Positions 1 through 64,000 of a stretch of 64,000 bases of DNA are shown piece after piece. The stretch comes from a virus: IMG/VR virus record IMGVR_UViG_3300044625_000894, positions 1-64,000 of that record; one strand, written 5' to 3'. The notes beneath the pieces were generated by a model. It was not told the origin of the DNA, did not search any database, and was given only the letters and a program-made list of their open reading frames with translations. The stretch's first letter is position 1; the number at the start of each line of letters is the position of its first letter. The position numbers and the translations under genes were made by a program.

Positions 1-134
1 ACGACCAAACCTTTTGTCGAGTGTTTGATAAAGAAACACATCATAAGGTTATTGATACCTATGGTGACATATTAAACGGCGTAACAGACCGATACACAGG
101 CAGATCAGGCGATGCCTTCTTGGAGAAATTATAA
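1..134 (+). CDS. C-terminal end of an unidentified protein (partial)
   Basis: An open frame enters from the left edge and ends at TAA 132-134, two bases before the next start codon, so it is the 3' end of a gene whose start lies outside the window. The 43 visible residues start DQTFCRVFDKETHHKVIDTY and end GDAFLEKL. I do not recognise a family from this tail. The tight spacing to the next gene suggests one transcription unit leading into the ribonucleotide reductase genes. Confidence 0.6.
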   Translation, partial: DQTFCRVFDKETHHKVIDTYGDILNGVTDRYTGRSGDAFLEKL

Positions 135-136
135 TC

Positions 137-388
137 ATGGCAATCACTACTAATATAATTGTTGGCGTTAGCGATATTCATAATGAACCAGATGCGATCT
201 TATTCCGTAGTTCTGGCAATCCAGATCACATCAATGTTCAAGTGGTATCCTCTAAGTTTGCGGTTAACCACGAAGACATTTTGAACGCTATCACCATAGT
301 TAAAGACTTCGTTCAGAAGAGACAACCTATTGATATTACTAAAGAAACACTCCCTACTATTGTTTATGGGGAAGATGATAACAACTAA
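137..388 (+). CDS. Hypothetical protein, 83 aa
   Basis: The ATG lies two bases after the stop of the preceding gene, which suggests translational coupling. No clear Shine-Dalgarno sequence is seen, which fits coupling. The protein is small, soluble-looking and slightly acidic, with no signal peptide or membrane segment, and ends GEDDNN. I recognise no family. Its position directly before nrdB suggests the same early/middle operon, but that gives no function. Confidence 0.6.
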   Translation: MAITTNIIVGVSDIHNEPDAILFRSSGNPDHINVQVVSSKFAVNHEDILNAITIVKDFVQKRQPIDITKETLPTIVYGEDDNN

Positions 389-426
389 ATTATCACCTTC
401 TAACCTTAAATAATAGGAACACATCT

Positions 427-1383
427 ATGGCACTTCTTAACACTAGGATCGAGTACGCTCCGTTCGAGTACCAACAGGCTTATCGGTATTGGGAACTACA
501 GCAACAGTCGCATTGGCTTCATCATGAGATTGCAATGTCTAGTGACATTCAGGATTGGAAAGAGAACCTTACCGATTCTGAGAAGAATGTAATCGCTGGT
601 ATTCTAAAAGGATTCACTCAGGCTGAAATTCTTATTGAGGATTACTGGTCTAACAAGGTTTGTAACTGGTTTAAGAAACCTGAGATACAGATGATGGGAA
701 ACACATTCGCTTCCTTTGAATCTATCCATGCAGTAAGCTATGCGTATCTCAATGACAGCTTAGGTCTTACTGACTACAAAGCATTCCTTAATGAACCTAC
801 CACTAAGGCTAAGATTGATAGATTGATTAACACTAAAGGTAAGTCTAAAGATGACATCGCTAAGTCGTTAGCAATCTTTAGTGCATTCAATGAAGGTGTG
901 AATCTTTTCTCATCCTTTGCGGTACTTCTTAACTTCAGTAGATTCAATAAGCTAAAAGGTGTAGGTCAGATTATTGCATTCAGTATTAAAGATGAAACCT
1001 TACACAGTGAAGCTGGTTGCTGGCTCTTTAAACAGTTTATCTCTGAGTATCCTGAAGTATTCACAGATGAATTGAAGAAAGAAATCTACGAGGCCGCGAG
1101 ACTTACCGTACAACTTGAAGATGATTTCATTGATAAGATTTTTGAACTTGGACCAATCGAAGGACTTGATCCTAAAGATTTAAAAGTATTCATTCGCCAT
1201 CGTTGTAACACTAAGCTCACCGATCTTTCACTTAAACCTAACTGGAAGAACATAGACAAGGAAGCGTTGAAACGTATGGAGTGGTTTGACTCACTCAGTT
1301 CCGGCGTTAGCCATCAAGACTTCTTTAGTGGACGAGTATCGGATTACTCTAAAGGAAATTTAAACTTCGAGGAAATGTGGTAA
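427..1383 (+). CDS. nrdB: Ribonucleotide reductase class I, small (beta) subunit
   Basis: Supplies the tyrosyl radical used by NrdA to reduce ribonucleoside diphosphates to deoxyribonucleotides for phage DNA synthesis. All six iron ligands of the class Ia diiron site can be placed: E67, E98, H101 (in FESIHAVSY), E156 (FNEGVN), E190 and H193 (KDETLH). Y105, seven residues after E98, sits where E. coli has the radical Tyr122. The spacing E67 to E98 (31 residues) equals that of E. coli D84 to E115. At 318 aa it is slightly shorter than the cellular protein. A weak AGGA site (TAGGAACACATCT) precedes the ATG, and nrdA begins three bases after the stop. Confidence 0.96.
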   Translation: MALLNTRIEYAPFEYQQAYRYWELQQQSHWLHHEIAMSSDIQDWKENLTDSEKNVIAGILKGFTQAEILIEDYWSNKVCNWFKKPEIQMMGNTFASFESIHAVSYAYLNDSLGLTDYKAFLNEPTTKAKIDRLINTKGKSKDDIAKSLAIFSAFNEGVNLFSSFAVLLNFSRFNKLKGVGQIIAFSIKDETLHSEAGCWLFKQFISEYPEVFTDELKKEIYEAARLTVQLEDDFIDKIFELGPIEGLDPKDLKVFIRHRCNTKLTDLSLKPNWKNIDKEALKRMEWFDSLSSGVSHQDFFSGRVSDYSKGNLNFEEMW

Positions 1384-1386
1384 ATC

Positions 1387-3093
1387 ATGGATGCTATTGA
1401 ATTAGAACTACAACAACTTAAACAATCCGGTGAAGCCCCTCAGTGGTTAGACATTGAAGGTTATCGCACATTGAAAGGTGGATACCTTCTTCCTAATGAA
1501 ACTCCACGAATGATGTATAGTCGTGTTGCTAAGGCTGGAGCTAAACAATTCACCCATGAGAACTTAGAAGAGAAATTCTTTAACATCATGTGGAAGAACT
1601 GGTTATGTCTTGCTTCTCCAGTAGCTTCTAACATGGGCACTGAACGTGGACTTCCCATCTCATGTAACACCATTCACGTTGATGATAGTATTGATAACAT
1701 CTTCATGAAACAACATGAACTTGCTATGCTGTCTAAGAACGGAGCAGGAGTTGGAGTTTACCTTGGCGACATCAGAGGCAGGGGCACAACAATCTCTGGT
1801 AATGGAAAGTCTGAAGGTATCATTCCTTGGGCAAAGTGTTTTGATACAACAACGATTGGTGTTAGTCAGGGAGCCACTCGTCGCGGAGCTACAGCACTTT
1901 ATCTTCCTGTAGATCATCTTGATATCGAAGAATTTATTAATATCCGTAGACCTGTTGGCGATATGAATCGTCGTTGTTTAAATGTGAACAATGCAGTTTG
2001 TATCTCTAACGAGTGGATGAACTCCATGCTTGGTGGAGATGAACATAAGCGTTCTGTATGGAAAGAAATCATTAAGGCGCGAGTTGAAACTGGCGAACCT
2101 TATATTCTTTTCACTGATAATGTTAATGATGCTAATCCATTAGCTTATAAGAATAACAACCTCACAGTTAAATCATCTAACCTCTGTAATGAGATCATGC
2201 TCTACACAGATAAGGATCATACATTCGTTTGTTGTCTTTCTTCCATGAATTTAATGCGATGGGAAGAATGGAAAGATACAGATGCGGTGGAATTATCCAT
2301 CATGTTCTTAGATGCTGTATTATCTGAGTACATTCAAAAAGCTACCAATAAGCCGGGATTTGAATCTGCTGTTCGTTCTGCTGTTAAAGGTAGAGCGATA
2401 GGACTTGGTACATTAGGATGGCATAGTCTTTTGCAATCTCGTATGCTTCCTTTTGATAGCTTTGAATCAATGATGTTAAACGCTAATATCTTTAGAACGA
2501 TTCAACAACGTAGTATTAAAGCAAGCCAAGAACTTGCTAAACTATATGGTGAACCTCTTTGGTGCAAAGGTACTGGAATGAGAAACACTCATCTCAATGC
2601 TCAAGCTCCGACAGTATCTAACTCAATCATTAGCGGTGGATGGTCTGCAGGTATTGAACCTATCGCTGCGAATATCTTTTCTCAAAAGACAGCTAAGGGA
2701 ACATTCATTCGTAAGAATAAAATCTTAGAGCATATCTTAGATAAGAAAGAAAAGAATACATCTGAAGTTTGGAAGAGTATCACTGAGAACAATGGTAGTG
2801 TTCAGCATCTTAATATACTCACTGATCTTGAGAAGAGTGTGTTCTTAACTGCGAGAGAGATCAATCAGTTCTCTATCATCAAACAAGCATCTCAACGTCA
2901 GAAGTTTATTGATCAAGGTCAGTCTCTTAATTTATTCTTTGGAGCTAACAGTGATCCAAAATATATTAACCAAGTACACATTGAAGCATATCATGCCGGA
3001 CTTAAAGGACTTTACTATCTTCGCACTGAAGGAGTATTGAAAGGTGATCTTGCATCACGCTCTAAAGAGGAGTGTGCTTCCTGCGAAGCGTAA
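1387..3093 (+). CDS. nrdA: Ribonucleotide reductase class I, large (alpha) subunit
   Basis: Catalytic subunit that pairs with the adjacent NrdB. Visible landmarks are the redox Cys93 in SCNTIHVDD, the active-site NLCNE with C267 and E269, the second redox Cys at 282/283 (VCCLSSMN), the tyrosine pair Y543-Y544 in GLYYLRT for radical transfer, and a C-terminal CASC (C563, C566) that would be re-reduced by thioredoxin or glutaredoxin. At 568 aa it is much shorter than E. coli NrdA (about 760 aa), and the N-terminal ATP-cone allosteric domain appears absent. No glutaredoxin or thioredoxin gene is seen in the window. The start is three bases after the nrdB stop. Confidence 0.96.
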   Translation: MDAIELELQQLKQSGEAPQWLDIEGYRTLKGGYLLPNETPRMMYSRVAKAGAKQFTHENLEEKFFNIMWKNWLCLASPVASNMGTERGLPISCNTIHVDDSIDNIFMKQHELAMLSKNGAGVGVYLGDIRGRGTTISGNGKSEGIIPWAKCFDTTTIGVSQGATRRGATALYLPVDHLDIEEFINIRRPVGDMNRRCLNVNNAVCISNEWMNSMLGGDEHKRSVWKEIIKARVETGEPYILFTDNVNDANPLAYKNNNLTVKSSNLCNEIMLYTDKDHTFVCCLSSMNLMRWEEWKDTDAVELSIMFLDAVLSEYIQKATNKPGFESAVRSAVKGRAIGLGTLGWHSLLQSRMLPFDSFESMMLNANIFRTIQQRSIKASQELAKLYGEPLWCKGTGMRNTHLNAQAPTVSNSIISGGWSAGIEPIAANIFSQKTAKGTFIRKNKILEHILDKKEKNTSEVWKSITENNGSVQHLNILTDLEKSVFLTAREINQFSIIKQASQRQKFIDQGQSLNLFFGANSDPKYINQVHIEAYHAGLKGLYYLRTEGVLKGDLASRSKEECASCEA

Positions 3094-3099
3094 TTAACT

Positions 3100-3176
3100 G
3101 CGCAAAGGCTGGCTGGTGGTCAGGCGGAGATTTATAAACTTTGTAGAGTAGGGTTCAATTCCCTATTTGCGCACCA
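3100..3176 (+). tRNA. tRNA, tentatively Ile (UAU)
   Basis: A 77-nt cloverleaf with perfect acceptor pairing (GCGCAAA with TTTGCGC), a perfect T arm (TAGGG, loop TTCAATT, CCCTA) and an encoded CCA end. The D arm is short (CTG/CAG). The anticodon stem is poor, with two G-U pairs and an A-A mismatch. The best 7-base loop is TTTATAA, giving anticodon UAU (isoleucine AUA), a rare codon in many hosts. The identity is uncertain because of the weak stem; the presence of a tRNA is not. Confidence 0.75.
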
Positions 3177-3186
3177 TTAAAAATTA

Positions 3187-3215
3187 TTGAAATGTTATGG
3201 TATTAATATTAAACT
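3187..3215 (+). promoter_or_regulatory. Sigma-70-like promoter before tRNA-Leu
   Basis: TTGAAA (3187-3192), a 17-base spacer and TAAACT (3210-3215) lie 14 bases before the tRNA-Leu gene, in the only sizeable gap between the first two tRNAs. The match is good but common in AT-rich DNA. Confidence 0.4.
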
Positions 3216-3229
3216 TTTAAAGTATATAC

Positions 3230-3316
3230 GGGAGCGTGGCGAAATTAGCATACGCACAGGAATTAAAATCCTGCGAAGATTTCTTCATGAGGGTGCAAGT
3301 CCCTCCGTTCCCACCA
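3230..3316 (+). tRNA. tRNA-Leu (UAA)
   Basis: 87 nt, with an acceptor GGGAGCG/CGTTCCC (one G-U pair), an anticodon stem CAGGA/TCCTG enclosing the loop ATTAAAA (anticodon UAA), a long class II variable arm (GAAGA/TCTTC) as expected for leucine tRNA, a T arm GAGGG/CCCTC, and an encoded CCA. Confidence 0.93.
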
Positions 3317-3323
3317 TTTAAAA

Positions 3324-3650
3324 ATGCATCTAGTTAATTGCAAAAAACATGGCGAAAGTCCTGCATATTTATCAAGAAAAAGATTGCGTTGTAAAAAATG
3401 TAATGTTGAAAAAGTTACAATTAGAAGACGCAAAGTAAAATTAAAAGCTATTGAATATAAAGGCGGTAGATGCGAAATTTGTGGGTACGATAAATGCGCG
3501 GGTGCATTTGATTTTCATCACAAAGATCCTAATGAAAAAGACTTTGCAATAAGTCATAATGGACATTCTCGTTCGTGGGAAAGAGTTAAAAAAGAAATTG
3601 ACAAGTGTATGCTTCTCTGTGCAAACTGTCACAGAGAGATTCACTCTTAA
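3324..3650 (+). CDS. HNH endonuclease, homing-type
   Basis: A 108-residue protein of the small phage HNH family. It has an N-terminal CxxC pair (CKKC), a second pair (CEICGYDKC), then the HNH core FDFHHKDP and the closing LLCANCHREIH. These residues form a zinc-stabilised beta-beta-alpha metal fold that nicks DNA. The gene sits exactly between tRNA-Leu (7 bases upstream) and tRNA-Asn (7 bases downstream), with no ribosome site before the ATG. This looks like a free-standing homing endonuclease inserted into the tRNA array; the alternative is a packaging or recombination nuclease. The fold is clear, the homing role is inferred. Confidence 0.88.
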   Translation: MHLVNCKKHGESPAYLSRKRLRCKKCNVEKVTIRRRKVKLKAIEYKGGRCEICGYDKCAGAFDFHHKDPNEKDFAISHNGHSRSWERVKKEIDKCMLLCANCHREIHS

Positions 3651-3657
3651 AGTTTAT

Positions 3658-3733
3658 TGGCGAGTAGCTCAGTGGTAGAAGCAAAATCCTGTTAAGATTG
3701 AGGTCGTAGGTTCGATCCCTACCTCGCCAGCCA
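3658..3733 (+). tRNA. tRNA-Asn (GUU)
   Basis: 76 nt, acceptor TGGCGAG/CTCGCCA with discriminator G and encoded CCA, D arm GCTC/GAAGC region with AGTGGTAGA loop, anticodon loop CTGTTAA (GUU) on an AATC/GATT stem, and a perfect T arm GTAGG/CCTAC around TTCGATC. Confidence 0.92.
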
Positions 3734-3806
3734 TTTTGTTTGTAGTGATCCGAATTAGTAACTCACCAGTAAGTCGTTAGTAGAAATACTGATAACCTCT
3801 TTTTAG

Positions 3807-3998
3807 ATGATTAGCTACTCTAATAAGAAGGCTGACAGAGTTAATAGATCGCTAGAAGTAGAGATAAGAGATGCATATAAATTTGGTGATGAGCCTTGTA
3901 CAGATATGCTTAATGGTTTGTCCGTCTTTGAATGCTATGGAAAGAAACTACATTTTTTTCGGAAAGATATGCAAGTGGTTAAAGCAGACAGACTGTAA
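3807..3998 (+). CDS. Doubtful small ORF, 63 aa
   Basis: An ATG-started frame fills most of the 227-base gap between tRNA-Asn and tRNA-Tyr and runs 38 bases into the tRNA-Tyr gene. The translation looks protein-like (charged, with no low complexity), but there is no ribosome site and the tRNA overlap argues against it. It may be the remnant of a mobile gene like the neighbouring HNH gene, or spurious. The gap holds no other recognisable element. Confidence 0.22.
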   Translation: MISYSNKKADRVNRSLEVEIRDAYKFGDEPCTDMLNGLSVFECYGKKLHFFRKDMQVVKADRL

Positions 3999-4046
3999 AT
4001 CTGTTCTCTTCGGGGTTCAAAGGTTCAAATCCTTTTCTTTCCACCA
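3961..4046 (+). tRNA. tRNA-Tyr (GUA)
   Basis: 86 nt with acceptor GGAAAGA/TCTTTCC, anticodon stem ending in CAGA/TCTG around loop CTGTAAA (GUA), a long bacterial-type class II variable arm, a T arm AAAGG/CCTTT and an encoded CCA. Confidence 0.92.
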
Positions 4047-4054
4047 TTTAAAAG

Positions 4055-4228
4055 TTTGAGGATCGGCGTGGGAAGCTGTGGCACTCGAACTCCGAGCTAA
4101 AGGAGTACACCACTAGAGACACGCATAGGACAGAGTGCACGTTAATTATCCCTAACAGGCACGGCTTGGCGAAAGTCAGGTAAAGCGGATAATACTATAA
4201 GGCAGGGATCGCGCCCTGCATCCTCAAA
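4055..4228 (+). ncRNA. Unidentified structured RNA, about 174 nt
   Basis: A 9-bp closing helix, TTTGAGGAT (4055-4063) with ATCCTCAAA (4220-4228), encloses three hairpin arms and no plausible reading frame. Arm 1 is a stacked hairpin: GCGTG/CACGC, then GTGG/CCAC, then ACTCC/GGAGT. Arm 2 is ATTATCC (4145-4151) with GGATAAT (4187-4193), tipped by CTTGGC-GAAA-GTCAGG (4165-4180), a GNRA tetraloop stem. Arm 3 is GCAGGG/CCCTGC around 4202-4219. It resembles a multi-arm junction but has no canonical T loop, anticodon or encoded CCA, so it is not an ordinary tRNA. I cannot match it to tmRNA, RNase P or a group I intron core. It sits at the end of the tRNA cluster and is probably co-transcribed with it. 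Confidence 0.55.
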
Positions 4229-4236
4229 ATAATTAG

Positions 4237-4265
4237 TTGACAAAAGTATTTTGTTACGACATATT
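4237..4265 (+). promoter_or_regulatory. Sigma-70-like promoter
   Basis: TTGACA (4237-4242), 17 bases, then CATATT (4260-4265), 37 bases before the start of the AP2-like gene. The -35 match is perfect. It would start a new unit right after the folded RNA. Confidence 0.55.
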
Positions 4266-4302
4266 TTAGTTATTATTAACCAACACAAAGGAAGTGTTTA
4301 TA

Positions 4303-4503
4303 ATGGCTACAAAATCTAAAAAAGTAATTGCAAAACAACCAGCTCGCGTATCAGCAGGTGGTGTATATTTCCGTAAAGATAAAAAACGTTACGTTGCACG
4401 TTTTACTTTAAATGGTAAAAGAGTTAATGTTGGAAGTTTTATTAGTCAGCGCAGTGCCGTTACTGCATTAAATTCTGCTCGTCGTACAGCAATGTCGGCG
4501 TAG
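4303..4503 (+). CDS. Small AP2-like DNA-binding protein, 66 aa
   Basis: The body matches the AP2 domain pattern: GGVYFRKDKKRYVARF, then NGKRVNVGSF, then a C-terminal helix with SAVTALNSAR. This gives three strands and an amphipathic helix that reads DNA in the major groove. The N-terminus is lysine-rich. AP2 domains in phages are usually joined to HNH homing nucleases; here the domain stands alone, about 650 bases after an HNH gene. The start at 4303 is chosen because AAAGGAAG ends nine bases before it; a GTG at 4294 is too close to that site. It could be a small transcription factor or a detached DNA-recognition module. Confidence 0.72.
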   Translation: MATKSKKVIAKQPARVSAGGVYFRKDKKRYVARFTLNGKRVNVGSFISQRSAVTALNSARRTAMSA

Positions 4504-4511
4504 TAAAAACT

Positions 4512-4551
4512 GGCAGGGTAGCCTGTAAAGAAAGGTTATCCTGCCTTTCAT
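4512..4551 (+). terminator. Strong hairpin, probable terminator or attenuator
   Basis: A 12-bp stem, GGCAGGGTAGCC (4512-4523) with GGTTATCCTGCC (4534-4545), has two G-U pairs and a 10-base loop. It is followed by TTTCATT, a weak T-run. It begins eight bases after the AP2-like gene stop, and the ribosome site of the next gene follows at once, so partial readthrough is plausible. Confidence 0.6.
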
Positions 4552-4565
4552 TAAGGAGAGAGAGT

Positions 4566-4748
4566 ATGTTCGATAGTATTGATAGTCCGGTTGCTTATGT
4601 AAATGGTTGGAACAAGGGATTTGAAGATGGAGTTGACTTTATTATCAATCACTTAACCAGCGACGAATTTAACTCTCTTTTAAAAGAAAAAAATATTGAC
4701 ACAAGCGTGGCAGTTACGATAGCCCTACTCCTGAGAGATGAGGAGTAA
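4566..4748 (+). CDS. Hypothetical protein, 60 aa
   Basis: Preceded by a strong AAGGAGAGAGAG ribosome site. It is an acidic, helical-looking small protein (VNGWNKGFEDGVDFIINHL near the N-terminus) with no signal or membrane segment. Three bases separate it from the downstream lipoprotein gene. I do not recognise it. Confidence 0.65.
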   Translation: MFDSIDSPVAYVNGWNKGFEDGVDFIINHLTSDEFNSLLKEKNIDTSVAVTIALLLRDEE

Positions 4749-4750
4749 AT

Positions 4751-5083
4751 ATGAAAAAACTTATTTTGTGTGCAATGTTCTCGTTAACCGCTTGCGGTAG
4801 CTTTGCCCCACCAGCAATTCCTATTGTAACAAATCCACTACCACCAGTGGTTGTTCCACAGCCAATCCCACAACCAGTTCCGGTTCCAGTTCCAGTACCT
4901 GTTCCTAATATGCAATTCCATATTGGAGAAATTGTATTCGTTCGTAATACATACGGAATGATCTGTCGTGGTCAAATTGTAAATATCATGAATGATGCTG
5001 TATATATGCTCAATCCTGTTGTTTGCAACCACCATACATATTTTTATAACGTCACTGTAAACGTAACAGCTTTGTACCGCTAA
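4751..5083 (+). CDS. Small lipoprotein with proline-rich linker, 110 aa
   Basis: The N-terminus is a lipoprotein signal: MKK, a short hydrophobic stretch and the lipobox LTAC with the modified Cys at 15. It should be lipidated and anchored in the host envelope. A proline-valine linker follows (about residues 20-52, repeated PVPVPV), which would act as an extended spacer. A small globular C-terminal part with three cysteines then begins near MQFHIGEIVFV. Phage lipoproteins of this kind may alter the host surface, exclude superinfecting phage or aid lysis as an outer spanin; no inner spanin is adjacent, so the role stays open. A terminator follows 17 bases after the stop. Confidence 0.75.
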   Translation: MKKLILCAMFSLTACGSFAPPAIPIVTNPLPPVVVPQPIPQPVPVPVPVPVPNMQFHIGEIVFVRNTYGMICRGQIVNIMNDAVYMLNPVVCNHHTYFYNVTVNVTALYR

Positions 5084-5100
5084 TTATATAGTGATGTAAG

Positions 5101-5136
5101 ATGGGATCAAGTTACCTTTCTTGGTCCCATTTTTTA
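5101..5136 (+). terminator. Intrinsic terminator
   Basis: An 11-bp stem, ATGGGATCAAG (5101-5111) with CTTGGTCCCAT (5120-5130), is followed by a T-run (TTTTTTATTT). It closes the lipoprotein unit and is followed directly by a promoter. Confidence 0.88.
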
Positions 5137-5137
5137 T

Positions 5138-5166
5138 TTGACAAAAATAATATACTATATTAAAAT
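5138..5166 (+). promoter_or_regulatory. Sigma-70-like promoter
   Basis: TTGACA (5138-5143), 17 bases, then TAAAAT (5161-5166), 28 bases before the next start codon and directly behind a terminator. This is the most convincing host-type promoter in the window and would drive the block from 5194 onward. Confidence 0.72.
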
Positions 5167-5193
5167 GTATAAAATACTAGGAAGGTAGATTAT

Positions 5194-5379
5194 ATGTTCA
5201 CAAAGAAACAAAAACGAAGCAGTAGAAAACACATGGCAAATCGTAATGTCCTAAAACAATTACGTCGAATTGCTACAATTCATTTGTCTAATACACAACA
5301 AGCAATGGCTGTAATGCCGAAACAAAAAAGTTCTGGTTACACCGCATCCTTAAAACGTGCGAGTGGTCGTGGAAACTAA
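5194..5379 (+). CDS. Hypothetical basic protein, 61 aa
   Basis: AGGAAGG lies about nine bases before the ATG. The product is strongly basic (N-terminus TKKQKRSSRKH, C-terminus ASLKRASGRG) and may bind nucleic acid. It is the first gene after the promoter at 5138 and overlaps the start of the next gene by 11 bases. No family is recognised. Confidence 0.65.
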   Translation: MFTKKQKRSSRKHMANRNVLKQLRRIATIHLSNTQQAMAVMPKQKSSGYTASLKRASGRGN

Positions 5380-5659
5380 ATTCAACTGCACCAAATGTGG
5401 CGCGTGTTGCAGACTAGTTCCCGATGTTGTTTTAAATTTTTATAAATTACCAAGAGCAGAAGGTGGCGGATGTGGTCACCTTCTCTCTGATAATAGTTGT
5501 AATATTTATAACGATAGACCAGACATTTGTAATGTACACACGATGTACAATAAGTTTCATCACGAGAATCTTTCTTGGGAAGAATACATAGCAATAAGCG
5601 AAGAATCGTGTAAGATTTTATTGGAGATAGATTCATTAAAAAGTGAGAAGAAACAATAA
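5369..5659 (+). CDS. YkgJ-family cysteine cluster protein, 96 aa
   Basis: Carries the hallmark CxxCxxCC near the N-terminus (CTKCGACCRL). Further conserved cysteines lie in GGGCGHL, DNSCNIYNDRP and DICNVH, the usual pattern of the YkgJ/CxxCxxCC family (PF03692). Members bind iron or zinc, and some act in protein or peptide modification; the substrate here is unknown. The chosen start is GTG at 5369 (in-frame GTG codons also at 5357 and 5363), overlapping the previous gene. The next gene starts three bases after the stop, so it is part of a tight operon. Confidence 0.78.
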   Translation: METKFNCTKCGACCRLVPDVVLNFYKLPRAEGGGCGHLLSDNSCNIYNDRPDICNVHTMYNKFHHENLSWEEYIAISEESCKILLEIDSLKSEKKQ

Positions 5660-5661
5660 AT

Positions 5662-6702
5662 ATGAATAATAGATTAAGTCATAGCGCAATCAACAAATAC
5701 CTTTTCTGTGGAGAATCATTCAGACTTCATTACAGAGAAGGATATAGATCAAACTTCATCGGTAGTGCGTTGTTGTTTGGTAAAGCACTCGATATGACTT
5801 TTGAATACATCCTTACAGGTAAGAATGTGGTAAACGAATCTGACAAGGAAATTGCGGATGAATACGAATACTTTGATTACCACTGGCGGACTCAATATGT
5901 TAACGATGTTTTAACCAATATCTTTATCAACGAAGGTAAAGCTATTCATTATGGTAAGAACGATCCAGATTACGATTTATTAACTCCAGAAGAAATTAAA
6001 GAGGCTGGAGATAATACGGATAAGATTGCGTGGTTCAGTCTTAGACACAAAGGACACTTGATGATTGATACATTCAAGAATGAATTTGTTCCTAAGATTA
6101 AAAAGATTCACTCCACCCAAGAACTCATCGAACTTGAAAACGATCAAGGCGATAAGTCCATTGGTTACTGCGATGCTGTTTTGGAATTAGAAGGTTATGA
6201 TAAACCAATCATTACCGATTTCAAGACTTCAGGAAAACCGTATGCTGAAGACAGCGTACAATATTCTGTACAGTTATCTCAGTATCTTCATGCTCTCTCT
6301 GACAAATACGATAATACACGATTAGCTAGTTATGTTGTGTTTATGAAGAACATCAACAAGAACAAAGTGAAAATCTGTAAGAAGTGCGGATTTGATGGTA
6401 GTGGAGCAAAGTTTAAAACTTGTAACAATATCATTAGTAATGCTCGCTGCGGAGGAGATTGGATTGAAACTCTCAACCCTAAAGCTGAGATGCAATTGAT
6501 CGTTGACGAGATACCGCAGGAAGTGGAGCATTTAGTTATTGATAATATCGGAAGTGTTAATACTTCAATTAAACTCGGTATCTTCAATAAGAATGTAAAT
6601 GGATGTAAAGATGCTGGGTTTGGAAAGCCTTGTGACTTTTTTGATTTTTGTTGGAAGAAAGATCCAGCTAAACTTTATAAGATAAAAACGGAGAATGAAT
6701 AA
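5662..6702 (+). CDS. Cas4/RecB-like PD-(D/E)XK nuclease with Fe-S cluster motif
   Basis: A 346-residue nuclease of the PDDEXK_1 type (RecB C-terminal/Cas4). The catalytic core is readable: D171 in GYCDAVLEL, D186-x-K188 in ITDFKTSG, and the QxxxY motif Q204-Y208 (QLSQYLHAL). One N-terminal cysteine (C16, YLFCGESFRLHY) and three C-terminal cysteines (C315, C324, C330) fit the split 4Fe-4S cluster of Cas4/AddB nucleases. An inserted CxxC pair and two more cysteines (C239, C242, C254, C263) look like a small zinc knuckle. Lying just upstream of the ERF annealing gene, it probably makes 3' single strands for recombination; processing of replication ends is the alternative. Confidence 0.85.
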   Translation: MNNRLSHSAINKYLFCGESFRLHYREGYRSNFIGSALLFGKALDMTFEYILTGKNVVNESDKEIADEYEYFDYHWRTQYVNDVLTNIFINEGKAIHYGKNDPDYDLLTPEEIKEAGDNTDKIAWFSLRHKGHLMIDTFKNEFVPKIKKIHSTQELIELENDQGDKSIGYCDAVLELEGYDKPIITDFKTSGKPYAEDSVQYSVQLSQYLHALSDKYDNTRLASYVVFMKNINKNKVKICKKCGFDGSGAKFKTCNNIISNARCGGDWIETLNPKAEMQLIVDEIPQEVEHLVIDNIGSVNTSIKLGIFNKNVNGCKDAGFGKPCDFFDFCWKKDPAKLYKIKTENE

Positions 6703-6704
6703 TT

Positions 6705-6887
6705 ATGTTGAATGTCGAGGTAGAACTTACGGATGGAACAAAACATATTGTTAAAGATGAAGAATCGGATAACTCAATTTTTAAAGAACTTATCAGATAC
6801 GATACTACCAATCTTTTTATCAAAGACGTTGATAGTTATTACTTCAGCGCAAAAAGTATTATTAGATTTAAATTCATTGAGGAATAA
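6705..6887 (+). CDS. Hypothetical protein, 60 aa
   Basis: ATG begins three bases after the nuclease stop. It is acidic, with beta-rich spacing (LNVEVELTDGTKHIV; a second half ending SIIRFKFIEE), and resembles a small single-domain beta fold. No family is recognised. Confidence 0.6.
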   Translation: MLNVEVELTDGTKHIVKDEESDNSIFKELIRYDTTNLFIKDVDSYYFSAKSIIRFKFIEE

Positions 6888-6891
6888 TTTA

Positions 6892-7215
6892 ATGGCTAAG
6901 AAAAAACAAAAAAAGGAGATGTATATGGGTGCTTTAGAACAACAAGAACTATTTGAAGATTTAATTGTTAACAAAGAAGAACAAACGCAAAATGAACCTG
7001 AAGTGGTTACAACCATCCCACTTACACATACAGCATTGTCTATTGTTAAAAACCTTAATGGTTCTTACAGTGTTGTAGCTATTAAATTTAATCCAAAAGA
7101 ACACGTTGTATCTGATGTAATTGAACATATTGAAACCAATACCGATTTATTTATCGTTCAAGAACGTCTCAATGTTTTGCTTTTTGATATTCATAATTCG
7201 GTAATCGAGGATTAA
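6892..7215 (+). CDS. Hypothetical protein, 107 aa
   Basis: The start at 6892 has GAGG nine bases before it and follows the previous stop by four bases, giving a lysine-rich N-terminus (MAKKKQKK). A second, stronger site AAAAGGAG lies before an in-frame ATG at 6925, so the protein may begin there or be made in two forms. The rest is acidic (residues 14-40), then a mixed domain with SIVKNLNGSYSVVAIKF. The longer frame reaching back to 6733 overlaps the previous gene and is not used. Function unknown. Confidence 0.62.
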   Translation: MAKKKQKKEMYMGALEQQELFEDLIVNKEEQTQNEPEVVTTIPLTHTALSIVKNLNGSYSVVAIKFNPKEHVVSDVIEHIETNTDLFIVQERLNVLLFDIHNSVIED

Positions 7216-7217
7216 TC

Positions 7218-7469
7218 ATGGAAAGTATAAATTCATTACGTTTAGTTGTAGATGGCGCAACAGTTCTTGAGTGGCTGTTAGTAGGTTATTTGTTTTATTC
7301 AGTTAATCCGAATATTGCTATGGCTTTGTTTCTTACTGTTGGAGTTGGTGTTGTTGCGAAACATCTTCTACACAAAGAAGAAATGCATCTTGAAAAAGAG
7401 TTCATCATCAAACTTACAAAACAAATTGATGAAGAGAATGAAAAGCTAGACAACGATAAACAAGACTGA
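7218..7469 (+). CDS. Small membrane protein, 83 aa
   Basis: Two hydrophobic segments (about residues 17-29 and 33-47) are joined by a tight turn and followed by a charged, helical tail (HKEEMHLEKEF to the C-terminus). This predicts a hairpin in the inner membrane with a cytoplasmic tail. It lies two bases after the upstream gene in the recombination block. It could be a membrane tether or a small toxin-like protein; a holin role is less likely this early in the map. Confidence 0.62.
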   Translation: MESINSLRLVVDGATVLEWLLVGYLFYSVNPNIAMALFLTVGVGVVAKHLLHKEEMHLEKEFIIKLTKQIDEENEKLDNDKQD

Positions 7470-7502
7470 TATTAATTTTTTGAATAGTGAAAGGAAAAAG
7501 AT

Positions 7503-8147
7503 ATGTCTCTAAAAACAAGCGAATCAATTAAAAATCTATCTAAAGCATTGTTAGTAGCTCAAGCTCAAATGGGTGCGGCGAAGAAAGATGCTAAAAACCC
7601 ATTCTTTAAATCTACTTATGCCGATCTTCCTACAGTGATGGAAGTAGTAAAGCTTCCGCTTAACGAAGCCGGTATTGTAGTTCTTCAACCTTCATCTCAT
7701 CATGATGGTAAAAACTTTATTACTACTACACTTATTCATTCTGAAACTGGTGAATGGATGCAATCAGAAACTGAAGTGGTATCAGCTAAAGCTAATGACC
7801 CTCAAGCATTTGGCGCGGCGCAGACGTATGCTCGCAGGTTTGGCCTCCAAGCGATGCTTTTCATACCAGCCGAAGACGATGACGGTAATACAGCTTCAGG
7901 TCGTGTAGCACCAACTGTTACCGCTAAATCGTATCAAACAAATAATGCTGTAACTGGTCCTACTGTTACTTTGGAATTAAAAAATAATGTAAATCCTAAT
8001 GCAGAATTTGATGCCATTGCAAAACCTGTAGCAACTACCACTACAGCACCCGCAACTAAATCATCTTTCCGTAAGAATAAACCAGCAGTAGCATCTGCAA
8101 CTAAAGCAGAAACCCCTACTACTACAACCTCTGATGATTGGAGCTAA
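7503..8147 (+). CDS. ERF-family single-strand annealing protein
   Basis: A 214-residue protein matching the ERF (essential recombination function, P22 Erf-like) superfamily. The N-terminal helix SIKNLSKALLVAQAQM is followed by NPFFKSTYADLPTV and the diagnostic segment FGAAQTYARRFGLQAMLFIP-AEDDDG. ERF proteins anneal complementary single strands in phage recombination and genome circularisation or concatemer formation. The C-terminal third (residues about 140-214) is Thr/Ala/Lys-rich and probably disordered, ending DDWS, like the acidic tips that recruit partners. AAAGGAAAA lies before the ATG. It pairs with the Fe-S nuclease at 5662 as a recombination module. Confidence 0.88.
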   Translation: MSLKTSESIKNLSKALLVAQAQMGAAKKDAKNPFFKSTYADLPTVMEVVKLPLNEAGIVVLQPSSHHDGKNFITTTLIHSETGEWMQSETEVVSAKANDPQAFGAAQTYARRFGLQAMLFIPAEDDDGNTASGRVAPTVTAKSYQTNNAVTGPTVTLELKNNVNPNAEFDAIAKPVATTTTAPATKSSFRKNKPAVASATKAETPTTTTSDDWS

Positions 8148-8148
8148 G

Positions 8149-8559
8149 ATGTCAGAAACACAACAAATTGATACAGAAGTTCAGCAACAAATTGATACTA
8201 TTGCTGAAAATAATGCAAAACTAAGTCCTGAAGAAATCGCTGCGAATTTCTTTAGACAGCATTACCCATCATATAAAGTTCTAATTGGTAAGCTCAATAA
8301 AAAAGACGCATTACGTCTTGCTGATGCTCTTGTGGGTTGGCCTTTAGAAGTATCTGATCCAAATTTTTACAGCAAAGATGCAAAACACGCTTTTCTCATT
8401 GCAAATCAGCTTCTGGATTGTAAACTGATTATGAGAAGTGCTGTGGAGCTTGAACTTATGGACAAGGCTCTTGCTGAAAAAAATGCGTCAGAACAAATTG
8501 ATGCTAATAATGATAACGTAATTGAAGGAGAAATTGATAATGGCAAAACTGAAGCGTGA
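8149..8559 (+). CDS. Hypothetical acidic protein, 136 aa
   Basis: The ATG at 8149 follows the ERF stop by one base, with GGAGCTAAG as ribosome site; an in-frame ATG five codons upstream overlaps ERF and is less likely. The protein has a Gln-rich N-terminus, a compact middle (KVLIGKLNKKDALRLADAL) and an acidic tail ending EIDNGKTEA. The same polypeptide ends inside the next gene (20-base overlap). It may be a partner of the recombination proteins. No family recognised. Confidence 0.65.
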   Translation: MSETQQIDTEVQQQIDTIAENNAKLSPEEIAANFFRQHYPSYKVLIGKLNKKDALRLADALVGWPLEVSDPNFYSKDAKHAFLIANQLLDCKLIMRSAVELELMDKALAEKNASEQIDANNDNVIEGEIDNGKTEA

Positions 8560-8806
8560 AGTAATTGGTTCTTTTCTTAAAGCAAAAGATGATGGCAAAG
8601 CTCCATACATTAAATTTAAAAATGCTGCGACCTTTAAACAAGGCGATATGGTTCGTGTTGAAAATAAAAAGTTTCAACTTAGTTCATTAGAAAATGCAAT
8701 CAGCGAAGGTAAACTTACCGGAGAGATTGCAGAGAAAGCTCGTGAACGAATCAACAACATTCCTGATTTTGTTCTTGGTGAATTAGTAATTCTTCGTGAA
8801 ATTTAA
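8540..8806 (+). CDS. Hypothetical protein, 88 aa
   Basis: Start ATG 8540 has AAGGAG nine bases upstream, inside the end of the previous gene. It is a basic protein with a beta-rich first half (YIKFKNAATFKQGDMVRVE) and a helix later (GEIAEKARERI). The layout could fit a small nucleic-acid-binding fold, but I cannot name the family. It is the last gene before a terminator, closing the recombination operon. Confidence 0.68.
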   Translation: MAKLKREVIGSFLKAKDDGKAPYIKFKNAATFKQGDMVRVENKKFQLSSLENAISEGKLTGEIAEKARERINNIPDFVLGELVILREI

Positions 8807-8854
8807 TCTCATCTCTCTCCACACTATTTAATTTTACGAAACTAAGAACAAAGG

Positions 8855-8889
8855 GGCGCATGAGCTAATACGCTTGTGCGCCTTTTTTT
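8855..8889 (+). terminator. Intrinsic terminator
   Basis: An 11-bp stem, GGCGCATGAGC (8855-8865) with GCTTGTGCGCC (8872-8882), has a TAATAC loop and seven T residues. It separates the recombination genes from the primase-helicase. Confidence 0.92.
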
Positions 8890-8905
8890 ATTGAAAGGAT
8901 CAAGC

Positions 8906-10867
8906 ATGAATATGTCGGTTGAACATAAGTATTACAATCTTAAAGAAACACTTGCTGGTAAACCTAATCTTGTAACGATGGAACAGCTTAGTTCTTTAAA
9001 CTTAAATCCAAACAAAGACCACTATCTCTCAATCTTTAAATATAACGAGGATCAAAAGAGAATCGTTGAAAAGTCTGGATCAATTGCGTCTATCAAAGAT
9101 GTTGTTACAAACACTTTAGTATGGGATTTTGATTCTGAGAAAGACATTGAGAAAGCAAGAAAGGACACCGTTGAACTTGGAAGACGACTCGTTGAAGACT
9201 ATAGTGTTGATCCTGATATTATATATTGCTATACATCTGGTAACAAAGGATTTCATGTTGTAGTTCCTATCAACAAAGAAATTAATCCCGAACAATTTAA
9301 ACAAGCTGTTACTGAAGTAGCTAAAGGACTTTCTACATTTGATCCTTCAGTATCTGATCATGCTCGAATCTTGAGACTTGAACATACTAAGCATCCTAAG
9401 AGTGGATTATATAAAATTCCTCTACACATTGCTGAAATAGATGAACTTGATGTTGTTCAAATTAAAGAACTATCTAAATCTGATAGAGATGAATCATTAG
9501 CAGGATTCAAAGAAGGTACTGCAAGTATGCCTGAAAAATTATTTCAGCTTCCTGAAAAGAAGAAAGAACAAACCAAAATCGCTAATGATGACTCAGTACT
9601 TGCTAATCCACCTAAAGGTTGGAAACCGTACAAGTGGGCATTAGCTCAAGGATTGTTTGATAGCGGAGAACGCCATCAAGCACTTATGGTTATCGCAGCG
9701 ACTTGCAGATCATTAGGCTACGATAAAGAATCAACCTACTATATTTGTAAGAGTGCGCTCAAAAAACAATCAGCTCGTACAGGACAAGAGGAATTTTCCA
9801 AAGAAGAACTCTGGAATAATATCATCGAGGAATCGGTATTCTCTGATCGTTGGGAAGGCGGATCGTATAGTCCTCAAAATAATCCGTGGCTTAAATCTTA
9901 CTGCGAAAAACATGGATATGAAACTGAGGAGAAAGAAGAACCACCTACAATTGGTTTAGACTTTCTTACAGATCAATTCACTAATTACGCTACTAACTTT
10001 GAACAGAATATTATTAAGACTGGCATCAAAGGATTAGATGAGAATGTGATTTTCAGTACGTCTACGCTTAATGGTATCTTAGGACAACCTGGCTCTGGTA
10101 AGACTACGATGGCACTAAATTACCTTCGTAATACATCACTTGCTGGTATTCCATCTATGTTCTTTAGTTTGGATATGGGTGCGCCTCTTGTGTATGCAAA
10201 GCTCGTACAGAAAGCTACCGGATATACATTTAAGAAAGCACTTGAACTCTATCGTACTAATCCAAAGGAACGTGAAAGAATCAGTGCTGTAATTAAGACT
10301 GAGTACAAGAACGTAGGATTTAACTTCAAGGCAGGACTTACCGTTACTGATATGCTTAATGCAATCAATAAACAAACTGAGCAGACTGGTATTAAACCTA
10401 AGCTCATTGTAATTGATTACCTTGAGAACATTGCAGGACCGTATAGTGACGCTACCGCGAATGCTGGTCTTATTGCTAACCAGTTAAAAGACTTAGCTAA
10501 CGAGACAGAAACTTGTGTAACACTTCTCCTTCAAACTCAGAAGCACTCTACACCGGATGTATCTGATCCTCTCTTGTCTATGAAGCAGATCAAAGGTTCT
10601 AGCGTTATCGAACAGGCTTGCTCTACTGTATTAACTCTATGGCGAGAAGGCTACAGCCCGAACACCGTAGAAGATGATAAGTATATTTCATTTGCTATTG
10701 TTAAGAATCGCTTTGGCTCTCTGTGGCAAGGTGACTTCTCTTGGGAACCGATTCGTGGTGATATTAAATCCCTCTCTGATGAGCAGTATGAAGAACTGCA
10801 TGACTTTAGAAAGAGAAAGAAAGAGCAAAAGCAGAAGGAATCTCAGGAGAATTCAAGCTGGCAATAA
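8906..10867 (+). CDS. Primase-helicase: AEP-type primase fused to RecA-type helicase
   Basis: A 653-residue replication protein. The N-terminal half has archaeo-eukaryotic primase (AEP/PrimPol) landmarks: the metal-binding DFD at 74-76 (LVWDFDSE), SGNKGFH at 111-117 with the catalytic His, and the basic strand RILRLEHTKHPK near 154-165. The C-terminal half is a DnaB/RecA-type motor with Walker A GQPGSGKT (393-400), Walker B LIVIDY (D504) and a glutamine-ending sensor strand LLLQTQKH. Together it would unwind the fork and lay primers for the polymerase at 11709. The start at 8906 follows GAAAGGAT; the longer frame reads back through the terminator. No DnaG-type primase is seen here, which fits. 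Confidence 0.88.
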   Translation: MNMSVEHKYYNLKETLAGKPNLVTMEQLSSLNLNPNKDHYLSIFKYNEDQKRIVEKSGSIASIKDVVTNTLVWDFDSEKDIEKARKDTVELGRRLVEDYSVDPDIIYCYTSGNKGFHVVVPINKEINPEQFKQAVTEVAKGLSTFDPSVSDHARILRLEHTKHPKSGLYKIPLHIAEIDELDVVQIKELSKSDRDESLAGFKEGTASMPEKLFQLPEKKKEQTKIANDDSVLANPPKGWKPYKWALAQGLFDSGERHQALMVIAATCRSLGYDKESTYYICKSALKKQSARTGQEEFSKEELWNNIIEESVFSDRWEGGSYSPQNNPWLKSYCEKHGYETEEKEEPPTIGLDFLTDQFTNYATNFEQNIIKTGIKGLDENVIFSTSTLNGILGQPGSGKTTMALNYLRNTSLAGIPSMFFSLDMGAPLVYAKLVQKATGYTFKKALELYRTNPKERERISAVIKTEYKNVGFNFKAGLTVTDMLNAINKQTEQTGIKPKLIVIDYLENIAGPYSDATANAGLIANQLKDLANETETCVTLLLQTQKHSTPDVSDPLLSMKQIKGSSVIEQACSTVLTLWREGYSPNTVEDDKYISFAIVKNRFGSLWQGDFSWEPIRGDIKSLSDEQYEELHDFRKRKKEQKQKESQENSSWQ

Positions 10868-10868
10868 T

Positions 10869-10878
10869 TTAACAACTA
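10869..10878 (+). promoter_or_regulatory. Plus-strand copy of the TTAACAACT(A/T) element
   Basis: TTAACAACTA followed by TATGG is identical to the late-gene element and starts two bases after the primase-helicase stop, 21 bases before the next ATG. It is the only exact copy on the plus strand. It may be a middle or late promoter for 10899-17380, including the polymerase. Confidence 0.5.
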
Positions 10879-10898
10879 TATGGCAGGAGGGAAATACT

Positions 10899-11210
10899 AT
10901 GAGTAATCGAGTATTTGAAAACTTTGCCGGAGAGTTCGTTGTTATCCTTTTAAATAAGGATACAAGACAAACTGTGGAAATGGAAGGTCGCTTACAGATA
11001 GTCCATTCTCCTGCCATTATAGAAGGTTATCTTATTGATGAAGACGATGAATACTATTACATCGGTCACTCTCCTAAATCATTCAATCAGGTCATAAATA
11101 AACGGTATATAGTTCACATGGAACTTGGTTCAGAGAACAGTTCCAACAAAACTAACACATACTTAAACGATCTAGTTCCTACCCCAGATGAAGAAACCGG
11201 ATACAATTAA
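10899..11210 (+). CDS. Hypothetical protein, 103 aa
   Basis: Chosen ATG 10899 follows a strong AGGAGGG site. The protein has a beta-strand-rich N-terminal half (GEFVVILLN, MEGRLQIVHSPAIIEGYLI) and an acidic patch DEDDEYYYIG. This recalls a small barrel similar to Sm/SH3-like phage proteins, but I do not recognise a family. It is the first gene after the plus-strand TTAACAACT element. Confidence 0.68.
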   Translation: MSNRVFENFAGEFVVILLNKDTRQTVEMEGRLQIVHSPAIIEGYLIDEDDEYYYIGHSPKSFNQVINKRYIVHMELGSENSSNKTNTYLNDLVPTPDEETGYN

Positions 11211-11511
11211 AAAACGGCTAGCAACGCTAGAATCGTGTTTGATTGTTTGGTATCGTCCAGCGTTTCTACATATCACCGAGCCCGATGAAGATAATGACAT
11301 TCAGCTTATTATCGCTTCAAAACTTTTCAATAACAAATCAGTAGAATTAAGAATTCAAATGGTCATGAAAACAATAGGACTTTATTGTGATGATTTATTT
11401 GAAGATAGATTGATTATTGTTCAAGCATACACTCCTGACGAAATGGATGATGTCTTAGAATATGTTTTTAATGATGATGACGACAATAACTCGGAAACAA
11501 AGGAGAAGTAG
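11188..11511 (+). CDS. Hypothetical acidic protein, 107 aa
   Basis: Overlaps the previous gene by 23 bases and starts ATGAAGAAACC with no clear ribosome site, so translation is probably coupled. It is a soluble protein with an acidic tail (FNDDDDDNNSETKEK). No motif is recognised. The order 10899-11188-11513-polymerase is compact and probably one operon. Confidence 0.65.
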   Translation: MKKPDTIKKRLATLESCLIVWYRPAFLHITEPDEDNDIQLIIASKLFNNKSVELRIQMVMKTIGLYCDDLFEDRLIIVQAYTPDEMDDVLEYVFNDDDDNNSETKEK

Positions 11512-11512
11512 C

Positions 11513-11707
11513 GTGAAAGAAGGCGATATTGTTGCTGTGCTTGGAAAACTAGATAATAGAATCATTGAACGCAAAAAAGATCAGTTGACTTTTGGTACGC
11601 TGTTCACTTTCTTGACCGACGATATGGTATGTGTTATCATCTATGATAATGAACTGTGGATTGGACCAAGAAGACAAATCGCACCAGCAAGAGAACAACG
11701 TACATAA
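11513..11707 (+). CDS. Hypothetical protein, 64 aa
   Basis: Starts at GTG 11513, with AAAGGAG eight bases upstream. It is a small basic protein with a likely beta-barrel-like pattern (GDIVAVLGKL, TFGTLFTFL, WIGPRRQIAP). No family is recognised. It ends one base before the proposed start of the DNA polymerase. Confidence 0.62.
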   Translation: MKEGDIVAVLGKLDNRIIERKKDQLTFGTLFTFLTDDMVCVIIYDNELWIGPRRQIAPAREQRT

Positions 11708-11708
11708 A

Positions 11709-13853
11709 TTGATTTATGGTAAAAGCGGTTTAAATCGTATCGTTGGATTTGAAGTCAACGGTACTGAAGCCGACATTTACATTCAAGATGAATCATTAGA
11801 AAAAGTAATCAAGTACACTAGACCGAACAAGTACTGGTTATTAGCTTCACAACCTTTAGATAAAAAATTTGCCCGTCTTCATGGTGATCTCCATTACAAA
11901 TGGGGAAGACAATTCAACGATAAAAACGAACTATTTAAATTCCGTAATATTTATAAGAACGAAGATACATACTCTCTTTACAACTCAGAAGAAGCACTGA
12001 TGGTAAAAGATGGCTACTCGTTCTTTCAAGGAATGAAGCACGGTGAAATCTCCGTTCTCTCCTTCGATATTGAAACTACTACCATGTATCCTACTAATGA
12101 TGAGTCATTAGTAATTCTAATAAGTTCGACCTATAGAGATTCAAAAGGACTAATAACCAGAAAGCTATTTTCATTCGACGAGTATACTACTCAGTACGAT
12201 ATGATTAACGCTTTCTCTCAGTATGTCGTGGCTTGTGACCCATCTATTATCTGCGGTCATAATATCTTCGGATTCGACTTGCCGTATTTACGAGACATTG
12301 TTGAGCGTGAAGGTGGTAGCCTTAACTGGGGTAGAGAAGGTAATGCTGTAACCTTTAATCAGAATGAATCTAAATTCCGTAAAGATGGAAGTCAGTTCTA
12401 CCACTACCATAAAGCTCACTGTTACGGTCGCACATTCTGCGATACCATGTTTCTGTCCATCAAGTACGATGTAGCAAGACAGTATGAATCCTACGGACTG
12501 AAAGCGATTATCAAGCACGAAGGTCTTGAAGTAAAAGACCGTCAGTTTTATGACGCATCAAAGATTCGATTCAACTACACTGATGCATACGAACTATCCC
12601 TAATTAAAACCTATGCCATTCACGATGCCGACGATGCGCTAGCATTGTATGATCTTATGATCCCATCGTATTTCTACATGGCGCAATCAATCCCTAAAAC
12701 ATTTGAAGAAATTCTCCTTGGTGCAACAGGATCGCAGATTAACTCTATGATGTGTAGAGCGTATCTTCAGGACGGTCATTCGCTTCCTAAGGCCGATGAA
12801 GCTGTTGAGTATGAAGGAGCTATCTCTGAAGGAAATCCGGGAATCTATCGTAATGTCCATAAGGTAGACGTTGCATCCCTGTATCCTTCGATCATGATTG
12901 AATATGAAGTTTATGATGTAGACAAAGACCCAAAGGCTCACTTCTTGAATCTAGTTAAAACATTCACGAAGCTTCGTCTTGATTACAAAAAACTAGCTAA
13001 AGAAAGTAAATACTACGATGATTTACAAGGTGCTTTTAAAATTCTTATCAATTCCTGCTACGGTTTTCTCGGTACTGCAGGACTTAACTTTAACTGTCCG
13101 GAGGCTGCCGCCTTTATCACTAATACTGGACGTAATATTCTCACGCAATCTATCAATTGGGCGAAAGATAAAGGGTTTACTATTGTTAACTGTGATACTG
13201 ATTCGATTAGCTATACTGCACATGAAAATTTTGCGTGGTCAGAGGACGTTAAACAAAATCTTATTAAAGACCTAAACTCTAATTATCCTACAACCATCAG
13301 ATTTGAGGATGATGGGTTCTATGACACCTTCATTGTATTTAAAGCAAAGAACTATGTCATGTACGACAAGGCTAAAAACAAGTTAAAGACTAAAGGTTCT
13401 GCTCTTAAAGACGCTAAGAAAGAAATCGCTTTAAAGACTATGCAATCTGAAATGATTTGGTCGATCATCAAGAATGAACCGCAAGATAATCTTGTTAATA
13501 TTTATCATCGGTATGTAAAGATCATTCGTGACGGGATTAAAAAAGAAAACATTAAGGATTGGTGTTCCAAGAAGACGCTCACCGAAAAGATTTGGTCATC
13601 AGAGCGTACTAATGAATCTAAAGTTAAAGATGCAATCCAAGGTACTGAATATAAAGAATCGGATAAGATTTGGACGTACTTTAAAACTGATGGATCGTTA
13701 GGTTTAATGGAGAACTATAACTACGATTACGACCATTCCAAGATGTATGAGAAAGTGTTTAAAAGTATTAACATTTTCGAGAATGTCTTACCTGAAGATT
13801 TATTCATCAATTATAAGCTCAAAAAAAATGTTGACAAGATTTCACAACTATAG
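11709..13853 (+). CDS. DNA polymerase, family B, with 3'-5' exonuclease
   Basis: A replicative polymerase of about 714 aa. Exonuclease motifs: Exo I FDIETT (D120, E122), Exo II GHNIFGFDLP (N185, D190), Exo III YAIHD (Y302, D306). Polymerase motifs: A DVASLYPS (387-394), B KILINSCYGFLG (K444, N448, Y451, G452), C NCDTDSISY (D496, D498), and the downstream template-contact segment KAKNYVMYD. The start is uncertain: TTG 11709 lies one base after the upstream stop, while the frame is open back to GTG 11631 with ATGs inside the preceding gene. T7-like phages use a family A enzyme, so this replisome is of different descent from the T7-like virion. Confidence 0.95.
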   Translation: MIYGKSGLNRIVGFEVNGTEADIYIQDESLEKVIKYTRPNKYWLLASQPLDKKFARLHGDLHYKWGRQFNDKNELFKFRNIYKNEDTYSLYNSEEALMVKDGYSFFQGMKHGEISVLSFDIETTTMYPTNDESLVILISSTYRDSKGLITRKLFSFDEYTTQYDMINAFSQYVVACDPSIICGHNIFGFDLPYLRDIVEREGGSLNWGREGNAVTFNQNESKFRKDGSQFYHYHKAHCYGRTFCDTMFLSIKYDVARQYESYGLKAIIKHEGLEVKDRQFYDASKIRFNYTDAYELSLIKTYAIHDADDALALYDLMIPSYFYMAQSIPKTFEEILLGATGSQINSMMCRAYLQDGHSLPKADEAVEYEGAISEGNPGIYRNVHKVDVASLYPSIMIEYEVYDVDKDPKAHFLNLVKTFTKLRLDYKKLAKESKYYDDLQGAFKILINSCYGFLGTAGLNFNCPEAAAFITNTGRNILTQSINWAKDKGFTIVNCDTDSISYTAHENFAWSEDVKQNLIKDLNSNYPTTIRFEDDGFYDTFIVFKAKNYVMYDKAKNKLKTKGSALKDAKKEIALKTMQSEMIWSIIKNEPQDNLVNIYHRYVKIIRDGIKKENIKDWCSKKTLTEKIWSSERTNESKVKDAIQGTEYKESDKIWTYFKTDGSLGLMENYNYDYDHSKMYEKVFKSINIFENVLPEDLFINYKLKKNVDKISQL

Positions 13854-13862
13854 TGCTATACT
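13831..13862 (+). promoter_or_regulatory. Possible sigma-70 promoter, extended -10
   Basis: TTGACA (13831-13836) and TGCTATACT (TGn-TATACT, -10 at 13857-13862) lie inside the last codons of the polymerase. The 20-base spacer is long, but an extended -10 tolerates that. Start would fall only a few bases before ATG 13875, so the target may be the downstream genes. Confidence 0.4.
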
Positions 13863-13874
13863 GTACTAATAGTG

Positions 13875-14105
13875 ATGACTAAAGTTATTGATCTAAACGC
13901 CAGAAAAAATAAAAAGAAGTACAAACGGTATGTAGAAGATATTGATCAAATATTACACATACTTACTACTACTCAACAAGCTCTTTCCTTTTTCAAGCAG
14001 TACACCTCTACGCAAGAAATCATCTCGGTCATCGAAACCAATAAGACGTTTTTGGAACTCAGTAGGAAGAAATATGAAAAAGAGCTTTCAAAAATTGAGG
14101 AGTAA
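13875..14105 (+). CDS. Hypothetical basic helical protein, 76 aa
   Basis: Starts at ATG 13875 (a GTG one codon earlier is possible). Lysine-rich N-terminus (LNARKNKKKYKR), then a predicted helical hairpin with heptad-like spacing, ending KKYEKELSKIEE. It may be a small coiled-coil partner of the replication proteins. The next gene starts within it (32-base overlap). Function unknown. Confidence 0.6.
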   Translation: MTKVIDLNARKNKKKYKRYVEDIDQILHILTTTQQALSFFKQYTSTQEIISVIETNKTFLELSRKKYEKELSKIEE

Positions 14106-14427
14106 CATTCCTTCGCGGATTGAACTTAGTCGCAAATATAAGTTCGATGTTGTGTTTTGTGAGGATGTTGGTAAGTCTAAGAACGGTAGACCTCACTACG
14201 GTCAGACTAAGTTTGATCCAAAAGTAATTGAAATTAATAAGTATTTAGAGGACGAAGCGACAGTAAAGACTTACTGGCATGAGTTCATTCATACGTTCAG
14301 GTTGTATAAGGATATGCACCTAAGCGAAAAACAAGTGAAGGCATTTGAAAATAAATTTGACATATTTTATCAATTTTTCTTGACATTACATGAGGGAAAT
14401 GGTAAGGTAAATGACGAGGAAACATGA
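14074..14427 (+). CDS. Small zinc metallopeptidase-like protein, 117 aa
   Basis: Contains the zinc signature HEFIH (H69, E70, H73) in TYWHEFIHTF, in the style of WHE-x-x-H small peptidase domains found in phages. The family usually has a third ligand downstream; F91-D95 or E104 are possible but not certain. AGGAAG lies before ATG 14074. The long frame reaching back to 13942 is a shadow of the preceding gene and is not used. Targets are unknown: it could process a phage protein or disable a host regulator. It overlaps the next gene by four bases (ATGA). Confidence 0.7.
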   Translation: MKKSFQKLRSNIPSRIELSRKYKFDVVFCEDVGKSKNGRPHYGQTKFDPKVIEINKYLEDEATVKTYWHEFIHTFRLYKDMHLSEKQVKAFENKFDIFYQFFLTLHEGNGKVNDEET

Positions 14428-15209
14428 TGTTTAAAAATAACGGACCAAAAGTTTTACTATTAGATATTGAAACCAGTCCGATAATTGCTTCGGTTTGGGG
14501 TATTTGGAATCAGGATGTTCCGCTCAATATGATTGAGAAAGACTGGTCTGTTCTTTCTTATTCCGCTAAATTATTGGGTGACAAGAAAATGTACTACGAC
14601 GATGTTCGTGGACAAAAAGACATTAACGACGACAGCAAACTCTTAAAAGGAATTTGGAAGTTGCTGGATGAAGCTGATGTAATTGTCACCCAAAACGGAA
14701 AGAAGTTTGACATTAAAAAACTTAATGCCAGATTTATTATCAATGGGATGCAACCTCCGTCATCGTTTAAACACATTGACACCAAACAGATTGCATCCAA
14801 GAACTTTGCATTCACCTCCAACAAACTTGAGTACATGGCACAGAAGCTAGGACTGAAACAACAAAAGTCTAAGCATAAAAAGTTTTCAGGATTTGAACTC
14901 TGGAGACAATGCCTTGCTAATAATCTCGATGCTTGGAAAGAGATGGAGCATTACAATAAACAAGATGTCTTAACACTTGAAGAATTGTATCTCAAACTTC
15001 GTGGCTGGGATAATCAAGGTGTTAACTTCAATGTTTATGTTGATGATGCTAATCCATGTTGTGGTACTTGTGGAAATACTAAGCTAATGAAAAAAGGCTA
15101 TCAAGTATCTAAGACCGGTAGATTTCAACGATACATTTGTCGTGAATGCGGTTCTCAATTTAGAGGACGTAAGAATCTAAATAAAAATATATCAATCGTT
15201 AATATATAA
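14424..15209 (+). CDS. RNase H-like DEDDy 3'-5' exonuclease with zinc ribbon
   Basis: A 261-residue nuclease. The DEDDy exonuclease motifs are LLLDIET (D14, E16), QNGKKFDIKKL (N91, D96) and YNKQDVL (Y177, D181), as in the YprB-like ribonuclease-H fold family (PF13482). A C-terminal zinc ribbon follows, with CxxC pairs at 213/216 and 239/242 (CGTC and CREC), typical of single-strand nucleic-acid binding. It starts with overlap of the previous stop. It may be a repair or recombination exonuclease separate from the proofreading domain of the polymerase. Confidence 0.85.
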   Translation: MMFKNNGPKVLLLDIETSPIIASVWGIWNQDVPLNMIEKDWSVLSYSAKLLGDKKMYYDDVRGQKDINDDSKLLKGIWKLLDEADVIVTQNGKKFDIKKLNARFIINGMQPPSSFKHIDTKQIASKNFAFTSNKLEYMAQKLGLKQQKSKHKKFSGFELWRQCLANNLDAWKEMEHYNKQDVLTLEELYLKLRGWDNQGVNFNVYVDDANPCCGTCGNTKLMKKGYQVSKTGRFQRYICRECGSQFRGRKNLNKNISIVNI

Positions 15210-15224
15210 AATGAAAGGAACACT

Positions 15225-15380
15225 ATGAGACACACAATTAAAACCGAACTTCTTCAGAAAGTAATGGCTTATTTATCTTCTCGTCCATTCGCAGAAGTTA
15301 ACACTCTTATTTCTGACGTTATTGCTGATGCAAAACCGGTTAAAGAAGAAAAGACAGATGTCAAAAAAGAAGAAATTTAA
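15225..15380 (+). CDS. Hypothetical small protein, 51 aa
   Basis: A short frame starting at ATG 15225 with AAAGGAAC just upstream, the best ribosome site in this stretch. The translation begins MRHTIKTELLQKVMAYLSSR and ends DVKKEEI, a compact helical protein with a charged tail. It fills the 15210-15357 gap and overlaps the following HNH gene by 23 bases. Similar 50-residue helical proteins are common in phages. Function unknown. Confidence 0.68.
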   Translation: MRHTIKTELLQKVMAYLSSRPFAEVNTLISDVIADAKPVKEEKTDVKKEEI

Positions 15381-15735
15381 TTATAAATCGAAAGTAATTT
15401 CGGCCTGTAGAAGATTGTGGCTATATTCTCCTATTCGCCGCGAAGTTATAAACCGTTGCAAGACTAATGATGGATATTTCCGTTGTGAAAATTGTAACGG
15501 TTTAACTGATAAAGTTCAGGTTGACCATACAGAACCTGCAGTACCAATTACCGGATGGGATAATTGGGATGGGTTCATTGTTAGACTATTCACTGAAGCT
15601 GAAAACATGAAAGGTATCTGCGAAAGGTGCCACAATAAAAAAACTCTCTCTGAACAGAAAGTTCGTAAAGAGAATCGCGCCAAGAAACAGCCTAAGAAAA
15701 AATCCAAGGACACGGACACGGATGAAAACGAATAA
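15358..15735 (+). CDS. HNH-type endonuclease, 125 aa
   Basis: The HNH layout is readable: a first zinc pair CENC, the catalytic QVDHTEPA, then ICERCHNKKT with the second zinc pair. Both termini are lysine-rich and should bind DNA. The start ATG 15358 gives MSKKKKFNYK; the longer frame from 15322 is less likely. It is placed at the end of the replication block, before the membrane protein and the two unidentified genes near the strand switch. In other phages such HNH proteins near the terminase genes assist packaging; homing is the alternative. Confidence 0.82.
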   Translation: MSKKKKFNYKSKVISACRRLWLYSPIRREVINRCKTNDGYFRCENCNGLTDKVQVDHTEPAVPITGWDNWDGFIVRLFTEAENMKGICERCHNKKTLSEQKVRKENRAKKQPKKKSKDTDTDENE

Positions 15736-16141
15736 GACGATTCCTGTTATATGTTTTATAATTGGCGGAGTAACTGCATATTACGCAATGCCTAAACGTG
15801 TAGAAACTAAAACTGTGACTGTTGAAGTTCAGAATAAAAAATCTGAGCAAGATACGGTCATTGTTGAAAAGACTAATAAAGATGGAACTAAAACTAAAAC
15901 CACTACCATTAAGACCAAGACGGAAACTCAAAATAAGAAAGACAATCAGAAAGAAAGTAATACAGTTACTTCTAAACCTGAATATCATATAAGCCTCATG
16001 GGAGGGGTTGATATTAATAACTTGTCTAACCCATTCATTATTGGAGTTCACGCTCAAAAGCAATTCATTGGTCCGTTTAGTCTTGGTATCTTTGGTTTTA
16101 CAAATAAAACCGCTGGAGTGAGCGTAGGCATACAATTTTAA
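15722..16141 (+). CDS. Membrane-anchored protein, 139 aa
   Basis: One N-terminal membrane segment (about residues 8-21, VICFIIGGVTAYY) is followed by a long Lys/Thr-rich, probably extended middle (residues about 28-85) and a C-terminal part with alternating beta pattern (YHISLMGGVDINNL, PFSLGIFGFTN). It resembles a signal anchor with an outward spacer. A spanin-like or envelope role is possible, but no partner is seen. It overlaps the HNH gene by 14 bases and abuts the next. Confidence 0.6.
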   Translation: MKTNKTIPVICFIIGGVTAYYAMPKRVETKTVTVEVQNKKSEQDTVIVEKTNKDGTKTKTTTIKTKTETQNKKDNQKESNTVTSKPEYHISLMGGVDINNLSNPFIIGVHAQKQFIGPFSLGIFGFTNKTAGVSVGIQF

Positions 16142-16929
16142 TGTCTAATAAAAAACCAAAACTCATAACGGAATACTCTGTAGAAGAATTACTGGAACTA
16201 ATGAATTCCAGTTCTTCTGATATTAATACTCATAAAGTTATTCCGGATGATGAACGTACTGATAATCCGGTTATTAAGTTTTTAATCTACTACGATATCA
16301 AGCCCGGAACATATAGCATCAACATTAAAACGTTATACAAACTCTTTAGACTTTGGAATAAAGATCATAAGATTGAAGAAGCTGAATTTGTAAGAAAACT
16401 TCACGGACAATTTCCATACGGCAATAAGAGATTCATAAAGATCAATAAGTCATTAGCTAGTATTCTTATTCATCTTGAAGATAAACCTAAACGTGTAATC
16501 AATACAACTAAAGGTCAGAATCAATTACGCTATATGGAAGAGTTTCTTTCCGTTCATAATCTTAAAGCAGGAAAGATTTTTATAGAGTGTGACATTCTAT
16601 ATTATTTATTTGATTATTATAATCATAAGAAGAAACGTAAACCTATTAACTTCATAGCGTTTGCATCCATGTGTAGGTTGTACTTTAAATCAAGACAACT
16701 TGGATATGGTTCCTTATGGTTCGGAGTTAATGAGGCGATCAAGGATATGATTACGCCTGAATGGATTAAAGTTTGGCGACAAGGAAGGGTCAAATATGGC
16801 TACATCAGCAAAAAAATGTCTAAAAAAAAGAAAGACCAAATCTATACAACCCCGTGGTACGACGAAGAAGCTCAAAAAAAAGCAATCCTCTACCCCGAAA
16901 GTCTCCCGGAAAAAAAGTCGCAGAAGTAA
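16141..16929 (+). CDS. Hypothetical protein with an internal duplication, 262 aa
   Basis: Starts on the last base of the previous stop codon. Two regions of about 70 residues look like repeats of one domain. The first is at about residues 44-112 (KFLIYYDIKPGTYSINIKTL, later FPYGNKRFIKINKSLASIL). The second is at about 135-205 (EEFLSVHNLKAGKIFIECDI, later LGYGSLWFGVNEAI). The pattern of helices and a closing beta-wing suggests tandem winged helix-turn-helix DNA-binding domains. The tail is lysine-rich. It could be a regulator or a small-terminase-like DNA binder; I do not recognise the family. Confidence 0.65.
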   Translation: MSNKKPKLITEYSVEELLELMNSSSSDINTHKVIPDDERTDNPVIKFLIYYDIKPGTYSINIKTLYKLFRLWNKDHKIEEAEFVRKLHGQFPYGNKRFIKINKSLASILIHLEDKPKRVINTTKGQNQLRYMEEFLSVHNLKAGKIFIECDILYYLFDYYNHKKKRKPINFIAFASMCRLYFKSRQLGYGSLWFGVNEAIKDMITPEWIKVWRQGRVKYGYISKKMSKKKKDQIYTTPWYDEEAQKKAILYPESLPEKKSQK

Positions 16930-17380
16930 GACTAAGTATCCTGCCCTTAACCCACAATTCAATTTAAGAAGCCGTACTGAGCTTCTTGATTATGATTATC
17001 TTAATAAATTAAACGAACGAGAGTTAAAGTATCTTAATAAATTCACAGAAGAATTTGTTAATGCTTCTGTTGATGTTAAGAAACGTTGGAGAAATCTCCA
17101 TAAAACAAAAACATTAATTCGAGAATGCTTTAATCGAAACAATGCAAGAAACAGAGACGTACTAACCCAACAGAAAGCTATGGGTAAACACATTTATTTA
17201 GATGATATTCAGGATGTTGGAAATCTAGGATCAATTGAATCTATTGAAGATAGAATTGATATGCAGCTTTTAAATATTATCGACGGAAATGGGAACTTAA
17301 TTGTTGATAACCTTAAAGTAACTGAGAACGGCAACAATCGTAGTACCAAGAGCAGAAACAGCAGTAAAAAAAGTAAGTAG
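16796..17380 (+). CDS. Conserved-looking phage protein, possible terminase small subunit, 194 aa
   Basis: Overlaps the preceding gene by 134 bases in another frame. The first 45 residues are very basic (KKCLKKRKTK and KKSRRSKTK) and are encoded by the A-rich overlap. The core begins ALNPQFNLRSR and contains DYDYLNKLNERELKYLNKF and ECFNRNNARNRD, phrases I associate with a conserved phage protein found near packaging genes. The C-terminus is Ser/Lys-rich. A DNA-binding packaging subunit is one reading, held weakly. AAGGGTC precedes the ATG. Its last 84 bases overlap the first late gene on the other strand. Confidence 0.62.
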   Translation: MATSAKKCLKKRKTKSIQPRGTTKKLKKKQSSTPKVSRKKSRRSKTKYPALNPQFNLRSRTELLDYDYLNKLNERELKYLNKFTEEFVNASVDVKKRWRNLHKTKTLIRECFNRNNARNRDVLTQQKAMGKHIYLDDIQDVGNLGSIESIEDRIDMQLLNIIDGNGNLIVDNLKVTENGNNRSTKSRNSSKKSK

Positions 17381-17596
17381 TTTGAATATATTTTGCCAAG
17401 TAAATCGAATAGATTCTATTGGTTTAATTCTGTCAGAGAGATGTAACACTTCATCTTGAAGAACGTCAGTACGTTTGATGTGATATGATAAATCTTTTTT
17501 CATATCAATTTGTGTTAATTCTAAATTGTGAAGATTATCACGAATAACATCAATTTTTCGTTCAAGATCAATTAGAATTTCTGTATCTGTTCTCAT
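17297..17596 (-). CDS. Coiled-coil membrane protein, XhlA-like, 99 aa
   Basis: The first 60 residues have heptad-like spacing (LERKIDVIRDNLHNLELTQI). They are followed by one membrane segment near residues 72-93 (LLTFFTAVSALGTTIVAVL) and a short tail. This architecture matches phage XhlA/haemolysin-like and other lysis-associated coiled-coil membrane proteins. It ends the late strand and would be the last gene of the ejection-protein operon. A holin-accessory role is likely but not shown. Its 3' end overlaps the convergent plus-strand gene by 84 bases. Confidence 0.62.
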   Translation of the reverse strand: MRTDTEILIDLERKIDVIRDNLHNLELTQIDMKKDLSYHIKRTDVLQDEVLHLSDRIKPIESIRFTWQNIFKLLTFFTAVSALGTTIVAVLSYFKVINN

Positions 17597-17598
17597 GA

Positions 17599-19524
17599 TT
17601 AATCCTCCATTCCAATCATTCCCTTAGCAGCAGCACTTGCTTCAGGATTTTGTAATATCATAAATATCGCAGCGTTCTTTGCGTTGCCTTTTGGATTATT
17701 AAGAGCATCTTCAAGGGCTTGACCGATATGACCAATACCCGGAGTTTGCTTTAATTTTTGAGCCAAAGGCATTAATGTCGCATCAGAAGCTTTAACAAGC
17801 GCATTATTAAAAGATGCCACTTTATTTACAGCCTTACCTGCTACAATAGCTCCACCGTAACCGGTATAATCACCTAGCTTACTTATTAAGTCGCTAGTAG
17901 ATCCACCTGCTCCAGTATGAGTTGTTACCAATTTATTACGAATTGCTCTTTGAGAAGCAACATCTTTAACTTCATCTAATAAATCTTTAATATTAAGTTT
18001 TAAATCTGGATGTTTTTTATTAAGATCATTAACACGTTGTTCCAATACACGAATGGTATTACGACCTTCATCACCTGCAGTAGATGGATCTCCAATATGT
18101 TTAAATAATTCTTGGAAATCTTTATAAAGCTTAGTTCTGATTTCTTGTTTAGAGAAATCACTTTGCCAAATATCAGCAAGTTGTTCTGGAGTAGCTTTAT
18201 TTAAAATAGTTTCAACTGTGGATGATCTGACATCCTTAAATCTATCAAAAATCTCTCTACTGCTTTTACCTAAAATTTCTTCAGCATTAAGGACAGCATT
18301 ATCTTTGATGCCTTTGCTTAATTCAGGAAGTTTATTTACAATATCAACAAATTTAGAACCTTTTAATGTTCCAAGACCCTTAATATCAGCTTTTTCTAAC
18401 CATCTACCAAAGTTATATGCTTCTGATGGAGACAGTTGTCCGGTGATATACTTGTCAGCATACTCTAAAAATATTTTAACTTCATTAGATGACATGCTTG
18501 ACATCGCGTCACCTTGTCTACCAAGAACTTTGTAAATTCGCGCACTGATAGAATCAGGATCTCTAAATTGTTTTTTTACATCTTTAAATTCTACTAATTT
18601 ATTTGCTTCTAAATCTTCAATAGCTCCTACAAGTTTATCAATTACTTGTTCATCAGGAGCAACTTTAGTCCCCGTATCGTCAGCAGCTTGAAAGAAGTCA
18701 GTAAGTTCTTTTGATGTTTTAGCAATTGGACCTTCTTCTCCGTATATTGCTTCACCAAACTTTTGACCAGATTCTTCCATCTCTTTAGCTAAACGAGCTT
18801 CTGATTCTGAAGAAATAAATCCTTTTCCTTCTTTAGATTTCTCAAAAGCGGTTACAATATTTTTACCAAGAGGACTTGAGCTAGCTAATTTTTCTTTTAA
18901 TGCGGGAAGTCCGTGAGTAAATCCAGTTCCAATAGTAGAAAGACCGCCACCTACAGCTCCCCCGGCAACTCCGTAACCTGCTATATCCTTAGCGTACTCA
19001 ATAGGTTGTTCTATGTTTTTTTCAGAACCACCAATACCAGCAAGAGCCCCACCTTTAGCCCCCATGATTGCGCCTTGTTTAATAACTTCACTTGCCGGAA
19101 GTTTAGTAGCAACTTGTCCTGCTACACCCAATGCTTTAGCTGGCATCAATACTTTATTAATCGGACTGATAATACCACCAGCTAACTCTGTAGCAAATGC
19201 AGTCTTAGGATGTTCTTTTTCAATCTTTTTAATTGCTTCTTGTTCTGCTACTTGTTCTTTACGATATTTGTCATACCAATCTTTAGATGAAATATCGCCA
19301 GTTAACATTGATTTTGTTGCCATCAATGCTGCGGTAAGTTCATCCATATTGTTATATGTAACACCTTGACCAAATAATTTAGACAATTCTTTAAATGTTA
19401 TATCTTTATCTACATCTTGACCAATATCTGAATCTGCAAATGTTGGATCAGTATCTTCAAACTTTGGTTTATAGTCTGGATGTGGATCGGTATCTTCAAA
19501 TTTAGGAACGTAATTTTCATCCAT
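17599..19524 (-). CDS. Ejection-type (internal virion) protein, 641 aa
   Basis: A large soluble protein at the distal end of the late operon. The N-terminus has repeated short motifs (PKFEDTDPHPDYKPKFEDTD). A Gly/Ala-rich, amphipathic region lies near residues 130-210 (AGGIISPINKVLMPAKALGV, GYGVAGGAVGGGLS), followed by long helical stretches and a second Ala/Gly stretch near the C-terminus. This is the usual look of T7 gp15/gp16-like and P22-like proteins that enter the cell with the DNA. The start at ATG 19524 is preferred over the GTG four codons upstream, which overlaps the previous gene. The assignment is by position and composition. Confidence 0.6.
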   Translation of the reverse strand: MDENYVPKFEDTDPHPDYKPKFEDTDPTFADSDIGQDVDKDITFKELSKLFGQGVTYNNMDELTAALMATKSMLTGDISSKDWYDKYRKEQVAEQEAIKKIEKEHPKTAFATELAGGIISPINKVLMPAKALGVAGQVATKLPASEVIKQGAIMGAKGGALAGIGGSEKNIEQPIEYAKDIAGYGVAGGAVGGGLSTIGTGFTHGLPALKEKLASSSPLGKNIVTAFEKSKEGKGFISSESEARLAKEMEESGQKFGEAIYGEEGPIAKTSKELTDFFQAADDTGTKVAPDEQVIDKLVGAIEDLEANKLVEFKDVKKQFRDPDSISARIYKVLGRQGDAMSSMSSNEVKIFLEYADKYITGQLSPSEAYNFGRWLEKADIKGLGTLKGSKFVDIVNKLPELSKGIKDNAVLNAEEILGKSSREIFDRFKDVRSSTVETILNKATPEQLADIWQSDFSKQEIRTKLYKDFQELFKHIGDPSTAGDEGRNTIRVLEQRVNDLNKKHPDLKLNIKDLLDEVKDVASQRAIRNKLVTTHTGAGGSTSDLISKLGDYTGYGGAIVAGKAVNKVASFNNALVKASDATLMPLAQKLKQTPGIGHIGQALEDALNNPKGNAKNAAIFMILQNPEASAAAKGMIGMED

Positions 19525-19526
19525 GA

Positions 19527-22508
19527 TTATTCCCACCGTATAAATTGTTTTGTGTCCGCATCGAATACTGCAGTTTTCCCTGTTTTACGATCAATGCGTT
19601 TTAATTCATTAACTTTGCTAGCTTTTTCAGATTTAGGTGTAGCACTTAATTCATCTAAAGTAATTCCGCGCTTATTAATATAATTTACAAAATCTTCGCC
19701 AACAACAGGATCATCGGCAAGTCTTCTCATTCCTGATAAAGCTTGAACTTCTTTATTTCGTAATTGCTCTGCAGCATATTTTTCTGCTCGCGCAGTAATT
19801 TTTACGATATCCTTTAAGTAGCTACCTTGATTACGTTGGAACTGTCTATTAGACAAATATTCAGCAGCACTCATCCCGGTTTGATAACCGCTATTGAGTA
19901 AGAGTTTTTCCAAAGTTTTCTGCGCAGGAGTACCACTACCAGATAACATCGCATTTAATTCGATAGCGGCCTCGACCGCCTGAAGTTTTTTAGCTTCATC
20001 TAATTTAGATTCAACTTGAGAATCGCTCATAGATTCTAAATCTTTAGGATTAACACCTAAAGTACCATAAATGTTTCCAGCTTGTTGAATACGATTTCTT
20101 AATCTTGTTCCAGAAGCTCCTCCCAATGATTCTAATTTCATTGGTAATTGAGCAAAAGTTCTTTGATTAATTAATGATTTTTTATCTTCACGAGCGGTAT
20201 CAGATTTTTCTTTAACGTAATCAGCACGAACTTGAGCATCATACATATCTTTAAGCTGAGGCAAGATTTTAGTGATCTGCGCCCCAGACATATTATCAAT
20301 AAGAGTAGGATCTACCTTCATTTTGTCCAGTACAGGTCTTGCTACATTTCTTAATGAAGCAGAATACTGACTTCCCGGATCTTCCATCTCTTTATCGGTC
20401 TGAGCTTTAAATTCAGACTCCATTTTTTCCGCTTCTTCTTGAAGTCCAGTGAACGGAGTTCCGCCTTTAACTTCAAACCCACTCATTGCTCCAGCAATAC
20501 CGCGACCAGCTTGTTCAGCACCTTGTACAAGCATATTTAATGCTCTTAAATTTTTAGCTTCATCTTGAATTTGTTTTAATTTTTCTACAGTATTTTGAGA
20601 AAATCCAGATTCTTTTTTAAGAAGATTTACATAATCTTGCATCAAAGATGAATCATCTTTTTGTTCAGGTTCTTCAGGAGCTTGTTCAGCAAGAGGTTGT
20701 TGATCTTCTTTATTTAAGTATTTATCTCTTAACTCTTGCAAACGTTGAGTATCTAAATCTCGTTTTACATAGTCGGAAGATTTAGCTAACGGACCTTCAG
20801 GCATTACACCCCGTAATGCTAATTGTGCATCTTCAGGATTTTCTTCACTCAAATATTTAAATATTGAGTTTTCATCTTGATTAAATTTATGTATAGCAGG
20901 ACTTCTATCAAGTTCTGAGAATTTTTGAGTTTTTAAATTTTCATCGCCTAATGTTTGTTTCCATTTATCGCTAAATCCTTTTACACGATTAATATATTCA
21001 TCAGGATCAGTACCGCGTTTAATAACATCTTCTTTAGATGCACTAGGACCGCCTACATACCTAAGAAGTGCTTCTTCTGGAGTACCACTTTTATTATATC
21101 TATTTTGAATTGCTTTTTGATATAACAAAGATGCATCTACTTGTTTCTTCCATTGAGAAGGATCTGAATGAACAGTTTTATAATCTAGGTCTTTAAGAAC
21201 GCCTTCTTTATCTTCTTGTTGAGCATCAGCATAAGCATCTGGGAACATTTGACCCAGACCTCTAGCTCCGGTTTTACTAACTGCGTTTATATTAAAACCT
21301 GATTCTTGTTGAAGAATAGCTAATGCTTGAGCAGGATCAATACCATAATGTTTCGCTTGTTCAATTGCGTAGTTTACAATTTCTCCCTTTGACGGAGTTT
21401 TATTTTCAGAAATAGAATCAGGGCTTCTATTTTGTGAATTATCTTTATTAAAATTATATTCATCTAATTGATTTAAAATCTGTTCATTAGATAATCTTCC
21501 CATTTTAGATCGTTGGAAAAGATTCATATAGTCTTGAGGTTTCATTTTACTTGGAGTCTGATCAGAATCTCCATTAAGACTTCCCATTACAGTTTTAAAT
21601 CCTTCGGTTAACTCAGGCTTAGTTCTTAACATATCAGCCATTTTCTTACTATTATCACCGAATTCATTGTATTTATCTATTCCGTAAGATAAACCTTTAC
21701 CCGCTAATGAACCTGCATATAATGGAGCAGCAACTTGAGGCTGACCTAAGAATAAAGAAGCTCCTGCAGCAGCACCCATACCACTTGATGCAGCATCCAA
21801 GTATTGTTTTTTACCAAGTTCTTCTTCAAAGTTTTTAGCTTCTCTCAATGTATCGAGAAACATCAATGGAGCAGCTACTTTTTTTGCAACAGGAACTACA
21901 GGAGCAACATACTTATTTTCTAAAATTTTATTACCAATTGAACCCATTCCTTTTAATGCTTCGTCAGACAAAGAACCTGCTTGTTCTAATAATTGTCCAA
22001 TCTTACCTTTAGGAACAGTTTTTAATTTTGGAGATTTTAATTTTTTAGCGCCAGTTGCTGTAAGTTCTTCGCCTTCTGGCATGTTAGGATATTGACGACG
22101 CATTTCTTCTGCAACATCGCCATAGTAATTTTTTGTGCTTGGGGTAGAAGTTTCAGGAACACTGCCCTTTTTCATTCCATATTGTTCAAGAAGTGATTCT
22201 TCTGCTTCAGCGAATGATCCAGCAGCTTCTGCAGCTTTTTCTGCTGTAGATAAATTATTTATAGGAGATACGTTAAGTGGTTGTTTTTTAATAGCAATAT
22301 TTTTAGATGCAGGATTTCCTACCTCATAAGTATCGCTAGGAATTTTTACTTTAGATGCTTTTTTTACTTCAGAAGAACTTGTTAATGGAGATTCTAATTT
22401 TTGTTTAGTTGTCTTAATTTTTTCTTGCGGAACGACATCGACAGCCTTAGTCACTTTACGCGCTCTAGCCACAGGTTTTTTAGTTTTTTTAGAATCTTTT
22501 TTAGCCAT
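19527..22508 (-). CDS. Internal virion protein with lytic transglycosylase domain, 993 aa
   Basis: A giant structural protein with a soluble lytic transglycosylase (SLT) domain at about residues 380-510. Landmarks are AIEQAKHYGIDPAQALAILQ, the catalytic Glu402 in QQESGFN, and GARGLGQMFP at 415-423. This domain cuts the glycan strands of peptidoglycan, as does T7 gp16, to open the wall for DNA entry. Before it lies a Lys-rich N-terminus and an Ala/Gly-rich segment (about 205-275); after it come long helical, Gln/Lys-rich stretches to the C-terminus. AGGAATAT precedes the ATG. The TTAACAACT element at 22545 lies 36 bases upstream. Confidence 0.88.
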   Translation of the reverse strand: MAKKDSKKTKKPVARARKVTKAVDVVPQEKIKTTKQKLESPLTSSSEVKKASKVKIPSDTYEVGNPASKNIAIKKQPLNVSPINNLSTAEKAAEAAGSFAEAEESLLEQYGMKKGSVPETSTPSTKNYYGDVAEEMRRQYPNMPEGEELTATGAKKLKSPKLKTVPKGKIGQLLEQAGSLSDEALKGMGSIGNKILENKYVAPVVPVAKKVAAPLMFLDTLREAKNFEEELGKKQYLDAASSGMGAAAGASLFLGQPQVAAPLYAGSLAGKGLSYGIDKYNEFGDNSKKMADMLRTKPELTEGFKTVMGSLNGDSDQTPSKMKPQDYMNLFQRSKMGRLSNEQILNQLDEYNFNKDNSQNRSPDSISENKTPSKGEIVNYAIEQAKHYGIDPAQALAILQQESGFNINAVSKTGARGLGQMFPDAYADAQQEDKEGVLKDLDYKTVHSDPSQWKKQVDASLLYQKAIQNRYNKSGTPEEALLRYVGGPSASKEDVIKRGTDPDEYINRVKGFSDKWKQTLGDENLKTQKFSELDRSPAIHKFNQDENSIFKYLSEENPEDAQLALRGVMPEGPLAKSSDYVKRDLDTQRLQELRDKYLNKEDQQPLAEQAPEEPEQKDDSSLMQDYVNLLKKESGFSQNTVEKLKQIQDEAKNLRALNMLVQGAEQAGRGIAGAMSGFEVKGGTPFTGLQEEAEKMESEFKAQTDKEMEDPGSQYSASLRNVARPVLDKMKVDPTLIDNMSGAQITKILPQLKDMYDAQVRADYVKEKSDTAREDKKSLINQRTFAQLPMKLESLGGASGTRLRNRIQQAGNIYGTLGVNPKDLESMSDSQVESKLDEAKKLQAVEAAIELNAMLSGSGTPAQKTLEKLLLNSGYQTGMSAAEYLSNRQFQRNQGSYLKDIVKITARAEKYAAEQLRNKEVQALSGMRRLADDPVVGEDFVNYINKRGITLDELSATPKSEKASKVNELKRIDRKTGKTAVFDADTKQFIRWE

Positions 22509-22544
22509 TTTATATATTCCTGAAGAATTATTGAGGATTATATA

Positions 22545-22554
22545 TAGTTGTTAA
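22545..22554 (-). promoter_or_regulatory. Late promoter-like element TTAACAACT(A/T), copy 1
   Basis: Reads TTAACAACTA then TATATAAT on the minus strand. It shares the TAA stop codon of the gene at 22551 and lies 36 bases before the 993-residue ejection-protein gene. See the finding on the whole set. Confidence 0.68.
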
Positions 22555-23660
22555 GCGAGTTCTGTTGGATTAAATTTTAAGGCATTAATATCCTGAGGAC
22601 TAACATCAATTCCTAAATCCGATCCTAAACCGCTAGGATCAGCCCCTGTCCACAAATTTTTTGAAATATTATCAGCACCGATATTGGTAGTTTTTGGCAT
22701 ATTTGCCATACCATAAGCCATGAATCCTTTACCCACACCACTACCGATATCAGACCACATCTTAGCCTTCGCACTACCAAGACCCATTCCAACATTTGCT
22801 TTATTGCCCATAAGATTGGCAATAGCACCTTCTTTAGACATTTGTCTATCAAACATAGCCATAGGAGCTTCATGTCCTCTACGAAGTGCTTCAGCTTGCG
22901 ATCTTTGAATATTAGCATTAGATGTTGCTTGCTCTTGTTGTCTTCTTGCTCTGTTTGCTTCTTCTTGCCACGCTTTATTTTGCATCTCTCTGTTAGTGGC
23001 ATACTTCATCATCATTTCATCACGAAGATTTCGAGCTTGAACATTTGATTGTTCAACACCAAGATCAGTCTGACGCATACCAGAAGCCATATTATAAAGA
23101 TTTTGTAATTGAGCTTGTCTATTTTGAGAAGCATTAGCTGCTGCTTGCATATTCTCCATAGACTGACGATCTGCTCCGCCTTGTATCGCCGCTAATTGAG
23201 AGGCAAGTTCTTGTCCACCACCAGCAATACCGCGTTGTTGCGCACCTGATCTAGCTGAAGCCATTTGAGCTAGAACATCTTGAGATGTTTTTCTTCTAGC
23301 TTGCTCCATTGCGAGTTTATCTTCAGGACTTAATCCTGTTCTAGTAGCTTGTTCTACTTGAGCATAAACTTTTTCTTGTTTTAGTTTGTTTTCAGGATTT
23401 TCACGAATTAAAGCGAGTGGAGCATTTTCTTCAATTGTTTTATTTAATGCTTGAGGAGTAAAATCACCAACAGTCATAAACTGTTGATAAATAATTTCTT
23501 TAGTAATGTCAGGAATTTGTAATCCATTAATTCTTGCAATTGCAGAATCTAACAAGGCTTGAGCTTTTTTTGCTTCTTCTGAAGCAGCACTTCCGCCCAG
23601 AATACCGCCTAGAATATTAGCTCCTGCAGCACCAATTGCCGCCATTGTCATTGGTTCCAT
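22551..23660 (-). CDS. Ejection-type virion protein, 369 aa
   Basis: The N-terminus is a Gly/Ala-rich amphipathic segment (AAIGAAGANILGGILGGSAA), followed by a long alpha-helical, Gln/Arg-rich body (QRGIAGGGQELASQLAAIQG; EANRARRQQEQA) and a second Gly/Ala segment (GLGSAKAKMWSDIGSGVGK). This is typical of T7 gp14-like membrane-active ejection proteins that form a channel through the outer membrane. AAGGAG lies eight bases before the ATG. The gene sits between two other ejection-type genes. Confidence 0.6.
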   Translation of the reverse strand: MEPMTMAAIGAAGANILGGILGGSAASEEAKKAQALLDSAIARINGLQIPDITKEIIYQQFMTVGDFTPQALNKTIEENAPLALIRENPENKLKQEKVYAQVEQATRTGLSPEDKLAMEQARRKTSQDVLAQMASARSGAQQRGIAGGGQELASQLAAIQGGADRQSMENMQAAANASQNRQAQLQNLYNMASGMRQTDLGVEQSNVQARNLRDEMMMKYATNREMQNKAWQEEANRARRQQEQATSNANIQRSQAEALRRGHEAPMAMFDRQMSKEGAIANLMGNKANVGMGLGSAKAKMWSDIGSGVGKGFMAYGMANMPKTTNIGADNISKNLWTGADPSGLGSDLGIDVSPQDINALKFNPTELA

Positions 23661-23670
23661 AATTTACTCC

Positions 23671-25140
23671 TTAACTTAATCCGTACATTTTATTAATGTA
23701 GTCTTGCAAAGACATTGTATTTTGTTCTCTTAATGCAAGTCGATCTCTTGATTGATATTTAGGCGCAAGTTTTTGTCTAATTAAATCCTGAATTGCACCA
23801 TCAGTTACAGAGTCGATGTATTCATCACTTGCTCCAAACCAATCAGTTCTTCCGTTTTCGTCATCCATTCTTTGTCTAACAGATTGAACAACGTCACGAC
23901 CTAAAATTCCTTCAGCCATTGACATGTAATCTAAATGAGACACTCTACCTCTAGCATTAACTACGTTTTCTAATTGAGGAATATCTTGAATATTAGATTT
24001 TTCTTGTTCAGCTTGTGCGCGCTGTTCTTTCATTGATGCTAAATTCTCAACATCTTTGTCACCAACAGCAAATGCTGCTTTATCTTTTTCAGAAGCAATC
24101 TTAGCGCCTTTAGCTTCATCTTGTTGGAATTGTGATAATTTTTGAAGAGCCTGACGTTGAACATCTCCGTAACGAGCATTAACTCCTGTAGTTGCTCCAG
24201 AAGCAATTTCTTGCAATGCTCTTGCTGCAGCTTGTGGATCACTGGTATCGAGTTTGGACTGTCCAGCTCCAATACCAAATTTGCCCATGTTTTTAAGAAG
24301 TTGACGATCAAGGGCTGCTTGTTGTTCGTTGTATTCCGTTCCTCGTTCGCCTTTTACATATCCTTGAGATTGAGGATTTGCTAAAAGTTCAGCAAGACGA
24401 CCTGCTTCTTTAGAATACATCTGTCCGCGTTCTTTAGCTCGTTGTTCCATCTCATTAACAGAAGATTGAACTCCACCAAGAACTCTAGCCTTCTCTTTAT
24501 CAATCCCGGTGTCCATCGCTTGCGCACGAGCCTGAGCTAATTTTGCAGAACTTAATACATCTTCAGGGAGAGTTGATACAGCTTCTCTAGCTTGTTGTAA
24601 TTGTCTTTGGCCTTCAGCACTTTGACCAAGAAGCATCTGATCCATAGCTCCTTGACCTTTAGTATAACCAGTTTTACCTGCGACAAACTGCTTTAATAAT
24701 TCTTGTTGTCCTTGACCGCTAGTAGTCATAGTTCCAAGCTGACCTGCACCAACTGCTGATCCGAGCATTCGTTGTGAATCTTCTAATCCTTTTGGACCAG
24801 TGTATTTTGCTTCTTGAACTTTTTTACCAATTTCAGCGTAATCAACATTAGCTTCTTTAGTGCGTTTAGCGTAATCTTCGTCGCTCTCATCACTACGTTT
24901 AGCCATTGCACTACCTTGTTGTAGCGTACCAAGTACAGGTTGAGTTGTTTGTTGAAATCCTGTGTTAAATTTTTGTTGAGCTTGTCCTAATTGATTTTGA
25001 ACGTTCTGACCAGCAGTTTGAATTCCTTGCGCAACTTTCCCTGCCATCTGTTGACCTGCGCCAACGTTAGCCCCAACGATACGACCAATATTCGTAAACC
25101 CCGTACCTTTTTGACGGTTTTTAGGTTGATTTTGAAACAT
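23671..25140 (-). CDS. Ejection-type virion protein, Gln/Ala-rich, 489 aa
   Basis: A helical, low-hydrophobicity protein rich in Gln, Ala and Gly. The N-terminal region (VGAGQQMAGKVAQGIQTAGQ) is repeat-like and amphipathic; the rest is long helices with many charged pairs (RAKERGQMYSKEAGRLAELL). Position between the nozzle region and the transglycosylase protein supports an internal virion role, possibly as scaffold of the core. It starts 15 bases after the TTAACAACT element at 25156. The family is not recognised from sequence alone. Confidence 0.55.
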   Translation of the reverse strand: MFQNQPKNRQKGTGFTNIGRIVGANVGAGQQMAGKVAQGIQTAGQNVQNQLGQAQQKFNTGFQQTTQPVLGTLQQGSAMAKRSDESDEDYAKRTKEANVDYAEIGKKVQEAKYTGPKGLEDSQRMLGSAVGAGQLGTMTTSGQGQQELLKQFVAGKTGYTKGQGAMDQMLLGQSAEGQRQLQQAREAVSTLPEDVLSSAKLAQARAQAMDTGIDKEKARVLGGVQSSVNEMEQRAKERGQMYSKEAGRLAELLANPQSQGYVKGERGTEYNEQQAALDRQLLKNMGKFGIGAGQSKLDTSDPQAAARALQEIASGATTGVNARYGDVQRQALQKLSQFQQDEAKGAKIASEKDKAAFAVGDKDVENLASMKEQRAQAEQEKSNIQDIPQLENVVNARGRVSHLDYMSMAEGILGRDVVQSVRQRMDDENGRTDWFGASDEYIDSVTDGAIQDLIRQKLAPKYQSRDRLALREQNTMSLQDYINKMYGLS

Positions 25141-25155
25141 AGCAAATACCTATTA

Positions 25156-25165
25156 TAGTTGTTAA
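25156..25165 (-). promoter_or_regulatory. Late promoter-like element TTAACAACT(A/T), copy 2
   Basis: TTAACAACTA followed by TAATAGG, in the 27-base gap between 25168 and 25140. The start codon comes only 15 bases later. Confidence 0.66.
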
Positions 25166-25167
25166 AC

Positions 25168-25584
25168 TTAACTAATTACTAATACCTTAACCAAATAGTT
25201 TTTATTTGGCTGAAGACCCTTGATATTTGTAACGGTGACTAGACCGCTTGCTGAACTGTAAGACACAATTACCCCTGATGATGGCAGTAAATTTGGATCA
25301 TTATATCCGGCAACTTGGATTACCAGTACACCTTCTATGTTAGTAGAACCGTTACTTAGTTTGAATTGAGTTTTTTGTATCGGGTATCCATCAGCATCTA
25401 CCGTGACTCTAAATTCTGCGATAGTACTAGCAATGTTATCATAAAAGTTTAATTTACCATTAAGCGCATTGAATAACGTATCAAACCCGTTATTGATGGA
25501 TACAGATAATTGATCAATCAAACTTTTATATTCATCAGGATAGTCGTTTTTAACAATCCGTCGATAACTTGACAGTTTAGCCAT
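25168..25584 (-). CDS. Virion-associated protein, 138 aa
   Basis: Starts on the stop codon of the giant nozzle-like gene and is probably coupled to it. A short helical N-terminus (KNDYPDEYKSLIDQLSVSI) leads into a beta-rich domain (STNIEGVLVIQVAGYNDPNL, GLVTVTNIKGLQPNKNYLVK). A small tail or ejection-complex component is likely by position. No family recognised. Confidence 0.6.
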   Translation of the reverse strand: MAKLSSYRRIVKNDYPDEYKSLIDQLSVSINNGFDTLFNALNGKLNFYDNIASTIAEFRVTVDADGYPIQKTQFKLSNGSTNIEGVLVIQVAGYNDPNLLPSSGVIVSYSSASGLVTVTNIKGLQPNKNYLVKVLVIS

Positions 25585-28500
25585 TATCTATATCCTCGAC
25601 TACTCAATCCCATATTACCAGTAAGAGTAATTCCATTTAATGCCCACTTCTCTCGTCCAATAGTATGTTCAAATTTAACAGTTAAGAATCGGCATCTTTG
25701 TGCTTCTCTTGGAATTATAGTTCTAAAAGGAGCGGAGTTACTAAGACCGCCAAAGAATCCATATCCAAATCCCGGATCAGAATAATGTCCAAATATTCCA
25801 TTACCTTGTCCGTAGAAATCTACCGATAAGAATTCTGGTTTTAAATCTGTGTTAAATGATGCGGTAGCTTTAGTGAATGCTTTATTATCAAACATCAAAG
25901 TTGCTTCATAAATTTGCTTAATTGATAAAGGATCATCAAAAGTTATCGGAGCATAAACCATTTGACATGGAATAGCTTTGTATATTGTTACAATTCCAGT
26001 AGTCCAAGGTAGAGGTAGATTTAAATCAATATAATTGTTAATAGAATTTACATTAAGAATAACAGCTTCTAATAATGTTTCATCTTCTACAGTTTTATAA
26101 TTTTTAAATTTAGTTCCCGTATCATTATTTAAATTATCAACCAGAGCATTGAAACACGCTTGAATATCTAAAATATTTAATTGATTATTTGCGGTATCAA
26201 AAGATAATCCTAAACCGCCAGAAGTAGTTACATCTACTGGAATAGTAAACGTATTTGCTCCCGTAACAGTAACCTGATAAGTTTTATCTTTAATTTCTGG
26301 AATAGAACCATTTAATGTTCCAGTAATTGTAACCAATCTCCCATTTACTAATCCATGAGGAGATAAAGTAGTTATAATAGTTGGATCATCTGCACTATTT
26401 GATAAAATAGTTCCTGAATAGTTTGCAACAATTGCTGAATAATTTGAAGAATTTAATCCCGGATCTGTATCCAAATATGCAGCAAGTTGAACTACTTTTG
26501 TTCGTAAACTATCTCCAGTTTCAGCAATCAGGGTATTTTCGTAATTTCTTTTAACTTTTCCTGATGTTGCTTGTGTAATTACATAATTGGTTACAGTTAT
26601 ATCAAAAGTTGTACTTGTTACGTTAGATACTTGGTACGTTCCATCTAATGTAGGAAAACTATTTGTATCAGACAACGTAACATACTGACCATTTGCTAAA
26701 TTAAGACCTGCAGAAGTTGTAATTGTTACAGTAGCAGCAGAACCTGCGCTTGAAATAATATTTTTAACACCAACGTTTGGATCTAAATCTAACTTTTGCA
26801 GTAAAGCATTAAACAAATAATCAGTTAAAATTTGATTCTGCGTTATAATATCACCATTTGAGATACCATCAACGGATTGAAAATATATACGAGTCCCATT
26901 AGGTTTATTTGTATTGTTAGATATATTCCCATCTTGAACAACAACATTAAAATCTGTGTCGCAATAATCAGTTCTATCGAAATTCTTTCGTTCTTGATAA
27001 ATAATATTATTGTTGGAACCAGCCATGTACAATTTATCGTCGGTACTAAATACAATTCCACAATTTTGTGAACGTTTAACGTTTGTCCAAGTGCTAGTTA
27101 AGTCTGAATATCTAAATCCTATTGTAGCATATTGATCTGTTGGATCAGCATTTGTAAATACTGTGTAAGAGTTATCACTATCGTATCCAACTCCCCAAGT
27201 TGCAGTTTTAAAGTTTGGATAACGATTTGATGCTAATTTTAAAATCTCGGTATCAATAGGTCTTGAGATTTCTGAAACACCGGATTCTGAAATATTTGAA
27301 ATACCTTTAACAGTCCAAGCGTAAATGATGTTATTTGAGATGCTTACGCTATCTGGAGCAGCAGCAATACAACTACTATCGAACAACGTAACAACAAATG
27401 GAATTTCTTCACCCGATATACGGTACAATCCATCTTCTTTAAATACAAATAAACTGTCTCGAATTGGCATTAAACGAAGAATAGCTTTATCGCTTGATCC
27501 AATATCAAAGTAATTTAAAATAGGCACAGCTTCGTACTGTTGGTTTTTACTATAATAAACTCTGTTTAATTTTTCTTCATTAGTAGATACAGAAGCATTT
27601 TCTAATTTAGAATATGATAAATAACTTCCGTTAGTAGTTAATGGAAACGATCCGGTAACAGTAAATTCGTCAAGATTTAGAACATTAACTTCATATATTC
27701 CATCAATATTTGGATCACAATTAGATCCTGATATAATAATTTTATCTTTATTAATTAATCCGTGAGCAGTTTCGGTAATTTTATATAAATATCCTCCACC
27801 ACTTTCAATACAATCTAGCCCAGAGATTTCATTATCTGGACTAATATCTGGAGTAAATGAAGAACCTACATTATCGCTACAACCAACAACGTAGAATTGC
27901 GGGTTAGTAAGATTTTTAGATTCAAGATTAATAATACCCGGAGAAGAATCTTCACCTGACAAGTAGAATGCATATACAGGACTTGTCGTTTGTTTATTAA
28001 TTACACGAACTAAAGACCTTGCGGTAAGATCAATTGCTTGAGATCGAGAAGTAACTTGAGATAAAAGAACTTTAGGGAATGGAGTAGCTGCAGCATTTTC
28101 TCCATCACCAGTAACAGTAACGGTTACAGTCAATGAAGTTCCTGTCGTAGTATTTGTTGGTGCAGAACAGATTCCTTCATCAAAGTTAATAACTGTAACT
28201 GTGTTTGTTGCAACAGATGAAGTAAAGTCTAATGCTGATGCACCAATTGCGTTGTTTAGTTTTAATGCAAAAGTATTTTGATCATCGCCAGTATTTATAT
28301 CAACAATAATACGTTTTTTATCTGCTGGAGCTGGATCAGTTCCTGCGCCATCATATCTAAACCATAAATAGTAGTCGTTCACCGGAGTACTAAGAGTTAT
28401 ATATTTATCTTGAGTATCAGTTTTTAATGTAGCAGCTAAACCTGAAACAACAAGTTGAGTTATCTGGTTAACTCCTAATGTAAATTCGTAAGTAATAGAT

Positions 28501-31500
28501 GGATTAACTCCATCAGAAATAGTAATTTTATTATTATTTGTTCCACCAATATTACTTGTACCAATTAATTGAAATGGATTTAAACGTTGTTTTGTTTTTG
28601 TATTAGCAAAGAACGCAGAGTTTTTAAATACGTTGATGTCTTTTGCAAATGGAGGAGTATCATTTGCTTGTAAGATACCTTGACCAGTTAATGGGTTAGT
28701 ATAAAGGTTCTCATTTGTTAATGCTAAATCTTCTGGATAAGTATCAACAAGTTCGATAGTGGTAGGGATTGGAGTAGGAGGGAATGCCTCATAAACCAAA
28801 CGCATTTCATCATCAGGAACTACAGGAACATCACCAAGTGATCCAAGACTTTGAATACCTTCTGCTGTAAATAATCGTGTTCTATAAACTTGGTAAAAAT
28901 AACTATCATTAATTCCTTCCGGAACAGTAATTTCTAATACGGTATTTCCTGCTATTGTCACAGAATAATTTTGTAGATATTCAGAAATTAATGCAGGTTG
29001 CACTACTCCAGCGTTTTCTTGTTTTAATTTAACAGCAATTCTTTGAATATTATTTTGAACTATTCTTAACTGCTCACTTGTTGGAACAGGAGAAACTTCT
29101 AAATCATTTAACGTTGTTGCATAATTAATATCCGGACTATTTACAATATGTCGATAGTCATAAGAATAAATTTTAGCGTTAACATCTTTTGTTGGATCAG
29201 GATCTATTGCTGTAAATGTATCAGGATTATTTGGAAGCAGGAATTGAATGTAACCTTTATCAGTTACAGTAGGAGCAACTACAGAAACAATCTGATAATT
29301 ACCATTAAACTGAGTCAAGTTTTTACCGATAGTAGTTTTAACAGTACCCGTTCCAACAGTCACAGAATTTACATATACCGGGATAGTAATACGATTAACT
29401 TGACCAACATCAATTCCTGAAGTTGGAGTATATGACGCTCCTGTAGTTGGTAATATTCCAAATTGGGTAGGATTAACACTACCGATAACGCGGCTTATTT
29501 GCCATGTTTGGTTAATTGATGGAGAAGTATTAGCATCCCAAATAGTAATCCAGTTACCTTGTAGATAATTGTGACTGGTATCAGTCTCAATAATCATTTC
29601 TTTAAAAATAGTAGGAGTGTTAGAAACTGATGTAGATGTAGTTAATGAAGGAGGAGTTTCATTTAATAATGAAATATAAAATGTATCTCCGCTAACTTCT
29701 TGAACGTAGTATTGAGTAGACGCTAAGGTGGGAGTAGATGTAAATCCTGATCCAATATAAATAATATCGCCGTTAGCTAACCCATTACTTATGCTCTGGA
29801 ATTGAATACATTCTGTTACGGTTCCAGATGTTGCTCCGGGAGCAGTCAATACTCCTTCTGCTAACACTTTAATTTTACTTGATGTGCTTGAATATACTTT
29901 AAATGTATCATTTAATAAACCTGCAGGAACCGTTACAGTTGATGCAATTTTAATTAATGTACCTGCTGTAAAATTATGTGTTGTATCTAATTGTAGTTCA
30001 ATTGCTTTATAACAAGTGCCAGAAACTGCAGGAGTAATATATGATGCATTTTGAACGGCAATTCTATCTCCGCCGTTTGTATAAGAAACGTAAAAATTAT
30101 TAGAACCATCTATACCTTTTACATACAATTCAATAGAATTATCAATAGTTGATGATGTGTATAAAGATGGAGTGGATGCAATATTTACAATTTTAATTAA
30201 ATTTCCATCAGATAACCCAACCCCTCCGGAAAATCTTAAACAATCCGTAGATGTTCCATATGTAGGGGATGGATTTGAATTTATTAATCCTGAAAATTTA
30301 ACATAATAAATATTAGTTCCGCTTGTGGCACTTAGTACTTGTATATTTCCATCAATTGTAACAGGAGTTGTTCCATTATATGTAAAATTACATCCATCAA
30401 TATCAACATACTCACCACTACTTACGCTATGATTTCCACCACTTAATGTAAATTTAGCTATAGGCAATAAAATATCAATTGATCCATCTGTATATCCTGA
30501 TGAACCAGTCAACAATGGTCCGCTTGGTGTAGAAGAAATATTAAAAGTTCTAAATGGAAAGGCTGTAGCTATTCCTCTAACATAAAATTTTCCATCATTC
30601 GGTCCACCGGTAACATTACTTAAATAAACCTCATCTCCATTTTGTAATAAATCAGTATTTGCGTTTGATAAAGTACTTACAATAAAATAATATGGAGCCG
30701 ATCCGGCTACTGATAATGAACCATTAACTGAAACGTCGTTAACAATACTTTGGATATTAAGTGTCGGAGTATTTTCGCAAGTTAGAAGAGATACAGAATT
30801 CACCTTTCCAAGATCAGGCGTTCCTGTAATTGTTCTTTGTGAATGAGTTCCAGAAGTAACTGTTACCGAAGGAATTGTTCCTCCTCCAGTAGTAGAAATA
30901 ATAGTACGTTCATCAACAGTTGCTGTATATGTACCATTAACACTACTAACAGTAGTAGTTCCTGTGATGCTAATTTCTCTGCCATTAACAAGGTCATTTG
31001 GAGAAGTGGTAATGCTTACAGGATTCTCTGGAACTAATGCTGTTCCTCCAACATGAGTTAATGCAACAGATGAAGTGTATGGTTCAGAAGTAAATCCTTC
31101 AATTTCAATATAATCATTTGCTTCAAAGAAAAGCGTGGGATCTTGATCTGGAGCAAAGTTAACTTGTCCGATAGAACCAACGTTAATTTGTACTGTGTCA
31201 ATTGTTAATGGAGCATTTGCATTTGTTGGACCTAAATCTGCATATAAAATATCTTTATCTAATTTTTCAGCAAAATCTAAAACATTATTTTTAAATGTTT
31301 CAATGCTATCATTTAAAGTTAATTTATAAGTTTCGTAATAATTTCCATCAGAAATCATTGATTTAGCAAACTGACCAGTTCCGGTAGTTACCGCAGTAAC
31401 ATTAACTGGAATATTAAAATTATATTCGTCAATTACATTAGTAACCTCAAAACTTCCAACAGTAATAGACGTTGTATCAGTTCCGGTAATATGTACAATA

Positions 31501-32252
31501 TCACCAGCAGTTAATCCATGTTTAGTTGATGTAGTAATTGCGGTAGGGTTTGCAATAGATACACCTGAAATGCTCACAACTTTATCAAAGTTATCAACAG
31601 CGTTTAAAAGTGTATTAAAATCTAATGGAATAATATCAGAGAGATAATTGTAAATAAGAGTTCTCTCAGATGGAGTACCGTAGATCAAGTTATCATTTGC
31701 GTCTTTGTATCCCCAAAGAACTCGATACGCTACTGCGCTATCAACGGGTAAAAATCCTGTCAATTGACCTTGTTCAATATCAAGATTTACAGTTACATCT
31801 AACGCTTTAACTGCTCCAGAATTTACAATTTGTGTATTAGGAAAATCATCCGCAGATTTTGCAGAAATCTTTTTAATACCTTCAGAAGAAGTAAAATATA
31901 AATTTTTATTTGCAATAATAGATTTAATTCTTAAACCGGTTTGAGTTTCATTAAACGTACCAGTAAAATCATTAAAAATATTTTGACCATTTAAATCTTG
32001 CTCTAATGTATCGTAAGCAATTTTATCTGCATAATGAGCAAGAATTCGATTTTTATATTCAAGTAGTTGTTTGACCGGTTCATTGGATGCACCAAGACCT
32101 TCGCTGTAATCTTTGAAACCACGACGAGACTCAACAACATTATCTCGTCTTACGATAACGTCGTTCGCCACTAATAGCGAACCTTCCGGTAAAGCGAGAT
32201 TATTCGGACTATAGTTTAATCCTAATGCCTTTAATGTTGCTTGAGAAGCCAT
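25584..32252 (-). CDS. Giant tail nozzle-like protein (T7 gp12-like frame), 2222 aa
   Basis: The N-terminus (LPEGSLLVANDVIVRRDNVV, then RRGFKDYSEGLG) and C-terminal blocks (FVFKEDGLYRISGEEIPFVV, GISNISESGVSEISRP) have the beta-propeller style of tail tubular protein B, the nozzle of short-tailed phages. That family is usually near 800 residues. Between the ends lie about 11 repeats with the pattern HGL-x(2)-GD-x-V-x-I-x-GT, then Y-x-V, then F-x-I. Examples are STKHGLTAGDIVHITGTD, TAHGLINKDKIIISGSN and SPHGLVNGRLVTITGT. They resemble FCCH-like beta domains common in phage tails. Probably the nozzle is decorated by rows of small domains that touch the host surface. Confidence 0.75.
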   Translation of the reverse strand: MASQATLKALGLNYSPNNLALPEGSLLVANDVIVRRDNVVESRRGFKDYSEGLGASNEPVKQLLEYKNRILAHYADKIAYDTLEQDLNGQNIFNDFTGTFNETQTGLRIKSIIANKNLYFTSSEGIKKISAKSADDFPNTQIVNSGAVKALDVTVNLDIEQGQLTGFLPVDSAVAYRVLWGYKDANDNLIYGTPSERTLIYNYLSDIIPLDFNTLLNAVDNFDKVVSISGVSIANPTAITTSTKHGLTAGDIVHITGTDTTSITVGSFEVTNVIDEYNFNIPVNVTAVTTGTGQFAKSMISDGNYYETYKLTLNDSIETFKNNVLDFAEKLDKDILYADLGPTNANAPLTIDTVQINVGSIGQVNFAPDQDPTLFFEANDYIEIEGFTSEPYTSSVALTHVGGTALVPENPVSITTSPNDLVNGREISITGTTTVSSVNGTYTATVDERTIISTTGGGTIPSVTVTSGTHSQRTITGTPDLGKVNSVSLLTCENTPTLNIQSIVNDVSVNGSLSVAGSAPYYFIVSTLSNANTDLLQNGDEVYLSNVTGGPNDGKFYVRGIATAFPFRTFNISSTPSGPLLTGSSGYTDGSIDILLPIAKFTLSGGNHSVSSGEYVDIDGCNFTYNGTTPVTIDGNIQVLSATSGTNIYYVKFSGLINSNPSPTYGTSTDCLRFSGGVGLSDGNLIKIVNIASTPSLYTSSTIDNSIELYVKGIDGSNNFYVSYTNGGDRIAVQNASYITPAVSGTCYKAIELQLDTTHNFTAGTLIKIASTVTVPAGLLNDTFKVYSSTSSKIKVLAEGVLTAPGATSGTVTECIQFQSISNGLANGDIIYIGSGFTSTPTLASTQYYVQEVSGDTFYISLLNETPPSLTTSTSVSNTPTIFKEMIIETDTSHNYLQGNWITIWDANTSPSINQTWQISRVIGSVNPTQFGILPTTGASYTPTSGIDVGQVNRITIPVYVNSVTVGTGTVKTTIGKNLTQFNGNYQIVSVVAPTVTDKGYIQFLLPNNPDTFTAIDPDPTKDVNAKIYSYDYRHIVNSPDINYATTLNDLEVSPVPTSEQLRIVQNNIQRIAVKLKQENAGVVQPALISEYLQNYSVTIAGNTVLEITVPEGINDSYFYQVYRTRLFTAEGIQSLGSLGDVPVVPDDEMRLVYEAFPPTPIPTTIELVDTYPEDLALTNENLYTNPLTGQGILQANDTPPFAKDINVFKNSAFFANTKTKQRLNPFQLIGTSNIGGTNNNKITISDGVNPSITYEFTLGVNQITQLVVSGLAATLKTDTQDKYITLSTPVNDYYLWFRYDGAGTDPAPADKKRIIVDINTGDDQNTFALKLNNAIGASALDFTSSVATNTVTVINFDEGICSAPTNTTTGTSLTVTVTVTGDGENAAATPFPKVLLSQVTSRSQAIDLTARSLVRVINKQTTSPVYAFYLSGEDSSPGIINLESKNLTNPQFYVVGCSDNVGSSFTPDISPDNEISGLDCIESGGGYLYKITETAHGLINKDKIIISGSNCDPNIDGIYEVNVLNLDEFTVTGSFPLTTNGSYLSYSKLENASVSTNEEKLNRVYYSKNQQYEAVPILNYFDIGSSDKAILRLMPIRDSLFVFKEDGLYRISGEEIPFVVTLFDSSCIAAAPDSVSISNNIIYAWTVKGISNISESGVSEISRPIDTEILKLASNRYPNFKTATWGVGYDSDNSYTVFTNADPTDQYATIGFRYSDLTSTWTNVKRSQNCGIVFSTDDKLYMAGSNNNIIYQERKNFDRTDYCDTDFNVVVQDGNISNNTNKPNGTRIYFQSVDGISNGDIITQNQILTDYLFNALLQKLDLDPNVGVKNIISSAGSAATVTITTSAGLNLANGQYVTLSDTNSFPTLDGTYQVSNVTSTTFDITVTNYVITQATSGKVKRNYENTLIAETGDSLRTKVVQLAAYLDTDPGLNSSNYSAIVANYSGTILSNSADDPTIITTLSPHGLVNGRLVTITGTLNGSIPEIKDKTYQVTVTGANTFTIPVDVTTSGGLGLSFDTANNQLNILDIQACFNALVDNLNNDTGTKFKNYKTVEDETLLEAVILNVNSINNYIDLNLPLPWTTGIVTIYKAIPCQMVYAPITFDDPLSIKQIYEATLMFDNKAFTKATASFNTDLKPEFLSVDFYGQGNGIFGHYSDPGFGYGFFGGLSNSAPFRTIIPREAQRCRFLTVKFEHTIGREKWALNGITLTGNMGLSSRGYR

Positions 32253-32253
32253 G

Positions 32254-33672
32254 TTAATACCTTCTACGGAAACGTGATTTGCCTAATCGCAATAGCGAGT
32301 ATCTATTAAAAACTTTTGGTACAGAGGATTCAACTCGTGAGCCAATCAATGTGGCCTGCTTTTGATCCATCTCTTGAATTTTATTTGCGCTGATTGCATA
32401 TCCCTCTTTATCACCAATAGCCATCAATACACGGGATGCTGCTCGTTCAGCTAAAGCATGGTGTAATTCTGGCGGAATCTGAGGAACAATACACTCATTC
32501 TGAAGGCAGATGTAATCACCCACTTTAATTGGATAAAATTCCATTACTCCGCCAACGCTATTACTTGCGTATTCTTGTAATTGAGAAACGTAGAATTTAC
32601 CTCTACCATCAGCAGTGATTGAGATAAGTTTTACATCGTATGTGTAGGTTCTATGTCCGGGATTAGTTTGAAGAAAATCAACAAGACATCCACTAGAATA
32701 CAAAGGAGTAGTAATATCTGTATCTGGATCAGTATAATTTAATGGTAAATGATCAAATTGAATTTCTACAGTATCATTATCAAGACCAAATGCTGCAGTA
32801 TTAGACACATAGAATGTTGAAGATATATCTAAATAATTTAATTGTACATCCACAACTTGAGTACTAGATACTAATACGCTTGCGTATAATCCATCAGCTA
32901 AATTTGAACTTGTGCTTAAATTTAGATTTTGAATTTCAGGATTATCGATGTTTAAAGAATTAATTGCTAATGCAATGTTATTCGCAGTTTCTTGTCTTGC
33001 TAACGCAGGATTTGGATTTGAGCTAATTAAAAACTCAGAAGCCAATGGAACTCCAGTAGTTGCAGTTAAGATAATTTGTATTGGGCTTTCAGTTTGATTA
33101 TTAAGTGTAATCCCAATAGTATCTCCAGCTTGAATCAAACTGTTATCAAGAATTGTGATATTCTTGTGAAAATGTTGAATGGTACAGGCTCTATCGTTGC
33201 GAACCAGATAGTTTGGTCGGAGAAAATAAAAGAGAACCAAACTACCTGTTGGATTCGCAAGTAATTTAGGAGTAAGTACCATTTCATTACCTTCGAGATA
33301 GAATTTCCCGATGGTTTGATTTGATCCGTTAGACTGTTGAAAGAATGCCTTATCATCAGGAGCAATACGAGTAATATCGTAATAGTTTCCCCCGGTATCA
33401 GCAAATTTAACATCACGCAAAGTCATACCAATTGCTCGATCTGGTATTGCGTAACGTGAAATATTTGTTAATAACGGCACTGATTTTCTGTATACAAGAT
33501 ATTCTTCATGCTCTTGCATCAGAGTAGGAACAGCATTGAGCTGTAATTCCTGATTCAAAAAAGTTACAATATTGTTATATGTAAAACTGTTTTGAGAAAG
33601 AGGAAAAGACATGGTGAGCTTTACAGCTTCTACCAAGTCATCAGTGGTTAGATAAGGTTTAACGTTTGGCAT
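32254..33672 (-). CDS. Tail adaptor-like protein (T7 gp11 position), 472 aa
   Basis: The helical start (LTTDDLVEAVKLTMSFPLSQ) and NIVTFLNQELQLNAVPTLMQ, then RYAIPDRAIGMTLRDVKFAD, read like head-tail adaptor and tail tubular A proteins, which form the ring beneath the portal. The middle (residues about 175-330) is a beta-rich insert absent from the 196-residue T7 protein. The C-terminus returns to helix (HALAERAASRVLMAIGDK) and ends basic. The gene lies directly upstream of the nozzle gene, as gp11 does to gp12. The role is inferred from order and fold pattern. Confidence 0.68.
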   Translation of the reverse strand: MPNVKPYLTTDDLVEAVKLTMSFPLSQNSFTYNNIVTFLNQELQLNAVPTLMQEHEEYLVYRKSVPLLTNISRYAIPDRAIGMTLRDVKFADTGGNYYDITRIAPDDKAFFQQSNGSNQTIGKFYLEGNEMVLTPKLLANPTGSLVLFYFLRPNYLVRNDRACTIQHFHKNITILDNSLIQAGDTIGITLNNQTESPIQIILTATTGVPLASEFLISSNPNPALARQETANNIALAINSLNIDNPEIQNLNLSTSSNLADGLYASVLVSSTQVVDVQLNYLDISSTFYVSNTAAFGLDNDTVEIQFDHLPLNYTDPDTDITTPLYSSGCLVDFLQTNPGHRTYTYDVKLISITADGRGKFYVSQLQEYASNSVGGVMEFYPIKVGDYICLQNECIVPQIPPELHHALAERAASRVLMAIGDKEGYAISANKIQEMDQKQATLIGSRVESSVPKVFNRYSLLRLGKSRFRRRY

Positions 33673-33682
33673 AAGTTACCCC

Positions 33683-34081
33683 TTATGCTTCCATTTTTTT
33701 ATCTTCGAGCAGTTTTTTCAATTCTTCAATTTTTGCAGCAAGTTCTTCTTCTGACATTTCTTCTGGTTCTTTTTCTTCCATACCAGCTTCATGTTCAGCA
33801 GTTTCTTCGCCTTCAGTTTCTAACGCTTCGTGTTCTGGGCCTTCTTCTTCACCCAAACCCATCATGTCTTTTTTACCGACAATTTTTTTTGCCATATCAA
33901 GACCTTTTTCGATCCCTTTAGGGCTATCAGAAGCGACAGTTACTTTTTTGAGATTGCCAACTTTATCAGCACCCATGTCCATCATGTCATCGCTAAGTTC
34001 TTCTAAAACTTTAGATTTAGCTTTAGCGGCAACAGGGCTCATTTTTTTGCCTTTTTTCAAAAGTTCTTCTAATTTTTTCAT
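33683..34081 (-). CDS. Acidic low-complexity virion-region protein, 132 aa
   Basis: A basic N-terminal third (KKLEELLKKGKKMSPVAAKA) followed by a strongly acidic, Glu/Met-rich C-terminal half. It has no membrane segment. Such bipolar proteins can be chaperones or scaffold-like factors. It is located just before the adaptor gene in the operon started at 34427. No family is recognised. Confidence 0.55.
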   Translation of the reverse strand: MKKLEELLKKGKKMSPVAAKAKSKVLEELSDDMMDMGADKVGNLKKVTVASDSPKGIEKGLDMAKKIVGKKDMMGLGEEEGPEHEALETEGEETAEHEAGMEEKEPEEMSEEELAAKIEELKKLLEDKKMEA

Positions 34082-34101
34082 TAGTTTATACTTCCTATTA
34101 C

Positions 34102-34347
34102 TTATTTAAAGCTGATAGTAAAATCTGCAGTACCACCAGTTTGAGTTGCAAATGGAGTTCCTGCGTTAGTGCTACTATTTACAGAAAGCTCGCCGGAATA
34201 ATTTCCGCCCTTCATTCCATACATCAAATTAATGATGTTTTGAATTACTTCATCTGGTTTAGTTGTTCCGCCAGCTAATGCTGTATTAAGATCACCAACA
34301 GTAGGGCCGGTAGATCCTGTATTGATTTGAATGGTCATGTATGCCAT
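34102..34347 (-). CDS. Small structural protein, 81 aa
   Basis: ATG 34347 has AGGAGAAAAAA before it; the longer frame from 34380 reads through the ribosome site and is rejected. The product is Gly/Thr-rich with few charges (MTIQINTGSTGPTVGDLNTA; TQTGGTADFTISFK at the end), like small decoration or cement proteins. First gene after the element at 34427, so possibly highly expressed. Role not proven. Confidence 0.6.
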   Translation of the reverse strand: MAYMTIQINTGSTGPTVGDLNTALAGGTTKPDEVIQNIINLMYGMKGGNYSGELSVNSSTNAGTPFATQTGGTADFTISFK

Positions 34348-34426
34348 GTTTTTTCTCCTGTTTATTAGAAATAACGGCAAAGTTGTTTAATGATAACAAT
34401 ATACATAGCCGTTAGATGTATATTAT

Positions 34427-34436
34427 TAGTTGTTAA
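34427..34436 (-). promoter_or_regulatory. Late promoter-like element TTAACAACT(A/T), copy 3
   Basis: TTTTAACAACTA followed by ATAATATAC, two bases after the stop of the delta-60 fibre gene and 79 bases before the start at 34347. It would drive the decoration-adaptor-nozzle unit. Confidence 0.68.
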
Positions 34437-34438
34437 AA

Positions 34439-36763
34439 TTAAATTTTATTTAATACATAATCGTATTTATTAAAAAATCCTATAGGTGGCTCATTTGCAT
34501 CTGTAAATAGATAAAATCCTGTTGTTAATTCGCTGTTTATTGGATTCGCTACGTTGAATTTATCAAAATATGGATTTAAAATTCCGGAAAATTTTCCATC
34601 AACTAATTGTATGCAAAATTGAGAATCAATACTGCCGTCTTTATTTAATCGAACAAAATAATCTCGACCGCTTGCATATCCGTATCCTTGCCCTCTAAAT
34701 GCTCCACCAATTAAAATTTTATAGTCAGTAGCGTCGTAACCATTTTTTTGAACATATACACTATAAACTCCACCACCTTCTTCTTGGGCAGAAATAGGGT
34801 CAGAATCGTTATCTATTCCAATATTAATATCAATATTATTATTAAAAGAATTAATTTCAGTTCCGTTAGGAGCTAATTTCATTAATGAAGTTGCTGATCC
34901 ATAATTCATAAAATTGCCACCAACGATAATATTTGAATCCGGATCAACTACGATAGAATTTACAGTACCCATATTTAAGAATGCGTTTGGATCAAATACT
35001 TGTATATTATTTGAAAAATTTCTATTAACAATCGCAGATGATGAAAATTTTGTAATATTTTTAAATAAATAATTTTGACAATAATAATTATCATTAGACG
35101 AACTATTGCTATATCCAAGATAAATACTGTTATCAATTTGATCTATTGAAATATCAGATAATGCCGTATTCGATCCAAATTTTACCGGAGAAGTTATTAC
35201 CATATTCACTGGTTGTGTTGCATTTTCAGAAAAAACAGCAATTGATCCATTACTACCATAATTTTGGAATTGAATCATTCCTTGTTGCGCACCAAGAAAT
35301 CCAACGCTAGGTTTAAATAATTCATTTACTTTTGTTGTATAAGGTATAGAAAATTCACCAAAATCTAATGTAAATGTTCCTGCGGTTGTAATCGGTTTAT
35401 CCACAGTTATTAACCAGCCATCATTTAAAGCCGGCCCATTATAGTATGTAAAACTTACAATTTTTGCAGAAACTCCTACCCCAAATGGTCCAGCTGCTGT
35501 TGGATTTGATGGAAATATAGGTTTACCCTGTTGCAAAAAAAATCCATACATATTAAGAGGATCTGAAATATTTAATACATATGTAGAACTGTTTGTTGCT
35601 TGAAATGAAACTGCCCCAACTAACGCATTACTTAGTGTAGAATTTGTTATTGCATTTGATCCTACTTCAAATTTATAATATCTAACATTATCAAAAGTTT
35701 CAATTCCTTGATAATAATAAAGATAATTTCCGCTAACGCCACTTATTGGTATTCCATTTGGAAAACCTGTACAAAATATCGTTTTACCGCCATATTTTTC
35801 ATAACCGTAACTTCCATCATCTTCGGGTTCTAATGCAAACCATATATAAGGTTGTCCACCAATAGTTTTACACATGGAATTAAAAAATCTATAACCATTA
35901 GTTGCAACTTGCGGTGATCCTACAGTGGTTGTTCCTGTAAATTTATAATTTCCCGTTCCTTGTAAAATAGAATATGTTGTAGTGGAGGATACGTTATTAC
36001 TTAATCTAATATAATTTACCGAAGATACCCTATAAAAATCTGTTATATAAGTTCCACTTGCAACAATACTAGCTCCTCCGGAAAGAGTTAAAGTTATTTC
36101 TGCACCTATAGATACCGGAGCAAAACTTCCGCTATAAGTTATAATTGGAGAACCTGCTGTAGTTGTAACTAATGCTGCCCCGGTTTTTATACATGGACTA
36201 TCTAAAACCGAATTAAATGTATTATCTGTAGTTCCGTCAGAATTTAATCGAATTAATCGACTTCTTCCCAGTCTTCCTTCATAATTTGAAAATGTTCCAA
36301 TAAGAACTATTTTTCCATCAGATTGAATATCAAAACTAATTATTTGAGAATTAAATTTATTTGGACCTTTTACATTATTTGAAAACGTTGTGTTTAATGT
36401 TCCATCAGCATTTAATAAAATTAAATAATCTTGATTTGTTATTCCGGAATAATTAGTAAAATTTCCAGCAATCAATATTGATCCATCAGCACGTTGTTTA
36501 ACTTTATTAATTGGTAGATTAAACTTTGCTCCATTAGATGCATTTGTTGTAAACTCATTATTAATTACGCCATCTTGTGTAACTTTAACTAAATAATTTC
36601 TACCAGTAATTCCTCCATAATTTGTGAAATTTCCAGCGATAATTATTCCGCCATCATTAGTTTCCGCATATGTATTAATTTGACCGTATAATCCCAAAAG
36701 GAGATCATTCATCACATTTTGGGAAACATAATTCTGATCGCTAAATGAAAATAAAGAAGACAT
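34439..36763 (-). CDS. Tail fibre-like protein with delta-60 repeats, 774 aa
   Basis: Contains several copies of the delta-60 repeat (PF17164-like beta-propeller blades): a strand DGGIIIAGNFTNYGG, then RNYLVKVTQDGVINNEF, then DGSILIAGNFTNYSG with YLILLNADGTLNTTF, then DGKIVLIGTFSNYEG with RLIRLNSDGTTDNTF, and again near the C-terminus (SNIIVGGNFMNYG). Such propellers are known from surface proteins and some phage fibres, and suggest ligand binding. The middle is Ser/Thr-rich beta sequence. It directly follows a smaller fibre gene in the same unit. Confidence 0.78.
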   Translation of the reverse strand: MSSLFSFSDQNYVSQNVMNDLLLGLYGQINTYAETNDGGIIIAGNFTNYGGITGRNYLVKVTQDGVINNEFTTNASNGAKFNLPINKVKQRADGSILIAGNFTNYSGITNQDYLILLNADGTLNTTFSNNVKGPNKFNSQIISFDIQSDGKIVLIGTFSNYEGRLGRSRLIRLNSDGTTDNTFNSVLDSPCIKTGAALVTTTAGSPIITYSGSFAPVSIGAEITLTLSGGASIVASGTYITDFYRVSSVNYIRLSNNVSSTTTYSILQGTGNYKFTGTTTVGSPQVATNGYRFFNSMCKTIGGQPYIWFALEPEDDGSYGYEKYGGKTIFCTGFPNGIPISGVSGNYLYYYQGIETFDNVRYYKFEVGSNAITNSTLSNALVGAVSFQATNSSTYVLNISDPLNMYGFFLQQGKPIFPSNPTAAGPFGVGVSAKIVSFTYYNGPALNDGWLITVDKPITTAGTFTLDFGEFSIPYTTKVNELFKPSVGFLGAQQGMIQFQNYGSNGSIAVFSENATQPVNMVITSPVKFGSNTALSDISIDQIDNSIYLGYSNSSSNDNYYCQNYLFKNITKFSSSAIVNRNFSNNIQVFDPNAFLNMGTVNSIVVDPDSNIIVGGNFMNYGSATSLMKLAPNGTEINSFNNNIDINIGIDNDSDPISAQEEGGGVYSVYVQKNGYDATDYKILIGGAFRGQGYGYASGRDYFVRLNKDGSIDSQFCIQLVDGKFSGILNPYFDKFNVANPINSELTTGFYLFTDANEPPIGFFNKYDYVLNKI

Positions 36764-36764
36764 A

Positions 36765-38075
36765 TTAAGCCATATCCGAAATTACGGCAGCGTAAATTTT
36801 GCCGTTACTTTTTACAAACGTATAAACATTTTCTTTTCCGGGTTGAATAGTTACATTTAATATTCCTGAAACCAACACCGTAGGAAAAGCCACTGTAATA
36901 TTAGATACTCCTGTATTTTTTAAGCAAACTGTAATAGTTTTTGCTGTAATTGTATTTGAAAATGTAAAAGTGCTATTTGAAGAAATTAATTTGTAAAATG
37001 TATCACCTAAAGTCCAGTCGATGTCTAATGCTGGAATTGCATAATCTACAGGACTATATGGCGCTGGAGTTCCCCAAACATATTGAGAGCCAGTCCAAAC
37101 TAATGTTGTACTTGGAGCAGGAGCTGTTCCCGGAAATATAATGGAATATGGACTTGCTGTTGTATTTGCATACAATGAAATTGTTGATCCATTAGTTAAG
37201 GTTAATCCTGTAGAATCACTAAGAACTAACCCCGGATATGGGGAACTTAATGATGTGAATTTTCCAATTAGTGTTGCAGAATTTTCAGGAAAAAACTCGA
37301 TAGTAGATGTTGATTTTAATTTTAAACTTGCAGAATCAATATATGTTCCATCAAAAACAATATTTTCAACTTCTACATTTTGACCTGTTCCAGACAGAAT
37401 TTGCAATGGAGCAGAATTTGTTCCGTAGATTCTATTAATTACCGGATCTGTTAATGTTTTATTTGTTAAAGTGTCTTGTGTATCTCTACATACAATTACG
37501 TCTGTTGCGTCAGGAATTGTAATTGTTCTATTAACTGTTTGAGAAGATAATAAAGTAGTTGACGTATTTGTTGTTCCAGATGCATCAAATTTTATTTTTT
37601 TACTAACATCTGAACTATCAACAATAGCTACAGAAGAATCTTCTAAATCTTTATTTTTTAATCTATTTATTCCTAATGACGGTTGCGTTTCTGTTACGAT
37701 AAATGAATCTGTTTGTCCGTCATTAAAACTTATTTTACCAGAATCAGTTATAAATCCTGTACCGGTTATATCAATAGTGACAAGCACAGAAGGTCCGGGA
37801 ACTGGAGCAACGGACGATAACTGAAATGTATTATCTGTTTTGTTTATTACATAATATATTGTATTTGTTAAAACTGAAGTAGTTCCGCTAATTTGAACAA
37901 ATTCTACAGTATCTCCGTTTATTAAATTATGCCCGTATAATGTAACGGTATTTGTTGGTTGCGAAAAAACGACAGAATTATATAATACCTGTAAATCACC
38001 AAGAACCAGATTTTCGTTTGTAAAATTTGGTACTAATCCGATACCTTTTATAAAATTTTTATATTCTTTTGACAT
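36765..38075 (-). CDS. Tail fibre-like protein, 436 aa
   Basis: The N-terminus (NFIKGIGLVPNFTNENLVLG) resembles that of the 759-residue fibre protein at 55895 (INKGIKLIPTSEP), pointing to a shared attachment domain. It contains one FCCH-like unit (LYGHNLINGDTVEFVQISGT) and the fibre phrase DTQDTLTNKTLTDPVINRIY. The rest is low-charge, Ser/Thr/Asn-rich beta sequence typical of trimeric fibres. It starts 11 bases after the gene at 38087. Confidence 0.72.
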   Translation of the reverse strand: MSKEYKNFIKGIGLVPNFTNENLVLGDLQVLYNSVVFSQPTNTVTLYGHNLINGDTVEFVQISGTTSVLTNTIYYVINKTDNTFQLSSVAPVPGPSVLVTIDITGTGFITDSGKISFNDGQTDSFIVTETQPSLGINRLKNKDLEDSSVAIVDSSDVSKKIKFDASGTTNTSTTLLSSQTVNRTITIPDATDVIVCRDTQDTLTNKTLTDPVINRIYGTNSAPLQILSGTGQNVEVENIVFDGTYIDSASLKLKSTSTIEFFPENSATLIGKFTSLSSPYPGLVLSDSTGLTLTNGSTISLYANTTASPYSIIFPGTAPAPSTTLVWTGSQYVWGTPAPYSPVDYAIPALDIDWTLGDTFYKLISSNSTFTFSNTITAKTITVCLKNTGVSNITVAFPTVLVSGILNVTIQPGKENVYTFVKSNGKIYAAVISDMA

Positions 38076-38086
38076 TTAAATTCTCA

Positions 38087-38599
38087 TTAAGTTAAACTAA
38101 TTAATTCAGTTTTTGCTGACCAAGATATAGTACTTTTTAACGTGTCAATATTTCCAGAAACATACTCAGTTTGTAATTCAATTTGATTTAATGCGTTTAT
38201 AGAAAATTGATGATATGTTGATCCGTCAGAATTTTTATCTCCGGAAAATTCATCTTGTAACGTCCAAGTTGATAGCTCAAATGTTCCGGTTAAAACTCCA
38301 GATTCAACCACGGTTTTTTCTGAGGGAAGATCAGTATCAAATAACCTATAAATGGTATAATCCAATACAAATTTACGAACAAAGGTTCCGTCGAATGTTG
38401 CACCGATTACAAATGTTGATGTCGGGTTAGAATTTTGCTGTAATTTAAAAACTGTCGGAGGATAGTCGTATGGATTTGCGAATGTTTTAAGCTGTAATGC
38501 GACAAGTTCGGCAAACTGAATAACCGCAGGACTCCATAAAGCATCACTACCGCTATTCGGAAAGTTTACAACATCTGTTCCAATCGTAATTTTAGGCAT
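38087..38599 (-). CDS. Virion protein, 170 aa
   Basis: Begins on the stop codon of the holin-like gene. It is a compact protein with a helical segment (AVIQFAELVALQLKTFANPY) followed by beta strands. The pattern suggests a small tail component. No family is recognised. It belongs with the two fibre genes that follow. Confidence 0.58.
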   Translation of the reverse strand: MPKITIGTDVVNFPNSGSDALWSPAVIQFAELVALQLKTFANPYDYPPTVFKLQQNSNPTSTFVIGATFDGTFVRKFVLDYTIYRLFDTDLPSEKTVVESGVLTGTFELSTWTLQDEFSGDKNSDGSTYHQFSINALNQIELQTEYVSGNIDTLKSTISWSAKTELISLT

Positions 38600-38859
38600 T
38601 ACTCTACATCCTCTTGTTTATCAGGTTTTATCGTCTTATTTTTTCTTAAAACGTATATCCCACCTAACGCAGCAACACCTGCCGCGTAATCAACACCGTT
38701 AAAATCCGACATTTTAATTTTATCCGTAAATTGTATTCCGGAAAATAACAGCTTGAAATTAATTATGAAAAATCCTGTAATAAATGCCGTTACCGTATAT
38801 GAAGGTTTTTTAGTCTTAACGTCATTTACGATAAAAATTGACAACATTTTATTAAACAT
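38599..38859 (-). CDS. Holin-like membrane protein, 86 aa
   Basis: Two hydrophobic segments (about residues 24-40, VTAFITGFFIINFKLLF; and 57-71, DYAAGVAALGGIYVL) are followed by a charged tail RKNKTIKPDKQEDVE. The phrases PSYTVTAFITGF and YAAGVAALGGIYVLRKN are like those of a common two-segment phage holin-type family. A holin would release the lysis enzyme; no endolysin gene is adjacent. The ATG lies 14 bases after the TTAACAACT element at 38874. Confidence 0.6.
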   Translation of the reverse strand: MFNKMLSIFIVNDVKTKKPSYTVTAFITGFFIINFKLLFSGIQFTDKIKMSDFNGVDYAAGVAALGGIYVLRKNKTIKPDKQEDVE

Positions 38860-38873
38860 AATTACATCATTAC

Positions 38874-38883
38874 TAGTTGTTAA
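38874..38883 (-). promoter_or_regulatory. Late promoter-like element TTAACAACT(A/T), copy 4
   Basis: TTTTAACAACTA, then GTAATGATG, 14 bases before ATG 38859. Its 5' TTTT is the tail of the terminator at 38881-38913. Confidence 0.7.
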
Positions 38884-38913
38884 AATAAAACCTCAAGAAT
38901 AAAATCCTTGAGG
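38881..38913 (-). terminator. Intrinsic terminator after the metallopeptidase gene
   Basis: On the minus strand, CCTCAAG and CTTGAGG form a 7-bp stem over a 9-base loop, followed by TTTTATTTT that runs into the TTAACAACT element. It lies 36 bases after the metallopeptidase stop. Confidence 0.82.
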
Positions 38914-38949
38914 CTTTATTTAAAGGAGGTATGTTTAGTATAAATTGGC

Positions 38950-39780
38950 TTATTTAGGCTTATACCAACAATGAGGTCTTACTCCGATTTTATCGCCTTT
39001 TTCTTCAGCGCATGCCCCCGGAATTGGGCTATCACTTGAAAATTCTTCCGTGTACGGCATTCCACAAACTGCACCCGCAAAATAAGTATCTAAACGACAT
39101 TGAGCCTTTGGATGAGCATTATTCGTTCTTGATACTTCAGTTTTATCCGGTGTTTCAAAACTAATAACTTTTGATGAACCAGACAAACTATTTAATACAC
39201 TCGCAAGAGTATATCCAATCATTGAGCCTTTTTCACAAATCTCAATCTCTTCTTGAGACTTATGTTGTAATGAACACTTCTCTGTCACAATCTTAGGAGC
39301 ATTGATTGATTTATTTTTGCTGTATGTCATTCTTGGATAACATTTAGATGTAGCATAATAATCAGATTGTCCTTCATTTGAAGCCCAGCCCTGTGCAGGG
39401 AATCCGCCCATGTGATGCCCTAATTCATGACACATAACCATCATAAACGCTTCAGCATCCATACCCTTATATCGAGCAAGACCGCCAAATGCATTAATAA
39501 CCCACTTGCTACCTTCAGTAGTGGTATTGGCATTAACGGTATCATCAGTCCATCTGCGATTGATCTGAAGTTTATAACCTTTTTCTTTAACGAGAGGACT
39601 CATTACTTTTTCAAATTCAGAAAGAACATCATTAAATTCTTTCTCGGTAATTCCACCTTCATCTTCTTCTTGTAGTACAAAAGATGTCGGAACAAAATTA
39701 CATAATTCTTTCGGCGTTTCAGTTGATACGCTAAAAAATGCTAAAAGTGCTGCTAAAGATACTAGTTTCATATACTTCAT
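38950..39780 (-). CDS. Secreted M48-like zinc metallopeptidase, 276 aa
   Basis: A signal peptide (MKYMKLVSLAALLAFFSVST) predicts export. The zinc motif HELGHH (H118, E119, H122) lies in MVMCHELGHHMGG, and EGQSDYYA (E136, D140) gives the downstream ligand, as in M48 proteases. The region HPKAQCRLDTYF and several cysteines suggest a disulfide-bonded periplasmic or outer protein; I recall this phrase in cellular predatory-bacterium peptidases, without being able to check. GGAG lies before the ATG. It has its own TTAACAACT element (39851) and terminator (38881), unlike its structural neighbours. It looks like a late moron acting on the host envelope, or a virion processing enzyme. Confidence 0.82.
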   Translation of the reverse strand: MKYMKLVSLAALLAFFSVSTETPKELCNFVPTSFVLQEEDEGGITEKEFNDVLSEFEKVMSPLVKEKGYKLQINRRWTDDTVNANTTTEGSKWVINAFGGLARYKGMDAEAFMMVMCHELGHHMGGFPAQGWASNEGQSDYYATSKCYPRMTYSKNKSINAPKIVTEKCSLQHKSQEEIEICEKGSMIGYTLASVLNSLSGSSKVISFETPDKTEVSRTNNAHPKAQCRLDTYFAGAVCGMPYTEEFSSDSPIPGACAEEKGDKIGVRPHCWYKPK

Positions 39781-39850
39781 GTTTCTCTCCGTTTAATTAC
39801 CAATTGTTTGTTGTCAGTAAAAAAATACAAAGAAACATATAAATCAATAA

Positions 39851-39860
39851 TAGTTGTTAA
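39851..39860 (-). promoter_or_regulatory. Late promoter-like element TTAACAACT(A/T), copy 5
   Basis: TTTTAACAACTA, then TTATTGATT, 70 bases before the metallopeptidase ATG. It joins the T-run of the terminator at 39861-39895. Confidence 0.72.
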
Positions 39861-39895
39861 AATAAAAAAAGGGAGCGAATCAGTGATCCGCTCCC
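39861..39895 (-). terminator. Intrinsic terminator after the major capsid gene
   Basis: On the minus strand GGGAGCG and CGCTCCC form a 7-bp GC-rich stem over an 11-base loop, then TTTTTTTATTTT. It lies 24 bases after the capsid gene stop and should end the capsid transcript. Confidence 0.92.
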
Positions 39896-39919
39896 TCTTA
39901 ATTAATCATTAACTAGCTA

Positions 39920-41173
39920 TTAAGCTTGGTTAACAATGTTTTTAATCAATACGTTTTTACCCGGAGATGCACAGAAAATAGCTTGGTCAGTGTAGCAACG
40001 AAGCTCATAACCAGAAGCATTTTCGAGATCACGGAAGAAGCGGCCATCTGCACCCGGACGTTGGAAAGTAACGTCAGTAGAACCAACGCGTGCCCAGTCT
40101 TCAGCGTACAAGATGTAACCATAACCTTCTTTAACATAGATAGAAGGAATGATTTCGATCTCACCGTTTTGAGAGTGGAACAAGAGAGATTCAGAACCGT
40201 TTTCTGCTTTTTGTTTAGAGTAAGAACCATCGTACTTACGAAGAGCAGCTTGGTCGTTCATCATGTTTGCCCATGCGCGAGGGTTAATCAACGCAGTTAC
40301 TTTAGATTCCAAACCTTTTTCTACAGCGCGAGCGATAGATTGATTGAGTTTAGAGAAAGAAAGCGCACCGTTTTGAGCATCGTACTCGTTACCTTTGAAA
40401 AGGTTGTAAGTAGCGGTGTCAATGTTGAAGAGAACACCAGAGGTAGTCAATACTTTGTGAATTCCAACGAATTCATTGCCGTATGCGCCTTTGTGCCAGA
40501 TGATATCGTTACCAGCAGAGATACCAGCAGGAGCTGCATCAACGGTAACAGTTTTGTTTTCCATATCAACAGATACTACATTACAGTAACCACGGAGAGT
40601 ACCGGTGTTGCTGCGGATTTCAAGTGGCATGTTTTCAGCACCTGCCCAGATACCCGGAGCCCATTCAGAATCCTTAATAGGAAGAACGTTACCAGCTGCA
40701 TAGGTAGATTTAACTACTGCGTAACCAACTTGACCGTAAAGCATTTCGATCTCAAGTTTTTTAACCATAGAACGAAGCATGTTACCAACTACAAATTTAG
40801 TTGCATCCATGAATGCTTGTGCGCCGCCTTGAGCTGCGCGGGAAGCTGCAGTGTAACCAAGGATAGAACGGAGAACCGCTGGGGAACCACGAACTTGTGC
40901 ATCTTTGATTGCGCCAGAGATTGCTGGAAGGAGAGCGAAAGCATCGTCTTCGCTAGAAGCGAAAGTGATACCATGTTCCAAACCAAGAACTACTGGTTGG
41001 TGATAGAGGTTACCCGGTTGCTTATCTTTAGACATGAATTTAATCATGTTCAAGATTTTAACGCCATCCGGAATCAATTCTTTCATTTTATCCGCATATA
41101 CTTCTTTGAACAAACCGTTCAAATTACCTACTGTATTATCCGGAGTACTAAATACGTTTGCTACATTTGACAT
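39920..41173 (-). CDS. Major capsid protein, 417 aa
   Basis: Placed directly after the scaffold and a cement-like gene and followed by a strong terminator, as expected for the most abundant late product. The sequence is rich in Ala/Gly/Val. A helical N-terminal arm (NLNGLFKEVYADKMKELIPD) is followed by segments such as AASRAAQGGAQAFMDATKFV (spine-helix-like) and a C-terminal part with LINPRAWANMMNDQAALRKY. This resembles HK97-fold capsids, particularly those of N4-like and related podoviruses. The gene shows stronger codon bias than its neighbours, so a full-length shadow frame exists on the other strand. Confidence 0.82.
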   Translation of the reverse strand: MSNVANVFSTPDNTVGNLNGLFKEVYADKMKELIPDGVKILNMIKFMSKDKQPGNLYHQPVVLGLEHGITFASSEDDAFALLPAISGAIKDAQVRGSPAVLRSILGYTAASRAAQGGAQAFMDATKFVVGNMLRSMVKKLEIEMLYGQVGYAVVKSTYAAGNVLPIKDSEWAPGIWAGAENMPLEIRSNTGTLRGYCNVVSVDMENKTVTVDAAPAGISAGNDIIWHKGAYGNEFVGIHKVLTTSGVLFNIDTATYNLFKGNEYDAQNGALSFSKLNQSIARAVEKGLESKVTALINPRAWANMMNDQAALRKYDGSYSKQKAENGSESLLFHSQNGEIEIIPSIYVKEGYGYILYAEDWARVGSTDVTFQRPGADGRFFRDLENASGYELRCYTDQAIFCASPGKNVLIKNIVNQA

Positions 41174-41208
41174 ATTATTTTATTTCCTTTGTTTTAATTA
41201 TTTAATGA

Positions 41209-41505
41209 TTAAGCGAGAACGTACTTGACGATGATAGTATCTTCATCAGCAAGGGCTGCACTCAATGTAAGAGTTACTTCGTTTCCGGAAATTGCAATGC
41301 CAGATTGAGCGATCATGTACAAACCTACAGAATCGTCACAAATAAGAGCAGCAAGTACTTCAACTACTGGTTCTTTAAAGTTAATGGTTACATCCAGACC
41401 GTCAACTGTTACCAATTGAGTGTCTGATTTTTTTACAACAAGTTCTTGTACTTTTAATTGTACAGCTTGAACTGTTGCGTCTTTTGGTTGATAAGAAATA
41501 GACAT
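41209..41505 (-). CDS. Probable capsid cement/decoration protein, 98 aa
   Basis: A small beta-rich, Val/Thr-rich protein without cysteines other than one in LICDDSVGLYM. It alternates hydrophobic strands (VQAVQLKVQELVVKK; NEVTLTLSAALADEDTIIVK). AAAGGAG lies before the ATG. It lies between scaffold and major capsid protein and shares their transcript, so a decoration or head-stabilising role is likely. It could instead be a tail component; position favours the head. Confidence 0.58.
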   Translation of the reverse strand: MSISYQPKDATVQAVQLKVQELVVKKSDTQLVTVDGLDVTINFKEPVVEVLAALICDDSVGLYMIAQSGIAISGNEVTLTLSAALADEDTIIVKYVLA

Positions 41506-41650
41506 TTTAATGTCTCCTTTTATTGTTATTTTTGTTATTAGTTATGAAACGTTATTCACATTTCGGTTATTACTCATCTTTGAGGGTAGTGAAAGCATCC
41601 AAGTTGGGTAGCAATCCGTCCTATACGATGAAAAAAATTTTATACATCAA

Positions 41651-41660
41651 TAGTTGTTAA
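41651..41660 (-). promoter_or_regulatory. Late promoter-like element TTAACAACT(A/T), copy 6
   Basis: TTTTAACAACTA, then TTGATG, overlapping the TAA stop of the scaffold gene (41657-41659). It gives the cement and capsid genes a separate promoter. The following 145 bases before ATG 41505 hold no gene; a leader of about 140 bases is likely. Confidence 0.7.
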
Positions 41661-42613
41661 AACCCGAAAAACTTCTTGTAATCAACTTTATCCATTGATT
41701 TTTGAGGCATTTTTCCTGAATTATTTGCAACTTCTTTGATGCTAGCCTTTGCTGTAGCTGGAGTTACTGGATTAGTTTTAGCTTTAGCAATATTCTTTTT
41801 ACGGAATCTTGTTAATACTTCTTTTCCAATAAATTCTTCTGCAGCATCTTCACCTAAAGAGTTGATGATAGTTTTAAGATCACCAAGTAATTCTTCACGA
41901 ACAACCGGAAGAACATCTTTAGCACTAAGATCAATTCCTCGTTTAGACGCAGCAAGCATATATTCTGCCATCTTGCGAACTACATAAGGAGTTTTAGGAA
42001 GATCGCTTGATTCAAGGGCTTCAGACATTTGATTGTCAATTCGTTCGTACTCAATTTGTTGAATACGTTCAAATTCTTGACGCTCATATTCTTCCTTTTC
42101 ACGTTGACGAGCTTCTTTTTCTTTCTTCAGTTCTTCTTGCAATTCCATTGCTTGAAGCTGTTCCGGAGTAAGTTGTGCTTTTTTGATTTCTTCTTCGATT
42201 ACTTGTGCAGCAAACTCTTTAGGATCAATTCCCATTTGCATCAAATACTCTCTGGTATTTGTTTTCATGCCTTGGAAAAAGTGTTTAACTTGTTGTTCGT
42301 AGGTAGCTTTCTCTTGCATTGCGCGTTGAGCAGCTTTACCTAATTGAAGATTTTTCGTGAGGTATTCTACTACTTCAGGATCTTCTTCAATTTCAAATGG
42401 CAATTCTTCTTCAATTTCTTCGCCATGAACTTTAAGTTTAAGTTTGTTTAATCGTTTGATTTCTGCTTGTGTTTGAACAGAATTAGACTCTACTTCTTCA
42501 GTAGTATCAGAATCATGACTTTCTACTTGAGAGTCATTAATCCCTTCGCTACCCACACTGAGGGCAGCATTATCCATAGGTGCAGCTGTAGCACCGCCTT
42601 GTGCTGTTGACAT
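41657..42613 (-). CDS. Scaffolding protein, 318 aa
   Basis: An acidic, strongly helical protein. The disordered acidic N-terminus includes DSDTTEEVESNS. A long charged coiled-coil (about residues 150-200) has QEELKKEKEARQREKEEYER. The basic C-terminus reads KKNIAKAKTNPV and ends YKKFFGF. Scaffold proteins have this layout and use a basic C-terminal end to bind the capsid subunit. It lies directly before the cement and capsid genes. AAAGGAA lies before the ATG, with a 94-base leader after the element at 42707. No protease motif is visible in it. Confidence 0.8.
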   Translation of the reverse strand: MSTAQGGATAAPMDNAALSVGSEGINDSQVESHDSDTTEEVESNSVQTQAEIKRLNKLKLKVHGEEIEEELPFEIEEDPEVVEYLTKNLQLGKAAQRAMQEKATYEQQVKHFFQGMKTNTREYLMQMGIDPKEFAAQVIEEEIKKAQLTPEQLQAMELQEELKKEKEARQREKEEYERQEFERIQQIEYERIDNQMSEALESSDLPKTPYVVRKMAEYMLAASKRGIDLSAKDVLPVVREELLGDLKTIINSLGEDAAEEFIGKEVLTRFRKKNIAKAKTNPVTPATAKASIKEVANNSGKMPQKSMDKVDYKKFFGF

Positions 42614-42706
42614 ATTATTTCCTTTCAGTCGTCTTTATGATGGACTGTATGGTATCTATCCGGCTATTCGGGTAAGATGTTATGTAAGATTAATAGCAAT
42701 CAATAT

Positions 42707-42716
42707 AAGTTGTTAA
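42707..42716 (-). promoter_or_regulatory. Late promoter-like element TTAACAACT(A/T), copy 7
   Basis: TTTAACAACTT, then ATATTGATTG, two bases after the stop of the gene at 42718 and 93 bases before the scaffold ATG. Confidence 0.66.
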
Positions 42717-42717
42717 A

Positions 42718-43401
42718 CTAACGAGGATTTTTTTTGCCAGTTAACTCTAGTAAACGTTTAAATAATTCGCTTTCTTTTTCAGAAGCCTTATTTACACGTT
42801 CTTCTAGTGTCATGGGAGTTTGTGTTGTTTTTGGTGTGTATTTAGATGTAGGAGGAATTCCTCTTAATTCTTCGGGAGTAATAACTCTACCGTAATCTTG
42901 AGGTTCATAATCAATGTGCTTAACTTCTCCCATTTTTTCTGGGGCCCCGGGCTTCTTTATAACCCCACCAATTTGTTCTATTTCTTCCGAAGGAGATTTA
43001 AGTAGTCCTCTAGTTTTATCAAATTTAAAATCGGTTTTTGGTTGTTTTTTAAAAGTGATATTAGCATCCTGAATAAGATCATTTATAAATTTAATTTTTC
43101 CGTATTCTTCCGGAGTGTCTTTATAAATATCTTTAAACTTGCCCATTGGAGATGCTCCAGCAAGTGGATTTTTTCCGATAGTTTTTTTAATGGTTCCCAT
43201 CATTCCACCACCACCAGCAGAACCTGTACCCATTTCATTAGCAAATTTTAAATTACGAGCTAATTCTATTTTATCCCATTCTTCAGGATTATTTTGTTTT
43301 ATATAATCATCCATAATAGACGGTTCAGCATAAGCTTCCATCTCTTCAGGATTTTCCATAAAATGCGAGAATGTTTTAAAATAATTATTATTATTAGGCA
43401 T
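42718..43401 (-). CDS. Virion-region protein of unknown role, 227 aa
   Basis: Starts at ATG 43401 (MPNNNNYFKTFSHFM), five bases after the previous stop; a TTG 15 bases upstream overlaps that gene. The N-terminal half is helical and acidic. There is a Gly-rich linker (GTGSAGGGGMMG). The C-terminal half has many short Pro/Lys-rich motifs (RVITPEELRGIPPTS) as in flexible structural proteins. It lies next to the scaffold. No family recognised. Confidence 0.58.
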   Translation of the reverse strand: MPNNNNYFKTFSHFMENPEEMEAYAEPSIMDDYIKQNNPEEWDKIELARNLKFANEMGTGSAGGGGMMGTIKKTIGKNPLAGASPMGKFKDIYKDTPEEYGKIKFINDLIQDANITFKKQPKTDFKFDKTRGLLKSPSEEIEQIGGVIKKPGAPEKMGEVKHIDYEPQDYGRVITPEELRGIPPTSKYTPKTTQTPMTLEERVNKASEKESELFKRLLELTGKKNPR

Positions 43402-43406
43402 AAACT

Positions 43407-43601
43407 TTAACCGCAATTACATTTATCTTTAGATTTACAGCCGCACTCTTCTTTTTTAATAATACGTTCTTGTTTCAACATTTCTTTTGTTGGTTTTTTT
43501 CCAGAACCTTTATTAGCGCGAATATTATCCCATAGACCTCGTTTGCTATAAGATCCATCAGCACGTTTAATAAGTTGTTTTTTTAATTTAGAAAATGCCA
43601 T
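43407..43601 (-). CDS. Small conserved phage protein, 64 aa
   Basis: Basic with a distinctive core, GLWDNIRANKGSGKKPTKEM, and a cysteine-rich tail (CGCKSKDKCNCG). The core phrase is one I know from small proteins near the head genes of many phages. The tail may bind a metal such as zinc or iron, which is notable next to a Dps-like gene. Function unknown. Confidence 0.7.
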   Translation of the reverse strand: MAFSKLKKQLIKRADGSYSKRGLWDNIRANKGSGKKPTKEMLKQERIIKKEECGCKSKDKCNCG

Positions 43602-43602
43602 A

Positions 43603-44019
43603 TTATTTCATTCTCTGTTTAATTTTATAACAACGCATTTCGCATTTATCTGCGATATTACCAATAAGTTGTTCTGTTCCCGGACTAACACCGGCAGCAA
43701 TAATTTGTTTAATTAATGCTTTAAGTTTTTCATCCATCTTATAAAGATAATCGTAATACATTTTATTATCTTGAACGTTAATGCTCGGAGCATCCATAAG
43801 TTTACTCATTGCACCGTTCAATACAGTTTGAAGTTCTAACGACTGTTCACCATAAAGACCGATGATACGTTCAGCAACGCTATCGTAATCTCCAGTTAAA
43901 TCTTGATATACATCGCCAAAAAATGCGTGGTCTGAATGGAACGGAGTTCCTTTTACCAAATTGTGACAGCTGTGTGAAAACAACTGCATTGCTCTTAATA
44001 GATATAATAGTTCTTTCAT
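43603..44019 (-). CDS. Dps-like (ferritin superfamily) protein, 138 aa
   Basis: Matches the Dps ferroxidase pattern by spacing: H19 (CHNLVKGTPF), H31 twelve residues later (SDHAFFGDVY), D46 and E50 in DYDSVAERI. These fit E. coli Dps H51, H63, D78 and E82. The Asp of E. coli (D67) is replaced by Gly35 with Asp36 next to it. The rest is helical, as in a four-helix bundle, and the C-terminus has two cysteines. Dps proteins oxidise iron and protect DNA from oxidative damage. The gene is inside the late virion operon, so it may protect the packaged genome or be a virion part. GAGG lies before the ATG. Called from motif spacing. Confidence 0.68.
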   Translation of the reverse strand: MKELLYLLRAMQLFSHSCHNLVKGTPFHSDHAFFGDVYQDLTGDYDSVAERIIGLYGEQSLELQTVLNGAMSKLMDAPSINVQDNKMYYDYLYKMDEKLKALIKQIIAAGVSPGTEQLIGNIADKCEMRCYKIKQRMK

Positions 44020-44020
44020 G

Positions 44021-44512
44021 TCATTTACCTCTAAAATAGAAGAATAAATCCCTGTGTGTTACTTTTTTGGAATTAAGTTTAGTCCAATTTTCGTCTTTTT
44101 CTTGAATCGCAGCAGTAAGCCATTCGTAAATTTTAAGTCGTTTTTTACGATTAAAAATATTATATTTTACATTTGCATGACGAAAACATTCATTTAAAAA
44201 TTCTTGACAAAATTCTGTATTAACTTGAATTGGATATTCCACTACAGTTTTATGATTTTTATCAAAGTTTTTTTCTGCTGAAAAATTTATATTAATTCCA
44301 TCGTTATAAAAAACTTTAGCTTGTTTAAATTTTTTATCTCTAAACTTTACGCATATATGTGAATACGGAAGATTTCGCATTAAACGAACAATCCATGACA
44401 AAGGAGAAAATCCTTTATGTACACAAAATCCCAAAACAAATATATCATCCATTGTAGATTTTCTGTATGTTTTGCTAGGCATTCTTAAAATGTTATTATT
44501 GTGTTTAGCCAT
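44021..44512 (-). CDS. Unidentified protein, possible permuted NlpC/P60-like fold, 163 aa
   Basis: Contains WIVRLMRNLPYSHICVKF with H52, similar to the histidine strand of permuted papain-like (NlpC/P60, YiiX-type) hydrolases. A second half is rich in Lys/Phe and carries NECFRHANVKYNIFNRKKRL. The family's usual catalytic Cys after a Tyr-Asn or FNC motif is not clear here, so it may be an inactive relative or unrelated. It is basic overall, with no signal peptide. It sits between the first fibre gene and the Dps-like gene, so it may be a virion or lysis-related protein. Confidence 0.5.
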   Translation of the reverse strand: MAKHNNNILRMPSKTYRKSTMDDIFVLGFCVHKGFSPLSWIVRLMRNLPYSHICVKFRDKKFKQAKVFYNDGININFSAEKNFDKNHKTVVEYPIQVNTEFCQEFLNECFRHANVKYNIFNRKKRLKIYEWLTAAIQEKDENWTKLNSKKVTHRDLFFYFRGK

Positions 44513-44513
44513 A

Positions 44514-45914
44514 CTATGCTAATACTCCAAGCCTTACTATTTGTGATCTATAGTCAACATAGTTTTCACCATTTACATTAACCACTCTAGCTTTAGGTGT
44601 ATTTGTATATGAATTACTTCCTTCATAAATAACAGATCCTATAGCCACAAATTCGGTAACAGGTAATCCGGTAATTAATTGTAGTTCTGTTGATGCTGCT
44701 GATCTTGCGCTAGATTTATCGTTATATTCCGCTTGTCCTAAAATACAAATAAATGGAGTACTAATGTCATTAGTTGCAAATACATGCATCAGCATAAATT
44801 TATTGTTTTGTACTTCTACTAAACTCCATGAACCTGCGGTATTTAAATTATATGCAGGACGTGTCCCAGTATAACCAGCAGTTCCATTGTATATTAAAGG
44901 AAATGCATCAGCAGATTTTTTCTTCCAAGCAGTTCCTGATCTATATAATACAGGGAATTGAGTTTGAGCTAAAATATCAAATTGAATATCTTCATCCCAA
45001 ATTAAACCTGATGAAGCAGTAAATTGCGCATCAGCATTAGCATTTCCAGCATTAATTGTAAAATTAGTTAATCCGCAACCATTACCAAATGCCGCACCTC
45101 TTGTTGTATGTAAATATGCATGCGTTTTTCCGTCCATGGTAATTCCATGTCGTTCATCACCAAATGTAACAATTTTTTGAACACCAGTTCCTGTAGAATC
45201 CCAATAAATAAATGCGCAATAAGCAAGAGATGCAATTAATGTCGCATCAAATGTCGTTGTATATGTAAGATTTGCTGATCCATCAATATAAAAAAAGTAG
45301 TTTCCAGTGGTATTCGGGATGGTTACACTTTTACTTGTTGTAATAGTTAATTTATTTGATGCTACATAAATCCCATAACTGGAAGAAACTGGAGCAATAG
45401 TAAAGGTTCTAGTGTTGTGATCAAATGACATTGTTGAATCAGTTCTATTGATAAACCCATTTGGTTCTTTCATATCAATAAAAGCTGTGGACAATACTCC
45501 AATAGAATTTGAAACAGCAAGAGTGGTAGGATAAGTAGTGTTATTTGGAGAATTAAGATTTGTTACCTTATTGATAACATCTTCTTTTAAATTTAGAGCA
45601 GATTGTGTTGCATTAGAAATAGGTTTATTTAAGTCTGATGTATTATCAACATTTCCAAGGCCGACTTGAGCTTTTGTATAATCACCAGCTTGTGCAACAA
45701 CATCTCCCACTCTTCCAAAAACAGATGTCACTAAATCAGAAACCGCCGGTTGACTAATCAAAATCCAAGATGAAGCAGCTTCGTCGTAAGAATAAAGAGA
45801 ATGTGTATCTAATTGTTCTACAATGTCGCCATCAGAAGGAGCTAATGCTAAACGTTCTTCCGCAGTTTGTACCTTCTTTATTCCTTCATCTCGAATGTTT
45901 TTAAAGCTATCCAT
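44514..45914 (-). CDS. Tail fibre-like protein, 466 aa
   Basis: The N-terminal helix (NIRDEGIKKVQTAEERLALA) is followed by a widespread fibre phrase, GRVGDVVAQAGDYTKAQVGL and NVDNTSDLNKPIS. The rest is Ser/Thr-rich beta sequence with a later SSARSAASTELQLITGLP. This is typical of long tail or side fibres that adhere to host surface sugars. It starts on the stop codon of the preceding small gene, so the two are translated together. Confidence 0.75.
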   Translation of the reverse strand: MDSFKNIRDEGIKKVQTAEERLALAPSDGDIVEQLDTHSLYSYDEAASSWILISQPAVSDLVTSVFGRVGDVVAQAGDYTKAQVGLGNVDNTSDLNKPISNATQSALNLKEDVINKVTNLNSPNNTTYPTTLAVSNSIGVLSTAFIDMKEPNGFINRTDSTMSFDHNTRTFTIAPVSSSYGIYVASNKLTITTSKSVTIPNTTGNYFFYIDGSANLTYTTTFDATLIASLAYCAFIYWDSTGTGVQKIVTFGDERHGITMDGKTHAYLHTTRGAAFGNGCGLTNFTINAGNANADAQFTASSGLIWDEDIQFDILAQTQFPVLYRSGTAWKKKSADAFPLIYNGTAGYTGTRPAYNLNTAGSWSLVEVQNNKFMLMHVFATNDISTPFICILGQAEYNDKSSARSAASTELQLITGLPVTEFVAIGSVIYEGSNSYTNTPKARVVNVNGENYVDYRSQIVRLGVLA

Positions 45915-46255
45915 TAGATAACCTTTCCGTTAATAGATACGGTTAAATTCCCAGATCCAGAAACGCAAGTATATGCAACTTTAACAAATCCATAACCAGC
46001 TTTTTCTACATTTAAAATTCTTCCCCCAGTAGATCCTGTTGGAATAAATGCATCAATTTTAACAAATTCTTCTTCTAAACTGTTAGACCCATAAAGAGTA
46101 ATTAATGGCGTTACCGCAGAAAATCCTGTCCAAGTAGATTGTAAACAATAAAGAGAAATCTCTTGGATGCTAATTGCATCAGATTGCACAGAAGCACCTG
46201 CACTTACATTATTCAAAAGTTTAACATTTAATTTATTTACAATAAAATCTTGCAT
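45914..46255 (-). CDS. Small fibre-associated protein, 113 aa
   Basis: A beta-rich protein with low charge, with phrases IPTGSTGGRILNVEKAGYGF and YTCVSGSGNLTVSINGKVI. The STGGRI phrase also occurs in the fibre at 53970, suggesting a shared domain. It is probably a fibre tip, a fibre subunit or an adhesin partner. The start codon lies ten bases after the stop of the beta-helix fibre gene. Confidence 0.6.
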   Translation of the reverse strand: MQDFIVNKLNVKLLNNVSAGASVQSDAISIQEISLYCLQSTWTGFSAVTPLITLYGSNSLEEEFVKIDAFIPTGSTGGRILNVEKAGYGFVKVAYTCVSGSGNLTVSINGKVI

Positions 46256-46265
46256 ATATTACTCT

Positions 46266-48533
46266 TTACGCTTTAGTTACTAATACACGTTTGTTTGCGT
46301 CATCATAGGTTATGGTTGTTCCTGCACCTAAGTTGTTTGTCGCAAATGTTCCGTTTCTTGTTCCGGTGTATTCCATGATAGTATATGTTCCAGTTTGCGG
46401 AGCATATCCATTATGGTTTATAGATCCACCCAAAGATACATCACCATTTACTATTAATTTGTTACAAACTCCTCCAGCTGCAAAATTGATATTAAGTTTT
46501 CCAGCATTAGTAAAATTACCCATAACAGTTCCAGTTGATGTTGTCGTAGGCGAACTAGATGCATGAACATAGACTCCATATGTCGTTCCGTTATTAGTTA
46601 ATGCTCCACAAGTTCCTGTTAAGTTTAATCTTCCATTTGCGGCAGATATAGTTACTGCGCTATTTGCAATTGATCCGGATACATCCAATATTCCATTTTC
46701 TGCAACAGTTGGAGAAGTATATGTATTTGTTCCAGTTAATTTTACAGTTCCGCTTAAAGATTTAAACGTCATGTTTTGTGGATTTGTTGCTCCGTTTGAA
46801 ATAACGCCACTTACTGTTGCAGATCCTGTAGGGTTTGAAACATAAAACACGGACCCAGCTTTTACATCTCCATCAGGATTTAAAACAATTGATCCTGTAA
46901 AGTTAGAGCCATTTGGCAAATATAACTGATTTAAACAACTTCCTCTAACTTTTAGCGTATGAGCGATGTTTCCGCCAGAATCATATCTTGCTACAGTATA
47001 ATTTGCTAAAGCTAATGTTTGGTTTTCAGTTGAATCAGAAAAACTAATTTCTCCTCCATTCATTGCCGATGAGGTTAAATTTGCTGTAGTTCCTGATTTT
47101 ATTACCAATTTACCTTCACCGGTAAAATTTAAACCCGATATATTTCCAGTCATACCAGCCCCGCCTTGAACGCTTTGTAAATATATTTTTTTGGATACAT
47201 TTCCAGTTATTGTTCCAGTCATTAGTGCTTGTACTGTAAAGTTATAAGATCCAACATCGCTAAATTCGATAGCATTTGGTATTGATGTTGCTGATCTAAG
47301 AACTCCAGAATTAGTAGAAGATCCATAAACTGATGACATTACATCATTTTTATAAATGATTTTAGGACCATTTATTCCACCAAATTGTCCGGTATAAGAG
47401 TTAATTTCTCCTATTAAAACTTTTGAGAAAGTAAGAGTTCCACCCTGCCAAGTAGAAGCATTATTAAAATAAAATTTTGCAGTTTCGACCGTATTATCTA
47501 TTACAATATTTTTATTACTAGCAGTTACTTTACCCGTAGTACTGTTTGAACCAAAATTGTAATTAGACGTTCCTTTTATATTCAAATTCCCGTCAATAAT
47601 AATTGGAGCTAATATTGGTGTATTTGCTTGAGATGATTCAATTTTTGGTTCAGAACCACCAAGCGTTAATGATTTTGAATTTGAATTAGTAATAGTCCAC
47701 TGAGTAGAAGGTGATGACAATGGAAATTTAAGGCTATTTACAGTAACATCTGCATCAACAACAACAGAAGCACTTGCGGTTCCTGATATATTTTTATTTA
47801 TACTAGCAACTGCAGTGGAAGAATTTGGTACAACTTGCGGATTCCAATTTGATGCTAAATTCCAAATAGCATTATTTACACCTACCCAAGAAGTAGGAGC
47901 AACGTAAGTAATTGATAATTGATTTGAAGTGCTATTAGATGATCCTGTTGCAGTAGTTACAGAATTTTCCGGAATAGTAATTTGAACTGTTCCGCCAGAA
48001 GTAGGAGTTACGGTAAATGTGTAAGCTGAACCTGATCCAGAAAGAGATGATGCTGTTCCGTTAGTAACTAAAATGTCCGAAATTTGAAGTCCTGTTACCG
48101 ATTTATTAAATGTTGCTGTTACAATAAATGCGTTTGTTACAAAGCTAGAACTTGTTGTTAAAACAACTTCTGCTAAACCCGCAGAACCAAGAACTAAATC
48201 CATCGATGAGGCATTTGGAATATTATCACGTTTAATTGAAACTCTTGGAGTTCTTCCTTCTCCGGAAATAAAAATTCGATATAATTCATACAACTCACCA
48301 TTCTGCATTCCAGAACGAACTTTAACGGTATCAGTTCCGGTAAATGAATCTTTAAATCCTGAAACAAATCGTTTAGCACTTAGATTGTGTTTATAAACAA
48401 TACCCACCATATCCCAGTTAGCTTCATTAGATAAAATGATGTGATTTACTACTTCCGGTAATAATTTCAATACTTCTTTATCAAGAGTTACTTGAATATC
48501 TTGTCCTGATTCATGACTTATAGTTACTAACAT
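46266..48533 (-). CDS. Adhesin-like tail protein: Ig-like domain plus autotransporter-style beta-helix, 755 aa
   Basis: The start ATG 48533 has GGGAGATATCA before it; a longer frame to 48602 reads backward through a terminator and promoter and is rejected. An Ig-like domain lies at about residues 140-215 (NAFIVTATFNKSVTGLQISD, YTFTVTPTSGGTVQITI). A spacer WVGVNNAIWNLASNWNPQ follows, then a long beta-helix region with the autotransporter-associated repeat style (SGTVKLTGTNTYTSPTVAEN, GILDVSGSIANSAVTI). It ends YTIMEYTGTRNGTFATNNLG. Such passenger-like repeats are unusual in phages and imply a fibre of helical beta coils. Confidence 0.75.
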   Translation of the reverse strand: MLVTISHESGQDIQVTLDKEVLKLLPEVVNHIILSNEANWDMVGIVYKHNLSAKRFVSGFKDSFTGTDTVKVRSGMQNGELYELYRIFISGEGRTPRVSIKRDNIPNASSMDLVLGSAGLAEVVLTTSSSFVTNAFIVTATFNKSVTGLQISDILVTNGTASSLSGSGSAYTFTVTPTSGGTVQITIPENSVTTATGSSNSTSNQLSITYVAPTSWVGVNNAIWNLASNWNPQVVPNSSTAVASINKNISGTASASVVVDADVTVNSLKFPLSSPSTQWTITNSNSKSLTLGGSEPKIESSQANTPILAPIIIDGNLNIKGTSNYNFGSNSTTGKVTASNKNIVIDNTVETAKFYFNNASTWQGGTLTFSKVLIGEINSYTGQFGGINGPKIIYKNDVMSSVYGSSTNSGVLRSATSIPNAIEFSDVGSYNFTVQALMTGTITGNVSKKIYLQSVQGGAGMTGNISGLNFTGEGKLVIKSGTTANLTSSAMNGGEISFSDSTENQTLALANYTVARYDSGGNIAHTLKVRGSCLNQLYLPNGSNFTGSIVLNPDGDVKAGSVFYVSNPTGSATVSGVISNGATNPQNMTFKSLSGTVKLTGTNTYTSPTVAENGILDVSGSIANSAVTISAANGRLNLTGTCGALTNNGTTYGVYVHASSSPTTTSTGTVMGNFTNAGKLNINFAAGGVCNKLIVNGDVSLGGSINHNGYAPQTGTYTIMEYTGTRNGTFATNNLGAGTTITYDDANKRVLVTKA

Positions 48534-48562
48534 TGATATCTCCCATGGATTATTGTTATATA

Positions 48563-48572
48563 AAGTTGTTAA
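48563..48572 (-). promoter_or_regulatory. Late promoter-like element TTAACAACT(A/T), copy 8
   Basis: TTTTAACAACTT, then TATATAACAAT, 29 bases before ATG 48533 and merged with the terminator T-run at 48571-48608. Confidence 0.72.
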
Positions 48573-48608
48573 AAAAAATTCGGGGCAGAAATTTCTTTCC
48601 ACCCCGAA
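48571..48608 (-). terminator. Intrinsic terminator after the repeat fibre gene
   Basis: On the minus strand TTCGGGG and CCCCGAA pair (48579-48608), with an inner GAAA/TTTC stem, followed by a run of eight T. It closes the transcript of the 735-residue fibre. Confidence 0.92.
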
Positions 48609-48648
48609 CCTGATATTACCTATATCAAGGAATTGTCTTTAAAAACAA

Positions 48649-50856
48649 TTAGTACATGTATGTAACGCGGATGAAGTCACCGAGTTCGATAGCTTCGATT
48701 CCACCTACAGCAAACTCACCAGCCCAAGTAAGACGGGTTACGCCATCTACTACGGAAACTGTGTAGTCTTCACCTTCGTGAACCGCAAGACGGTTAACAA
48801 ATACTACAAGAGAGTTAGCTACTGGAGTTTGAGCAAGTTCTATGTAGCTCAATTCAGCGGTAACATCAATTTCAAAAGTTTCCTTACTGAAATCTTTATT
48901 TGCTGAAATTTGAGAATCAACATATGCCTTGTTTACTGCATGAGTTCCTTCGGTTGGAACGAATGGAATTTCTTCTTCGTTTTCATCCACAGAAATCAAT
49001 CTAATTGGTGAATATGCTTTTGATTCGCTTACAAACTTAACAAACGCACTTTCTCCAGCAGTAAAAGAAATGTGACCTTCTGTTCCACCAGAACCAACAT
49101 TGTTTGTTCCGTAGATAAAAACGTCACCGCCGCTATTGCCAATGTTAAATATATCATTTATTGCATTAACCCAAGTAGTAGTTTCACCTGCACCAATAAG
49201 ACCAACATGTAAATGGCCTTTTTGGTCACTACCTTCATTTACGCTAAATGCATAAGATGATAATTTTCCAACGTATTGAGTAGCTCCGCCTTCAGGAAGA
49301 TAGCTAACCTTAACTTCGGTTGGGCTGATTTCTGCTTTTTGATCAACAGCTGGCAACAAAAGATTTTCATCTTGATCTAAAACTTCAGGATTTGAAAATC
49401 CGATGTAGACCAAATCTTTTTCAATTTTAGAAATATGGCTTTCAGTATATTCCGGCCAACCTTCGTTAGCGATAGCAATATCGGAAAGAACTTCATATTT
49501 GCTATAATTGATAGAAGCTGTATCTGATCCTGATTCAAAAATAACTGAATGGGTATTTGCATCAATATCACCAGTCATTGCGCGTGAACCATCGTACTTG
49601 AAGAAATCAAGGTCGGCAGTTTCACGAGCAGTTACTTCTGCATCAATCGCACCTTGCAATAAACCTTCAGCAGCAAGAGCGCGAGTTTCTTCAGCATTAA
49701 CATCAGCAATACGATCACTAACTTCTTGAGCAAGTGCTGCATCATTTGACAAAACATAAGAAGCAAATGCGCTATCGTTAGTTGTATCAACAGAGTTGAT
49801 CAACTGAACGATTTCAGCAAAGCTGTCTTTGTCTGCATCAGAAGCAAGAAGAATTGCATCAATACGACCTTTTTCAGTGTCGATTTGACCTTGAAGTCCA
49901 GTTTCAACAGAATCCAACTGACCCTTGTTTACTGCGTCAGTAGACATCATACCACTAGCAAGACCTTCGATCTTGTTAGAGTTCATCTGAAGATTACCGG
50001 TCATAGATTGAGTGCCATTCAAGAGAAGGGCTCTGTCTTCTAAGTTATCGGTATAATCTTTAGCTTCTTGAACTCCAGAATCTAATTGGCCTTTGTTTAC
50101 CGCATCGGTAGACATCATGCCGCTAGCAAGACCTTCAATCTTATTGGAATTCATTTGAAGGTTGCCAGACATAGACTGAGAACCGTTCAAAAGAAGTGCA
50201 CGATCTTCGAGGTCATCAGTGTAGTCTTTAGCCTCTTGTACGCCGCTGTCTAACTGTCCTTTATTGACAGCTTCAGTGGACATCATACCTGCAGCAAGAC
50301 CTTCGATCTTGTTGGAGTTCATTTGAAGAGCGCCCGTCATTTGACGAGAACCGTTAAGTTTCAATAACGTTTCATCTTCTTGTGCACGAGCAGTTGCTTC
50401 ATCAGAAATTTGACCTTGAACACTAACGATGGTCGTATTAGGAGCCATTCCAAGAGTCAAAGCATCAAAATCTTCACGAATATCTTGAGCGTAAGCATCT
50501 ACATCAGATACTTGGCTGATAAGAGCATCAAGCGCAGTTTCTTCAGAAGCAAGTTTATCAGCAAGTTCTTTCAAAGTATCAAGAGCAGCCGGAGCGCCAT
50601 TGATAAGATCAGAAATTGCAGTTTGAATTGCAGAGTTACGATCGCTAATTTCTTGAGTAATCAATCCATTAACGAAATCGGTATCAGCAACTTCTTTATC
50701 ATTGTAAATTTTTACTACGTTTTGTAGAACGTCAAATTTGAAAACATCAACGAGTTGTCCGCTTGAGTTTTCAGCTTTAATTGCTCCACCTTGTTCGATT
50801 TTAAATTTAGAAGAGTCAATGCCTTCCAAATATTTCTGCTTAATTAAATTAGCCAT
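48649..50856 (-). CDS. Tail fibre-like protein with tandem repeats, 735 aa
   Basis: Helical N-terminal part (residues about 60-160) with many D/A/E and coiled-coil spacing, followed by three tandem 56-residue repeats. Each has MNSNKIEGLASGMMSTDAVN and KGQLDSGVQEAKDYTDNLED. Then comes a second coiled segment and a C-terminal beta region ending FIRVTYMY, with the phrase VNKAYVDSQISANKDF. Repeats of this kind are known from long trimeric fibres and extend the shaft. The codon use is somewhat more GC-rich than in neighbouring fibre genes. A GGGGAAAC ribosome site precedes the ATG. Confidence 0.82.
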   Translation of the reverse strand: MANLIKQKYLEGIDSSKFKIEQGGAIKAENSSGQLVDVFKFDVLQNVVKIYNDKEVADTDFVNGLITQEISDRNSAIQTAISDLINGAPAALDTLKELADKLASEETALDALISQVSDVDAYAQDIREDFDALTLGMAPNTTIVSVQGQISDEATARAQEDETLLKLNGSRQMTGALQMNSNKIEGLAAGMMSTEAVNKGQLDSGVQEAKDYTDDLEDRALLLNGSQSMSGNLQMNSNKIEGLASGMMSTDAVNKGQLDSGVQEAKDYTDNLEDRALLLNGTQSMTGNLQMNSNKIEGLASGMMSTDAVNKGQLDSVETGLQGQIDTEKGRIDAILLASDADKDSFAEIVQLINSVDTTNDSAFASYVLSNDAALAQEVSDRIADVNAEETRALAAEGLLQGAIDAEVTARETADLDFFKYDGSRAMTGDIDANTHSVIFESGSDTASINYSKYEVLSDIAIANEGWPEYTESHISKIEKDLVYIGFSNPEVLDQDENLLLPAVDQKAEISPTEVKVSYLPEGGATQYVGKLSSYAFSVNEGSDQKGHLHVGLIGAGETTTWVNAINDIFNIGNSGGDVFIYGTNNVGSGGTEGHISFTAGESAFVKFVSESKAYSPIRLISVDENEEEIPFVPTEGTHAVNKAYVDSQISANKDFSKETFEIDVTAELSYIELAQTPVANSLVVFVNRLAVHEGEDYTVSVVDGVTRLTWAGEFAVGGIEAIELGDFIRVTYMY
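49903..50364 (-). repeat. Tandem 168-bp repeats in a fibre gene (2 full plus 1 partial)
   Basis: Three in-frame copies of a 56-codon unit: 50364-50197, 50196-50029 and 50028-about 49903. The last copy lacks the final 14 codons or so. The protein repeats differ by only a few residues. Copy number can change by recombination and would alter shaft length. Confidence 0.82.
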
Positions 50857-50883
50857 TTTAGTTTCCCCTTTTTTTGTTTGTTA

Positions 50884-51315
50884 TTATTCGGTCTGATAAT
50901 AGATAAGTAATGTATCATCAACTTCTAAAAACCCATCGAGAGTTAAACCATTCCAGATTAACTCTTGTCCAACAACTACAAACTCTATCCCATACCGTTG
51001 TAGCGCCCCGCCTTGCAGAGTCAACAAAGTTGATTCTGGAAATGAGGGTATATTACTTAATGTTACTTTTTTCTCCGCCACATGTTGAGTTGTTAATACA
51101 ATTGTCTCAGAAATGGGAATATATTCTTTTTTATTCTTAAATGATGTATAATCTTCTGAAGAAAGGGCGCCGGATGTATTTTCTGTTGCTAGAGCAAGAG
51201 AAATTGTGTTTCCAGAAATACTTAATCCGTTAGAAACAACCGGATCGCTAGGAACTTGAACTGGATTACTATAATAATCTAAAGCTCCGGTTAACGGATT
51301 AAAACGAAATGGCAT
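50884..51315 (-). CDS. Fibre-associated protein, 143 aa
   Basis: The N-terminus FRFNPLTGALDYYS resembles the start of the 1174-residue fibre (IVFDPFTGQIIDTG), and the phrase SGALSSEDYTSFKNKK matches the common tail motif NGALSSADWTTFNNK in that protein. A small fibre or adaptor with a shared attachment domain is likely. Upstream gene starts are one to two bases away. The C-terminal half is beta-rich (WNGLTLDGFLEVDDTLLIYY). Confidence 0.65.
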   Translation of the reverse strand: MPFRFNPLTGALDYYSNPVQVPSDPVVSNGLSISGNTISLALATENTSGALSSEDYTSFKNKKEYIPISETIVLTTQHVAEKKVTLSNIPSFPESTLLTLQGGALQRYGIEFVVVGQELIWNGLTLDGFLEVDDTLLIYYQTE

Positions 51316-51316
51316 A

Positions 51317-51823
51317 TTATGTTCTCACTATGGAAACTAAATTATTTTTTGTAGAATCTGAATATGTAACTGTAATTGTTGCAACTGTGGCACCACTTTT
51401 TTTATAGATATATTGTTCGGTGGTTTCATTCGGAGTTGATGGGTAGATGGAATCATACTCATAAGGAACTAAAGTGTTGCGTTGAATTTGCATAGAGTTT
51501 CCGCTAGCATCAACTTTCATAACACGTTGGGTTCCGTTAACATTTCCATTTTCAGTTCCAACAACTAAAATCGAATCTTTTTCTGCAGCATCAACTTTTA
51601 CGTTCGCATCAATTGATCCATCGGTATTAATTTTTAAACTGTTGTCAGTTAATGGATCACGAATCGCAATGTCGGAATCATCAGCATTACTAATGAGTTC
51701 GGAAATTTCTGCAGTAACTTGGGCATCTACACGCAGACGATCATTTACTTCAATAAATGTTCTTTGAAGTATTTGTTCCTGACTTAAATTACTAAAAGTA
51801 TTATTTGGAATTCCCACAGCCAT
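51317..51823 (-). CDS. Tail-associated protein, 168 aa
   Basis: A helical, acidic N-terminal part (NLSQEQILQRTFIEVNDRLR) is followed by beta sequence (SLKINTDGSIDANVKVDAAE; TEQYIYKKSGATVATITV). Similar layouts occur in small tail proteins. The start ATG is seven bases after the TTAACAACT element, with AGGA inside the sequence TAGGAATAT. No family is recognised. Confidence 0.6.
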   Translation of the reverse strand: MAVGIPNNTFSNLSQEQILQRTFIEVNDRLRVDAQVTAEISELISNADDSDIAIRDPLTDNSLKINTDGSIDANVKVDAAEKDSILVVGTENGNVNGTQRVMKVDASGNSMQIQRNTLVPYEYDSIYPSTPNETTEQYIYKKSGATVATITVTYSDSTKNNLVSIVRT

Positions 51824-51830
51824 ATATTCC

Positions 51831-51840
51831 TAGTTGTTAA
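51831..51840 (-). promoter_or_regulatory. Late promoter-like element TTAACAACT(A/T), copy 9
   Basis: TTAACAACTA followed by GGAATAT and the ATG at 51823. Only seven bases separate the element from the start codon. Confidence 0.62.
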
Positions 51841-52278
51841 TTAAAATAGAATTGCTAGAGTTGTAAGTATTGATTGAATTATAATTAAAACCATTGCCCA
51901 TTTAGGCATAACTTCTTTACTGATAATTTCTTTAACTTCAGCAGGAAGTGTAATTTTTTCATATTCTTTGATGATTATAGGAACTTCTATTTTTTCCACA
52001 TGAATTTCTTTCACCAAAACAGGAACTTCTATTTTTTCAATTTTTAATTCAGTTGAAATAATTGGAATTTGTTTTTCAATTTCCTTAATTTCAAGTTCCT
52101 TTACAATTACAGGTACTTCAATTTTTATTACTTCTGGAGGTGTAAACCCTCCTGTAGATACTTGCCCTATTTTAAATTCAGGCATTTCACCACCAACGAT
52201 AATTACACGCTTTGCGTTATTTAATTCGTCATGCTCTGCGCTAACAATTTGGTTTGGATCTCTTAAAGTCATGCTCAT
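51841..52278 (-). CDS. Tail-anchored repeat protein, 145 aa
   Basis: The middle is a run of alternating hydrophobic/charged strands with recurring EVPVIVKELEIKEIEK, IEVPVLVKEIHVEKIEVPII and similar units (residues about 50-115). A membrane segment lies at the C-terminus (about 125-144, WAMVLIIIQSILTTLAILF). The N-terminus has GGEMPEFKIGQVSTGGFTPP. The repeats could form an extended beta structure or coiled rod anchored in the inner membrane from its C-terminal end. It sits among fibre genes and starts seven bases after the element at 52285. I do not recognise the family; a spanin- or lysis-like bridge, or a membrane-sensing part, are possibilities. Confidence 0.62.
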   Translation of the reverse strand: MSMTLRDPNQIVSAEHDELNNAKRVIIVGGEMPEFKIGQVSTGGFTPPEVIKIEVPVIVKELEIKEIEKQIPIISTELKIEKIEVPVLVKEIHVEKIEVPIIIKEYEKITLPAEVKEIISKEVMPKWAMVLIIIQSILTTLAILF

Positions 52279-52284
52279 ATACCT

Positions 52285-52294
52285 AAGTTGTTAA
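52285..52294 (-). promoter_or_regulatory. Late promoter-like element TTAACAACT(A/T), copy 10
   Basis: TTAACAACTT followed by AGGTAT and the ATG at 52278; it abuts the stop codon of the fibre gene at 52295. Confidence 0.62.
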
Positions 52295-53617
52295 TTAACC
52301 GTATGTATATGCGTAAATTGACCCTGCTTCAAACTTAACTTGAGCGGATGAACCGCCGTTGAATCGTTCATTGTGTATATAAAGCTGAGAAGATGTAGGC
52401 AGATTTGAGCTAGTTCCTGTTATTTTACCAGTAGCAACAACATCTGCTACTAAAGCTTTTACTCTATAATAAACATCAAGACTTGCTGGAGGATTATAGA
52501 ATTGAACCTGATAAATTTCTCCAGTATTTGTAATTGGAAAATCTGATCCTAGACTTATTCTAGTAGTATTACCTGCGGTGTTTCCGTTATGATAAATACA
52601 AAAATTCGTATCTCCGGCATACGCATCATAAGCAAAAGCAAAAAAGTTAGTGAGGTTATTTACTATCTGGTTATTATTTGACGAACTGTTAATTGCTGTT
52701 GCTGAAGAAGAAGTATTTGCTCCAAAAAAATGTCTGGAGTTAGTAACGTTTGTTGCATCTGCAATTTGAAAAATTGTAGACATTTTAAATCCGCCACCTA
52801 TGCAAAAATAAGTGGTTGCAGTTCTCATCCCCGTTGTAGATCCAGCAGTAGATGTTGTGTTAAATGTAACGTGAGGAATTTTACCAATAGTAGTTGATCC
52901 ACTAAAAGCATTAAGTGCAATAGTTCCTGTAGTTGCGGATGTCATTCCATTAACACCACTCAAAGTAGATGACCCCATTGTTACTCGAATAGAATATTCG
53001 CTTTCAAATCCAGATAATTTATTATCAAGTTGGGTTTGAATACTAGAAGTTGCGTCTAAATATCCAAGAGTTGTATTTGATACAGAAGAAACTGACACTT
53101 TTCCTGAAGAATCAGAAACCAATACTTTTTCTGTTGAAAGATTTAAAGAAACGATAGAAGAAGCACCTCCTGTTATAGCAGATTGTGCCCTAGCATTAGT
53201 AAAGTATAAGTTAACCGAACCTTCTGTAACAGAATCCGTTGATCCCGGACTTGGAGAAATTTCTGTATATGTTGATCCAGACCACCGATAAATTTTATTT
53301 GAATCTAATGCAACATAAATAACACTAATTGATCCAGATTCGGGGAATGTTGAGGTAGACGAATATTCCAATACTTCATCAACATAACTTGGCAAATAAA
53401 TAGATGATACTTTTGTATTGGAGTCTAGTGGAGCATATCCGTTTGCAACACCTTTATTAGCGGAATTTTCCGGAGTAAATAACGTACCCAAAGAATACCA
53501 TGATCCATCAATATATACACGAATTTGATTTAATGTAGAATCGTGATAAATCTGTCCATCTTTAGGAGAAGATGGTTGAGTTGTTGCTGGTAATACAATA
53601 TTTCTAAATTTACTCAT
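52295..53617 (-). CDS. Tail fibre-like protein, 440 aa
   Basis: Contains widespread fibre phrases: QPSSPKDGQIYHDSTLNQIR, YVALDSNKIYRWSGSTYTEI and VTEGSVNLYFTNARAQSAIT. The C-terminal half is a Gly/Ser/Thr-rich beta domain that looks like a lectin-type jelly roll (FFAFAYDAYAGDTNFCIYHN). It starts two bases before the small assembly-like gene ends, so they are probably coupled. Expected to be a receptor-binding or side fibre. Confidence 0.75.
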   Translation of the reverse strand: MSKFRNIVLPATTQPSSPKDGQIYHDSTLNQIRVYIDGSWYSLGTLFTPENSANKGVANGYAPLDSNTKVSSIYLPSYVDEVLEYSSTSTFPESGSISVIYVALDSNKIYRWSGSTYTEISPSPGSTDSVTEGSVNLYFTNARAQSAITGGASSIVSLNLSTEKVLVSDSSGKVSVSSVSNTTLGYLDATSSIQTQLDNKLSGFESEYSIRVTMGSSTLSGVNGMTSATTGTIALNAFSGSTTIGKIPHVTFNTTSTAGSTTGMRTATTYFCIGGGFKMSTIFQIADATNVTNSRHFFGANTSSSATAINSSSNNNQIVNNLTNFFAFAYDAYAGDTNFCIYHNGNTAGNTTRISLGSDFPITNTGEIYQVQFYNPPASLDVYYRVKALVADVVATGKITGTSSNLPTSSQLYIHNERFNGGSSAQVKFEAGSIYAYTYG

Positions 53618-53619
53618 AA

Positions 53620-53970
53620 TTATTTAATAATTGCTGCTCTAGCATTAGCTCGTGCTGTTTTAATTTCTAACGGACAAGGAATTCCTGCATCCATTTCACG
53701 AATAATATACCAATCAGTAGAATCAAGATATTCTTGAGCCTCTTTATTAATTTGTTCTTGTTGGAGTTGTTCAGTAATATCAGTAATTTCAATAGTATAT
53801 TCCGCAGGAATAATAACTCCTGTTGGATTACCATTTTCATCTAATTCAATTTGTTCCGGTTTTCCCCATAAATTATTTGAAACGCAATTAGCAATCCATT
53901 CCGTAGGATTTTCCATTTCTGCTCCATGCGTTTGAATACCGTTTTTATTTTTAATAATTACTTTTTTCAT
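53620..53970 (-). CDS. Tail fibre assembly-like protein, 116 aa
   Basis: The C-terminal region has LDSTDWYIIREMDAGIPCPL and KTARANARAAI, the typical pattern of phage tail fibre assembly proteins (DW-x-x-x-R then R-x-x-x-R). These act as chaperones for the neighbouring fibre. It is short and starts on the stop of the upstream fibre gene. No membrane segment or signal. Confidence 0.66.
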   Translation of the reverse strand: MKKVIIKNKNGIQTHGAEMENPTEWIANCVSNNLWGKPEQIELDENGNPTGVIIPAEYTIEITDITEQLQQEQINKEAQEYLDSTDWYIIREMDAGIPCPLEIKTARANARAAIIK

Positions 53971-55892
53971 TAGTTACCTACACGAGTTATAGTGAAATAG
54001 CTATAGTTACCATTTGGGTCTAACGTTTTAGCTGATCCAGTGAATTGAAATGCCCTAAGCCTAATTGTATCTCCTGCTAAAAGATTTAAAGTAGTAGAAC
54101 CATTAATCTGAACATAGTTAGTTCCGGCACTCCATGTAAACAAACTACCTAATACCACTTCTCTAGTCGCAGAGCCAGTTTGATTTAATAACAAACTATA
54201 TTGAGAAGCAGATCCGAAAGCACCGCTAGCAAAAAGCAAAGATCCAGAAATTGTATATTTGCCGCTAACATTAATTGTTGCAACCCCAGTACCGCCTACA
54301 ATAAAGTTATGTGTATCGAAATCTTTAGTCCAGTTAGTAAGGTTTGTTGCTGAGTTGTTTGGAATTGATTGAGCACTTGTATTTGTGTACCGAGCACTAA
54401 TTGTCTCGGTAGAAGCAATTACAGATGGCCCTGACAATCTGTTTACGGCAATCCACCCGCTGCTTATTGTTACAGAAGCACCACCAATGGATACATAAAT
54501 AGTGTCTCCAGCATTTAAAGAAACAAGTCCAGATCCATCTACTTCAGAATTAGCAACACTTGCGCCAAAACTTGATAAATTTTGATGAAAGCTACCATTT
54601 TTTGTAAGTGAAAGTGGGTTTGTTCCAATATTATTTGCGCCAACATTGACGTAACTTCTAACCTCATAAATCCCCGATACAGGAGCTGTATATACCCATG
54701 ATGCACCTGTTGTAACAGCTCCATGAGTATCAAAGTCGATAGTATTAAACTGAATTCTTCCGCCGGTAGATCCTGTAGCGGTTGTATATCTTGCAGCAAC
54801 TACGCGAGTATCAGTTGCATTTGACATTTGAACCGAGCTACTAAGACCGACAATTGGCACTTTAAATATAGCAATAATAGTATCATTTGCTGCCCAAGAA
54901 GGCGGAACTGCTGTTGTAACCGCAGACTCTTGTCCAGTGCTTGAAGATTGATAAAATAATTTTACAGTGGTTGTAGACCAATATTGACATCTAAATAAAT
55001 ATAAATTGGTTGTGCTATTATCTCTACCAATCGCATCGCCATAAGTAGGAGCTGCACCAGCAGTTGTTGTTAAAATTTTATCGGTATCAATAGAATATCC
55101 CGGCGGAATACTAAATATTGTCTCTGAAGCTGCTAATGGAGCTCCAGTACATGTTAATTTTACAACACATTCAATAGAATCTCCAATTATTTTATATTTA
55201 CCCGTAATTGTATAACCAGAAGTCCAGTTACAAGTTGGAGTGTAATCTGTATAATCGGTAATCGGAGATCCTACTGTTGATGTTTCTTTTCCAATAAAAA
55301 CATTATCAACATATATAGAACCAGTTCCTGCTGAATTTTGTAATGCTAAAATTGCTAATCTATATTTTTGTCCAGAAACGACAGTGGATTGGAAATTCCC
55401 CATTACTTGTCCAACACCGGAAATTTGATTCATTCCTAAAAATCCAGATGGTTGAACCCAACTTCCTGCGGTAGAATCATAGATATAAATAGCTAACGTT
55501 TGTGAACCTAAAATTCCAGACCAGTTAAAATTTGTTACGTTTGTTGCAGCTTGATATGATAATGAAAATGTTAATGGTTTTCCCAAGTCTTCATTTTCAA
55601 TTGTAAATTCATCAGAAATTACGCCAGTTCCAGCATTCCACGCACCAGAAGAACCAACTTCCATGCTGATGCTTCCTGAAATTGGAACAGCAAGTTGTGT
55701 AGCTAAGGTAAAGTTTACAACATCTCCAATTGTAGGAGTTCCTGTTGGAAGTCCTCCACTCATACTTGTTGTAAATTCTGACCATCCGTTTGTCGAATTG
55801 TTTTCAAACGTAGAATTTTTTATATAGTTTTTAACAAATTGAACGCCTTCAGTAAAATTTGTTTGTATTGTTCTAAATGTTGAATTTGCCAT
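53970..55892 (-). CDS. Tail fibre-like protein with C1q-like domains, 640 aa
   Basis: The N-terminal third resembles a carbohydrate-binding beta domain (NSTFENNSTNGWSEFTTSMS, FRLAILALQNSA-like strands, SIYVDNVFIG). The C-terminal part has two C1q/TNF-like jelly-roll domains. The first contains GGRIQFNTIDFDTHG then YTAPVSGIYEVRSYVNVGA. The second contains TKDFDTHNFIVGGTGVATIN then GKYTISGSLLFASG. Such tips bind sugars or proteins. A binding tip of a side fibre is likely. Confidence 0.75.
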   Translation of the reverse strand: MANSTFRTIQTNFTEGVQFVKNYIKNSTFENNSTNGWSEFTTSMSGGLPTGTPTIGDVVNFTLATQLAVPISGSISMEVGSSGAWNAGTGVISDEFTIENEDLGKPLTFSLSYQAATNVTNFNWSGILGSQTLAIYIYDSTAGSWVQPSGFLGMNQISGVGQVMGNFQSTVVSGQKYRLAILALQNSAGTGSIYVDNVFIGKETSTVGSPITDYTDYTPTCNWTSGYTITGKYKIIGDSIECVVKLTCTGAPLAASETIFSIPPGYSIDTDKILTTTAGAAPTYGDAIGRDNSTTNLYLFRCQYWSTTTVKLFYQSSSTGQESAVTTAVPPSWAANDTIIAIFKVPIVGLSSSVQMSNATDTRVVAARYTTATGSTGGRIQFNTIDFDTHGAVTTGASWVYTAPVSGIYEVRSYVNVGANNIGTNPLSLTKNGSFHQNLSSFGASVANSEVDGSGLVSLNAGDTIYVSIGGASVTISSGWIAVNRLSGPSVIASTETISARYTNTSAQSIPNNSATNLTNWTKDFDTHNFIVGGTGVATINVSGKYTISGSLLFASGAFGSASQYSLLLNQTGSATREVVLGSLFTWSAGTNYVQINGSTTLNLLAGDTIRLRAFQFTGSAKTLDPNGNYSYFTITRVGN

Positions 55893-55894
55893 AA

Positions 55895-58174
55895 TTAGAA
55901 ATTCCTACTTACTTCAATATAACGATCTAATGAGCTAATATATTGTAATGTTAATGAGTTAAATTTACCGAGTGTAGCATTTCCATTTAATACTGCACCT
56001 TTTGCAATATCAGAACTTGTAATAGTTATTGTATTAAGATCATTTGTTCCAATAAGACGAATAATAGTTCCGTCTTTTAATGGCGCAGTAGATCCAAATG
56101 GGGTGGTTGATAAGGTTACATTACCTCCAGCACTTGCTACAGTGATAACTTGATGTGTGCTTTTTGTAGTTGTATCAATTGTAATAGTTCCTGATGCAGC
56201 TAATGAAGTATTTGAAGAAACTGCAGCATTTGAATTATACCAATCTAAATTTGTTCCATTATAAGTTAATGCATAATCTGTCGTTGGTGCATTATCTGGA
56301 AGAATAAAATCGTATGATGTAGCTAATGTACTATTAACTTTCATCATAATTACATTACTATTTGCAGCAAAAAGTAAATATTTAGAACTTGCGTCTAAAT
56401 TCTCAAGCATTTCTATGCCGCCAGAATTTACCGATACATATGTTACATTATTTTCTTTATAAACAACTTCTTGCGCATCAATTGTAATAACACCAGCAGC
56501 CCCAGCATTATTTGATTCTATTTTAAAATTAGAAGGAGAAGTAATCGTTTGAATTGTAGGATTATTTGTATCAATGCTGATATAATTAAGTCCTGTAGTA
56601 TCCCCAACTATTAATTTACTTGTTCCTGTTAAGTTTAAATACAAGTCTTGAGTAGAATTTGGAACAATTGTTAAATCTTGCGTTGATGCACCATTTATTG
56701 TTTCAAAAGTATTTGTCCAACTATAATTAGTTCCGTTATATCCTAAAACTGTATATGCTGTAGGAGCTGCTCCCGGAAATGTAAGCGTATAATTCGCTAC
56801 GGCAGCGTCATCGGCTTTTAATCTTAAATAGTTAGAATTACTATTTGTATTAAATTGAAATTCTTTAGATCCTCCGGATGGGTTAGAACCCAATTCAAAT
56901 GCCCACGAATCCACCGCTAGAGATGCAAATGGACTACCCGGAGCATAAATAAGAAACAGTCCATTAAAAGTAAATGAATCGGTTGCGCTATCAAATGTTG
57001 TAGACGCAGAAGAATGAGAAACAGTTAATGCGTAATCATAAAACGGACCTACAGTTGGACCGATGTTTACTTGATTTCCTTTAATGTACATATTTCCTGT
57101 ATTAGAAAAAATCTCTACATTACCGGTTGTTGCAATTATACTTGTATCTACATTAGATGTAAATTGTATATTATTTGCAGAAGTAGCAGTAAAATCTCCA
57201 AAATTAGAAGTTAAATTTACCGATCCTGCTGTATTAATTGATAATGGATATAAAGATGATCCAACATCATAAAATCCAAGATTAATGTTATCGGAACTAA
57301 GATCAATTTGATAACCTTCAACATAAATATTTCCACGAAATCCAGAGTTAGAAATACCTGTTGATAAATTAATATCTCCAGAATTTGCAGAATCTGTGTC
57401 TCCAGTAACAAGTTGAATAGATCCACTTACTGCTGTTGTAGAATCTCCTGTGGTAATATCAATACCACCGGAAGTTCCCGTCATATCGTTAGTTTTAACT
57501 GTTAATAATGATGAACTTTCAATAGATGTAGCAATTGCTGCCCCAATATTTGGAGTAGTTAATACTGGAGAATTGGCCAATACAACACTACCAGTACCAG
57601 TTACAGCGGTTAATGATGTTCCATTAACTTGAATTGTGTTAGTAGTGGTGTTAATTGTTTTATTTTCAAGAGTATCAGAAGAAGTACGAGAAACTAGCGT
57701 ATCAGAAGCTACCGTTGTTGGTAATTTAATCTCTGTTAGTGCTAAAGGAGAACCTGAAACATCCGGAGTGATCTCTACTGTATTTGCTCCGTTATTATAA
57801 ACAATATTTAACGAAGTTACACCACCTGCAGTTGGACCAATTACTTCTACTGCAGTATCTAAAACATTTAAACGAGGCTCATTATTAATAAAAAATTTAT
57901 GAGAACCGGTGGTTGATGCTGGATCTGGTTTAAAATAAAATCCATCAACATTAGTTTGAATCGTTGTATATTCTGCTCCAGAAATCTCTGTAACTGGAAT
58001 CGGATTAATCTCAACAATATTTGCTTGTGTAGTATCAATAAATTTAGTTGCACCAACAATAACTACTTTATCGTCACCTTGATCAACGTAAATGTTACCT
58101 TCTTGCGCACCAGCAGGTTCAGATGTTGGGATTAATTTTATCCCTTTATTTATTCTAAAAAAATTGTCACTCAT
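55895..58174 (-). CDS. Tail fibre-like protein, 759 aa
   Basis: The N-terminus (FFRINKGIKLIPTSEPAGAQ, then EGNIYVDQGDDKVVIVG) is related to the start of the 436-residue fibre at 36765. The phrase SDTLENKTINTTTNTIQVNG and later VVLANSPVLTTPNIGAAIAT are common fibre modules. The rest is low-complexity, Ser/Thr/Asn-rich beta sequence with regular spacing, as in trimeric fibres. It ends with VTLSTTPFGSTAPLKDGTII, another common fibre block. GGGAG precedes the ATG. Confidence 0.75.
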   Translation of the reverse strand: MSDNFFRINKGIKLIPTSEPAGAQEGNIYVDQGDDKVVIVGATKFIDTTQANIVEINPIPVTEISGAEYTTIQTNVDGFYFKPDPASTTGSHKFFINNEPRLNVLDTAVEVIGPTAGGVTSLNIVYNNGANTVEITPDVSGSPLALTEIKLPTTVASDTLVSRTSSDTLENKTINTTTNTIQVNGTSLTAVTGTGSVVLANSPVLTTPNIGAAIATSIESSSLLTVKTNDMTGTSGGIDITTGDSTTAVSGSIQLVTGDTDSANSGDINLSTGISNSGFRGNIYVEGYQIDLSSDNINLGFYDVGSSLYPLSINTAGSVNLTSNFGDFTATSANNIQFTSNVDTSIIATTGNVEIFSNTGNMYIKGNQVNIGPTVGPFYDYALTVSHSSASTTFDSATDSFTFNGLFLIYAPGSPFASLAVDSWAFELGSNPSGGSKEFQFNTNSNSNYLRLKADDAAVANYTLTFPGAAPTAYTVLGYNGTNYSWTNTFETINGASTQDLTIVPNSTQDLYLNLTGTSKLIVGDTTGLNYISIDTNNPTIQTITSPSNFKIESNNAGAAGVITIDAQEVVYKENNVTYVSVNSGGIEMLENLDASSKYLLFAANSNVIMMKVNSTLATSYDFILPDNAPTTDYALTYNGTNLDWYNSNAAVSSNTSLAASGTITIDTTTKSTHQVITVASAGGNVTLSTTPFGSTAPLKDGTIIRLIGTNDLNTITITSSDIAKGAVLNGNATLGKFNSLTLQYISSLDRYIEVSRNF

Positions 58175-58194
58175 TTAAGTTCATTCTCCCTTAA

Positions 58195-61100
58195 TTAAAG
58201 TGCGGTTAATAAATATTTCATGGTAAACGTTGGTGTTCCACCTGTAATATTTGTTGCTGTATATTTCAACTGACCAGTAGCTCCGTCCATAGTGAACGTA
58301 ACTCCGGGATATGTTCCTCCAGAATATGCGTAACCTTGAAGGTTCATCTCTGGAGTAACTCCAACATACTCGTTACATCCATAAATTTTTGCAATATATG
58401 AGGATGGAGTAATTGCAGAATAACCATATAAATTTGCAAGATCAGGAAAGGTCGAATATTGCAGGAAATATGATGAAGAAAAATCCGGAACTGCAAATGT
58501 AGGAAATCCTGTTCCAAATCCGTTTAACGCTGCAGTATTTACACTTCCGTCATAATTTAAAACGCTATAATTTTGACAAACAGAAAGATTCTGTATGTAT
58601 GTTCCAGATATTGTAACCAATGTATCAGCAGCAGAAACTTTATATACGATAGAACTCATTTCTGCCGATAAAGGATTAAATGACAAATCTAAGGTTGTTG
58701 AAGAAATTGATGTAACATTTATTTTAGCAAAAGATTTTATTGATGTAGAATTAATTAGAGTGAAATCGCCGCCGATAAATAAAACCGAACCATCAGAATT
58801 TGTATCCATCGAATATACATAACCTGTTCCCATCGGCATGCTTGAAGCAGTGGCGACATTATAACCCATACCCATATTAATAGAACCACTAAAATCATTT
58901 GCGTATATTTGGTTTGATGTTGTTCCAAACTTATAGAAAAATTCTTGAGCATCAGACCAAGGTACAGAAGGAAGTGTTGTAGTTCCATCAATAGAGAAAG
59001 CTGTAGTTCCTACGGATTTATTTGCTGGTGTTAATAAATATGAAGTAGTAGCAAATGATGATCCGTTCGGAATTTCTACATATCCCTGTCCACGTTGCGC
59101 AGAAACTATAATAGCTTTTGATGTTAATGGAGTAGTCATGGACATATCGTTAAAATAGTCCATATTCCCAATAATTAAATATCCGTAAGGAGATGTACTG
59201 CTTGCAATATTGCTGGTGTATTTAATTTTTGTTACAGAAAGAACTGTTCCAGAACTAAATCCACTACCACCACTTGCGATACCAAATCCGTCATAAAGAT
59301 CAAAAAGATCCGCTCCGGTATTTCCATCAATAAAACATACTCGTTGGCGAGTAAATCCGTTGTATGCAGTGAATGCACCAAATACCGCTAGAACTGAATT
59401 TGTAGAATCTTCTGTGACATCAATAATTTTTGTAATACCGCCATTAAATCCTAATCCAACGTTAAATGTTGCATCTGTATTTCCGCTAGAATCTACTTTT
59501 AAAATTTGATATGAAGATCCGTCATTATTGTATAAAATCGCAGATCCATCAGTGAGTTGTAATATAGTGTTATATCCAAATCCAAGAGGACTTGCTCCTT
59601 TTACTACGATACCGCTTGGTACATCACGAGTAATTGTGATATTAGCTTCAAATGCGTCATAAATAGTTGGATCAACAATAAATCCGGTTACATCAGTATT
59701 TGAGGCTCCGTTTGAAAGTGTAACAGAGTTAACTGTTGGTCCTCCTCCAGTTGCGGCAATTGTAATGGTATCTGTTGCTGGAGTAAGAGTGATATTTGAA
59801 CCAGCAACTAGAGTTTTAAATTCTAAATCTACTCCAGTTTTTTGTTTAAATACGCCAGTACCAGCTCCAACGTTTGAAGCTGTATTAACTTCTCCACCAC
59901 CGCCACCGGTAGAATTAATAGTGAAAGATTTTGAACCAAGAGTATTATCTGTTACAAATTCAATATTTGTACCAGCAATAAATTCCACAGTATCTTCACC
60001 AACCGCAACGAGTGAAGGTTGAACCGGACCTGCTCCGTTATCAATGTTCCAAGTTTTAAATGTACTACCAAGACTTACTTTAACTGTGTTTGGTCCATCA
60101 GCAGTTACGTTAAATCCTGTATCATTATCAAAATTAAGCGTGTTAATGTTATTAAATGTAACGGTAGGATTAGTAGAACTTGTTTCTTGAACCGTGAAAT
60201 AAGAGCTTCCACCACCACTTGTGTAAGAAGGTAATCCTCCCGGACCTCCCGGAGAATCAGACCATCTTCTTAATGCATATTTTAATTCACCAGAATCCCC
60301 AGAATTATCAGTTAAACAAGTTAATGAAATTTCATTTGTTAAAAGATTTAATCCAAGTTCAAATGTCACTCCAACAGGAGAAACTAAGTCTACACCTACG
60401 TCAGAAAGTTTTGCTGTTGTTCCGTCTGTAGTGATGTACAAAGTACCAGTAGTTTTATTAGTTCCGCGAGTAATTGAGAAATCTACAATCATGTTTTCAG
60501 AATTAACATAACTGATTGTAAATACGTTATTTGGTGTGTTGTTAACTAAAGCAACCGCATAAATTGCGCTTTGTTCCCAATAATCTACACCATTAAAATG
60601 ACGAATAACGCGATTAAAGTCAAAAGATGTGCCATTAAATACGCCGGACTGAATTGCAAATGCTGTTCCGTTTTCCACTAGAACATAATCATTAACATTT
60701 GGAATAAATAATACGTTTTCAGTCCAAGATACAACACCTGCTGAAATAGAAGCGATATAAATTTTATTATTTTCTGCTGGATTGGTGAGATTACTAAATA
60801 ATACATTATCACCATCAAGAACAGTGTAACCATCAACAACAACAGGATCAACAGTTGGAAGAGTTGCGCTAACCGGGTCATATGCCTTTACTTTAAATGC
60901 GAATTCAGATTGTTTATTATTAAAAGTAGTCCAGTCAGCAGAAGATAATGCTCCATTTTGCAAAGCACTTGCTAATTCGATGGATAATTCTTGGTTTCCA
61001 TCAACAGCAAGACCGTTTGCTGGAGTTGCGATGGTAATTGGATTATGTGAACCTTGATTAATTGTAAATCCTACAGCCCCCGGATTAAAAACTATAACTC

Positions 61101-61719
61101 CGTCTGCATAAGGAGCTTTCATATCCCAACCAAGCATGTCTGGAGTTACTTCTAAATAACCTTTGTCGGCTACTCCGCCATCGTATACATGAATACCAGC
61201 ATTAAATGATGTATATGCCGATCCGCCATTGTTTACTGTGATATTTTTATCGGTAACATTTAAATTTGTTACATTTTGATAGACTGTATCACCATAAATA
61301 TTAACATCGGCACCAGCATTACCAATATTAATAACTGTAGCATTAGTAATACCAAATTCTAAAATTCCTGCAGCATTAACATCAATTATTGCTCCCGGAT
61401 TTAAGTTTAAATTTGAAAATGTTGGAGATGCTGTGGAATTAATATCTTGTGGAGTAGAAATGGTAATAGAATTTGCGCCATTTACGATATTAATTTGATT
61501 TGGAGTTCCGGTTAATGTTGCAGCAACAGGAGCATCGCCTGTTTTACCGATTAAAACTTCCCCGTTATCAAGCTGAATGTCAGCTAAATTTGTAGCTCCA
61601 TCGGTAACTAAAATAGCGTTAGGATTAGCACCTAAAACTGGTCCGCCAATAGACGGCGCGCCACCGGAAGAACCAGTATCAATAATTTGTCCTGTAAATG
61701 GGTCAAAAACGATAGACAT
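58195..61719 (-). CDS. Large tail fibre-like protein, 1174 aa
   Basis: The N-terminus (VFDPFTGQIIDTGSSGGAPS) is shared in style with 50884. Then follow fibre modules: EVLIGKTGDAPVAATLTGTP, INVNGGSAYTSFNAGIHVYD and QNGALSSADWTTFNNKQSEF. The second half has delta-60-like blades (DSSGNTDATFNVGLGFNGGI; VLAVFGAFTAYNGFTRQRVC; SDGSVLFIGGDFTLINSTSI). It ends with ATGQLKYTATNITGGTPTFT. It is the largest fibre of the cluster and the first after the small genes, so possibly the main tail fibre. AAGGAAC precedes the ATG. Confidence 0.76.
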   Translation of the reverse strand: MSIVFDPFTGQIIDTGSSGGAPSIGGPVLGANPNAILVTDGATNLADIQLDNGEVLIGKTGDAPVAATLTGTPNQINIVNGANSITISTPQDINSTASPTFSNLNLNPGAIIDVNAAGILEFGITNATVINIGNAGADVNIYGDTVYQNVTNLNVTDKNITVNNGGSAYTSFNAGIHVYDGGVADKGYLEVTPDMLGWDMKAPYADGVIVFNPGAVGFTINQGSHNPITIATPANGLAVDGNQELSIELASALQNGALSSADWTTFNNKQSEFAFKVKAYDPVSATLPTVDPVVVDGYTVLDGDNVLFSNLTNPAENNKIYIASISAGVVSWTENVLFIPNVNDYVLVENGTAFAIQSGVFNGTSFDFNRVIRHFNGVDYWEQSAIYAVALVNNTPNNVFTISYVNSENMIVDFSITRGTNKTTGTLYITTDGTTAKLSDVGVDLVSPVGVTFELGLNLLTNEISLTCLTDNSGDSGELKYALRRWSDSPGGPGGLPSYTSGGGSSYFTVQETSSTNPTVTFNNINTLNFDNDTGFNVTADGPNTVKVSLGSTFKTWNIDNGAGPVQPSLVAVGEDTVEFIAGTNIEFVTDNTLGSKSFTINSTGGGGGEVNTASNVGAGTGVFKQKTGVDLEFKTLVAGSNITLTPATDTITIAATGGGPTVNSVTLSNGASNTDVTGFIVDPTIYDAFEANITITRDVPSGIVVKGASPLGFGYNTILQLTDGSAILYNNDGSSYQILKVDSSGNTDATFNVGLGFNGGITKIIDVTEDSTNSVLAVFGAFTAYNGFTRQRVCFIDGNTGADLFDLYDGFGIASGGSGFSSGTVLSVTKIKYTSNIASSTSPYGYLIIGNMDYFNDMSMTTPLTSKAIIVSAQRGQGYVEIPNGSSFATTSYLLTPANKSVGTTAFSIDGTTTLPSVPWSDAQEFFYKFGTTSNQIYANDFSGSINMGMGYNVATASSMPMGTGYVYSMDTNSDGSVLFIGGDFTLINSTSIKSFAKINVTSISSTTLDLSFNPLSAEMSSIVYKVSAADTLVTISGTYIQNLSVCQNYSVLNYDGSVNTAALNGFGTGFPTFAVPDFSSSYFLQYSTFPDLANLYGYSAITPSSYIAKIYGCNEYVGVTPEMNLQGYAYSGGTYPGVTFTMDGATGQLKYTATNITGGTPTFTMKYLLTAL

Positions 61720-61728
61720 ATTAGTTCC

Positions 61729-61998
61729 TTATGCAGTTCTTTCCGCAGAAATCATCTGCGTTCTACCGCCATTTGTGTAAATAATTGTATATTGATACAA
61801 TACAGTTCCATTTTCAGAGAAAGTATAAATAGCCGTATCATCTAAAACGGTGGTAGTAGCGATTGCTACTTCTACTTTACGTCCAACTTTACCAATAAGA
61901 AATCCGTTAGTAGTTAATGAAGAATCAACATCATTAAAAGATAATCTTAATGTCTGCTGATAGTCTCTTTCTGATAAAGTTTTAGTTGTTTGAGCCAT
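61729..61998 (-). CDS. Small virion-region protein, 89 aa
   Basis: AGGAAAG precedes the ATG. A small, mostly beta-strand protein (SLTTNGFLIGKVGRKVEVAI; YTFSENGTVLYQYTIIYTNG) with no membrane segment. It is placed between a small basic protein and the largest fibre; it could be a tail or head-tail part. No family is recognised. Confidence 0.62.
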   Translation of the reverse strand: MAQTTKTLSERDYQQTLRLSFNDVDSSLTTNGFLIGKVGRKVEVAIATTTVLDDTAIYTFSENGTVLYQYTIIYTNGGRTQMISAERTA

Positions 61999-61999
61999 T

Positions 62000-62167
62000 T
62001 TATTTCTTTCCTACTTTTTCTTTTAACTTAGAAAATCTTTTTTTACCGACATTACTTTTTGTGTATTCGGCAGCTTGTTCTTGAGACATCCCCACTTTTT
62101 TAGCAAGTTTAGGATTATTCTCTACAGCTTTCATAAATTTAAACTGCTGTTTGCTTTTTGCTGGCAT
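62000..62167 (-). CDS. Small basic protein, DUF3008-like, 55 aa
   Basis: An intact short frame of 55 codons between two genes. The start phrase MPAKSKQQFKFMKAV is close to the MPAKSKxQxxFM start of small DUF3008-type phage proteins. It is lysine-rich throughout and ends KEKVGKK, so it may bind nucleic acid or the capsid. The start lies directly after the stop of the upstream gene; GGAAGTG serves as its ribosome site. Confidence 0.75.
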   Translation of the reverse strand: MPAKSKQQFKFMKAVENNPKLAKKVGMSQEQAAEYTKSNVGKKRFSKLKEKVGKK

Positions 62168-62413
62168 TTAACACTTCCATCTCTTACGAGCTAAACAAAG
62201 TCTTTTCTCAGGCGTTTTAGTGCAGTCAATGTTATGCATTTTTTTCTGACCAGCTGATCTTGCACAATAACTATCGCGTCTTGATCCGCCTTCAGGTTGT
62301 GGTTTTTTCAAATTAGAACCAGTAGCACGATTATACGCTTTACGTCCTGCTTCTGTTAATCCACCCTTTACTGATTTATGGACTTTTTTAAATTGAAATT
62401 TCTTTTTTTCCAT
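62168..62413 (-). CDS. Small basic Cys-containing protein, DUF6321-like, 81 aa
   Basis: Phrases KSVKGGLTEAGRKAYNRATG and SYCARSAGQ, and the end CLARKRWKC, match a small conserved phage protein family (DUF6321-type) known near virion genes. Four cysteines in the second half may bind zinc. The start ATG is five bases after the TTAACAACT element at 62419, with no ribosome site between them. Function is unknown. Confidence 0.72.
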   Translation of the reverse strand: MEKKKFQFKKVHKSVKGGLTEAGRKAYNRATGSNLKKPQPEGGSRRDSYCARSAGQKKMHNIDCTKTPEKRLCLARKRWKC

Positions 62414-62418
62414 AAATA

Positions 62419-62428
62419 AAGTTGTTAA
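62419..62428 (-). promoter_or_regulatory. Late promoter-like element TTAACAACT(A/T), copy 11
   Basis: TTAACAACTT followed by TATTT and the ATG at 62413; it begins four bases after the portal gene stop. It is the first element of the late cluster seen from the right edge. Confidence 0.66.
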
Positions 62429-62432
62429 TTAA

Positions 62433-64000
62433 TTATTGCGGCATCATATCAGCAGGATTTGTAGGCATATTTTCAAACGGTGCTGGAGGTGTTGCAGGAT
62501 TTGGTAATTGCTCTCCTCCCATATTGCCTTGTCCTTTAATTAAATCTTCAGGACTTGGTGGCATTCCGCTTGGTGGTTGCATCATTCCGCCCATATTACC
62601 ACCTTGACCTTGTTGTTGATTAGGATTTTGAAGTGGTTGCTGACCTGTCATCATCAATACGTCAGGATCAACGTTACGAAGCATATCAATATGTTCTTCC
62701 ATGTGAGCTTGTACAACGCTTCTTAACTCCGGATTCATACGAAGTTCTGGATCAGACAAAAGACCTCTGTGTTCCATGATGTGAAGCTGGTGAGTATCAA
62801 AAATATCAGCCATTACTTCTTTACCTTCCATCATGAATTCATTTTCTCGTTTAATTAAGAGAAGTTCGTTCATGTCGGACTCATACATGGTTTCAATTGC
62901 ACCGGTATTAATGACTTGGAAGTACTCTTGAGGGCTTTTAATCAAGCCCATCTGAAGCATTTGTTCAGCCATTTGGACACGGCCAGCAGTAGTGCGAGCA
63001 AGGGGATTCCCAACGGTAACAATAACGCGATTAATATCCTGAATGCTGTCGGAGGTGAACTCTTTAAGCATTGGTCTGTTGTTTTTACCGACGAGAGATA
63101 TAGTTTTTGGCGTTTTCGCATAATCTTTTAAAATAGTAATCAAAGATGTACCAATTTGTTCGATTAACTTGACGTAGTTGTGTTGAAGTCCAGAAATAAA
63201 CTGTAATGACATGGACTGAACAAGTGCTAAAGCCGTTCCTGACTTTAATGATGCTTCCGGATTACCTCTGGTTACAGAGTTTACTCCAGAAATGGTTTCC
63301 ATCATGGTTTCCAGTGTTTGTGTAAAGCTAAAAATTTCAGGTGCAGTAGCAGTAAGTGCTAAAGGTTCAGGTTTTGCATTACCTTCGATGATATTGAGCG
63401 CACCTTCTAACGAATTAATACTTAAATCGGCATCTCTTGGTACAAATAAGTTTTGCACACCGAATGCTGATTGGTTAGTAAGAATTGTGCTGTATAAAGA
63501 GTTCACAGCTTCTTGTAATGGGAAAATATCATTTAGCGGAGTGTAACCGTATGGAGTTCCCATGTATTCTCCGGCAGAAATGCGGAAAATTGGAATCTGA
63601 CGATACGGAAGCGGCATATCAAGAAGCGTTAAGTCTGCATCTAAGAACAAAACATAACGACCATCAGGCATTGCTTCTGATCTTTTATGAAATAATTCAT
63701 ATACAGGAATGTCGTCGGTCTGATCATTCGAGAACATGCTCAAACGATAAGATGTCGTTGCCATATTCTTTGTTTGCATTCCGATAATTTGTTCTCTTAA
63801 ATCTGGATACTTAGCAGCAAGGTTAAAACGGTTTTGGAAAGTTCTTACCAAGATCCATTCGTGATCCCAAGACTCTTTTGTTCCGTCAAATACAACATCA
63901 AATGGAGAAAGAGTGTTAAACTCAATCTCACCTTCAAAGTTTTTCTCGCCGGTATCAGGATCAAAGTCATAAAGTTCGCCAGAAGTAGCATTCCACTCTA
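62433..64000 (-). CDS. Portal protein (partial, N-terminus outside window)
   Basis: The frame stays open to the window edge, so the N-terminus lies beyond base 64000. The visible 522 residues include SWDHEWILVRTFQNRFNLAA, YTPLNDIFPLQEAVNSLYS, GVNSVTRGNPEASLKSGTAL (the portal wing/crown pattern), a long helical segment QMAEQMLQMGLIKSPQEYFQ and a Gln/Pro/Met-rich tail. This reads as a portal of the podovirus type, the ring through which DNA enters the head. It precedes the small-protein and fibre genes on the late transcript. A terminase large subunit would be expected nearby outside the window. Confidence 0.8.
   Translation of the reverse strand, partial: EWNATSGELYDFDPDTGEKNFEGEIEFNTLSPFDVVFDGTKESWDHEWILVRTFQNRFNLAAKYPDLREQIIGMQTKNMATTSYRLSMFSNDQTDDIPVYELFHKRSEAMPDGRYVLFLDADLTLLDMPLPYRQIPIFRISAGEYMGTPYGYTPLNDIFPLQEAVNSLYSTILTNQSAFGVQNLFVPRDADLSINSLEGALNIIEGNAKPEPLALTATAPEIFSFTQTLETMMETISGVNSVTRGNPEASLKSGTALALVQSMSLQFISGLQHNYVKLIEQIGTSLITILKDYAKTPKTISLVGKNNRPMLKEFTSDSIQDINRVIVTVGNPLARTTAGRVQMAEQMLQMGLIKSPQEYFQVINTGAIETMYESDMNELLLIKRENEFMMEGKEVMADIFDTHQLHIMEHRGLLSDPELRMNPELRSVVQAHMEEHIDMLRNVDPDVLMMTGQQPLQNPNQQQGQGGNMGGMMQPPSGMPPSPEDLIKGQGNMGGEQLPNPATPPAPFENMPTNPADMMPQ

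Follow-up and report, generated by a model that had tools for sequence, protein, structure and literature searches.

The window, that is, the whole stretch of 64,000 nt that was analysed, comes from a virus record of 70,640 bases. On its minus strand, an open reading frame of 276 codons lies between the gene of the major capsid protein and a small gene (Table 1). An earlier note on this DNA had singled out the frame for the motifs HELGHH and EGQSDYYA (residues 136–143), for an N-terminal leader and for its position, with the capsid gene on one side and a small gene on the other, and all of these are present. By the evidence of its sequence, the frame is a real gene. More than 150 homologues were found in all, and the six other viral ones share 51–71% identity with the window protein. 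The dN/dS ratio is 0.093 against the closest homologue (L001), a pair for which dS is saturated, and 0.087 for the viral pair L004 and L006, for which dS is 0.12 and unsaturated. Because the ratio is about 0.09, also in the unsaturated pair, the gene appears to be under purifying selection.

Table 1. Features at the protease locus, with window positions
Feature	Position	Strand	Basis or remark
G170, a 170-aa gene that closes the cargo interval	38087..38599	-	Kept in most relatives
Small gene, 86 aa, weakly membrane-like	38599..38859	-	Only in the protease-bearing phage subclade
Candidate late-type promoter element TTTTAACAACTA before the 86-aa gene	38874..38885	-	Motif count and conservation
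Terminator hairpin behind the protease gene	38883..38921	-	z -6.9; window only
Gene of the likely exported zinc protease, 276 aa, ATG start	38950..39780	-	Open reading frame, homologues and selection
EGQSD, with putative third zinc ligand E136 and D140	39361..39375	-	E136 and D140 unchanged in all 78 sequences
HELGHH, zinc-binding and catalytic motif, residues 118-123	39412..39429	-	H118, E119 and H122 invariant in 78 sequences
Leader (signal-peptide-like), residues 1-19	39724..39780	-	Cleavage after SVS judged by eye
Candidate late-type promoter element TTTTAACAACTA before the protease gene	39851..39862	-	Motif count and conservation
Terminator hairpin behind the capsid gene	39867..39899	-	z -5.3; kept in all seven viral copies
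Major capsid protein gene	39920..41173	-	PHROG 14242 major head protein, E=1.5e-13

The earlier note had described the protease gene as a late transcription unit with its own promoter element and terminator. Allowing at most one mismatch, the element TTTTAACAACTA occurs 10 times in the window against 1.55 expected, and none of 100 shuffles reaches 10. The four exact copies all lie on the minus strand; one of them precedes the protease gene and another the 86-aa gene. The element is a candidate late promoter. Before the protease gene it is kept in L001, L137, L138 and L136, again allowing one mismatch, and is missing in L004 and L006. The hairpin behind the capsid gene carries a T run. The terminator behind the protease gene is confined to the window; in L001, for example, the gene that follows begins 15 nt after the protease gene. 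The description of an own late unit thus appears to hold for the window and in part for the subclade. All seven viral copies of the gene sit between capsid and tail genes.

The 86-aa gene had been called holin-like, a likeness that proved weak, as its best 19-residue hydropathy is 1.6 and it has no match to a Pfam or PHROG family. Elsewhere in the window, the tail or fibre region encodes a 774-aa protein with five DUF5122 beta-propeller repeats (34439-36763), and four tRNA genes (Ile-TAT, Leu-TAA, Asn-GTT and Tyr-GTA) lie behind the ribonucleotide reductase genes (3100-4046).

Protein family, fold and signs of export

Searches with the window protein gave no Pfam match at E≤10 and nothing in PHROGs below E=0.1, and no useful match was found in the PDB, searched by sequence and by family profile, or among the INPHARED phages. 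Weak matches of subclade members to Pfam point to M48, to reprolysins and to M6. The cut-off of the M48 profile (PF01435) was reached by neither the window protein nor anything else in the record, which gave no match, and two of eight subclade members gave matches with a best E-value of 0.033; membership of M48 by profile was therefore rejected. Metzincins (M6, M12) share the pattern HExxHxxGxxH/D, and these were rejected because residue 128 is a proline that is nearly invariant in the family; the M6 model scores 17.4 bits against a cut-off of 110.8.

The AlphaFold2 model of the protease reached a mean pLDDT of 91.7 with a 78-sequence alignment and 73.5 with eight sequences. In VIA-align, the closest structure to the model was the M48 protease BepA (Z 8.2, 4.2 Å over 136 residues), followed within less than one Z unit by Ste24p (7.6), Zmp1 (7.6) and neprilysin (7.5). 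Foldseek returned no match in the PDB at E≤0.001, and its best viral match was a phage protein named 'Peptidase M48' (E=2.4e-3). The gluzincin signature, HExxH with a downstream glutamate in an ExxxD-type motif, occurs in all 78 aligned sequences, and H118, E119, H122, E136 and D140 are unvaried in 78 of 78. The protein shares HExxH, the later glutamate and a mostly helical gluzincin core with M48 enzymes such as BepA/YfgC, Ste24p and Geobacter Q74D82, and BepA is a periplasmic protease too. It differs from them in its failure to match M48 in Pfam, in its eight conserved cysteines and in a C-terminal part of its own, and M13 and other gluzincins lie within one Z unit of the best structure. The earlier label "M48-like" describes at most a resemblance of folds, without a match to the Pfam profiles. 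We call the protein gluzincin-type and do not file it under M48.

The leader, MKYMKLVSLAALLAFFSVS, begins with a few basic residues, continues into a hydrophobic core and could plausibly be cleaved after SVS, as judged by eye and by hydropathy; judged in the same way, the basic start and hydrophobic core recur in the viral copies. Each of the eight cysteines is kept in 75–78 of the 78 aligned sequences. Cys117 and Cys147 occur together in 75 sequences, are both missing in three and are never found singly, although the rows of the alignment are related and the counts are not independent. The pair is missing alike from the viral L136, L004 and L006 and from the bacterial L054. A disulfide pair formed in an oxidising compartment is the best account of this covariation. 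Because of the leader and the disulfide pattern, the protease is likely exported, and the earlier claim of a secreted protein gains support from the leader in the phage copies and from the eight cysteines, with Cys117 and Cys147 kept or lost jointly in 78 of 78 sequences.

Origin of the gene and its relation to the capsid gene

Members of the protease family were collected with hand-made motif patterns from IMG/VR and from one genome per species. The motif scans yielded at least 173 open frames in at least 140 sources, spread across phyla as read from the record titles. In a genome survey that covered the Bdellovibrionota, 90 of 144 sampled genomes carry the family, with up to nine copies each, often in tandem. 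In a tree of 61 sequences inferred with a mixture model in IQ-TREE, the seven viral copies come together in a single clade (99/99) that is embedded in bacterial sequences. The sister of this clade is L054, from a Bdellovibrionota metagenome-assembled genome (MAG) (100/96), and both belong to a larger clade with 15 members (100/98). Of its eight cellular members, five have Bdellovibrionota titles, and the other three, with loose or doubtful MAG titles, stand beside Bdellovibrionota sequences. A tree of 153 sequences gave the same picture. The donor group that the earlier note had hoped to find from such a tree is thus the Bdellovibrionota. Cellular members such as L054 share 36–50% identity with the phage protein over the full length, along with all motif residues, nearly all cysteines and the leader; they differ in being cellular and often multi-copy in tandem, whereas the phage copies form a clade of their own within a late phage block. 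The MAG titles of L023 (Lysobacteraceae), L051 and L087 (Nitrosovibrio, Betaproteobacteria) look wrong or contaminated: the genome of L023 falls in the phylum of L054, and L051 and L087 group with Bdellovibrionota sequences. A genome survey that started from L023 therefore covered nearly the same genomes as the one that started from L054.

On the 61-sequence tree, the label virus or cell must change at least six times, of which the starred branches force only three. Given these changes, uptake of the gene by several phage lineages is probable. No description of the family in phages was found in the open-licence papers that were searched.

The host can be approached from three sides. A degraded prophage whose capsid gene belongs to this lineage (38% identity, two in-frame TAG codons) was found in a Bdellovibrionota genome (L192:5418-19590 and L193; genome G239, contig 4), on a contig of 155 kb and behind genes read as DnaE and LipB. 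The only annotated phage matched by the window capsid protein is a Silvanigrella phage, at 30% identity. Together with the ancestry of the protease, these two matches make a host among the Bdellovibrionota likely from sequence. The virus probably infects predatory bacteria; the Bdellovibrionota include non-predators too.

The first set of phages had been found through the protease and was therefore biased, so IMG/VR was searched using the capsid protein as the sole query. Five contigs reach a capsid identity of at least 76%, and in each of them the protease gene occupies the same position and is followed by the 86-aa gene. Most of the virus records are fragments. Where capsid identity is 70% or less, the protease is present in none of 18 complete intervals between the capsid gene and G170, and a search of whole records from such relatives, in which positive controls worked, found it in none of 16, nine of them about 79–86 kb long. 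The capsid proteins of the relatives that lack the protease align nearly over the full length (residues 5–415 of 417). Because it is absent from relatives with the same full-length capsid protein, the protease is best seen as cargo acquired in the subclade, and therefore not as a head-maturation enzyme. The latter was rejected, as the gene does not travel with the capsid gene below 71% identity. This agrees with the earlier view that the protein is not a capsid protease. Wide co-occurrence in related phages, named earlier as the observation that would speak for such a protease, is seen inside one subclade only and breaks down in the wider capsid lineage. Within that lineage, sequence comparison has shown the protease to be restricted to one phage subclade and to have a cellular ancestry.

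In the relatives, the interval that follows the capsid gene serves as a site for cargo. Mostly it contains genes read by eye as HNH- or GIY-YIG-like endonucleases, in some cases an M15 peptidase gene and in others nothing; in L147-L177, most relatives have such homing-endonuclease-like genes directly behind the capsid gene. The capsid gene itself is split near residue 56–84 by an insertion of about 0.9–1.8 kb in L138 (6682-8950) and in L164, L165, L166, L167, L172, L174, L176 and L177. Rfam, at its gathering threshold, showed no intron in four split capsid genes, and the insertion is possibly an undescribed intron or an intein-like insertion. Exchange of the protease gene and the 86-aa gene as a cassette was considered and found to be weakly supported: L004 and L006 are 97% identical there and 87–89% identical in the capsid gene, G170 and the first fibre gene, yet other genes reach 94–95%.

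The window gene shares with phage morons the state of a host-derived single gene in a structural block, with its own promoter-like element and terminator and a patchy presence among relatives. It is unlike them in coding for a probably exported protease fixed in a subclade, from a family captured by several phage lineages, and in having its own terminator only in the window.

Possible roles in infection

We favour the following explanation, to which we give an even chance: a host-derived exported protease, made late, would help lysis or escape beside the M15 endolysin. A phage of Bdellovibrionota would have captured the gene of an exported zinc protease from its host, once in this lineage, and taken it up into its late block, where the gene lies between those for capsid and tail. 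There it would be read late from the promoter-like element of that block, as the element and the neighbouring genes suggest. The leader would carry the protein over the inner membrane; on the far side, as many as four disulfides could form, given the pattern of cysteines. Proteolysis would proceed through HExxH and ExxxD, whose residues are all invariant. The least certain step is the last, in which the enzyme may digest proteins of the host envelope or of the host's surroundings and so make lysis or release quicker or fuller, beside the M15 endolysin and not in its place. That endolysin (phrog_894, E=6.6e-25) is encoded at 68734-69168 of the record, away from the protease gene; because it is present as a separate gene, the protease was rejected as the peptidoglycan endolysin of the phage. 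Beside a small membrane-like gene and near the M15 gene, a second HExxH protein (HELIH, 372 aa) without a PHROG match is encoded on the minus strand (L189:2369-3487; record 66369-67487).

The earlier note had offered lysis, receptor shaving and a superinfection block as envelope roles; among these, neighbours in other phage lineages favour lysis or escape. A family member adjoins an Amidase_2 endolysin gene in L140. In L128 and L141, one adjoins the gene of an exported papain-like protease (Peptidase_C1, E=2.1e-42), which itself adjoins an Amidase_2 endolysin gene, and in L129 a member lies about 3 kb from a lysozyme gene. The M15 peptidase genes that some relatives have in the interval behind the capsid gene point the same way. 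Genes of exported hydrolases cluster in L128:100-3025, L141:1868-6543 and L002:50-3631, and L002 holds the metalloprotease family twice. In bacteria, Bd2269, an exported subtilase-type protease of Bdellovibrio bacteriovorus, is produced at prey exit; its expression in E. coli lyses these cells from within, and prey exit is delayed when it is lost (PMC12546842). Bd2269 thus resembles the proposed role, in that an exported protease breaks open a Gram-negative cell from inside and hastens release (PMC12546842), although it is a serine protease, unrelated in sequence and encoded by a cellular gene. These neighbours and this precedent are why we favour lysis or escape. Against it stand the weak likeness of the next gene to a holin, the place of the endolysin elsewhere in the genome and the copy in L007, of another lineage, which lies beside tail-sheath genes and not lysis genes. 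The same family could also serve feeding in the hosts, which we count against this explanation.

A role directed at prey, which the earlier note had left out of account, is entertained because the donor group includes predators; we rank it second and hold it to be rather unlikely. An infected predator would secrete the phage protease to break down its prey or to breach the prey remnant from within, which would feed the infection or free the progeny from the prey ghost. The family is widespread and multi-copy in the donor group, and other phage lineages cluster it with exported Peptidase_C1 genes and with thermonuclease-like and glycoside-hydrolase-like genes (the latter two named by eye). The late place beside the capsid gene suits release more than feeding, and not every member of the likely host phylum is a predator. 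The part that exported proteases play when Bdellovibrio leaves its prey (PMC12546842) fits such a role as well.

Receptor shaving or superinfection exclusion, which we place third and consider improbable, would have the enzyme strip surface proteins of the infected cell, which would keep progeny from rebinding or a second phage from entering. An exported, late protease that is fixed in one subclade would suit it; no positive sign points to it, and the neighbours in other lineages are of the lysis type. Genes for superinfection exclusion are also usually early or lysogenic, which counts against it. Last and very improbable is a virion part or head-maturation protease. In its favour, the gene immediately follows the capsid gene in each of the seven subclade members, and the L007 relative lies in a tail-sheath region; against it stand the leader and disulfide pattern, the absence from relatives whose capsid aligns over residues 5–415 of 417 and the nesting within a cellular exported family.

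Host-derived phage cargo is of an already known kind. A broader picture, which we put forward tentatively and hold to be unlikely rather than probable, is one of "auxiliary predation genes": phages of predatory bacteria would repeatedly have captured the exported predation enzymes of their hosts and would use them late, so that progeny get past the predator envelope and the prey remains. Not found described in the open-licence literature searched is a predator-type exported protease family without a Pfam entry, fixed beside the capsid gene in a phage subclade and found also in several unrelated phage lineages. The protease thereby offers a testable entry to a little-studied question, namely how phages leave bacteria that live by digesting bacteria.
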